Source: a virus. From it: a stretch of DNA of 31,736 nt. Every line of letters starts with the position of its first letter. The first letter of the stretch is position 1. The notes beneath the pieces were generated by a model. That model did not search any database. It worked only from the letters and a program-made list of their open reading frames with translations, and was not told the origin of the DNA. The position numbers were made by a program, and so were the translations under genes. The stretch is taken from the IMG/VR virus record IMGVR_UViG_3300042402_000301, positions 1-31,736 of that record; one strand, given 5' to 3'. Shown here piece after piece: positions 1 through 31,736 of this stretch.

Positions 1-105
1 AATCCTGATTGGGTTCATGTATCATTCAGTTCAAATAACAGAAAGCAAATACTGCGAGCTGTTAAATCTAAAAAAGGTACTTTGTACAGGCCAGTTGCCG
101 GCTGA
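1..105 (+). CDS. M15-type peptidoglycan peptidase (endolysin), C-terminal fragment
   Basis: The first reading frame is open from the window edge to a TGA at 103-105 and encodes 34 residues beginning NPDWVHVSFS. The Trp-Val-His-Val-Ser segment followed by a basic RKQ stretch matches the C-terminal end of peptidase M15A (zinc D-Ala-D-Ala carboxypeptidase-like) phage endolysins, where this His is the last zinc ligand. Such enzymes cut cell-wall peptide cross-links at lysis. The remainder of the gene lies upstream of the window. A strong intrinsic terminator begins 19 bases after the stop, as expected at the end of a late lysis operon. The fragment is short, so the family call rests on one motif plus its position. 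Confidence 0.7.
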   Translation, partial: NPDWVHVSFSSNNRKQILRAVKSKKGTLYRPVAG

Positions 106-123
106 ATTTTATCATAGTGTTGG

Positions 124-151
124 ACCTCCTCAGAAATGGGGAGGTTTTTTT
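124..151 (+). terminator. Intrinsic terminator after the lysin gene
   Basis: A six-base-pair stem, ACCTCC (124-129) with GGAGGT (140-145), encloses a ten-base loop and runs into T7 (145-151). It separates the late lysis transcript from the early genes that start at 221. Confidence 0.85.
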
Positions 152-152
152 A

Positions 153-179
153 TTGTTAAAATATGTTCATATTTTTTTG
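153..179 (+). promoter_or_regulatory. Weak candidate Bacteroidota promoter
   Basis: TTG at 153-155 lies 16 bases before TTTTTTTG (172-179), which matches TAnnTTTG at all fixed positions but the A. It sits between a terminator and the first early gene, where a promoter is needed, but the T-rich context makes chance matches easy. Confidence 0.35.
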
Positions 180-220
180 CACATATGAAAATAGTTCGTA
201 TCATTGCAAAAACAAACACG

Positions 221-475
221 ATGAAAAACAAATTTGAACAACTGGAGAAACTGGAGATCCTCAGAGAGCAGACATGGGATCAGCTCAATAATCTCAATGA
301 TGAGTACAACAGACTGCTTGGACTACATGAGGCATGGGTAGTTCCTATGTGTGGAAGAACTGAAATGCTCGAGAGTCAGTACAAGATCAGCAATGCAAAA
401 GATCAGGTCAAAATGATGATCAAAACCTATGCGGTAATTGTTGGCGAAATTCAAAGGATATGTCTGGATCAGTAA
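221..475 (+). CDS. Small coiled-coil-like early protein, unknown function
   Basis: This gene encodes 84 residues from ATG 221, which follows an A-rich stretch. The same frame is open upstream to 17, but that extension crosses the lysin terminator and is not plausible coding. The N-terminal half is rich in Leu, Glu, Lys and Asn with a heptad-like pattern (about residues 4-40), suggesting a helical or coiled-coil protein. The C-terminal half is also helical in character, with hydrophobic MMIKTYAVIVGEIQ. I recognise no family. It is the first gene after the terminator, and its stop overlaps the next start (TAATG), so it probably leads an early operon of tiny genes. A host-interaction or regulatory role would be typical for this position but is only a guess. 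Confidence 0.6.
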   Translation: MKNKFEQLEKLEILREQTWDQLNNLNDEYNRLLGLHEAWVVPMCGRTEMLESQYKISNAKDQVKMMIKTYAVIVGEIQRICLDQ

Positions 476-636
476 TGTGTGAGGATTGTTATGGTCAGGG
501 ATATGTGATGATTGGTCCTGACTGTGATCGTCCTGCGAGCATGTGCTGCGGAGGATGCTATAAGAAAGTAGAATGTGATAAATGCAACGGCAAAGGCTAT
601 GAGAAACAAGAACAAGAAAACGAAGATGGAGAATAG
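475..636 (+). CDS. DnaJ-type zinc-finger mini-protein
   Basis: ATG 475 overlaps the preceding TAA, and the 53-residue product carries two CxxCxGxGY half-sites (CEDCYGQGY at residues 2-10, CDKCNGKGY at 34-42). These are the signature of the DnaJ/Hsp40 central zinc finger. Further Cys residues lie between them (C17, C24, C25, C28). The tail is acidic and Glu-rich. No J domain is present, so it is not a co-chaperone; such mini zinc-finger proteins are frequent in phages and their roles are mostly unknown. Metal binding is strongly implied by the pattern. The 3' end overlaps the next small gene by 11 bases. It could bind nucleic acid or a host protein; nothing here decides this. Confidence 0.7.
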   Translation: MCEDCYGQGYVMIGPDCDRPASMCCGGCYKKVECDKCNGKGYEKQEQENEDGE

Positions 637-745
637 ATTCACTCCATTCCAGTTACCTGTGAGATCCATGATCAACTGGTGGAAAAAAGAAGGATCGTTT
701 AATGTTGAACTATACCTTGCTCTGTGCAAGGCAAAAGAAAATTGA
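626..745 (+). CDS. 39-residue hypothetical protein
   Basis: This short ORF starts with ATG inside the end of the zinc-finger gene and stops one base before the next gene. The product has a Trp-Trp pair with following lysines and a Leu-rich helical C-terminus ending LYLALCKAKEN, which looks amphipathic. Its support is the tight packing: it fills the space between two better genes with overlap on one side and a one-base gap on the other, as in the rest of this operon. The composition is protein-like rather than random. I recognise no family, and a function cannot be given. Confidence 0.5.
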   Translation: MENRFTPFQLPVRSMINWWKKEGSFNVELYLALCKAKEN

Positions 746-746
746 G

Positions 747-917
747 ATGAAATACATAATATTAATATTTGTTCTATGCTTTATCCTATGGTTAGGAGTA
801 GCATTTTGGTGGATTGTTTGGATGTTGTTTGGAACATATGGCATCATTGGTATGTCTATCCTAACAATAGCAACAGTAATTTATATTCGATATTTAGATG
901 TGGAAGGTAACATATAA
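747..917 (+). CDS. Small two-helix membrane protein
   Basis: The 56-residue product starts at ATG 747 and consists almost entirely of two hydrophobic stretches. The first (about residues 3-27) includes FVLCFILWLGVAFWWIVW, and the second (about 30-47) includes GIIGMSILTIATVIYI. A short charged tail follows. It is predicted to sit in the cytoplasmic membrane. The gene is far from the lysin and lies in the early operon, so a holin role is less likely than an early membrane function such as superinfection exclusion, but either is inference. The next gene starts within its last codons in another frame (898), consistent with coupled translation. Confidence 0.55.
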   Translation: MKYIILIFVLCFILWLGVAFWWIVWMLFGTYGIIGMSILTIATVIYIRYLDVEGNI

Positions 918-1038
918 ATTCAAGGGGCCATCAGGATGGCAGCTTGGATACAAGACAATCAAAGCGAACAGCAAAGAGGATGCAATCAAGAAAGCAGATA
1001 TGTGGCCTCCGTTAATCAAGAAAGTTGAAAGGATATGA
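898..1038 (+). CDS. 46-residue basic protein
   Basis: ATG 898 lies inside the end of the membrane-protein gene, and the stop at 1036-1038 overlaps the ATG of the next gene (ATGA at 1035). The product resembles a small beta-alpha domain: WKVTYKFKGPSGWQLGYKTI followed by a Lys-rich helix (about residues 24-36) and a WPP motif. Similar short proteins that convert an extended strand plus a 'KEDAIKKA' helix are seen in phage early regions, but I know no function. The double overlap with both neighbours is the main reason to accept it. Confidence 0.55.
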   Translation: MWKVTYKFKGPSGWQLGYKTIKANSKEDAIKKADMWPPLIKKVERI

Positions 1039-1454
1039 ACAAAGATCAACTGATTGAACTGGCAAAGGAATACGATCTGATGCGCAGATACCGACAGCGC
1101 ACTCATGTGTACAGAAGATTCTATATGTTCTCTGAGCTATACAAGTTCTGCAACTATTGTGAGATTGCCAGGATCTTTGACATGAAGCACTGCTCTGTCA
1201 TGCATGGAGTAAAAGAGCATATTAAGTGGATGAGCATCTCAGATCAGGAATATCTGAAGGCCATTGATGAGCTTCATCATCGGATTTACAATCACAAAGT
1301 GGATGATCTGGCAGATCAATACCTACACGTTCACGCATACAAAACTATTGCAAACAGAGTAGAATTAACTCTGCGCTTTGTTTCAGCCGATATGAGCGCA
1401 TTTAAAGGCCTCAATGATGTAATGACTAAGGAAGAGTTTAAAAAGCTCCTGTAA
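1035..1454 (+). CDS. DnaA domain-IV-like DNA-binding protein
   Basis: The product has 139 residues. Around residues 40-65 it reads YCEIARIFDMKHCSVMHGVK, which matches the helix-turn-helix of DnaA domain IV (consensus like EIgraFgrrdHtTVlhavkki), the part that recognises DnaA boxes. The DnaA AAA+ ATPase domain is absent. The rest is helical with many His, Tyr and Arg residues. A stand-alone origin-binding-type domain beside a repeat-rich non-coding stretch (1742-2103) and upstream of the primase-helicase suggests a role in phage replication initiation, or in blocking host DnaA. Start ATG 1035 overlaps the preceding TGA. The motif match is by eye; a generic HTH regulator is the alternative. Confidence 0.6.
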   Translation: MNKDQLIELAKEYDLMRRYRQRTHVYRRFYMFSELYKFCNYCEIARIFDMKHCSVMHGVKEHIKWMSISDQEYLKAIDELHHRIYNHKVDDLADQYLHVHAYKTIANRVELTLRFVSADMSAFKGLNDVMTKEEFKKLL

Positions 1455-1471
1455 TCGCAAATATTTAAGTA

Positions 1472-1741
1472 ATGCCAAAGTACGACATGAGAGATAAGAT
1501 CAGACGCATGAGCATAATTGTCTACATGCTGCAAAAGAAAGAGTATAATATTTATCAGATCCAGGATAAAATGAACTACATCATGGATAAGGAATGGAGC
1601 AAGTCCATCATTGAGAAAGATATTGCCCAGTTAAGAGATGATTTTGATTGTCCCATTGAGCGAGTCGGCAAGAAATTACGCATAATTGAGCCGTATTCAT
1701 TTGTAAATCAGATACAACAATGGGTTGAGTTCTATATTTAG
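1472..1741 (+). CDS. Small winged-HTH protein (DeoR/WYL N-terminal type)
   Basis: The 89-residue product resembles the N-terminal DNA-binding part of WYL/DeoR-type regulators. The sequence DKIRRMSIIVYMLQKKEYNI is followed by a second helix, then SIIEKDIAQLRDDFDCPIE (the recognition helix 'vs.rTIyRDI..L'), and a wing ending RVGKKLRIIEPY. The ligand-sensing WYL domain is missing, so the protein is a minimal DNA binder. It lies directly upstream of a region with a perfect palindrome and repeated TGTCCCA, which would make natural operator sites; autoregulation is inference. The start at 1472 follows the previous stop by 17 bases, with AATATTTAAGTA ahead of it and no Shine-Dalgarno motif. Confidence 0.6.
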   Translation: MPKYDMRDKIRRMSIIVYMLQKKEYNIYQIQDKMNYIMDKEWSKSIIEKDIAQLRDDFDCPIERVGKKLRIIEPYSFVNQIQQWVEFYI

Positions 1742-1745
1742 CAGG

Positions 1746-1925
1746 TGGGACATGTCCCGCTGTAATGTGTCCCAATAGATAAATTAGAAAATTAGAAAGT
1801 AAAAAAATAAATTTTTTCTTTTTTTTGAAAAAATTGGGACATTTACATTTAACTGATTGATAATCAATAAAAAAGTGCGACATTTACTGCGACATTTATG
1901 TCCCACTATGTCCCACTATGTCCCA
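1746..1925 (+). repeat. TGTCCCA iteron-like repeats with palindrome and A/T-rich block
   Basis: This is the core of the only gene-free stretch above 300 bases (1742-2103). TGTCCCA occurs directly at 1768, 1899, 1909 and 1919; its complement TGGGACA occurs at 1746 and 1835. GGGACATGTCCC at 1747-1758 is a perfect 12-base palindrome. The last three direct copies are spaced exactly 10 bases apart, that is one helical turn. Two variants, TGCGACATTTA, lie at 1876 and 1888. Between the outer and inner copies, 1775-1834 is almost pure A/T, with T runs. Iterons plus an A/T-rich block are the classic layout of a replication origin; an operator array is the alternative. Confidence 0.75.
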
Positions 1926-1964
1926 TCTCAGATTAACACTTAAATAATTAGCATTTTTTTACTC

Positions 1965-1987
1965 TTGATTATTTTTTTTTATATTTG
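1965..1987 (+). promoter_or_regulatory. Promoter upstream of the leader RNA and HNH gene
   Basis: TATATTTG at 1980-1987 fits the Bacteroidota -7 consensus TAnnTTTG exactly. The nearest TTG (1965-1967) is too close (12 bases) to be an ideal -33 element. Transcription would begin near 1994, just downstream of the TGTCCCA array, so a protein bound there could control it. Confidence 0.65.
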
Positions 1988-1993
1988 CGAACT

Positions 1994-2086
1994 GGTTAGA
2001 GTCTCAAACATAGTTAACCTAAAGAAGTTATTGAACCTCGATAATGAAACAGACGTGAGACTCCTGTGGATTTGTCGGGGTTTTTT
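1994..2086 (+). ncRNA. Structured leader or small RNA with alternative hairpins
   Basis: Starting about 7 bases after the -7 element, the transcript can form three competing pairings. GAGTCTCA (1999-2006) pairs perfectly with TGAGACTC (2056-2063). GGTTA (1994-1998) can pair with TAACC (2015-2019). AACCTCGA (2034-2041) pairs with TCGGGGTT (2075-2082) over eight pairs including one G-U and runs into T6, giving an intrinsic terminator. The 8-bp long-range stem interleaves with the terminator stem, so forming both gives a pseudoknot and otherwise they compete. The element could be an attenuator for the HNH and primase genes or an independent small RNA of about 93 bases. No known riboswitch family was recognised. 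Confidence 0.5.
2034..2086 (+). terminator. Intrinsic terminator (or attenuator) before the HNH gene
   Basis: The stem AACCTCGA/TCGGGGTT with a 33-base loop is followed by T6 (2081-2086). It lies between the promoter at 1980 and the start codon at 2104, so it must be read through, or conditionally opened, for the downstream gene to be expressed from that promoter. The long loop makes it weaker than the other terminators in this window. Confidence 0.55.
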
Positions 2087-2103
2087 AATTTAAACTTATA
2101 AAA

Positions 2104-2502
2104 ATGCAAAAAGAAAATGTTAAATGGATACCTGTCAAGAATTATGAAGATCTGTATGAGATATCAGATCATGGTTACATTAGATCTATTAGTGAAAACT
2201 TAAATCCAACAATTAAAAGTGATCGAACTGGATATATGTTTACACGATTGTATAAGCATAATCAAGGTAAACTTTTTAAAGTTAGCAGATTAATGATCAT
2301 GTCATTCTATGATACACATATTGAGGATGAGGATCTAATTGTAGTACATCTGAACAACAATAAAACGGATGATAGAATAGATAATTTGATATTGGTTAAT
2401 CGAAAAAAAATCACCCCACAAGAGGTGCATAAAATTATTGCCAATACCTCATCAAAAAGATCAAGAGCTATTCAGATCAAAAGATTAAAATCATTACTTT
2501 AA
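2104..2502 (+). CDS. NUMOD4/HNH homing-type endonuclease
   Basis: The 132-residue product starts with a NUMOD4-like motif (WIPVKNYEDLYEISDHGYIR, about residues 8-27), the DNA-binding module of phage homing endonucleases. It continues with an HNH-like core: VSRLMIMSFY and then VVHLNNNKTDDRIDNLILV (about residues 78-96). The catalytic-region His is kept, but the usual Asp before it is Val and the Asn pair of typical HNH_3 proteins ('klNNrieNL') reads Asp-Asp, so activity may be reduced. At 132 residues it is shorter than most relatives (about 160-190). It is an insert-like gene between the control region and the primase-helicase, with A/T-rich codon use, and is probably a selfish free-standing element. 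Confidence 0.8.
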   Translation: MQKENVKWIPVKNYEDLYEISDHGYIRSISENLNPTIKSDRTGYMFTRLYKHNQGKLFKVSRLMIMSFYDTHIEDEDLIVVHLNNNKTDDRIDNLILVNRKKITPQEVHKIIANTSSKRSRAIQIKRLKSLL

Positions 2503-2510
2503 ATTATTTG

Positions 2511-2518
2511 TATACTTG
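2511..2518 (+). promoter_or_regulatory. -7 element directly upstream of the primase-helicase gene
   Basis: TATACTTG differs from TAnnTTTG at one position and ends eight bases before ATG 2527. Transcription would then begin 1-3 bases before the start codon, giving an almost leaderless mRNA. No clear TTTG is found at the -33 position. Confidence 0.5.
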
Positions 2519-2526
2519 CAAACACT

Positions 2527-4752
2527 ATGATATCAAAAAGCTATTTAAGAAAATTGGCCGGGCAGGGTTATTCCATCATCCCGGTGGACCAGGATAAAAG
2601 ACCAATAGGATCCTGGAAGCAATACCAAACAAGCAACAGATCAGCAGATGAGGTCGAAGCATTGAGCAGTCCTCTGTATGGATTGGTGACTGGATACAAT
2701 GATGTGGAGGTCATCGACATAGATCTCAAGGTGATTGTAGGTTTGCCACAGCAGAAAAAATGGTGGGCTGAATATCTGTCATTCATCAAAGATAACATTG
2801 AGGACTTTGAGGATAAGGTAGTCATCGCTAAGACCAGGAATGCAGGATACCATATCCTGTATAAATGTGAACAGCCATCAGGCAATACAAAGATTGCATG
2901 TTTGAAGGATCACAAGGAGGCCATCATTGAGAGCCGAGGCATGGGAGGTATGGTGGTGCTGTATGAATCATTCATCACTCAGAGACAGTATCATCAGATT
3001 GACTACATCACAGAGCAGGAGAGAGAGATTATTTGGTCCATCAGTAGAACATTCAACTATGTAAATGATATTGCTGTAGATGAACCAAAGAAGTCAGAGT
3101 ACAAAGGCGAGAAGATTACTCCATGGCAAGATTACAACTCAAAGCATACAGCAATGGATCTGATCCAGGATGACTTTGTAATTGTCAGAAATACAACAAA
3201 CAGCTATATCATCAAGAGGCATGGAGCCACATCACCACATTCGGGATATGTCTACAAGGATTCTGGATGCATGTATCTATTCAGCACTGGCACAGCCTAT
3301 CCAAATGAGCAACTGCTTAGTCCATTTGCCATCTACAGCTACAAGCATCACAATGGTGATTTCACACGAGCTGCATCAGATCTGTACAAGCAAGGGTATG
3401 GCACCAGGCAAGTGCCAGAGGTGAAATTCAAGGAAGAGATCCCACAGGATATCATTGAAAGAGTACAGTTTCCCATTGATGTATTCCCGGAGAACATTCA
3501 AAAGTACATGCTCCTATCAGATAAGACTCTTGGACTCTCTGTTGATTTCATGGGTAGCTCATTCCTTTGGATGATATCAACGATCATCGGCAACACAATA
3601 CGTATTGAGGTCAAATCAGGATGGCAGGAGATTGCAACTCTGTGGATAGCAATAGTTGGAAAGCCTGGTATCGGTAAAACTCCAAGCATTAATCAGGTGA
3701 TCTATCCACTGAGAGAGGCTAATGTCAGAGAGCAGAAGGAATATGCCAAGCAATATGCCAAGTGGAGAGAATACGAAGCACTGGATAAGAAAGAGAAGCA
3801 ATACGCAGAAGAGATTCAGAAGCCACTATCAAGGCAGTTCATGGTGAATGACATTACTCTGGAGGCTCTTGTTGATTTGCATGAGCAGAATCCCAATGCT
3901 GTGGGGATATTCAAGGATGAGCTTGCAGGGTGGTTTAAAGATATGAATAAGTACAGGCAAGGATCTGATCTCGAGTTCTGGTTATCATCCTGGTCAGGTA
4001 CAAGCATATCTCTGAATCGTAAGACATCCAAGAGTGCGTTTGTTGATAAACCATTTCTCCCGGTTCTTGGTGGTATTCAGCCATCTGTCTTTGAAGATTT
4101 CACCACAGGCAGCAACAAAGAGAATGGATTCGTGGATAGAATCCTGATCAGCTATCCTGAGCTGGTGGTTAATAGATACAATGACAGCTACATGGATGAT
4201 GATATCATCGAATGGTACCGGTCATATGTTTTGAATCTCAGAGATCTTGTTAACAAGCAACTGCTTAGATTCAATGACAAGGCAGAGATTGAATCTATTG
4301 TGGCTAAGTTTGATTCTCAAGCACAGAAGGAATGGATCCGCATCCATGACAAGATCACAGACATTCAGAACTCAGATGATGAGAATGAATACATGAAATC
4401 AATGCTGCCTAAACAGAAGAGCTACATCCCAAGATTTGCACTGATAATGCAGTTCATTTGGTCCGCAGAGGATGACAGCTATACTCCTGCAACAATCAGA
4501 AAGGAATCACTCCTCAGAGCTGAGAGGCTATCAGAGTATTTTATCAACATGAGTAAACTCGTAAAGATGGATGTTAAAGAGAAGAATCAGCTCCGCACCA
4601 TTGCCAGAAGCACTGGTTCAATGGATCCATATGATCAGTTCAGGGCAATGTACGAAAGCAATCCACAGATAAATAAAACAACAGCCTCAGAAATCCTGGA
4701 GGTAAGTCGTAAAACAATCCAGAGATGGGTTAAAAAATTGGAATCAAAATGA
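2527..4752 (+). CDS. Primase-helicase (Prim-Pol AEP plus DUF3987-like ATPase)
   Basis: This 741-residue replication protein has three parts. Residues 1-175 look like a bifunctional primase/polymerase domain: GYSIIPV near the N-terminus, the metal-binding DID (64-66) within VEVIDIDLK, and TRNAGYHILY (103-112) with its conserved His. After a linker region (about 215-292) comes a DUF3987-like helicase-type ATPase with Walker A GKPGIGKT (about 378-385) and a Walker-B-like strand AVGIFKDELAGW (about 458-469). The C-terminus (about 700-741) ends in a helix-turn-helix, TASEILEVSRKTIQRWVKKL. It would prime and unwind phage DNA at the fork. The next gene overlaps by ATGA. No separate DNA polymerase is in the window. 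Confidence 0.85.
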   Translation: MISKSYLRKLAGQGYSIIPVDQDKRPIGSWKQYQTSNRSADEVEALSSPLYGLVTGYNDVEVIDIDLKVIVGLPQQKKWWAEYLSFIKDNIEDFEDKVVIAKTRNAGYHILYKCEQPSGNTKIACLKDHKEAIIESRGMGGMVVLYESFITQRQYHQIDYITEQEREIIWSISRTFNYVNDIAVDEPKKSEYKGEKITPWQDYNSKHTAMDLIQDDFVIVRNTTNSYIIKRHGATSPHSGYVYKDSGCMYLFSTGTAYPNEQLLSPFAIYSYKHHNGDFTRAASDLYKQGYGTRQVPEVKFKEEIPQDIIERVQFPIDVFPENIQKYMLLSDKTLGLSVDFMGSSFLWMISTIIGNTIRIEVKSGWQEIATLWIAIVGKPGIGKTPSINQVIYPLREANVREQKEYAKQYAKWREYEALDKKEKQYAEEIQKPLSRQFMVNDITLEALVDLHEQNPNAVGIFKDELAGWFKDMNKYRQGSDLEFWLSSWSGTSISLNRKTSKSAFVDKPFLPVLGGIQPSVFEDFTTGSNKENGFVDRILISYPELVVNRYNDSYMDDDIIEWYRSYVLNLRDLVNKQLLRFNDKAEIESIVAKFDSQAQKEWIRIHDKITDIQNSDDENEYMKSMLPKQKSYIPRFALIMQFIWSAEDDSYTPATIRKESLLRAERLSEYFINMSKLVKMDVKEKNQLRTIARSTGSMDPYDQFRAMYESNPQINKTTASEILEVSRKTIQRWVKKLESK

Positions 4753-4982
4753 CAACAAAAGAAAAAGCAGAAGAATTGGTAAATAAATATTTAGATATCG
4801 AAGACACATATGAGTACATCAGCTATTCAATGGCAAAAAAATGCGCTTTAATTACAGTTGATGAGATATTAAATTGGCCTCAAGTATTGGACACTGTAAG
4901 AATTAGTAAAGATGTTAATGAATTTAATGTAAGACCTTCGAGATATTGGACTGAGGTAAAAGAAGAAATTAATAAATTATGA
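4749..4982 (+). CDS. Small conserved-type phage protein, unknown function
   Basis: The 77-residue product overlaps the primase-helicase stop (ATGA) and the next start (ATGA at 4979). It begins TTKEKAEELVNKYLDIEDTY and has the segment AKKCALITVDEIL (about residues 29-41). This 'K-E-K-A-x-E-L ... AKxCALixVDEIi' pattern is familiar from many small phage early proteins, none with a known role that I can name. The protein looks fully helical and soluble. Its translation is coupled to the replication protein on one side and to a membrane-anchored peptide on the other. Confidence 0.7.
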   Translation: MTTKEKAEELVNKYLDIEDTYEYISYSMAKKCALITVDEILNWPQVLDTVRISKDVNEFNVRPSRYWTEVKEEINKL

Positions 4983-5176
4983 AAACACACTACATCATTG
5001 CCGTAGTAATCGGCATCAGCTTGATATGGTTAATTGTAAACAAAGAAACTGAATGTATTAAGCCATATGAATCACCTGAATATACCTTTGTAACTCCAAA
5101 AGATTGGGCAAATGACAGCACAATGGCACCGGGTAAGATATTAACACTTGACAGAATCCATGAACAGGCAAAATAA
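4979..5176 (+). CDS. Small protein with N-terminal membrane anchor
   Basis: The product has 65 residues. MKTH is followed by a hydrophobic segment IIAVVIGISLIWLIV (about residues 6-20) and then a polar tail with Cys26, several Pro and an acidic middle. It is either a signal-anchor protein with an exposed tail or, less likely, a secreted peptide; no lipobox is evident. ATG 4979 overlaps the preceding stop, and the gene end overlaps the start of the nuclease gene by 17 bases. Its place in a replication operon gives no clear hint of function; exclusion or inhibition of a membrane process is a possibility only. Confidence 0.6.
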   Translation: MKTHYIIAVVIGISLIWLIVNKETECIKPYESPEYTFVTPKDWANDSTMAPGKILTLDRIHEQAK

Positions 5177-5630
5177 AAAACGATACAAGGATCTGGAGCT
5201 TAAATATCTCAAAGCAAAACATCCGACAGTACCTGAATCATTCCTTGCTACATCATCAATCACTGATAAAAGCGCAAATGGACTAACAAAGATGATCGTA
5301 TCATTCATTCAGATGTCAGGATACCAGGCAGAGCGAATCAATACTATGGGCACCTATAGAGCTGCAAAGAAATACACAAACTTGGATGGAGTTACAAGGA
5401 CTGTAGGCAAAGGTTCCTATACAAAATCCGGAAGCACTCCAGGATCAGCGGATATTTCAGCAACAATAAACGGCAGATCTGTTAAGATTGAGATCAAGAT
5501 AGGAGCTGATAGACAATCAGATGCACAAAAAGCATATGAGAAAGCTATAGTACAGGCAGGAGGATGGTATCTAATATGCAAGAATTTTGATGATTTCATA
5601 GAATGGTTTGATACATTCATGAAAAAATAA
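5160..5630 (+). CDS. VRR-NUC-like PD-(D/E)XK nuclease
   Basis: The product has 156 residues from ATG 5160; a TTG four codons upstream is a less likely start. The C-terminal half carries the nuclease core: STPGSADISATINGRSVKIE followed by IKIGADRQSDAQKAYEKAI and GGWYLI. The Asp of 'SADI', the Glu-x-Lys of 'IEIK' and the Gln of 'DAQ' match VRR-NUC and Holliday-junction-resolvase-like phage enzymes. Such proteins are thought to cut branched DNA made in replication and recombination. The N-terminal half is basic (RQNKKRYKDLELKYLKAK) and may bind DNA. The start overlaps the previous gene, and it is followed by a promoter, so it closes the primase transcription unit. Confidence 0.8.
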   Translation: MNRQNKKRYKDLELKYLKAKHPTVPESFLATSSITDKSANGLTKMIVSFIQMSGYQAERINTMGTYRAAKKYTNLDGVTRTVGKGSYTKSGSTPGSADISATINGRSVKIEIKIGADRQSDAQKAYEKAIVQAGGWYLICKNFDDFIEWFDTFMKK

Positions 5631-5640
5631 TTTATATTTG
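5607..5640 (+). promoter_or_regulatory. Promoter for the recombination operon
   Basis: TTTG at 5607-5610 and TATATTTG at 5633-5640 fit the Bacteroidota -33 and -7 elements with 22 bases between them, at the long end of the allowed range. The -33 element lies in the end of the nuclease gene. The expected start near 5647 leaves a leader of about 16 bases before ATG 5663. Confidence 0.7.
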
Positions 5641-5662
5641 TACAAATTAAAACACAGATAAA

Positions 5663-6193
5663 ATGGCAACAGTAAAGAAAACGGATGAGCTATCATCCCC
5701 GGTACCGATGTACCGAAAGCTCTGGTCAGCAAAGCAGCAGATCGGAAAGGTTCACAAGAACGCAAAGAATCCACATTTCAAGCAATCCTATGCGGATCTC
5801 AATGCTGTTTTGGATGCATGTGAACAGATTCTACTTGACAATGGACTGATGATCCTGCAACCTATCAACGATGATATGATCATCACTCAGATCATTGATG
5901 TCGATTCAGGAGAGAAGATTGAGTCATTCATGAGGCTCCCTGCACTCACAAATCCTCAGCAGCTCGGATCTGCAATAAGTTACTATCGAAGATACTCATT
6001 GATCAGCTGCTTGACATTGGCTGCCACAGATGATGATGGAGCTGAAGCTGCTAAAAATCTACCACAGAAAAAGCCTGGCATCTCTGATATTGGATTCAAG
6101 AAAGCAATAGATGCTATTGTTGAGGGCAGATACACAAAGGAGGCATTGATGGATAACTATACATTAACCAAAGAACAGGAGGCAGCATTATGA
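5663..6193 (+). CDS. ERF-family single-strand annealing protein
   Basis: The product has 176 residues. The family-defining stretches are present: KNPHFKQSYADLNAVLDAC (about residues 36-54) and NPQQLGSAISYYRRYSLISC (about 97-116), followed by AATDDDGAEAA. ERF proteins anneal complementary single strands in phage recombination and genome circularisation or end repair. The C-terminal part (about 130-176) is a separate small helical region typical of this family. The following gene is a PD-(D/E)XK exonuclease that starts in the stop of this one, giving the usual exonuclease-plus-annealase pair; an SSB-like protein follows three genes later. The gene has its own promoter. Confidence 0.9.
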   Translation: MATVKKTDELSSPVPMYRKLWSAKQQIGKVHKNAKNPHFKQSYADLNAVLDACEQILLDNGLMILQPINDDMIITQIIDVDSGEKIESFMRLPALTNPQQLGSAISYYRRYSLISCLTLAATDDDGAEAAKNLPQKKPGISDIGFKKAIDAIVEGRYTKEALMDNYTLTKEQEAAL

Positions 6194-6822
6194 AATGGCA
6201 CCCATCAGAGATCGGAAAGATCATGACAAACGCAAGGGCTAAAGGAGAGGTCCTGAGCGAAACGGCAAAGAGTCATATCAGATCCATAGCTAAGCAGAAT
6301 TTCTACGGATACACTGTGGATCTCAACAGCAAGTACATCACCAAGGGCAAAGAGCAGGAGCAGGATTCTATTGATCTGCTCAATGCTGTAAGGTTTACAA
6401 GCTACAAAAAGAACACTACCAGGATTGAAACAGATCTGTTTACAGGTGAATGTGATATTCTCCTTGATGATCTGATCATCGATATCAAAACATCATGGTC
6501 TCTGGAGACTTTTCCTGCAACTTCTGAGGAAGGCTATGAGGCAGGATATGAATACCAAGGCAGAGCATACATGCATATCTACGATAGGCCATATTTTGAG
6601 CTGATCTATTGCATGGTATCAACGGATCCAACAGGTGATCATAACTTGCTTTCTCCATGGGATAACTTATCACTGCACCGGGTAGATCATATTGATCCTT
6701 CAAAGCGCATCACAGTGCTGAGATTCGAGAGAGATTTTGAGATCGAGCAGCAGATGATTGAGAAACTCAGACATGCTTCAGAGTATTATTCACAGTATTA
6801 TTCACAACTCCAGGCGAAATGA
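6190..6822 (+). CDS. PD-(D/E)XK recombination exonuclease
   Basis: The product has 210 residues. The catalytic core reads GECDILLDDLIIDIKTSWS (about residues 87-105), with Asp in 'CDI' and the Asp-x-Lys of 'IDIKTS' as metal and catalytic residues, and a downstream YEYQGRAYMHIY (about 122-133) that matches the Gln-containing helix of lambda-exonuclease/YqaJ or Cas4-like nucleases. It presumably resects double-stranded DNA to make the single strands that the ERF protein anneals. It starts in an ATGA overlap with the ERF gene and ends in one with the next gene. The length is close to lambda exonuclease (226). The exact subfamily is uncertain. Confidence 0.75.
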   Translation: MKWHPSEIGKIMTNARAKGEVLSETAKSHIRSIAKQNFYGYTVDLNSKYITKGKEQEQDSIDLLNAVRFTSYKKNTTRIETDLFTGECDILLDDLIIDIKTSWSLETFPATSEEGYEAGYEYQGRAYMHIYDRPYFELIYCMVSTDPTGDHNLLSPWDNLSLHRVDHIDPSKRITVLRFERDFEIEQQMIEKLRHASEYYSQYYSQLQAK

Positions 6823-7034
6823 AACAGACAGCAGTAGAATGGTTAGCTGAACAGATTACCACCGTTAAGTGGAGAATGTCAGATGTAACCGATAGAAACT
6901 CAATCATTGAACAAGCCAAAGAAATGGAGATGAAACAGATAATGGATGCTTATATCAAAGGACATATTGAGTCTTCATGGGGTAGATTTGCTGATTCAGA
7001 ACAATACTATAACAAAACCTATAAATCAGAATAA
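6819..7034 (+). CDS. Small helical phage protein
   Basis: The 71-residue product begins MKQTAVEWLAEQI and contains IIEQAKEMEMKQIMDAYIKG (about residues 29-48). This 'TAVEWLxEQ ... QAKEMEKxQIxDAY' pattern recurs in many Bacteroidota and other phage genomes as a small protein of unknown function. Both halves are predicted to be helical. The gene is coupled to the exonuclease by an ATGA overlap, and the next ORF starts two bases after its end. A role linked to recombination is possible from position only. Confidence 0.75.
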   Translation: MKQTAVEWLAEQITTVKWRMSDVTDRNSIIEQAKEMEMKQIMDAYIKGHIESSWGRFADSEQYYNKTYKSE

Positions 7035-7035
7035 A

Positions 7036-7230
7036 ATGAATCACAGACAGATCGAACTATACAATCCTGATCAGAATCTTTATTATTGGCAGATTTCATT
7101 TTTACAATTTTCATATGTACCTTTGACAAATGAGGAGTATCATGAGGCTGCTAAATCATTGGAGGATAAGATGCAAGAGATTGAGCTTCGGAGAACTCAT
7201 TTGGATAGTAATAATAAACAGAATAAATAG
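7036..7230 (+). CDS. 64-residue hypothetical protein
   Basis: The ATG follows the preceding TAA by one base, and the stop codon directly abuts the SSB-like gene's ATG. The product has an aromatic N-terminal half (LYNPDQNLYYWQISFLQFSY) and a charged helical C-terminal half (about residues 36-55, EYHEAAKSLEDKMQEIELRR). I recognise no family. The start is chosen over an upstream in-frame codon at 6946 because that extension would run through most of the preceding gene. Its tight packing between two better-supported genes is the main evidence. Confidence 0.6.
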   Translation: MNHRQIELYNPDQNLYYWQISFLQFSYVPLTNEEYHEAAKSLEDKMQEIELRRTHLDSNNKQNK

Positions 7231-7482
7231 ATGGAAACAAAAGTAAACAGCGGAGCAATCTTTAAGAATGACAAGAAGACTGCCGAGAATCAACCAGACT
7301 ACAGAGGGAAGATCAATGTAGATGGCAAAATGTGGGAGATCTCACTATGGGTAAAAGAAGGACAGCAAGCAGGAAAGTATTTCAGCGCATCCATCAAAGA
7401 GCCATGGGTGAAACCTGAGGAGCCTGTACAAACAGCAAAGATCACATCAGTAGAAGATGAAGACGATGATCTCCCATTCTGA
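7231..7482 (+). CDS. DUF736-like protein with SSB-type acidic tip
   Basis: The product has 83 residues. GAIFKNDKKTAENQPDYRGK followed by a strand pattern 'KMWEISLWVKEGQQAGKYFSASIKEPW' resembles the small DUF736-type beta-barrel proteins found near recombination genes. The C-terminus ends EDEDDDLPF, nearly identical to the DDDIPF tip by which bacterial single-strand DNA-binding proteins recruit replication and repair partners. I infer a phage single-strand DNA-binding protein working with the ERF/exonuclease pair and the primase-helicase. At 83 residues it is much shorter than E. coli SSB (178), so the fold would be a minimal barrel. The next gene overlaps its end. Confidence 0.7.
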   Translation: METKVNSGAIFKNDKKTAENQPDYRGKINVDGKMWEISLWVKEGQQAGKYFSASIKEPWVKPEEPVQTAKITSVEDEDDDLPF

Positions 7483-7666
7483 ATTAAGCGATAAGCTGAG
7501 GGCCTCTCTACAGGAGAAGCTCTCGGCTCGCTACAAGATCAGACATCTGAGCGAGGATTCAGGACTGCCCTATCATCAACTATACAGATTCATGCGAGGC
7601 AAGCAAGTATCTGAGTCATTCATAAATCATGCTTGGTACTATTGTCACAATGTTCTGGGAGCATGA
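7466..7666 (+). CDS. Small HTH protein
   Basis: The 66-residue product from ATG 7466 (an in-frame ATG at 7457 is possible) has a Cro-like helix-turn-helix look: YKIRHLSEDSGLPYHQLYRF followed by MRGKQVSESFINHAWYY. The pattern 'lSedSGlpyhqLyRfmrGkq' fits helices 2 and 3 of small phage repressors and regulators. It overlaps the SSB-like gene by 17 bases and the sigma-like gene by 17 bases. It may regulate the phage early-to-late switch together with the next gene; no operator can be assigned to it. Confidence 0.6.
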   Translation: MISHSELSDKLRASLQEKLSARYKIRHLSEDSGLPYHQLYRFMRGKQVSESFINHAWYYCHNVLGA

Positions 7667-8150
7667 AGCATACAAGATCGCCAAAAAGATCACTAACGGC
7701 TCCGAACTATACAAGGACCTTGTCGGCCATATCTACCTATTGCTGTACGACAGGAACATACCTGAGGAGGATCTCCCAAGAACATTTGCAAGATTCGCGT
7801 ACAATCAGTACAAATGGCCCGGCAGTGACTGGAATAAGCAGTTCAACACAATGGCCCACATGGTATCCCTTGACTATGACATACCCCTGCAAGGTGACGA
7901 TGACAATGAAGAGGAGGAGTATCAAAAATACCTGAGGGAGTACATGGAAAGAGATTGCAGCGATGATCAGGAGCTATTCATCAAGGAGGTAACAAGGATG
8001 CATCTATATGGCATGACATTCAGAGACATCAAAGCACAGACAGGACTATCACTCAGAGTCATTCATTCAGCAATCAAACAATTCAAATATGAGCTATATT
8101 GCAATCATCCTCATCTCGTTGGGGTTAGCCAGGGCAGTCCAGACTTTTGA
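7650..8150 (+). CDS. Sigma-70-like transcription factor (putative)
   Basis: The 166-residue product has a two-part layout like small sigma factors. Residues 7-45 (AYKIAKKITNGSELYKDLVG, then HIYLLLYDRNI) resemble the region-2 helices, ending with RTFARFAYNQYKW. An acidic linker follows (DDDNEEEEY, near 86-94), and a C-terminal HTH (about 122-148) reads MTFRDIKAQTGLSLRVIHSA, like region 4. Similar proteins occur in many Bacteroidota phages and could direct host RNA polymerase to phage promoters. Start ATG 7650 is preferred; 7629 is also in frame. The overlap with the next gene is 62 bases. Some other HTH regulator is the alternative. Confidence 0.55.
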   Translation: MFWEHEAYKIAKKITNGSELYKDLVGHIYLLLYDRNIPEEDLPRTFARFAYNQYKWPGSDWNKQFNTMAHMVSLDYDIPLQGDDDNEEEEYQKYLREYMERDCSDDQELFIKEVTRMHLYGMTFRDIKAQTGLSLRVIHSAIKQFKYELYCNHPHLVGVSQGSPDF

Positions 8151-8304
8151 TCTGCCCGATATCAAACCATTAAACTGTCAGAGCTGCCTATCATTTTGGA
8201 ATTCTGTGATCATCTTCGCACTGATCGAATGGCAGCTGATAGGACTATCATTCATCACCTATTTACTATCTGATCTGATAATGACATGGGAGAGCAAGAG
8301 ATAA
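8089..8304 (+). CDS. Small membrane protein with CxxC
   Basis: The product has 71 residues. The first hydrophobic helix (about residues 3-15) is followed by a CQSC motif in LNCQSCLSFWNSVIIFALIE and then a second and third hydrophobic stretch up to about residue 64. The 'NC.sClSFW' signature recurs in small membrane proteins of gut and Bacteroidota phages, but no function is known to me. Its 5' part overlaps the sigma-like gene by 62 bases, which is long, yet the strong hydrophobic pattern and Cys motif argue for a real gene. The next small gene starts inside its end. Confidence 0.6.
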   Translation: MSYIAIILISLGLARAVQTFDLPDIKPLNCQSCLSFWNSVIIFALIEWQLIGLSFITYLLSDLIMTWESKR

Positions 8305-8456
8305 AAAAAGAAGAGCGAATCATGAGCGACAAAGACATGTACTTTGCCATGATAGGAGCTATACTGATCCAGGAGCTGAGTGCAAGTAGAGAGCTGCGCA
8401 GAAAGATCTCAGGCACCATGCTTGAAAAGAAACTAAAAAACATATTAAAGAGATGA
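8286..8456 (+). CDS. 56-residue hypothetical protein
   Basis: ATG 8286 lies within the last codons of the membrane-protein gene, and the TGA at 8454-8456 overlaps the following ATG 8453. The product has a charged N-terminus (MGEQEIKKEERIMSDKD), a hydrophobic middle helix (MYFAMIGAILIQELSA) and a Lys/Arg-rich C-terminus (residues 34-56). It could be a peripheral membrane or DNA-binding helix. The overlap on both sides follows the pattern of this operon. No family is recognised. Confidence 0.55.
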   Translation: MGEQEIKKEERIMSDKDMYFAMIGAILIQELSASRELRRKISGTMLEKKLKNILKR

Positions 8457-8806
8457 TATCTGAAGACTTAAAACAGCAAGCTATACGCTATCAGAAGAGC
8501 AGATCTTTTGCTCTGAATAATGTTCTCAAGGATGAGCTTGCCATATGGCTTAAGGCATACAAGGGAACGACTCTTAACAAGGGGTGCGGTACATGTGTGC
8601 GCAATGCGATGAATGATCTGACCTATTGGATGCAGACTGAGAAAGCTCAGGAGGTAAAACCTGCAAAGATTCAATTCATAGGAGTCAAACAGTACAGCTA
8701 CCAATCCATGAGCTACAATGATCTCAAGGCATTAGCTCAGGAGAGAGGCCTGAAGATGGGCCAAGCTCCAAAGAAAGCAGACCTAATCAAAGCACTCGAA
8801 TCATGA
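8453..8806 (+). CDS. Protein with C-terminal HeH/SAP-like helix-extension-helix
   Basis: The product has 117 residues. The N-terminal part (about 1-65) is helical with a CGTC motif (KGCGTCVRNAMNDLTYWMQT). The C-terminal 35 residues read YNDLKALAQERGLKMGQAPK then KADLIKALES, the helix-extended-loop-helix of HeH/SAP/LEM-like modules ('l..lA.e.gi......tKa.LI..l'), which often bind DNA or proteins. Similar modules appear at the ends of phage structural or termination factors. The gene begins in an ATGA overlap and ends in one with the glycosyltransferase gene, so it links the replication operon to the sugar cassette. Confidence 0.65.
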   Translation: MISEDLKQQAIRYQKSRSFALNNVLKDELAIWLKAYKGTTLNKGCGTCVRNAMNDLTYWMQTEKAQEVKPAKIQFIGVKQYSYQSMSYNDLKALAQERGLKMGQAPKKADLIKALES

Positions 8807-9522
8807 TAGTAGCTCCTATTCCGGTACATGGCAGAAGGCCATTACTCAAGTACACAATCTCAAGGTTACAGAAAGCAGGAGTACAGGTGATCTGTATGGG
8901 CCATGATACTGATGATCAGGATCTGGCACTATCCTTGGGAGCTGAATGGATAAACATCAGCAATGATCCTCTTGGTTCCAAGTGGAATGCAGGATTCATG
9001 GCAGCTCGTAAGTACGAACCTACAGGTGTGTTATTCGTTGGATCCTCAGACTGGGTGTCTGATAACTACATCACAGAGGCTGAGCGTATGCTCCCTGAGT
9101 ATGACATGCTCGGAAAGCTCGGATGTCATTTCACAGATCTTGGACCAAGCAATATCCGTACAGTGAACTGGTTCGGGTACGGCAAAGGATCAAGAAGCTA
9201 TGAGCCTATCGGAATTGGAAGAGTGCTATCAACAAGGCTCCTAAACAAAATGAACTGGCAGCCATTCGACAAGAGACTCAACTCAGGCCTTGACTGGTCC
9301 ATGTGGCTGAAGACTCTCTCACTCGATGCCTCAATAGGAATCTTTGAAGATCCGGATCTCAAGCTGCTAAGCATCTCAACACATGCATGGGGAAACAAGC
9401 ATAAATTCACAGATCACTGGACAGGATCACTCAAGGGATCATCAGAGAAGCTCGGTGATCAACAAGAGCTTGATCTATTCGAGTCATTCCCTGAGATCTA
9501 TCTACTACATGAGGAGCTATGA
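8803..9522 (+). CDS. GT-A-type glycosyltransferase (family 2-like)
   Basis: The product has 239 residues. It opens IVAPIPVHGRRPLLKYTISR, the 'vP..n..l...i.Sl' start of a GT-A Rossmann-like fold, followed by a nucleotide-binding pattern and the DxD-like GSSDWVSDNYI (about residues 80-90), where Asp83 sits at the metal/nucleotide-sugar position. A downstream FDKRLNSGLDWSMWLKTLS (about 158-176) corresponds to the acceptor-side 'ED.dl..R' segment of family-2 enzymes. It should move a sugar from a nucleotide donor to an unknown acceptor. Translation is coupled on both sides (ATGA), and the two following genes are also sugar-related, so the set likely acts on one glycan. Confidence 0.75.
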   Translation: MIVAPIPVHGRRPLLKYTISRLQKAGVQVICMGHDTDDQDLALSLGAEWINISNDPLGSKWNAGFMAARKYEPTGVLFVGSSDWVSDNYITEAERMLPEYDMLGKLGCHFTDLGPSNIRTVNWFGYGKGSRSYEPIGIGRVLSTRLLNKMNWQPFDKRLNSGLDWSMWLKTLSLDASIGIFEDPDLKLLSISTHAWGNKHKFTDHWTGSLKGSSEKLGDQQELDLFESFPEIYLLHEEL

Positions 9523-10247
9523 AGCAGGCATGGATATCTGAATCACTCGAAGGACTTGACCAGGATCTGATCCGTAAATACAATCTCAGAGACTACACTG
9601 ATGACTCTGAGGTACTCGGTGTCTTTGGCATGTATAGAGAGGAGGACTTTCAGAAGCTCATTGATCACAAAGGTGACTGCATTGTAGTATGGTTCGGATC
9701 CGATGCAAAGGATCTGCCAAGCGTATGGATAGCAGAGCTGAGCAAGCATATGCATGTTGCTATCAGCAATCACGTTCAGAACTCACTATCAGCAAGAGGA
9801 CTCAGGAGCATATACCTTCCTATCAATGCTACCATACCAGATGAATGGCCATACACAAAGCGAGGAGACAAGATCTATTGGTACTACAATGAAGGATGCC
9901 CGGAGTTTTATGGATCTGAATATATCGCAGAGATTGAGAAGCTCATCAAGATACCGATCATAAAGGCGCAATACGATACATTCACCAGGGCGCAGCTGTA
10001 CGATGTATACTCTCAATGCTTTCTGAATCTCAGACTCACTCCTCATGATGGATGCCCGAACACTAATCTACAGATGGGCCTCATGGGTAGAAAATCAGTA
10101 TACAACGGTGATCTGCCTCACTCCATAGGATGGACTGATGTGGATGATATCTGTGATGCTATCATAACCGAATACTCAAACAGGCACAAACCTGACAGCG
10201 TATCAAAAGACTTTTTTAACTTCGTTAACTTAATACAATCCAAATGA
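9519..10247 (+). CDS. GT-B-type glycosyltransferase
   Basis: The product has 242 residues. The first half contains VLGVFGMYREEDFQKLIDHK and CIVVWFGSDAKDL (about residues 55-67), as in glycan-transferring GT-B proteins. The C-terminal half has FLNLRLTPHDGCPNTNLQMG (about 168-187) then GRKSVYNGDLPHSIGWTDVDDI, matching the donor-binding pattern of family-4-like enzymes ('l.l.ph.g.g....EAm..G.pvi.......'), although the usual Glu is replaced by Leu-Gln. It is shorter than a full GT-B enzyme (about 350-400), so it may be a compact or single-donor-domain variant. ATGA overlaps on both sides place it firmly in the sugar cassette. Confidence 0.7.
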   Translation: MKQAWISESLEGLDQDLIRKYNLRDYTDDSEVLGVFGMYREEDFQKLIDHKGDCIVVWFGSDAKDLPSVWIAELSKHMHVAISNHVQNSLSARGLRSIYLPINATIPDEWPYTKRGDKIYWYYNEGCPEFYGSEYIAEIEKLIKIPIIKAQYDTFTRAQLYDVYSQCFLNLRLTPHDGCPNTNLQMGLMGRKSVYNGDLPHSIGWTDVDDICDAIITEYSNRHKPDSVSKDFFNFVNLIQSK

Positions 10248-11311
10248 AAGAATGCCCAAGATGTCTTTTCACTGAAGACATAGCCAAGATATCAGAGAAG
10301 CAGTGCGAGTACTGTGATCTGCACGATGACCTACAATCCAAGGCAAGGCCAGAGGATCTCAATACTGAACTGCAAAAGATCCGCATGGCAGGAGATGGAA
10401 AGAAATACGATTGCATCATGGGGATCTCCGGAGGACTCGACAGCTCAACACTTCTATACACTGCTGTGCGTTACTGGGGACTCAAGCCTCTTGTGATTCA
10501 CTTCGATAATAACTGGAATGCTCCAGAGGCAATCCATAACATGACCATGCTGATCAGAAAGCTCAATGTGGATGCTATCGTCTACCATGTCAACAAGCAG
10601 GAATACGATAAGCTGAACGAATCATTCCTTTATGCAGGTGTGCCAGATGCTGATATCCCCAACGATATCGCAATGACCAAGCTGATGTACGATACTGCTC
10701 ACAAATACAAGATCAAGTACATCCTCAATGGCCATGACTTCCGCACTGAAGGATCAACTCCAAAGGGATGGACCTATATGGATGCCAAGTACATTCAATC
10801 GGTATACTTCAGCTACACAGGCAAGGCACTCAAGAACTATCCTCTATTCACATTCTGGGATCAGATATTCTATGCCATCAAAGGGATCAAGAACATCAGA
10901 CCATTCCACTATGGATTTGACAGAGAAACCATGGAGACTGAAATGAAGAAACTAATCCAATGGCAGGACTATGGTGGCAAGCATTGTGAGAATGTGTACA
11001 CTGAGTTTGTTGGTTCCTGGCTTCTGCCTACCAAGTTTGGCATTGATAAACGAATCGTTTACCTATCTGCTCAGGTCAGATCCGGAAAGATAACCAAGGC
11101 ACAGGCCAGAGAATACCTTGCCAACAAAGCTGAGTTCGACATGTCAAAGCTCGGTAATATTGAGGACAAATCAATGAGCCTGGTGAACATCCGCAAAGGG
11201 GACAGAGCAAACTATGCCCGATATAATTTCAAGGCATACAGACCTTTGATATGGATCCTTGCCAAGCTCAATGTGGTTCCCTATACGTTTTATGTTAAAT
11301 ACTGTAAGTGA
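10244..11311 (+). CDS. N-acetyl sugar amidotransferase-like PP-loop protein (WbpG/PseA-like)
   Basis: The product has 355 residues. A zinc-ribbon-like start (Cys4, Cys7, Cys21, Cys24; ECPRCLFT and QCEYC) is followed by the ATP-pyrophosphatase PP-loop SGGLDSS (62-68) and a distal GHDFRTEGSTPKGW (about 163-176). This matches WbpG-type N-acetyl sugar amidotransferases (usually about 375 residues), which convert a sugar acetamido group to acetamidino in O-antigen or flagellin sugars. Cellular versions use HisH/HisF-like partners to supply ammonia; none is in the window, so it may use host partners or free ammonia, or have another substrate. It starts in an ATGA overlap with a glycosyltransferase gene. 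Confidence 0.75.
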   Translation: MKECPRCLFTEDIAKISEKQCEYCDLHDDLQSKARPEDLNTELQKIRMAGDGKKYDCIMGISGGLDSSTLLYTAVRYWGLKPLVIHFDNNWNAPEAIHNMTMLIRKLNVDAIVYHVNKQEYDKLNESFLYAGVPDADIPNDIAMTKLMYDTAHKYKIKYILNGHDFRTEGSTPKGWTYMDAKYIQSVYFSYTGKALKNYPLFTFWDQIFYAIKGIKNIRPFHYGFDRETMETEMKKLIQWQDYGGKHCENVYTEFVGSWLLPTKFGIDKRIVYLSAQVRSGKITKAQAREYLANKAEFDMSKLGNIEDKSMSLVNIRKGDRANYARYNFKAYRPLIWILAKLNVVPYTFYVKYCK

Positions 11312-11763
11312 TGCCAATACCGAAACCAAGACCAGGAGAGAATGAGAATGAGTTCGTGCAGAGATGCATGGCTGATGATAAGATGAGAGATGAGTATCCA
11401 TCAACTCAGAGATACCCGGTATGCAAAGCATCATGGGATCGAGCAAAGCATGAATTTCAGGATGCATACAATGACTATCCGGATGCTGTAGTGAATAACG
11501 CAAAGCGAGGCATTGAACTCAATGAGAAAGTCAACAATAAATGCGCTACTCAGGTAGGCAAAGTGAGAGCGCAACAGCTTGCCAATCGTGAGAAGGTATC
11601 CATTGAGACAATCAAAAGGATGTTTAACTACCTTTCAAGAGCTGAGGTGTACTATGACAATGGAACTCCAGAGGATTGTGGGTACATCTCATACCTACTA
11701 TGGGGAGGTAAAGCAGCCAAGGAATGGGCACAATCAAAGATCAATGAGTTCAATAGTAAATAA
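11311..11763 (+). CDS. Two-part phage protein with RCM cysteine motif and LLWGG motif
   Basis: The 150-residue product starts at ATG 11311, sharing one base with the preceding TGA (a GTG one codon earlier is possible). The first part, PIPKPRPGENENEFVQRCMA followed by YPVCKASWDRA, matches a short Cys-containing motif common in phage proteins ('ipkP..gE...eFi.RCm.......qR.avC...w'). The second part has QQLANREKVSIETIKRMFNY and then EDCGYISYLLWGGKAAKEWA, a helical domain that also recurs in phages, often fused to head or portal-associated proteins. Its role is unknown. It lies after the sugar genes and just before the terminase, so it may belong to either group. Confidence 0.65.
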   Translation: MPIPKPRPGENENEFVQRCMADDKMRDEYPSTQRYPVCKASWDRAKHEFQDAYNDYPDAVVNNAKRGIELNEKVNNKCATQVGKVRAQQLANREKVSIETIKRMFNYLSRAEVYYDNGTPEDCGYISYLLWGGKAAKEWAQSKINEFNSK

Positions 11764-11790
11764 TATAATATAATATAATATAATATATAT
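11761..11790 (+). repeat. (TAATA)5 microsatellite in front of the small terminase gene
   Basis: Five exact copies of TAATA (11761-11785) are followed by TATAT, giving a 30-base A/T-only block that includes the stop codon of the preceding gene. The following 45 bases contain TGGAA/TTCCA (11799-11803/11809-11813) and the 8-base palindrome TAGGCCTA (11824-11831) that overlaps the terminase start codon. It could be a bendable or easily melted site for packaging; nothing proves this. Confidence 0.6.
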
Positions 11791-11830
11791 ATTAAAAGTG
11801 GAACAGAATTCCATAATATAGGTTAGGCCT

Positions 11831-12232
11831 ATGGCAAACAAGCACAGAAATATCGACGAAGAGGAGCTCAGAACACTGGCATGGAAATACATTGACGAGT
11901 GTGAGAATGCTACCAAAGAGATAGCTACCAACAGCGGAGTCAAAGAAATTAAAGAAAGAGTACTTCCAGATGTAAGACACTTTCTACGCATTTGGCTCAG
12001 ACGAAACAATTTTGAGTTCTATCAGAAGAGCCAATGGTACAGAGCTATTGACAATCCTAATCATCCATTAGGGGACACAATAAAAAATATTGATGATGAT
12101 TTCAAAGCTCTTGCCATCCATATCGTAGGCAATGAGGGTAAAGGAATCTTCTACGGAAAGAACTTCCTTGGGATGAATGACAGGCAACAGATCGAACAAA
12201 AGAATGTTGACAAGTTTGATTTTGAGGAATAA
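11831..12232 (+). CDS. Terminase small subunit
   Basis: The product has 133 residues. The segment FLRIWLRRNNFEFYQKSQWY (about 51-70) followed by IDNPNHPLGDTIKNIDDDFK and a C-terminal IVGNEGKGIFYGKNFLGMND is a hallmark set seen in small terminase subunits of Bacteroidota phages. The protein would recognise the packaging site and hand DNA to the large subunit, encoded next. The N-terminal half is helical and acidic. The gene is preceded by an A/T repeat rather than a clear promoter, and followed by a terminator, which is unusual between two terminase genes. Confidence 0.8.
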   Translation: MANKHRNIDEEELRTLAWKYIDECENATKEIATNSGVKEIKERVLPDVRHFLRIWLRRNNFEFYQKSQWYRAIDNPNHPLGDTIKNIDDDFKALAIHIVGNEGKGIFYGKNFLGMNDRQQIEQKNVDKFDFEE

Positions 12233-12281
12233 TTAATATATTTGAATCCAGGATAGGAATGGAAGTAGTTAGGTAGTGAGG

Positions 12282-12312
12282 CCGGGTGATTTTTTCACTC
12301 GGTTTCTTTTTT
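12282..12312 (+). terminator. Intrinsic terminator between terminase genes
   Basis: CCGGGTGA (12282-12289) pairs with TCACTCGG (12295-12302) over eight base pairs with one G-U, around a five-T loop, and runs into TTTCTTTTTTT. It separates the early/sugar/small-terminase transcript from the late operon. Confidence 0.8.
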
Positions 12313-12320
12313 TATATTTG
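12313..12320 (+). promoter_or_regulatory. Late-operon promoter (-7 element)
   Basis: TATATTTG matches TAnnTTTG exactly and immediately follows the terminator T-tract. The -33 region falls inside the terminator hairpin and has no clear TTTG. Transcription from near 12327 would give a leader of about 60 bases for the large terminase gene. Confidence 0.6.
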
Positions 12321-12362
12321 CTTCAGTTTTATTTCATAAGTAGACATGTAGGTATCCGGGTG

Positions 12363-12378
12363 GCGCAGCGCACTGCGC
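12363..12378 (+). other. GC-rich hairpin in the large-terminase leader
   Basis: GCGCAG (12363-12368) and CTGCGC (12373-12378) form a perfect six-pair stem with a CGCA loop, ten bases before ATG 12389, in otherwise A/T-rich sequence. It has no T-tract, so it is not a terminator. It could control translation or stability, or be part of a packaging site. Confidence 0.55.
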
Positions 12379-12388
12379 TATATTTTAA

Positions 12389-13591
12389 ATGGCAACGATC
12401 AAAGGATACAAACCACATGACAATCAGAGGATGATCCACAACGCTATCAATTCAGGAGCGCAGAAATACTATGCACTGAATATAGGTAGGCAGTTTGGAA
12501 AAACATTGCTTGGGATCAATCAGCTTCTGTATTGGGCGATCAATGATCCAGGGTGCAAGATCGCATGGGTGACTCCGGTATACAAGCAAGGCAAGAAAGT
12601 ATTCGCAGATCTGGAGAGAGCAGTCCGCAGCTCCGGGCTATTTGAGTTCAACAAGTCTGATCTGATAGTGAGTGGGTTTGGATCTACCATTGAGTTCTTT
12701 TCAGGTGAGAGGCCTGACAATATCCGAGGGAACACATTCCAATATATGATTGTGGATGAGATGGCATTCACCAGGCCTGAGCTTTGGGATGAGGTCCTAT
12801 CAGCGACAGTCATGGTCAAAGGAAAGAAGGTGATCTTCATATCAACTCCCAAGGGAAGGAATCACTTTCACCGGATCTGTATGCAGCCGAACTATGATGA
12901 GAGGTATGCGTACTTTCATTTCACATCCTATGATAATCCAATGATAGATCCTCAGGAACTCAATGAGAGAAAGCGGTCACTGCCTGATCACATCTTCAGA
13001 CAGGAATACATGGCCGAGTTCATCGACAATGCATCAGGACTATTCAAGGACATCAGATCCTGCGTGGGTACATGGCAACAGCAAGGAAAGAACTATGCAG
13101 GACTTGACATCGGTAGGGCAGATGACTACACTGTGCTGACCATACTGAATGAAGCAGGGCAGATGATCTACGTAGGCCGATGGAGACACGATGAATGGAC
13201 AAAGATCATCGACAAGGTAGAAGCACAGATCCGCAAGTACAATGCAGTGACTCTGATAGAGGTGAATAACCAGGGAGACATATTCCATGAGATGCTGTCA
13301 TCCAGGATGCGTAACCTGATAAACCCATTCACTACCACATCCAAAACCAAGCCTGTCATCATTGAGGATCTTGCCCTGGCATTTGAGCAGCAAGAGATCA
13401 AGATCATGGAGGAGGGGTGGCTGATTGATGAGCTTGAGAATTTCACCTATATTTACAATCCAAATACGAGATCAGTTCAATATTCTGCACCTATCGGGAT
13501 GCATGATGATGGAGTGATCTCACTGGCACTCGCATGGCATTGCAGAAAGCACTACAGCAAGAGAGGCCAATATAAGATATTAAGAGCATGA
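12389..13591 (+). CDS. Terminase large subunit
   Basis: The 400-residue packaging motor and nuclease shows all expected parts. These are Walker A GRQFGKT (33-39), Walker B YMIVDEMA (119-126, with D123 and E124), the coupling motif STPKG (152-156), and a RuvC-like nuclease domain with acidic residues in AGLDIGRADDY (D240), LIEVNNQGD (E291) and MHDDGVISLALA (D373/D374). It cuts concatemeric DNA and pumps it into the prohead using ATP. Its length is normal for compact terminases. It has its own promoter and a leader hairpin, and its stop overlaps the next start. Arg codons are mainly AGA and AGG, unlike those of the capsid gene. Confidence 0.93.
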   Translation: MATIKGYKPHDNQRMIHNAINSGAQKYYALNIGRQFGKTLLGINQLLYWAINDPGCKIAWVTPVYKQGKKVFADLERAVRSSGLFEFNKSDLIVSGFGSTIEFFSGERPDNIRGNTFQYMIVDEMAFTRPELWDEVLSATVMVKGKKVIFISTPKGRNHFHRICMQPNYDERYAYFHFTSYDNPMIDPQELNERKRSLPDHIFRQEYMAEFIDNASGLFKDIRSCVGTWQQQGKNYAGLDIGRADDYTVLTILNEAGQMIYVGRWRHDEWTKIIDKVEAQIRKYNAVTLIEVNNQGDIFHEMLSSRMRNLINPFTTTSKTKPVIIEDLALAFEQQEIKIMEEGWLIDELENFTYIYNPNTRSVQYSAPIGMHDDGVISLALAWHCRKHYSKRGQYKILRA

Positions 13592-14378
13592 AACAGATAC
13601 AGGCATCCTATCCAAAGAGCATCAGAGAATGCACTCCAGATCAGTTAACGAAATGGCTGATGTTGGCACCGATCATTCAGGACACAAATAAGAATCTCAG
13701 CAACATGCTTGACTTTCACTGTCAGCTGATCAGCATCTTCACTGGGCTATCCATGAATCAGGTTCGCAAGGTTCATGTAGATGACATCCTTAACCTGGCA
13801 ACAGAACTGCTCAAGATGCTCGCTGAGTTTAAAACTGAGGAGCCATCAGGATCTGTAACCATTGATGGGAAGACCTATGTATTTGAAAAGAACTTTGAGT
13901 ACATCACTACCGGGCAGATCATTGACATGAAGCTGATCGAGGATGTATCACAATCTCCTGCCGAGGCACTTGCCATCTGTTATATTGAAGAGGGAATGGA
14001 ATACTGCCAAGAGGATCCAAGAGGGAAGGTGTTGAATCCTAACAAGAAGAGGGAGGAGATCTTCAAGGCCAAGTTCCCAGGTGATGAGTTCCTGAATTTC
14101 TTCGCTTTTTTTTTGCGCGAATCAGAGACGCGGAAGCTCGCTATCATGGGGATTCAATCAGCGAGGATGACGATGATGAATCAGAATCTTCTGAAGCAAC
14201 TATCAGAGATTCCGAATGGTTTGCCTGGACAAAGAACATCACTTTCCTGGCGCAGCAGCTTGGCAAAGATGTCGATGTCATCACCCGTCAGCCGTATGTT
14301 AAGACGCTTTTTTGGCTCAACTTCTACAAGATAAAAACGGAACAAGATTACATCTTATATAAGAATGGCAGAGTTTGA
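13588..14378 (+). CDS. Tail assembly chaperone-like protein made by a probable -1 frameshift
   Basis: Two overlapping frames are joined at T9 (14106-14114). The zero frame runs from ATG 13588 to a stop at 14332-14334 (248 residues), but after the T run it becomes low-complexity (many Ser, Arg, Met). The -1 frame continues to a TGA at 14376-14378 with protein-like sequence, including SEWFAWTKNITFLAQQLG and VKTLFWLNFYKIKTEQDYIL. The fusion would be 263 residues. The layout recalls gpG/gpGT tail assembly chaperones, where a slippery site makes a short and a long form. However, it lies beside the terminase and not directly before the tape measure. A homopolymer sequencing error is the main alternative. 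Confidence 0.65.
14106..14114 (+). promoter_or_regulatory. T9 slippery site for -1 frameshifting
   Basis: In the zero frame the codons are GCT TTT TTT TTG, which contains the classic slippery heptamer T TTT TTT. Slipping back one base after the second TTT gives TTT GCG CGA and enters the long -1 frame. A run of nine T could also let RNA polymerase slip. Confidence 0.6.
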
Positions 14379-14892
14379 TTTCTTGGAAGGATTGGGATTC
14401 TCACAGACTGATCTTGCTCAGCCTGAGACAGCCTATGATAAGTTCATCCTGGCACTTGGTAACTCAGTCACAGAGTCATTCAGAGATTACATCCGAGACA
14501 ATGTAAACAACACAGGAGCATTGGCTCAATCTGTGGTATACTTTCCAACAGGAGAGATGAGCTTCGAGATCCAGGCGGATCAGTACTACAAGTTCCAGGA
14601 TGAGGGTGTGAATCCTATAGGGCAAAACAAGTTCCCGACAAACTATCAATTCAAGCTGCCATTTGTAACCAAGGCCCATGCGACTGCCATCAGAGAATGG
14701 AAAGGATATGATATGAGTCATGCCTATGCATCAGCAGCAGCGACAAAGTTTAAATATGGATTGAAGCCTCGCAATATCACAGCCAATGTAATGACTGATG
14801 AGGTGCTTGATAAGATAGCAGCAGATCTGGCAGAGGTGACAGGACTGATCTTTGAGGTGACATTCACAAAAAATACTGAGAAATGGCAATAA
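14365..14892 (+). CDS. HK97 gp10-like tail/neck completion protein
   Basis: The 175-residue product has the features of gp10-like head-tail or tail-completion proteins: FRDYIRDNVNNTGALAQSVV (helix then strand), YYKFQDEGVNPIG (about residues 72-84, the 'Y..f.e.G' strand) and a helix ending WKGYDMSHAYASAAATKFKY GLKPRN with the common terminal 'kyG.kP.nf' pattern. Such proteins sit at the neck or tail top. The gene starts 14 bases before the end of the frameshifted frame and overlaps the next gene by 10 bases, so it is part of the same translation-coupled late operon. Confidence 0.6.
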   Translation: MAEFDFLEGLGFSQTDLAQPETAYDKFILALGNSVTESFRDYIRDNVNNTGALAQSVVYFPTGEMSFEIQADQYYKFQDEGVNPIGQNKFPTNYQFKLPFVTKAHATAIREWKGYDMSHAYASAAATKFKYGLKPRNITANVMTDEVLDKIAADLAEVTGLIFEVTFTKNTEKWQ

Positions 14893-16085
14893 CTATCACA
14901 CAAGAACCAACGCAATATTGGCCTGTCTGCAATGATGTTGAATGGGTCTTTACTTCAACAAATACAGGTCAGGCTAATTTCAGTTTTGTTATTGAGTTTA
15001 AAGTGAATGGATTTATTCATTCAACACATGAGGTGTATCCTGAAAGTGGCAATGCCGGAAAGTTTGGAATAACTACGATAGGCAGATCCATATCAACGAG
15101 CAATGTTCCTAATCAGCAGAATCTATCAGATGAATTAAATGCACTAAACACATTTTCTATTTTGATATATGAGAAATATGGAACTCCTCCAACTATATAT
15201 ATTGCGACATCTACAGCATCAAGCGGAATAAGATTTTTAAATGGATCATTGAGATATGATGAGATATATCCTCAGTGGACTCCTGTCAAATATGATATTA
15301 ACCTTTGGCCAAGGGGTGAATTATTTTTAACTGAATTCCCAAGAAATAGAAAAGAGTTTGTCAGATATGATGAGAGCAAATTCTTATCTATCATCAATAG
15401 TGGTGGAGGCAATGCAACAGTAGAGGTAAAACTATATACAATTACGAACTCACTGATTGCCACAGCCACATTTAATGCTACTATCGGATTGAGTGTGCCT
15501 ATGCTTAGTGTGGGCCCTTTTAGACTTGTAGCAGATACATCTTTGACTTTATCAAATTTTACAAATTGCTATTACTACACAGTTCGTATATATCAAACAT
15601 CTACCCCTACCAAAACATCTGAGGCATACAAATTATATTATGATCAATCATGCACAAGATATGCACCTCAGAGATTATTCTGGCTAAACAGATATGGTGC
15701 CTGGGATTCATTTACTTTTAATCTTTTATCAGAAGAGAGCACAGATACAGATATCAATAGATATTCAAAATCAACCGGTCAATGGAGTGGATCTACCTAT
15801 TCACACAGCCTTGCATCTGGTGAGCAAATGGTAATGAGCAAACGAAGCATTGATAGATTGATATTAAATACCGACTGGATCCATGAGGATGTTCAACAGT
15901 GGTTAGTGCGTGAGCTATATGAATCACCGAGAGTATATTTGCATTTGAATCAAAGCATCATATATATTGAGCCTGTGATCATTACAAATACTCAGACTGT
16001 ATTGAAACAACGTAAAAAGGCTGGATTGATTCAAGAGCAGATCACTATAGAAAAGTCATACACGAAAGTATCACAACTCGGATAG
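14883..16085 (+). CDS. Large tail structural protein, probable tail-tip/baseplate component
   Basis: The 400-residue product is rich in Ser, Thr, Asn, Tyr and Ile with an all-beta character throughout. It has no enzyme motif. A C-terminal region FWLNRYGAWDSFTFNLLSEE (about residues 264-283) and TDWIHEDVQQWLVRELYESP (about 331-350) recurs in tail proteins of Bacteroidota phages as I know them, without a fixed name. Its codons are visibly richer in A/T than those of the terminase, which fits module exchange. The stop (16083-16085) directly abuts the start of the 800-residue protein, so the two are likely made together and may form the tail tip. Confidence 0.55.
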   Translation: MAITITQEPTQYWPVCNDVEWVFTSTNTGQANFSFVIEFKVNGFIHSTHEVYPESGNAGKFGITTIGRSISTSNVPNQQNLSDELNALNTFSILIYEKYGTPPTIYIATSTASSGIRFLNGSLRYDEIYPQWTPVKYDINLWPRGELFLTEFPRNRKEFVRYDESKFLSIINSGGGNATVEVKLYTITNSLIATATFNATIGLSVPMLSVGPFRLVADTSLTLSNFTNCYYYTVRIYQTSTPTKTSEAYKLYYDQSCTRYAPQRLFWLNRYGAWDSFTFNLLSEESTDTDINRYSKSTGQWSGSTYSHSLASGEQMVMSKRSIDRLILNTDWIHEDVQQWLVRELYESPRVYLHLNQSIIYIEPVIITNTQTVLKQRKKAGLIQEQITIEKSYTKVSQLG

Positions 16086-18488
16086 ATGGAGCTGTATATA
16101 AATAATTTTAAGGTAAATATCAATGAGCGTTTACCGTTCCCATTGACTTACAACATAAGTGATGTTAAGAATCTTGCTGCTCGTAAAGGAAATAACTCAA
16201 AAACAATCACGCTACCTGGAACGAAAGGCAACATTTTTTTGATGTTCAATGCTTTTAATTTATCAGTCACTCAATCGTTAACTGGGAATTTAAGTTCATT
16301 TGATTTTGATCCAACGATAAAAGCAACAGCCAGATATTATGAGCAAGGACTTCTGATGTTCAATGGATATTGTCAGCTTGTAGATTGCGAGTATCTTAAT
16401 GGAGAATGGTCTTTTAACATAGTTCTATTCAGTGATCAGATTGATTACATTGCCAAGCTAACTCAAATCAAAATTAATGAGCTTGATTGGTCGACATATA
16501 ACCATGACTGTACAAGAGACAATCAGACTGATTCATGGTCCGGAACAGTTCAGGTCAATGGAGTTTCAACATCGAATAAGACAGGCGCAAATTGGGATGG
16601 GTTCGGGTATTACTACGGACTGATTGACTATGGATTCTCAAGGGTAACTCCAAGCACATTCAATGTTGAGCATATTGCTCCGCAAGTATTCTGCTATGAG
16701 ATCCTACAAAAATCATTTGAATCTGTCGGCATAACCTGGAACAGTTCTTTCCTTGAATCGCAGACATTCAAGAGATTACTAATGGCATATGAGGGAGGAA
16801 CGCTTCCATCTGTAGATGCTGCAACATCTGCTCAGTATTCATCAATAAATGATGAGGTGAATAAGGCATCAGGATATATCATTGAGATGAATCCTGTAGT
16901 TAATGAATTCATTTCTATTGGTGGAGGTTTAAGGATTGGTACTTACACAGACTTAGTTTTGCAGCAGCCTGTTTGGGTGGATACAGTCACAGATCCCGAA
17001 GGCCAGATGACTGGTGAGGAGCCTTTTAAATTTCAAGCAGAATACACAGGACTATATACTTTAGAGTATAGTGGTGATCATGATGTGACTTTTGATTTTA
17101 CTATCACAGGAGCAACGATCACAGATGCGGATTTGAGATTCAAGTTTGGAATCCTTCTTTTAAAAAATGGTGTATTTCTTGACAATTTAGCCAGTAGTAT
17201 TATTTATAATGTCAATCTTGATAATGGTACCGGTGATGTGACAGGCAGCGTTTCATTTAACTATTCACAGAGCATCAATCTTGAGATTAATGATGAGATC
17301 ACTATCTTATATAGAACTCAGATAATCGATAGCAGTATCATTGTAAATGGATCACCTACTTCATTTTCAACAAATATAAACACTGTATCTGTTGATGCAC
17401 AAATCAACATGATCAAGCAGCAACAGGAATTTTTCCCAGGCACAACAGTCCAGGTGAATCAGTTCCTTCCGAACATGGATGCAGCTACCTTTTTCAAAGG
17501 CATCACAACAGCGTTTAATTTATATGTCAAGCCATCAGTAGATGATCCGACTATATTAGAAATTGAGCCTTTAAATGACTTTTATGACACTGCTGCCAAT
17601 GCATTGAACTGGAGTGATAAGGTTGATTATTCAAAGTCATTCAAGGTAACTCCAACAATAAATTTTTCATCAAGATATTACAACTTTAAATTCACAGATG
17701 ATAATGACTATTACAATTCGGCTTATCTGAAAGATACAGCTGATCAGTATGGATCATTCATTGTGGATAGTCAGACTCAGTTCTCAAAGGAATCAACAGA
17801 TTTTACTTTGCCATTCTCTCAGAAGCTGCTTGTAAATATTCCTGTAGATGACACGACATTCACAGGCATCATTGTACCGAGATCTTTTCAGGTGAGATTT
17901 GATGACAATGGAGCATCATCAATAAACATTGCTAAGGGCAAACCATTCCTTGTTCAGCTTGGTCCAATGACATCAGCAAACTGGACTCATATTGACGAGA
18001 ATGGATTAGGACATGCTGAGAGCAGCTATCCATATGTGGGACATCTTAACAGCTTGACATCACCAACATTCGATTTTAATTTCGGTGTGCCTGATTACAT
18101 CTACTATGATGGAGCGAGCTATACCACATCGAATCTGTATTTCTATCATGAGACATTCATGAAGGAGATCGTCAGTAAGTTCGGGAAGCAACTGACTTGC
18201 TACATCAAGATCACTCCAGATATGATTAATCTCCTGGACTTTAAGAAACTTATCAACATTGATGGCATAGTATACAGGCTTCAGAAGATAGAGAACTGGG
18301 ATTCAGGCAAGGATCAAACTACAATGGTGGAACTGATTCGCATAATAAAGGGAGAAGGATTGGTGGCATTTGGGACTGTTCCTCCTGTTGATCCGGTAGG
18401 TAGTAGAGGAGCAAGGATTACTGAAACTGGAGGATGGTTAGCTGGGATAAGATCAACAGAAGAAGGATTGAAAAGAATAGTTGAATAA
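16086..18488 (+). CDS. Very large tail-tip or hub-like structural protein
   Basis: The product has 800 residues. The N-terminus has the motif LAARKGNNSKTITLPGTKGN (about 31-50) followed by DPTIKATARYYEQGLLMFNG, a pattern common to large tail proteins of Bacteroidota phages (perhaps a distal-tail or hub analogue). A long beta-rich middle contains no catalytic motif I can identify. The end (about 777-800) has spaced R-x-T-E units (RITET, RSTEE) that also occur in the small gene at 18773. The gene follows the previous one without a gap. An assigned function beyond tail structure would be guesswork; a fused carbohydrate-binding part is possible. Confidence 0.55.
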   Translation: MELYINNFKVNINERLPFPLTYNISDVKNLAARKGNNSKTITLPGTKGNIFLMFNAFNLSVTQSLTGNLSSFDFDPTIKATARYYEQGLLMFNGYCQLVDCEYLNGEWSFNIVLFSDQIDYIAKLTQIKINELDWSTYNHDCTRDNQTDSWSGTVQVNGVSTSNKTGANWDGFGYYYGLIDYGFSRVTPSTFNVEHIAPQVFCYEILQKSFESVGITWNSSFLESQTFKRLLMAYEGGTLPSVDAATSAQYSSINDEVNKASGYIIEMNPVVNEFISIGGGLRIGTYTDLVLQQPVWVDTVTDPEGQMTGEEPFKFQAEYTGLYTLEYSGDHDVTFDFTITGATITDADLRFKFGILLLKNGVFLDNLASSIIYNVNLDNGTGDVTGSVSFNYSQSINLEINDEITILYRTQIIDSSIIVNGSPTSFSTNINTVSVDAQINMIKQQQEFFPGTTVQVNQFLPNMDAATFFKGITTAFNLYVKPSVDDPTILEIEPLNDFYDTAANALNWSDKVDYSKSFKVTPTINFSSRYYNFKFTDDNDYYNSAYLKDTADQYGSFIVDSQTQFSKESTDFTLPFSQKLLVNIPVDDTTFTGIIVPRSFQVRFDDNGASSINIAKGKPFLVQLGPMTSANWTHIDENGLGHAESSYPYVGHLNSLTSPTFDFNFGVPDYIYYDGASYTTSNLYFYHETFMKEIVSKFGKQLTCYIKITPDMINLLDFKKLINIDGIVYRLQKIENWDSGKDQTTMVELIRIIKGEGLVAFGTVPPVDPVGSRGARITETGGWLAGIRSTEEGLKRIVE

Positions 18489-18504
18489 TAAATAAAAAAT
18501 ATAT

Positions 18505-18771
18505 ATGGCACTTTGGGAGGAATTACTGGTGGCAAGCCAGGGGACAGTGATCGTGAACGACACAAATGAGAAGACAATCACCTATGATGCGATCTTCGTT
18601 TTAGAGGATACAGTATTCAACAGCATCAAGGTAGCTGGGGTGGATATCAAAGCTGAGTTAATAACTACACCAGCAACAGCGGTAAAAGCTGGAGCGATGA
18701 TCCGATGCACTGGAGCGCGTAAGTTCTCAGCTGTAGATTTGACATCAGGATCTGTAGCTTTAATTTTGTAA
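18505..18771 (+). CDS. Small beta-rich structural protein
   Basis: The 88-residue product lies between the 800-residue tail protein and the tailspike. It has alternating beta strands: LLVASQGTVIVNDTNEKTIT, a middle strand around DAIFVLEDTVFNSIKVAGVD, and a final Val/Leu-rich strand. The pattern 'tA.kAGamIrctGArkFsaVdLTSGsValIl' is like small phage tail or decoration proteins with a single beta sandwich. No exact family is recognised. The start (18505) follows the previous stop by 16 bases with an A/T-rich stretch AAATATAT before it. Confidence 0.6.
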   Translation: MALWEELLVASQGTVIVNDTNEKTITYDAIFVLEDTVFNSIKVAGVDIKAELITTPATAVKAGAMIRCTGARKFSAVDLTSGSVALIL

Positions 18772-18772
18772 G

Positions 18773-18913
18773 ATGTATTACTACGGATTCTCAACGATGT
18801 ACAATAGCGTTCGCACAGCAATCAATGCTGCGGCATCGCTGTTCTATAGACTTACTGAGGATGGATTTAATAGATCAACAGAAGATAATCAACAACGAAT
18901 AACAGAAGAATAA
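18773..18913 (+). CDS. 46-residue protein with three R-x-T-E repeats
   Basis: The ATG lies one base after the previous stop, and the TAA at 18911-18913 overlaps the ATG of the tailspike. The product begins with aromatic residues (MYYYGFSTMYNSV) and ends with three units spaced exactly eight residues apart: RLTED (26-30), RSTED (34-38), RITEE (42-46). The same kind of units close the 800-residue tail protein. The gene is therefore probably a tail-associated peptide or a decayed copy of a tail-fibre end. It is too short for most gene callers, but coupling to its neighbours and the repeats support it. Confidence 0.6.
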   Translation: MYYYGFSTMYNSVRTAINAAASLFYRLTEDGFNRSTEDNQQRITEE

Positions 18914-20322
18914 TGGGACAGAAGATTTCAGGCTTAACGCCTAAAGCAGCAACAATAGCAGACACGGATCTTGTAGAGGTTTCTCAGGCTGCGGGCGGTG
19001 GATTATATGTGACACGTAGTGTGACTGGAGCTAATATCAAGGCATTGGTAACTGATGCTAACTTGGTTACAAGTGACATCACGACAAACGATGTAAGTAC
19101 TTCAAAGCATGGGTTCGCGCCAAAGGCACCGAATGACACTACCAAGTTCCTACGTGGTGATGGTACTTGGGCTGTTCCTGCTTCTGGTTCATCCTCAGGT
19201 AGATTTGGTATAGCAGATTCGACTGGGGCATATACTTTTTACACTACTCTAACATTAGCTATGACTGCTGCAAGTGCTGGTCAAACAATTGAATTTTTCA
19301 CAGATTATACTGAAACTGGAAATGTAACTATCACACTAAAAGATGGAGTTCATATCAATGGTAACGGGCATACTTACACACATTCTCATGCAGCTGGAAA
19401 CTCTAATACATTTCAAAATATATCAGGAGCAATATCTTGTGTAATTAGTAATTTAAGAGTAATACGTTCAGGCAGAGCCAATGGAACTACTGGAGATTAT
19501 GTATTAAATGCTACTGTAAATGATTCACAATTTTTCTTTGATGGAGTTTATATGGAGTCAACATATGGTAATGCGGTAAATTTAGGAGGTACTACTTGGC
19601 AATATAAACCACATTCAGGCAATTTATATGCAAAGGCTTATTTAACTGCAATTTCAACTCAAGGATCAATAGATGGATTTATTGGTCAAAGCACTACATC
19701 TGGTAGTGGAATTGGTGCCAGTGGTGGGTTTATCAATAGATGTACTGGAATATCAATATCTGGCGCTGGAATAGCATCTGTAAATGCTGCAAATTCTTAC
19801 GGTTATACTCAAAGTGGGATTGCCTTATCTGTTGGAAATTTTTATAATTGTTATGGAGTTTCAACTACACATAGAGCAGCGGATGGTTCAATTTATTCAA
19901 ATTGCACATTAGAATCTACAAGTGGAAACGGCGCAACTAACGGAACATATAGAAACTGCACTATAATTTCATCAAGTGGATGGGGCGCATATCATTATTT
20001 GAACAACTTTGATAATTGTCATATACGTTCTGCAACTAATATTGCATCAGGCGGGGGATTTAGAGCAAGTTTCAGAGGTTGTACTGTTTTAAGTGAGTGG
20101 AACAATGCTGGTGGTCATGGCTTTGATATTGGCGCAGATACTATCATAAATAACTGTAATATTACTGTAAGTAATACTGGTGCAAATTGTATTTATAAAG
20201 GTAGTGCTGTAACAATAAAATATGCTTCAAATGTATTTGCTGGAGCAACGACAGCAGTAAATGCAAATATTACACAAGGAATAGTTAATACAGAAGATAA
20301 TCAAGGTAACATTTTAATATAA
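18913..20322 (+). CDS. Tailspike/tail fibre with beta-helix (receptor-binding protein)
   Basis: The product has 469 residues. The N-terminus (MGQKISGLTPKAATIADTDL) and the motif TKFLRGDGTWAVP (about 77-89) are common in phage tail fibres, marking the virion-attached part. After a Gly/Ser linker, residues of about 100-469 are Gly, Ser, Asn and Thr-rich with repeated short strands (YRNCTI, FNRC-type turns, FRGCTVLS, INNCNITVS) as in right-handed parallel beta-helices of the pectate-lyase type. This would be the host-surface-binding or -degrading part; no clear catalytic residues could be picked out. The A/T-rich codon use of this second part differs from the first, suggesting exchange of the host-binding domain. 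Confidence 0.75.
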   Translation: MGQKISGLTPKAATIADTDLVEVSQAAGGGLYVTRSVTGANIKALVTDANLVTSDITTNDVSTSKHGFAPKAPNDTTKFLRGDGTWAVPASGSSSGRFGIADSTGAYTFYTTLTLAMTAASAGQTIEFFTDYTETGNVTITLKDGVHINGNGHTYTHSHAAGNSNTFQNISGAISCVISNLRVIRSGRANGTTGDYVLNATVNDSQFFFDGVYMESTYGNAVNLGGTTWQYKPHSGNLYAKAYLTAISTQGSIDGFIGQSTTSGSGIGASGGFINRCTGISISGAGIASVNAANSYGYTQSGIALSVGNFYNCYGVSTTHRAADGSIYSNCTLESTSGNGATNGTYRNCTIISSSGWGAYHYLNNFDNCHIRSATNIASGGGFRASFRGCTVLSEWNNAGGHGFDIGADTIINNCNITVSNTGANCIYKGSAVTIKYASNVFAGATTAVNANITQGIVNTEDNQGNILI

Positions 20323-20609
20323 TGGAAAAATTAGACATCATTGGTGAAGTAGTTTATTGCTACGATGAAAAGTATGAATTAGTAAAAACACTTGCACTAT
20401 CTGACTTTACAGGTGTTGACTTTGCATATCTTGAGGGATCAAAGTTATTTACTTTGAATGTAACACAGCCTATCAAACGTGCAATAAAGTTTACTGAAAT
20501 AAATGGCATAAATACTGAAGCTGAATTTACAGAATATCCGTATGCAGATATGACACCAGAGCAACAAGCAGAGTTTGATTCATTTGTTCAACAAGCGGAC
20601 AGCCTGTGA
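20322..20609 (+). CDS. Tailspike-associated small protein
   Basis: The 95-residue product starts in the stop of the tailspike gene (TAATG at 20320-20324) and ends just before a terminator. It has an acidic, beta-rich body (DIIGEVVYCYDEKYELVKTL and SDFTGVDFAYLEGSKLFTLN) and a helical C-terminus with DMTPEQQAEFDSFVQQADSL. The position right after a fibre suggests a fibre chaperone or a small fibre-tip subunit, as seen for many phage fibre operons, but no homology was recognised. It closes the transcription unit that begins at the terminase. Confidence 0.55.
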   Translation: MEKLDIIGEVVYCYDEKYELVKTLALSDFTGVDFAYLEGSKLFTLNVTQPIKRAIKFTEINGINTEAEFTEYPYADMTPEQQAEFDSFVQQADSL

Positions 20610-20634
20610 TTTTGGGTAAATACTAACTTTAAAC

Positions 20635-20657
20635 GGGCAGCATGACTGCCCTTTTTT
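20635..20657 (+). terminator. Intrinsic terminator before the tape measure gene
   Basis: GGGCAG (20635-20640) pairs with CTGCCC (20646-20651) around a CATGA loop and runs into T6. It ends the tail-tip/tailspike unit; transcription of the tape measure must come by read-through or from an unseen promoter. Confidence 0.9.
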
Positions 20658-20667
20658 ATACAACGAC

Positions 20668-23154
20668 ATGGCAAACAAAGAAGCTGTATTTTCTCTAAGG
20701 GTTGATACCGGAAACTCGGTACAGGATGTCCAGTCTTTTGACAAGGCAGTCAACAGTCTGAATAAGGATCTGAATGCTGTCGATAAAACAGCGAGCAGCC
20801 TTGATGGAATAGATGACTTTACTCAGCGGATGAATGAGCTATCCGACAGGATAGAAGCTGGAGGTCTGACAATGCGAGACATGACGCAGATCATGAAGCA
20901 GTACCAGACTATCGCTGCTCAAGCTGGCATGGAGTCACCTGTAGGACAGCAGGCATTGCAAGCTGCTGCACAGCTCAAGGATGAGATCGGCGATTTGAAG
21001 GCTGCCACTACTGCACTATCCTCAGACTTTGTGGCCCTTGACACTACACTTGCAGGGATAGAAACAGGAGCAGCTGTATTTGAAGGATTCCAGAGCGCAA
21101 TGGCTTTGACTGGAGTAGAGAGTGAGGCACTGATTCAGACCATGGTCAAGCTACAAGCTACTCAGGGACTTGTCAACGCAGTAAATACTATAGCAAAGAA
21201 TCTAAACTCAGATGCGATCCTTGGGATCCAGTTAAGGAATGCAGCTGAGAAGATCAAGACTGCACTCACTGTTGAGAACACAGTAGCTACAGGAGCGAAT
21301 GCAGGAGCAACTGTTGCCATGACCACAGCACAGAAAGCTGCAACGATAGCAACGAACCTTGGGACTCTTGCAATGAAAGCACTCAATGCAGTGATCAAGG
21401 CGAATCCTATTTTCTTATTGATAGGTGCACTTGCTGCTGTGGCAGGAGCATTGATTGCATTCGGTGATAATTCTGATGAGGCTGCGGAATCAAATGAAAG
21501 ATTTACAAAAAGTTTAGAGCGCACAAGAAAAGCCTCTGATGATTCATTAGCTGCATTACAGAAACATCTTGACCAGAGAATAAAACTCATGGAAGCTGAG
21601 GGCAAATCAGATCATGAACTTGCACAAGAGCAATTAAAAAATATTAAGATAGTTGCCCAGGCAAAACAAGATGAACGTATCAAAGAGCAATATCGCTTTC
21701 AAAACCTTACACAACGATACAAGCAAATGCTTGATCAAGGCAATGAAGATGAAGCATCGGCAATCAAAGAGCAATTAACTCAATCACGCGAGAGATATGT
21801 TGCACTTGGTAAACAGGCTAAAGATCACTATGCAGATATCAAGTTCCAACGTGAACTGGATGCAGCTGAGAACAGAAAGAAAGTAGCAGAGAATGCCAAG
21901 AAGGTAGCCGACAATGCAGAGAAGGTGCAGAAGGAACAAGCTGAGAAGGCAAGAGAAGCAGGAAAGAAAGCAGCTGAGCAGCGCAAGGAAGATTTGAAAA
22001 AGATTCAGGAAGCTGAGAAGGAATTTAATCGCAGCATGCTATCAGATAAGGAACAGGAGATCCTTGCAGAACAGGATAAGTATCTTGAATTAATGAAGCT
22101 CGGGACCAAGCATGGATATGACACAACGAATCTCCGACTTGCTTTAAAGAATGCAATCAATGATATTGAGGCAAAGTATGCACAGCAGGAACTTGACCTC
22201 ATTGATAAGACAAACAAAGAGAAGCAAGAGAAAGATCGCGAAGAGTACAACCGAAAAGAAGCATTGCGCAGACAAGAGATCGCAGATGAGGAGGCATTCT
22301 ATGATACATACAACGCAGCACTGTTGACTCAGCAACAAACTGAGGAGCTTGCTGTAACCGATAAGTATTTTGCTTTAATAGAACAGGCTAAAAAATACGG
22401 CCTTGATGTGACAGCTCTGGAGGAGAAGCAACAGAAAGAACTCCAGGAGATCCGCAATAAATATGATGCTGAGAATCTACAAAAGAAAATTGATATCGGT
22501 CAACAGATCCTCAGTGATATCAGTGCTTTGAATTCTGCCATTGCAGACATTGAGAATGCAAGGCTCCAGGAACTACAGAATCAAACGGATGCACAGCTTG
22601 CCTCATTAGATCAGGCGCAACAGCAGGAACTAAACAGCAGCAATCTGACAGCTGAGCAGAGAGCAGCTATTGATCAGAAATATGCAGCTGCAAAATATGC
22701 CATTGAACTCAAGAACTTCCAGGAGGTAGAGAAGATCAAGAAACAACAGTTTGAAAGAGACAAGGCTCTGAGAATTGCTCAGGTAGCAATCGACACAGCA
22801 ACAGCTATCGTCAAAGGTATTGCTCAGTTTGGTCCTCCTCCATCTCCTGCGGGTATTGCTGCTATTGCATCAGCTGCTATCATTGGAGCTACGCAGATCG
22901 CTGCCATTGCTGCACAGAAATATCAATCAGGTACTGCTCCATCATTGAACACTGGGGGAGGAGGTGTTAGCGCAGGAGCAACAGCAGGACAGTTAGGAGG
23001 CAATGCTGCAAATGCTAACCTGAACACTCAGCAACAGAACACAGCTGAGCTGATAGGACAGAGCAACGAAGGCACTCCGGTATACGTACTCGAATCAGAT
23101 ATCACAGGCACTCAGAACAAGGTGGCTATGCAGAATAAGCTAAGCGTTTGGTGA
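20668..23154 (+). CDS. Tape measure protein
   Basis: The product has 828 residues. The N-terminus is helical with heptad-like repeats (residues 12-120). A hydrophobic stretch, NPIFLLIGALAAVAGALIAF (about 246-265), and a second one near 720-752 (PSPAGIAAIASAAIIGATQI) are typical of tape measure proteins, which are extruded through the membrane at DNA entry. A Lys/Glu/Ala-rich coiled-coil region covers about 290-700. The C-terminus is Gly/Asn/Gln-rich. The 828 residues predict a tail of about 120 nm. Its last 29 bases overlap the end of a gene on the opposite strand. Confidence 0.9.
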   Translation: MANKEAVFSLRVDTGNSVQDVQSFDKAVNSLNKDLNAVDKTASSLDGIDDFTQRMNELSDRIEAGGLTMRDMTQIMKQYQTIAAQAGMESPVGQQALQAAAQLKDEIGDLKAATTALSSDFVALDTTLAGIETGAAVFEGFQSAMALTGVESEALIQTMVKLQATQGLVNAVNTIAKNLNSDAILGIQLRNAAEKIKTALTVENTVATGANAGATVAMTTAQKAATIATNLGTLAMKALNAVIKANPIFLLIGALAAVAGALIAFGDNSDEAAESNERFTKSLERTRKASDDSLAALQKHLDQRIKLMEAEGKSDHELAQEQLKNIKIVAQAKQDERIKEQYRFQNLTQRYKQMLDQGNEDEASAIKEQLTQSRERYVALGKQAKDHYADIKFQRELDAAENRKKVAENAKKVADNAEKVQKEQAEKAREAGKKAAEQRKEDLKKIQEAEKEFNRSMLSDKEQEILAEQDKYLELMKLGTKHGYDTTNLRLALKNAINDIEAKYAQQELDLIDKTNKEKQEKDREEYNRKEALRRQEIADEEAFYDTYNAALLTQQQTEELAVTDKYFALIEQAKKYGLDVTALEEKQQKELQEIRNKYDAENLQKKIDIGQQILSDISALNSAIADIENARLQELQNQTDAQLASLDQAQQQELNSSNLTAEQRAAIDQKYAAAKYAIELKNFQEVEKIKKQQFERDKALRIAQVAIDTATAIVKGIAQFGPPPSPAGIAAIASAAIIGATQIAAIAAQKYQSGTAPSLNTGGGGVSAGATAGQLGGNAANANLNTQQQNTAELIGQSNEGTPVYVLESDITGTQNKVAMQNKLSVW

Positions 23155-23782
23155 TGAACTCACGCTGCGCTTTCTGATTGAACCATGTGTCAGATGTGCT
23201 AAAAGATCCGTAAAGGCTCAGGAACTCCTGGGCCTTTCGTATGTCATTGGCTACCTTGAGATTCTCACCTGGCACATGATCGCATCCATAGTAATTCAGA
23301 TACATGGATTTTATGAAATGATTATGATGCTTCCATGTGATGCGGTCAAATAGGCCGATGAGCTTGTCTGAATCCATGAGTACAGGCTGATGGCACTCAA
23401 AATTCATGATCGGTTTATCTACTGACTTTAAAAAATCTATTGTGTTCTGCATAGCTTCCTGATATGTAGGTGCATGACGTTCATTGATCTGCATCTCTCC
23501 ATTGCTGAGGATGTTGTCAAAGCGAAAGTTTGAGCCAATAAAAAAGTCATCATTCATATAGCAGAAAGTACCTCCGAAATGCCAGGCAAAATGCATCATC
23601 TTGTTGGTCACATCGCAGCCTCTGATGGGCAGCGTGCTGATAGGCACATGAATTCCTTGAGGATGTGGATCTCCTATGACGTAGATCTCAGCATCCGGAT
23701 CAAAGGATCTGAGCCATGCTATTGAATGAGACAGAACATCTACTTTGTTCTGTGTTTTGCGGTATGGATAAACGTATTTCAT
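23126..23782 (-). CDS. Stealth-like sugar-phosphate transferase (glycosyltransferase)
   Basis: The product has 218 residues and is the only minus-strand gene here. It has YMNDDFFIGSNF (about residues 75-86) with the NDD motif of Stealth capsular-polysaccharide phosphotransferases, then FECHQPVLMDSDKLIGLFDR (about 127-146) with the conserved His-x-Pro-like element, and FIKSMYLNYYG near the end, like the Stealth 'R/KSlY.N' segment. Stealth proteins transfer sugar-1-phosphate to polysaccharides of the cell surface. A -7 element lies five bases before its ATG. It overlaps the tape measure end by 29 bases and sits head-to-head with the protease gene. A mobile 'moron' gene altering host surface or virion is the likely reading. 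Confidence 0.7.
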   Translation of the reverse strand: MKYVYPYRKTQNKVDVLSHSIAWLRSFDPDAEIYVIGDPHPQGIHVPISTLPIRGCDVTNKMMHFAWHFGGTFCYMNDDFFIGSNFRFDNILSNGEMQINERHAPTYQEAMQNTIDFLKSVDKPIMNFECHQPVLMDSDKLIGLFDRITWKHHNHFIKSMYLNYYGCDHVPGENLKVANDIRKAQEFLSLYGSFSTSDTWFNQKAQREFITKRLAYSA

Positions 23783-23787
23783 TGGAA

Positions 23788-23795
23788 CAAAAATA
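23788..23795 (-). promoter_or_regulatory. Minus-strand -7 element for the Stealth-like gene
   Basis: On the minus strand TATTTTTG (23795 to 23788) matches TAnnTTTG exactly and ends five bases before the start codon at 23782. Transcription would begin at or beside the ATG, so the mRNA would be leaderless or nearly so. Confidence 0.6.
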
Positions 23796-23808
23796 CATAT
23801 TTCTATAT

Positions 23809-24429
23809 ATGAAAAGAGAACTCCCGGTATATGAGATATACATCGATCTCAATGAAGAGGATACCACAGTAGAATTCAATTCGCTTGTGGCAGATCCTGC
23901 GCATGAGATCAGCTATCAGACTTTCAGCAAAGCAAAAAGATATCAGTTCAATGAGGAGGAGCGAGTGATCACAGGTGTGGCTATCTCTGCTGATACTCCG
24001 ATCTATAGATATGATGAGCAAAGCAATGAGGAGTACTATGTAGTGTTTACAAAGGAAGCTATCAAAAACATCATCGTTGACTATGCTCGCAGACAGAACT
24101 TTAACAACGTGAATTTGGAGCATAACTCGGGCAAAGTAGTTGAGGGAATCTACATGATCCACAGCTATCAAGTAGATGAAGAGAAAGGATTCACAAAGCC
24201 TGAGAGATTCCATGATGTAAATGATGGATCCTGGATAGTTAGCTATAAGATCATGAATGATGAGATCTGGCAGAAAGCTAAAGCAGGTGAATGGACAGGA
24301 TTCAGCATTGAGGGATCATTCTTTTTGAGCGAGACAAGCAGAACTGTGGAAACTGAAATGATGAAGCAAATATTCAATGCCCTTGAGGATCTGCGTAGTG
24401 TAATTGGAACAATTAAACATAATAAATAA
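23809..24429 (+). CDS. Prohead maturation protease (XkdF-type)
   Basis: The 206-residue product starts at ATG 23809; an upstream in-frame start (23716) would run into the divergent gene. It contains EFNSLVADPAHEISYQTF, then ISADTPIYRYDEQSNEEYYV, the strand RRQNFNNVNLEHNSGKVVEG (with the conserved His, about residues 98-117) and KAGEWTGFSIEGSFFLS with a conserved Ser. These match the XkdF phage serine-protease family that cleaves scaffold and capsid proteins. It lies directly before the scaffold-like and major capsid genes, as usual. Catalytic residues would be the His of 'LEHN' and the Ser of 'GFSIEG'; the assignment is by pattern only. Confidence 0.8.
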   Translation: MKRELPVYEIYIDLNEEDTTVEFNSLVADPAHEISYQTFSKAKRYQFNEEERVITGVAISADTPIYRYDEQSNEEYYVVFTKEAIKNIIVDYARRQNFNNVNLEHNSGKVVEGIYMIHSYQVDEEKGFTKPERFHDVNDGSWIVSYKIMNDEIWQKAKAGEWTGFSIEGSFFLSETSRTVETEMMKQIFNALEDLRSVIGTIKHNK

Positions 24430-24440
24430 ACACAGTAAAG

Positions 24441-25181
24441 ATGAACGAAAACTTCAAGAAAGTAATGGATGCAATCGCAGAGATGAAATCAATGTTCTCT
24501 ACATCTACGGAGGATGTCACTGAGACGTCATTCGGAGAGGGAGTATTGATGGATGGTACTGCTATTGCATATGAAGGTGAACTTGCTGTTGGCACACAGG
24601 TATTTGTAGTTGCTGATGGTGAGCAGATCCCTGCTCCTGAAGGCACTCACGCACTTGGTGGCGAGTTTGAAGGGGTAAGCATCGTAACAGATGCAAGTGG
24701 AGTGGTAGTTGAGATCATTGATGAGCGTGCAGCTGAAGGCGAAGCAGCATCATCTGATTTTGAAGCTATCGACTCTGAAGAGATCCCGGCTGCTTTGGAA
24801 AAAGCGACAGAGGTATTGGCTGCTCAGCTTGGTTTGGAAATGGGCCAGGCGTATGATCTTGCTACGGCAGTGATCGCAGCTATCAACGAAAACAATGCTG
24901 CTCCTGTGGCAGCTGAATCAATGAGTGCTGAGCAAGTTGAATCAATCGTATCTACAAAGATGGAGGCATTCTCTAAGGTAGTCGAAAGCCTTGGTGAAAT
25001 GATCCAGACTATTGTGAGCGACAATGAGACACTTCGCACAGAGATGAGCGCAATGAAATCAGAATTCGATGCATTCAAAGCAGCTCCATCAAATGGCACC
25101 ACTGAGGGAGAGAAATTCTCAAGGGTTACGAGCAACCTGACAGCTCGACAAATATTTTTGAAATCTCAAATAAACAAATAA
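24441..25181 (+). CDS. Scaffold-like protein
   Basis: The 246-residue acidic product lies between protease and capsid genes. Residues of about 30-95 form a small beta-rich domain (GEGVLMDGTAIAYEGELAVG, TQVFVVADGEQIPAPEGTHA) that is common in this kind of phage protein. The middle is Ala/Glu-rich and helical, and the C-terminal half (about 155-225) has a coiled-coil-like stretch (MEAFSKVVESLGEMIQTIVS). A basic tail (ARQIFLKSQINK) may bind the capsid protein. Acidic helical proteins in this position normally act as internal scaffold and are then cleaved by the protease. There is no clear motif beyond this. Confidence 0.7.
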   Translation: MNENFKKVMDAIAEMKSMFSTSTEDVTETSFGEGVLMDGTAIAYEGELAVGTQVFVVADGEQIPAPEGTHALGGEFEGVSIVTDASGVVVEIIDERAAEGEAASSDFEAIDSEEIPAALEKATEVLAAQLGLEMGQAYDLATAVIAAINENNAAPVAAESMSAEQVESIVSTKMEAFSKVVESLGEMIQTIVSDNETLRTEMSAMKSEFDAFKAAPSNGTTEGEKFSRVTSNLTARQIFLKSQINK

Positions 25182-25182
25182 G

Positions 25183-26154
25183 ATGTCATTAAAAAAATTC
25201 ATCAAATCGAAATTTGACTATGACGTATTAGGACTTGCTGCATATGTAGATGAGCAAAGAGAAGACCTGATCACACGTTCAGTCACTGAAGCTAAAACGC
25301 TTCGCTATGTTACAATCCAAGAAGGAGTAAAAGGATCTCAAGAGATCAAACTTTTGGATGATTCAATCGTATACCAAGCTGGTGACTGCGACATGACTCC
25401 TGATGGAGACACTGTATTTACAGATCGCGCAATCGCTGTTGAGACTCTTGGGTACATGAAAAAATTCTGTCAGAAAGATCTTGACGGATTCTGGACTCAA
25501 TTAGCTCTTCGCCCAGGTGCATCAGCTGAGGACAAGTCTTTGCCATTCGAGGCACAGATCACAAACTACCTTTTGCAACTTCATGCTCTTGAGCTTGACA
25601 AGTTGATCTGGAAAGGTAACAAAGTATCAGGCACAGGTAACCTTCAGTGGATGAACGGATTCCGTCAGTTCCTTACAACTGGTAACGGATGTGTTAACTT
25701 GAACACTTCATCTACTGCGAGCATCTCTTCATCGAATGCATTTGATGTATTCTATGAGTGCTTTGAAAACACTCCTGAAGCTGTTGCAGAATCTGCTGAT
25801 TTTGTTTGCTTCACAGGACGTGAGAACTTCAACGCATTGATGAAGAACTTGGTAGACTTGAATTTCTTCCACTATAGCCCTGCACAAATTGCAACTATGG
25901 AAGAGATCATCGTACCAGGTACTGACATGCGAGTAGTGAAAGTACCAGGATTGAACGGATTGGATAACATCTACACAGGCCGTGCATCTCATTTCGTATT
26001 CGGAACTGATCTATCATCAGACTTCGATAACTACGACTTGTGGTATTCTCAGGATGATGATGTGATCTATGTACGTTCTAAATTCCGCGCAGGAGTTCAG
26101 GTACCATTCTTGGATCAGATCGGTGTGTGGAACGGAACAGGTTCACCTAACTAA
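25183..26154 (+). CDS. Major capsid protein
   Basis: The 323-residue product follows the scaffold gene and precedes a strong terminator. Its layout (N-terminal helical arm, a long helix with YLLQLHALELDKLIWKGNKV at about residues 126-145, late segments AESADFVCFTGRENFNALMK and IVPGTDMRVVKVPGLNG) fits an HK97-fold coat protein of Bacteroidota phages. Its codon use is striking: of 11 Arg codons, nine are CGT or CGC and only one is AGA, while the terminase uses mainly AGA/AGG. That suits a very highly expressed gene. No maturation cleavage site can be named from the sequence. Confidence 0.85.
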   Translation: MSLKKFIKSKFDYDVLGLAAYVDEQREDLITRSVTEAKTLRYVTIQEGVKGSQEIKLLDDSIVYQAGDCDMTPDGDTVFTDRAIAVETLGYMKKFCQKDLDGFWTQLALRPGASAEDKSLPFEAQITNYLLQLHALELDKLIWKGNKVSGTGNLQWMNGFRQFLTTGNGCVNLNTSSTASISSSNAFDVFYECFENTPEAVAESADFVCFTGRENFNALMKNLVDLNFFHYSPAQIATMEEIIVPGTDMRVVKVPGLNGLDNIYTGRASHFVFGTDLSSDFDNYDLWYSQDDDVIYVRSKFRAGVQVPFLDQIGVWNGTGSPN

Positions 26155-26164
26155 GAAATAAACC

Positions 26165-26187
26165 GGGGGACTTCGGTCCCCTTTTTT
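26165..26187 (+). terminator. Intrinsic terminator after the capsid gene (UUCG loop)
   Basis: GGGGAC (26166-26171) pairs with GTCCCC (26176-26181) around a TTCG tetraloop, followed by T6. It is a textbook strong terminator directly after the capsid gene. Confidence 0.93.
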
Positions 26188-26209
26188 CAAACTATTAAAA
26201 GAAAGAATC

Positions 26210-26743
26210 GTGAGCTGTAATATGACTACAGGGTTTAATGACAGAACTTGTACCAACGGTAAAGGTGGTATCAAATCTGTTATTATTTTCCCACTTAGCG
26301 CAATCGCAACTGGACCTACTTTGACAAACAATGAGATCACAACATTGACTGTCACAGGTGAGGTATTCCAGTACAAGCTGAAAAGCAATCTGTCATCCTA
26401 CACTGCACCTATTCGAGTAAACAAAGACAACGGAACTCTTTGGTATGAGCAAACTTTGAACATGATCCTGGCATCAGATACAAAGGAGCTGCGTGCTGAG
26501 ATCCATTTGCTTGCTCAGAATGAGGTGGTTTGTTTGGTTGAAAAGGCTGATGGCAACTATGTTGCTCTTGGACTTGATGAAGGTTTACAGGTGAATGATG
26601 CATCTGAGTATACATCTGGAGTATTAAAGTCTGATCGTAACGGTCACACTATCGTACTCGCTGGCCTTGAAAACAACGAGGTTCCTGATGTTGCTCCTGG
26701 TATCATCACTACTTTGTTGACTCAGCAATCTCCGGCAGTTTAA
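26210..26743 (+). CDS. Probable major tail or decoration protein (GTG start)
   Basis: The product has 177 residues from GTG 26210, preceded by AAAGAA. The beginning SCNMTTGFNDRTCTNGKGGI (two Cys, then GGIK) matches many Bacteroidota-phage structural proteins that start with 'M.C.lt.g...C.d..GGiK', which favours GTG over the ATG four codons later. The body is beta-rich with an exposed central helix region (LASDTKELRAEIHLLAQNEV). It lies between two intrinsic terminators, as a single-gene unit, and uses codons like the capsid gene, so it is probably an abundant virion protein: the tail tube, or a head decoration protein. Its position between capsid and portal genes does not decide which. Confidence 0.6.
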   Translation: MSCNMTTGFNDRTCTNGKGGIKSVIIFPLSAIATGPTLTNNEITTLTVTGEVFQYKLKSNLSSYTAPIRVNKDNGTLWYEQTLNMILASDTKELRAEIHLLAQNEVVCLVEKADGNYVALGLDEGLQVNDASEYTSGVLKSDRNGHTIVLAGLENNEVPDVAPGIITTLLTQQSPAV

Positions 26744-26765
26744 TCGCTGTTTTCCATCAATAGAA

Positions 26766-26794
26766 GGGAGAGGGTTTGCCCTTTCCCTTTTTTT
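26766..26794 (+). terminator. Intrinsic terminator after the 177-residue structural gene
   Basis: GGGAGAGGG (26766-26774) pairs with CCCTTTCCC (26779-26787) over nine pairs with one G-U, around a TTTG loop, and runs into T7. Confidence 0.9.
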
Positions 26795-26807
26795 GTAAAT
26801 TAGCACT

Positions 26808-27053
26808 ATGAAAATAAAAAAGGAACTGATTGGATCAAAGGTGAAATCACAGATACTGAATCGGTATTTCACAATAGAATTAGGCAAAGAGGAGTTCTAT
26901 ATTCAGATAGGATTGCTTCATATCTTTGAGCCTTCGGAGTCAAAAATTAAAATGATCAAGAAAGATGCTGAGACTGGAAAGAAATCAGACAAGCACAATG
27001 ATAGTGACAGTGACAGAGCTCAAGACTCTGACAAGTCCATATTGGCTCTTTGA
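26808..27053 (+). CDS. Small head-tail connector-like protein
   Basis: The 81-residue product begins MKIKKELIGSKVKSQILNRY and contains EFYIQIGLLHIFE (about residues 29-41). Short proteins with 'K..LIGkkv........ ... y..lGL.hIFE' recur next to capsid genes in Bacteroidota phages. The C-terminus is Ser/Asp/Lys-rich (KSDKHNDSDSDRAQDSDKS) and probably disordered. The following gene starts inside its last 56 bases, a longer overlap than elsewhere but with the same spirit of dense packing. It would be an accessory of the neck or of capsid-tail joining; the true role is unknown. Confidence 0.6.
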   Translation: MKIKKELIGSKVKSQILNRYFTIELGKEEFYIQIGLLHIFEPSESKIKMIKKDAETGKKSDKHNDSDSDRAQDSDKSILAL

Positions 27054-27333
27054 GTTTATGCATGAGCAATCATTTGAAAAGGTATATTGTATCCTGACAA
27101 ACATCAGCACAGGCACTACCAGGTATGATGAGTTTGATATCACTGATGGAGTGGATGTCACATTCCCATATGCAGGATTCTATACGTATAAAATATATGA
27201 GCAGAGCAGTCCAAGTAACTTGGATCCTGATCTTGCCACATCACTATGCGAGGAAGGCCGAGCGCATGTATATGAGACTGGCAGTCCTGCAAATGAATTC
27301 ACAACAACAATAGTAAACAACATATATGAATAA
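26998..27333 (+). CDS. Small structural (head-tail joining) protein
   Basis: The 111-residue product from ATG 26998 begins IVTVTELKTLTSPYWLFEFM and is beta-rich (VYCILTNISTGTTRYDEFDI, GVDVTFPYAGFYTYKIYEQS). An upstream in-frame ATG at 26965 would lengthen the overlap and give a Lys/Asn-rich N-terminus, so 26998 is preferred. The protein has the immunoglobulin-like look of small phage adaptors or decoration proteins: one strand set ending 'f.y.Ge..YkIYeq.s'. The last eight bases overlap the portal gene. No specific family is recognised, but its place before the portal gene suggests a neck or head-accessory role. Confidence 0.6.
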   Translation: MIVTVTELKTLTSPYWLFEFMHEQSFEKVYCILTNISTGTTRYDEFDITDGVDVTFPYAGFYTYKIYEQSSPSNLDPDLATSLCEEGRAHVYETGSPANEFTTTIVNNIYE

Positions 27334-29290
27334 GCTCACAAGCATATCATTCAGCAAAGAATACCAAAAGCCTATTGAAGAGAAAGACAGGCAGAGAGGA
27401 TTCATTAAGTGGGGTAAAAAGAATGACTATCCTTTCTTTTTGATTGAGATGCTGCAAGGATCAGCATGGCATCAAGGGATCCTAAAGAATAAAACCTACT
27501 ACATTGCAGGAGGTGGTATTCAAACTGTATCCGGTGATGCAAGTCAGTTCCTGAGCAACAGCTTCGCTGATTTTGACATGAATGAGATTGTGCAGCGCAT
27601 GGCATTTGATTTTGAGTTATTCGGAGCCATGGCAGTGATCGGCACCTGGAACAGAGAAGGATCTCGCGTGGTTAGATGGGAGTACATTGGAGTTGATTTT
27701 ATTCGCATGACTGAGGATGAGAGATTGTACTACGTATCAGATGATTGGTCCGCTATGCAACAAACTCCTGAGACTACAAATTTCAGAAGCTATCCTGCAC
27801 TCGATGAGAACAACAGATCAGGATCATTCTTGTTGTATTACAAAGAGCCTGCAAAGCAATCTAAGGGAGAGAAAGGAATCTATCCAAAGCCTCCGTACTA
27901 TGGAGGAATCACTGCTATTCAGACTGATGTGGATATCAGCAAGTTCCACATGTACGAATTGCAGAACGGATTCAAGGCAGGAACATTGATCAACCTGGCA
28001 TCAGGATATCCAGAGACTGCGGAAGAGGAGAGAAAGATCAAGGATCAGATCAAGGGGCGTACGCAATCTGTGGAGGATGCAGGAGAGATCATCATCACAT
28101 TCAGCAATAGCGCGGAGGAAGCTCCGACAGTATTGCCATTGAGTGGGAATAACCTACATGAAAGATATTTGATGACTGAGAAATCTGTTCAGCAGAATAT
28201 CCTTGTAGCTCATTCTGTGGTAGCTCCATCATTATTTGGTATTGCTCCGAATGGATCTTTCAATTCAGCGGAGACAGCTGAACTATTTGAGATCTACAAA
28301 AAGACATATGTGGAAGCTCGACAAAAACAGATTGAATGGCTGCTTAATTATATGAGCAAGCTATCAGGATCACTGGGAGTGCTGAAGCTGGCTGATGTGA
28401 AGCCAATAGGAGTGCTTGAGGCAGCTCCATCTGTTCAGCCTTCGGCAGCTCCTGTGGATACTCAGGCACCTGAGGCAGTAGATGTGGCCAAGAGCGCACT
28501 GAATGGAGCGCAGATTGCCTCACTTGTTGAGATTGTTGCTAACATCAAGCAAGGAATACTCACAGCAGACTCTGCTTTGCAGATTGTTCTGGCATCATTC
28601 CCAAGTATTGACGAGGCTCAAGCTCGCAAAATTGTGGGTTTGCCGGTATCAATGGTACAAAGCTGCGATCATAAACACGAATTTAGCTCTGATGAGATTG
28701 GAATATTCTCTGAATATGGCCTTGATGCGAGTGAATACAAGGTGATCAAGAGTGAGATCATTGAATGGGATACTCCTGCGGATGAGATATTCAAACGTGA
28801 GGATATGATGTTCGCCACTATCGGAGAGCTTCAGCTGATCTTGAATGACCTCGACAAGAATATCATCTCAATGCTTGCCAATGGAGAGGATTCAACAGCT
28901 ATCGCACAGGCAACAGGTACTACTATTGAACAGATCGCGCAGAGTATTGCCAAGCTCACTGAGTTAGGGATCTATGCAGAAGGACAGATCAATGATTTGG
29001 GAAAGCAAGTGACTGAGCAAACTCCTGCACCTGTAGACAGATTTCAGGTAGTGTATAGCTATCAGGAAAGACCAGGAGTTCCTCCTGTGATCACTAAGAG
29101 CAGAGACTTTTGTCTGCGTTTACTTGGACTAAATAGGCTGTATACTCGCGATGATATCAATAGCATCAGCTCCAGAGTGGACAGAGATGTATGGAGATAC
29201 AGAGGAGGATGGTATACGAATCCAGATACAGGCGCATCAACTCCGTACTGTAGACATATTTGGGTGCAACAACTTGTAATAAAGAAATGA
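27326..29290 (+). CDS. Portal protein with extra C-terminal domains
   Basis: The product has 654 residues. The first 360 resemble a phage portal protein: FIKWGKKNDYPFFLIEMLQG, QRMAFDFELFGAMAVIGTWN, and SVVAPSLFGIAPNGSFNSAE (about 299-318), a typical portal stretch followed by a long helix. After a Pro/Ala-rich linker come helical segments, including SMLANGEDSTAIAQATGTTI (HTH-like, about 512-531). The last 80 residues have KSRDFCLRLLGLNRLYTRDDI, WRYRGGWYTNPDTG and CRHIW, a Cys/His motif that in other phages ends minor head proteins. The portal forms the DNA channel at one capsid vertex. Fusion of portal and minor-head-type end is unusual. Confidence 0.8.
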   Translation: MNKLTSISFSKEYQKPIEEKDRQRGFIKWGKKNDYPFFLIEMLQGSAWHQGILKNKTYYIAGGGIQTVSGDASQFLSNSFADFDMNEIVQRMAFDFELFGAMAVIGTWNREGSRVVRWEYIGVDFIRMTEDERLYYVSDDWSAMQQTPETTNFRSYPALDENNRSGSFLLYYKEPAKQSKGEKGIYPKPPYYGGITAIQTDVDISKFHMYELQNGFKAGTLINLASGYPETAEEERKIKDQIKGRTQSVEDAGEIIITFSNSAEEAPTVLPLSGNNLHERYLMTEKSVQQNILVAHSVVAPSLFGIAPNGSFNSAETAELFEIYKKTYVEARQKQIEWLLNYMSKLSGSLGVLKLADVKPIGVLEAAPSVQPSAAPVDTQAPEAVDVAKSALNGAQIASLVEIVANIKQGILTADSALQIVLASFPSIDEAQARKIVGLPVSMVQSCDHKHEFSSDEIGIFSEYGLDASEYKVIKSEIIEWDTPADEIFKREDMMFATIGELQLILNDLDKNIISMLANGEDSTAIAQATGTTIEQIAQSIAKLTELGIYAEGQINDLGKQVTEQTPAPVDRFQVVYSYQERPGVPPVITKSRDFCLRLLGLNRLYTRDDINSISSRVDRDVWRYRGGWYTNPDTGASTPYCRHIWVQQLVIKK

Positions 29291-29979
29291 TGACAACATA
29301 CCCAGAGCTTAGAGAGTATTGCAAGAATATGAGCATGAATGAGCTTGTATCTTGGATTGAAAATACTCCAGGTCACTATCAAGATCTGACATCTTTGTGG
29401 TCATATATCCATGATCAAGTTGATAGGATTGAAGATTACAAAGGAGCTGAGCATCATAGAAAAATATGGTCCAGTATTTATGAATATCTTGATATTGACT
29501 TTAAAGGAAAGACTGTGATGGATCTTGGTCCAGGTAGTGCAGAGAGTTTGATTGTTGCCAGAGATATGGGTGCATCTCAATGCCTATTTATTGACAATGA
29601 TCCAGTCATATTCAGATTTTGTGAGTTGCTTGGATTCAAAGGTTACTACAATGACTATCGGATATCAAGACCAAATGTTGACAAGGTTGATTATCTTGTG
29701 GCAAAAGGCTCAATCAATTCTGATGAGTGGACTAAAAACAAGATTGACATAAATAAATTCCTTGAATGGATTGAAGGATTTGCAACTAATGTCATCATAA
29801 CTCCGACATATCAAAAAGGAGAGACTATTGATGGCTGGGATTACACATGTGTTGGTGAGCATAGAGAGAGATATCTCAATGGTCCAATACATAACGGATT
29901 TATAAATAGAGGCTATAAACTTATCTTTGCTCCTGGACACAATCATGAGTACAGATTCCCATTCACATACGTATTATGA
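29287..29979 (+). CDS. Class I SAM-dependent methyltransferase-like protein
   Basis: The 230-residue product (ATG 29287, overlapping the portal TGA; a second ATG follows at once) has motif I in KTVMDLGPGSAESLIVARDM (about residues 78-97) and the acidic end of strand 2 in QCLFIDNDPV. The 'DLGPGSAES' loop binds S-adenosylmethionine in Rossmann-fold methyltransferases. Later, NVIITPTYQKGETIDGWDYT takes the place of motif IV. The substrate is unknown. The gene interrupts the portal-to-adaptor order, but ATGA overlaps on both sides keep it translation-coupled. It may act on a glycan made by the sugar genes, or on DNA or protein. Confidence 0.7.
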   Translation: MMTTYPELREYCKNMSMNELVSWIENTPGHYQDLTSLWSYIHDQVDRIEDYKGAEHHRKIWSSIYEYLDIDFKGKTVMDLGPGSAESLIVARDMGASQCLFIDNDPVIFRFCELLGFKGYYNDYRISRPNVDKVDYLVAKGSINSDEWTKNKIDINKFLEWIEGFATNVIITPTYQKGETIDGWDYTCVGEHRERYLNGPIHNGFINRGYKLIFAPGHNHEYRFPFTYVL

Positions 29980-30491
29980 ACTACTTACTATCAGTCGAAA
30001 ATCTAAAGAAGCTCGGACTTATCCATAGCAATACGGATACCAAGATCCTGGCAGTATGTATCAAGAGATCTCAGGACATGCATATTCAGCCTGCCCTTGG
30101 AACTCCTCTATACAAGGCATTGCTCACTCGCGTTGAAACAAGCACATGGACTCAGGACTATCTGGATCTGATGAATAACTATGTGGTGCCTTGCTTGGTA
30201 GCATTCGTTGACTACAGAGCAGCTCAGCTCTTGAATGAGAAGCTCACTAACAAAGCTGTAGGCCGACAGGATGATGAGACAATGACTCCGAACACTGATG
30301 AGCAAACAGCAACGCTGCGCAACATGCTGAGAAAAGATGCGTACTTTTACAAAGAGCGTTTAATCGGGTATCTCAAAGATGACAATGGAACCAAGTATCC
30401 AGAGTACATTATCTGCTGTGATACTGATGAATGCAATGAATCAGTAAAGAAAGACCATACAGGCTACAAGCCTATCAACTGGATAGTATGA
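29976..30491 (+). CDS. Head-tail adaptor / head completion protein
   Basis: The 171-residue product begins MNYLLSVENLKKLGLIHSNT and has the helical pattern of gp6/gp15-like adaptors of Bacteroidota phages: KILAVCIKRSQDMHIQPALG (about 24-43), TPLYKALLTRVE, and YVVPCLVAFVDYRAAQLLNE. The end has Cys residues (ICCDTDECNE) that could bind metal. Adaptor proteins sit between portal and tail. The gene is placed after the methyltransferase in an ATGA overlap and is followed by a 42-codon ORF and another neck-type gene. Confidence 0.7.
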   Translation: MNYLLSVENLKKLGLIHSNTDTKILAVCIKRSQDMHIQPALGTPLYKALLTRVETSTWTQDYLDLMNNYVVPCLVAFVDYRAAQLLNEKLTNKAVGRQDDETMTPNTDEQTATLRNMLRKDAYFYKERLIGYLKDDNGTKYPEYIICCDTDECNESVKKDHTGYKPINWIV

Positions 30492-30616
30492 AGCAGTTCA
30501 AAGCAACAAAGAAACAGATCGACAAACTGAAAGAATACCTAAATGGAAAAGACACTAAATCAAATAATGGCCGAGCTGAAGCTGATCGCAGATCAACACA
30601 GACAGCTAAACGGTAG
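30488..30616 (+). CDS. 42-residue basic peptide (uncertain)
   Basis: The ATG overlaps the adaptor's TGA (ATGA), and the ORF runs 74 bases into the following gene in another frame. The product starts MKQFKATKKQIDKLKEYLNG and is Lys/Arg-rich. Either it is a small real gene coupled to the adaptor, or it is a chance ORF over the true start region of the next gene. The long overlap lowers confidence, but the start-in-stop arrangement matches true genes here. Confidence 0.4.
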   Translation: MKQFKATKKQIDKLKEYLNGKDTKSNNGRAEADRRSTQTAKR

Positions 30617-31133
30617 TTTTTTTCAGGGTGAATTTTTAGATGCCATCTCCAGAGATGCTGCAACGTATCCGCTTTGTGTGGCTACAGTTCAGCCTGGAGG
30701 GATGGGTGCCGGGTATGTGAGAGTGAATATCGGGATCACAATCTGCGACAAGTACAATCATTCTGAGTACAGACAGATCAATGAGGTACATTCAGATTGC
30801 TTGCTGATCTGTAATGATATCAAAACAACGCTGCAACAGTACAGATGGACTGAATTCGCTGATGTCACCACAGAGATATCCACAGATCCATTCATCAACA
30901 GAGGGCAGGATATGGTCGCAGGATGGACCATGCTACTATCTTTGAACGTATTTGATGCAGAGAACTGGTGTGATATCCCATTCGATAACTATGATTTTGA
31001 GAATGGAGGAGGTACTCCATCTGATGAGTGCGACTGCTTCACTCATTACGTTATCAATGTAGATGGAGTTCTGGAGGATGAATTCACATTAAGCACAGGA
31101 GAAAATCAAACAATAAATATCAATCTAATCTGA
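30543..31133 (+). CDS. Neck/tail-completion-type structural protein
   Basis: The 196-residue product begins MEKTLNQIMAELKLIADQHR, a helix common at the start of tail-terminator or neck proteins, followed by the strand-rich part PLCVATVQPGGMGAGYVRVN and GITICDKYNHSEYRQINEVH. A C-terminal 'VINVDGVLEDEFTL.TGENQTININL' segment resembles short appended structural ends. The protein probably completes the neck or tail top. It overlaps the 42-residue ORF at its start, and its stop overlaps the next ATG (TGATG at 31131-31135). The family was not identified with certainty. Confidence 0.55.
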   Translation: MEKTLNQIMAELKLIADQHRQLNGSFFQGEFLDAISRDAATYPLCVATVQPGGMGAGYVRVNIGITICDKYNHSEYRQINEVHSDCLLICNDIKTTLQQYRWTEFADVTTEISTDPFINRGQDMVAGWTMLLSLNVFDAENWCDIPFDNYDFENGGGTPSDECDCFTHYVINVDGVLEDEFTLSTGENQTININLI

Positions 31134-31736
31134 TGGCAACAACAACTATCAACGTAACGAGTACCGGGTATAAGACAGTCAAAGAGGAAAGCACAGCTCT
31201 GACTCAAAGATCTGTATTAAAATTCGCAGGATCTGGAGTAACGGCAGCAGATACCGGAGGAGAAACTGTTGTCACTATACCAGGAGTGCCATCAACGAAC
31301 TCCTATGGCTTATTTGCTCAGACTGCAAACAGCACTGTAATTACAAACACTACTGTTGAAACAACTCTGATCAATGGCGGCTTGGGTACATTAACTGTAC
31401 CGGCAAATGCATTTCAAGCAGGAGATAGTTTCAGAGCTATCTTTGGAGGTGTAATGAATGCCACTAATAATCAAAATCTTACCATTAGAGTCAAGGCTGG
31501 ATCTATTGTTTTATTAGATAGTGGTCCACAGAATCTGGGCAGTAGTGTTATTAATGATGTATGGTCTTTAAATATTGACTTTACTATTAGATCTATTGGC
31601 GCAGCTGGTGTAGCATCTATTGTAACTTTAGGCGCATTTCATTATACAAAGACAAATAATGCTTCTGTTCAAGGATTTGGATTTAATTCAGTGAACAGCA
31701 CAACATTCAATACAACAATCTCCAATACCTTAAATG
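31133..31736 (+). CDS. Fibre- or tail-appendage-like protein, 3' end outside the window
   Basis: The frame is open from ATG 31133 to the window edge (201 complete codons). The beginning has VLKFAGSGVTAADTGGETVV followed by TIPG, a motif found in tail fibre and appendage proteins ('lkF.GsGVtvtd.g....vtIpg'). Thereafter it is Asn/Thr/Ser/Gly-rich and beta-like, with visibly more A/T-rich codons from about 31300 on. It would be a virion surface or host-binding protein, and the change in base use suggests an exchanged C-terminal domain. The lysin fragment at the window start would come further downstream if the genome is circular. Confidence 0.65.
   Translation, partial: MATTTINVTSTGYKTVKEESTALTQRSVLKFAGSGVTAADTGGETVVTIPGVPSTNSYGLFAQTANSTVITNTTVETTLINGGLGTLTVPANAFQAGDSFRAIFGGVMNATNNQNLTIRVKAGSIVLLDSGPQNLGSSVINDVWSLNIDFTIRSIGAAGVASIVTLGAFHYTKTNNASVQGFGFNSVNSTTFNTTISNTLN

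Follow-up and report, generated by a model that had tools for sequence, protein, structure and literature searches.

A conserved run of nine T and a probable programmed frame change in a phage gene downstream of the terminase

In the IMG/VR virus record IMGVR_UViG_3300042402_000301, a gene directly downstream of the terminase contains a conserved run of nine T (T9), at which a programmed frame change probably yields two proteins; slippage of RNA polymerase is slightly favoured as its agent, and the products likely have a chaperone-like role. The window analysed is the whole record (31,736 bases). Sequence comparison demonstrates that the run and the -1 transition are conserved and that both frames are under selection; the slippage itself, its level, its agent and the chaperone role are what we infer. 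Frameshifts of the lambda type are characteristic of tail assembly and have so far been associated with the ribosome and with a place beside the tape measure gene. In the large and unannotated group of phages described here, the conserved frame switch is located in another part of the genome.

The frameshift site and its surroundings

The run occupies positions 14106-14114 in the context TTC GCT TTT TTT TTG CGC and thus stands in the register GCT TTT TTT TTG. If the slip took place on T_TTT_TTT, 175 codons of the zero frame and 88 codons of the -1 frame would be joined to a fused product of 263 aa. This length and the 248 residues of the unshifted product, both given in a preliminary description of the sequence, were reproduced from the frames of the window. 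No stop interrupts the -1 frame between 14106 and its TGA at 14376-14378, which falls just inside the next gene and overlaps its beginning (ATG at 14365). The zero frame stays open for 73 codons after the slip and its stop ends about 30 nt before the same ATG. When the -1 frame of the window was resampled synonymously, a zero frame open this long arose in 0.75% of the trials. Upstream, the gene and the terminase share an ATGA overlap (terminase end 13591, ATG 13588). The features are as follows.

12389..13591, plus strand: terminase large subunit (PHROG phrog_2, E 6.7e-43; Pfam PF03237, E 1.1e-17)
13588..14334, plus strand: zero-frame ORF of the short product, 248 aa, kept in 80/80 of the relatives found first
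13588..14112, plus strand: N-terminal part common to both products, 175 codons (alignment A1)
14106..14114, plus strand: T9 run with the in-phase heptamer T_TTT_TTT at 14106-14112
14112..14378, plus strand: -1 frame extension, 88 codons and TGA, giving the long product (alignment A2, codon-position pattern)
14115..14204, plus strand: stretch in which the zero frame is still selected, both frames being selected in its first third (relocation test)
14205..14363, plus strand: stretch coding in the -1 frame only, predicted helical domain W..W...LA...L+W..Y (relocation test, AF2)
14365..14892, plus strand: next gene, weak match to phrog_29822, the family of gene 42 of phage P12024S (E 0.0038)
20668..23154, plus strand: tape measure-like protein (phrog_25337, E 7.9e-6; phrog_9483, E 1e-4)

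Conservation of the run and of the -1 transition

DNA and protein searches with the window gene against INPHARED gave no match, nor did searches with its two frames against Pfam and PHROGs. Among viral contigs, a first search returned 80 relatives, all of which have exactly T9 in the same register and a zero frame that continues; where the contig was long enough, the -1 frame extends over about 87-98 codons. In wider searches, T9 was present in 230/230 loci of the window's family (family 1). Loci L138, L153 and L295 have T9 too. The sole match in bacterial genomes, a small contig of an unclassified MAG, has T9 as well. One relative, L153, carries an internal deletion in the N-terminal part (around 2900-2960), by which the upstream and the -1 parts come to share a frame. 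This deletion, be it real or the product of a chimera, is unrelated to the run, and L153 retains an intact T9 and intact frames downstream of it.

A comparison of the zero-frame structural model with predicted viral proteins led to the cultured Nonlabens phage P12024S. Its gene 38, directly behind the terminase, holds T9, and the -1 frame runs into gene 39. Like the window gene, this pair (phrog_32199) combines a position behind the terminase, T9 and a -1 continuation, but its run stands in another codon register and it is only about 13% identical to the window's family. A search from gene 38 revealed a second family (family 2), mostly 25-34% identical to P12024S, in which all 115/115 loci have T9 or T10 (T10 in three) and the same -1 transition. 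Since many loci represent the same contig twice, these numbers correspond to about 25 (family 1) and about 23 (family 2) independent clusters at 85% identity. Aligned with each other, the two families match along the entire fused product at 13% identity (hhalign E 2.5e-11, a pairwise value). Their codon registers differ, xxT TTT TTT TTG in family 1 and xTT TTT TTT TAT in family 2, while the total of nine is the same in both, and no case of T7 or T8 was found among the loci of either family. After the slip, the zero frame extends over 41-73 codons in family 1 and mostly 58-87 codons, with few short cases, in family 2. It is open for at least 33 codons in 32/32 clusters of family 1, compared with 0.48 expected.

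No relative examined has lost the run, which is what a deliberate frame change would lead one to expect. The proposal of the preliminary description that T9 joins two frames by a probable programmed -1 shift is thus strongly supported, since both the run and the transition are kept across two distant families. The phages come from freshwater and marine habitats, and the host, a flavobacterium, is identified only for the isolate P12024S. In this isolate (L231, 23136-23830; JQ823122), genes 38 and 39 are annotated as two hypothetical proteins and appear to be the halves of one frameshifted gene; a frame switch would explain such annotations.

Runs of this length are otherwise rare in these phages. 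A set of 104 non-redundant loci, each 9 kb or longer, contained runs of nine or more T within ORFs 104 times at this site and once elsewhere. Codon usage upstream in the same genes gives a measure of the composition: Phe is encoded by TTT in 48% (family 1) and 66% (family 2) of cases, and Ala and Gly codons (GCT/GGT) end in T in 32-44%, while at the run every such site is T. Other A/T runs of at least nine numbered 0 against 5.4 expected in family 1 and 8 against 21 in family 2. Outside this site, such runs are avoided in both families.

Selection on both C-termini

The divergence by codon position follows the zero frame up to the run, displays little periodicity for about 30 codons and then takes on the periodicity of the -1 frame. 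Selection was quantified with a relocation test, in which the amino-acid changes caused by the observed substitutions are compared with those caused by the same substitutions placed randomly (O/E). In family 1, frame 0 reached O/E 0.27-0.34 over the last 60 codons before the run, in line with the earlier view that the zero frame is coding there. Behind the run, O/E was 0.87 (z -2.4) in frame 0 and 0.70 (z -5.0) in frame -1 for codons 3-12, and 0.65 (z -12.3) and 0.99, respectively, for codons 13-32, these z values overstating independence because sequence pairs share ancestry. For codons 33-85, constraint was found in frame -1 only (O/E 0.45 and 0.33). In family 2, frame 0 had an O/E of 0.50 for codons 3-12, both frames were constrained for codons 13-32 (0.91 and 0.74), and beyond them frame -1 only. 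The +1 frame displayed no constraint at any stretch of either family in this test.

These substitution patterns show selection on the two C-termini alike: on the zero frame over roughly the first 30 codons behind the run, and on the -1 frame from about codon 33 to the end. This frame-specific selection on both sides of the run backs the proposed programmed transition. Past about codon 33, the zero frame seems to drift, in keeping with the variable position of its stop. The preliminary description was right that the zero frame stays open for about 73 codons, yet its characterisation as low-complexity sequence is too simple, as purifying selection acts over about 30 codons past the run. That homologues might conserve the zero frame instead of the -1 frame had been named as evidence against a shift; among the homologues, the zero frame is kept for only about 30 codons, followed by the -1 frame.

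The predicted structures agree with this division. AF2 modelled the zero-frame product with a mean pLDDT of 70.6 and a helix (165-207) that crosses the slip site, followed by a disordered end (residues 210-248, pLDDT below 50). Folded alone, the -1 part was predicted as a disordered acidic linker (11-32) and two helices (35-50 and 61-84, pLDDT 64-80). The agreement of frame-wise selection and AlphaFold points to two products with two selected C-termini. A fold search of the PDB with the zero-frame model gave no match, and a PDB sequence search with alignment A1 gave only spurious beta-hairpin matches to repeat proteins.

Homologues with a single ORF in Duneviridae

Proteins of phrog_25418 from Flavobacterium phage FPSV-F7, laban6-1 and Cellulophaga phage Ingeline_1 are encoded by one unbroken ORF of 293-301 aa. 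They align collinearly with the fused product (hhalign E 1e-12 for family 2 against Duneviridae) but lack the frameshift, and in Ingeline_1 the homologue lies between the adaptor and the tape measure. Since the Duneviridae homologues are single ORFs, the two-product arrangement has been either gained or lost, and the two-product scheme is not universal for this protein. They provide a natural comparison of one-product and two-product versions.

Flavobacterium phage 6H was considered as another case of a slip site and rejected, because close relatives have an unbroken ORF at this position. Its GenBank gene of 191 aa (L232, 10352-10927, minus strand) corresponds to an unbroken 293-aa gene in FPSV-F7 and 23T, and the break in 6H is likely a sequencing error or a recent mutation.

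Agent of the frame change

An alternative explanation would be a single ORF broken by one base, through sequencing error, pseudogene formation or a phase-variable run. The alignment of the fused -1 product with the single-ORF homologues of cultured Duneviridae speaks for it. However, T9 is found in all 345 loci except for three with T10, in two families and in the isolate P12024S, and selection acts on the first 30 codons or so of the zero-frame tail. In the T10 loci, the zero and -1 parts stand in the same relation as elsewhere, so their extra T arose by substitution, not by insertion. The preliminary description had noted that a true T10 would make one continuous gene; hundreds of independent assemblies, like the cultured phage P12024S, carry T9 in the genome, and in no case is there a T10 that restores the frame. 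We thus regard a broken ORF as very improbable.

A programmed frame change at T9 leaves ribosome and RNA polymerase as candidate agents. Ribosomal -1 shifting is possible, since T_TTT_TTT is present in phase in every sequence, at homologous FF codons of both families. A ratio set by ribosomes on U_UUU_UUU, as in lambda and P2, with the two extra T's a by-product of the encoded amino acids, stands somewhat below an even chance. P2 gpE shifts at TTTTTTG, and the frameshifts described so far for phage chaperones are ribosomal (PMC5009743; PMC3711429). This explanation has to contend with the finding that U_UUU_UUU is a much weaker shift site than A_AAA_AAG for E. coli ribosomes (PMC5009743), and with the sequences downstream, in which no conserved structure was found: RNAalifold detected only weak long-range pairing there (-1.34 kcal/mol), and the mean fold z from pseudoknot-free folding was -0.4 to -0.7 in family 1 and 0.0 to 0.2 in family 2. 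Upstream, inspection of alignment A4 by eye revealed no conserved SD-like stimulator. The heptamer is extended by two T's downstream in family 1 and by one on each side in family 2; a length of nine despite the change of register, with no T7 or T8, likewise speaks against ribosomal shifting. Nine A or T is the run length at which bacterial polymerase slips (PMC5009743, PMC1088944), and selection against runs commonly appears at this length (PMC1088944). A conserved run of at least nine T together with a selected ORF in another frame, the pattern sought for programmed slippage, is found here. Polymerase slippage is therefore slightly favoured, because length nine survives the register change and U_UUU_UUU is a weak ribosomal site. 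This preference is no more than slight, since the outer T's may reflect amino-acid constraint and only two independent lineages are available. The most specific proposal, a morphogenesis gene, probably a tail chaperone, whose product ratio is set by slippage of the host RNA polymerase on a T9 kept across distant phage families and whose two C-termini, both selected, lie in overlapping frames, is accordingly put forward as tentative, somewhat below an even chance.

Long A/T runs within a gene and a product in another frame are likewise known from Shigella mxiE and spa13 and from Thermus dnaX (PMC5009743, PMC1088944), and the last part of the spa13 extension runs into the start of the following gene, as it does in the window gene. 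Those are cellular genes, whereas the window gene belongs to a phage, and the literature searched held no report of programmed slippage in a phage gene of the tail-chaperone type. That the length of T9 survives a register change allows a clean test of whether phages set protein ratios by polymerase slippage.

Relation to tail assembly chaperones

In lambda, the frameshifted gene lies between the tail tube and tape measure genes, and the G frame ends soon after the slip. The window gene resembles gpG/gpGT in its predicted short and long products with a common N-terminus, in a putative minority -1 product with an extra C-terminal domain and in being a late gene of a tailed phage. It differs in its place, behind the terminase and not in the lambda position, and in its zero frame, which does not end shortly after the slip but runs on for 41-73 codons, about 30 of them selected; sequence similarity to lambda gpG/gpGT was not recognisable. 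The preliminary description had stated that the gene does not lie before the tape measure, as that of a classical chaperone would; the tape measure does lie downstream of it, 6.3 kb off and not adjacent. The P12024S gene is likewise situated behind the terminase. P2 gpE/E' and Mu gp41 (PF10109) are further candidates for comparison: P2 has a T-rich slip site, TTTTTTG, and weak profile similarity exists, but the P2 run is T6 and its gene lies directly before the tape measure. Four members gave weak matches to PF10109 (Phage_TAC_7; E 0.011-0.058, 16.2 bits against a curated cut-off of 25 bits), the similarity spanning residues 29-76 of some members. Compared with the family-1 profile, Mu gp41 scored highest of 37 P2, Mu and lambda proteins (25.9, followed by 19.4); with the profiles of family 2 or Duneviridae, the same 37 proteins gave no such similarity. 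Because direct similarity is weak and the position differs from the classical one, we do not file the gene as a member of a chaperone family.

Alternatively, the gene may encode two real products that act as a head-tail connector or as another morphogenesis factor of the terminase/neck block. It does lie between the terminase and a weakly Neck1-like family gene, far from the tape measure, and the TAC similarity is below threshold; gene 42 of P12024S, whose family the downstream gene weakly matches, itself matches phrog_5 Neck1 (E 4e-4) and resembles tail completion/Neck1 proteins. However, the homologue of Ingeline_1 lies between adaptor and tape measure, and phages of this type generally have their structural genes scattered, with capsid and portal following the tape measure. 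We know of no other conserved frameshift of this kind in neck genes. We consider a role of this kind unlikely, at roughly one chance in four. Lambda G/GT (PMC5009743) has the arrangement proposed here, a late gene whose products share their N-terminus and of which a minority carries a -1 extension, and by this analogy the gene likely acts like a tail assembly chaperone.

Under the chaperone reading, most messages or ribosomes would keep the zero frame and yield the 248-aa protein that ends in a long helix. In a minority, one U would be gained by slippage of RNA polymerase, which is slightly favoured, or the ribosome would move back one base at U_UUU_UUU, and an acidic linker and a helical C-terminal domain would replace the helix end in the 263-aa form. 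By analogy with lambda G/GT and P2 E/E', both forms are most likely tail assembly chaperones, in which the tape measure would be coated by the common N-terminal part and the tail-tube protein recruited by the -1 domain. The frame change probably sets the ratio of these two helper proteins.

Further observations on the window

A second T9 on the plus strand (1972-1980) lies outside the large ORFs, between an ORF end at 1741 and a start at 2104. Between 8803 and 11311, three consecutive genes resemble sugar-modification genes, two of them without a Pfam match; the third is PP-loop ATPase-like, has CxxC motifs close to its start and weakly matches PAPS_reduct/QueC. These genes may form a phage-borne cassette for surface glycans or glycosylation. 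A lone minus-strand gene (23126-23782) overlaps both the end of the tape measure (23154) and the start (23716) of the next plus-strand gene, which encodes an XkdF-like protease. This minus-strand gene had no Pfam match and reads like a glycosyltransferase.
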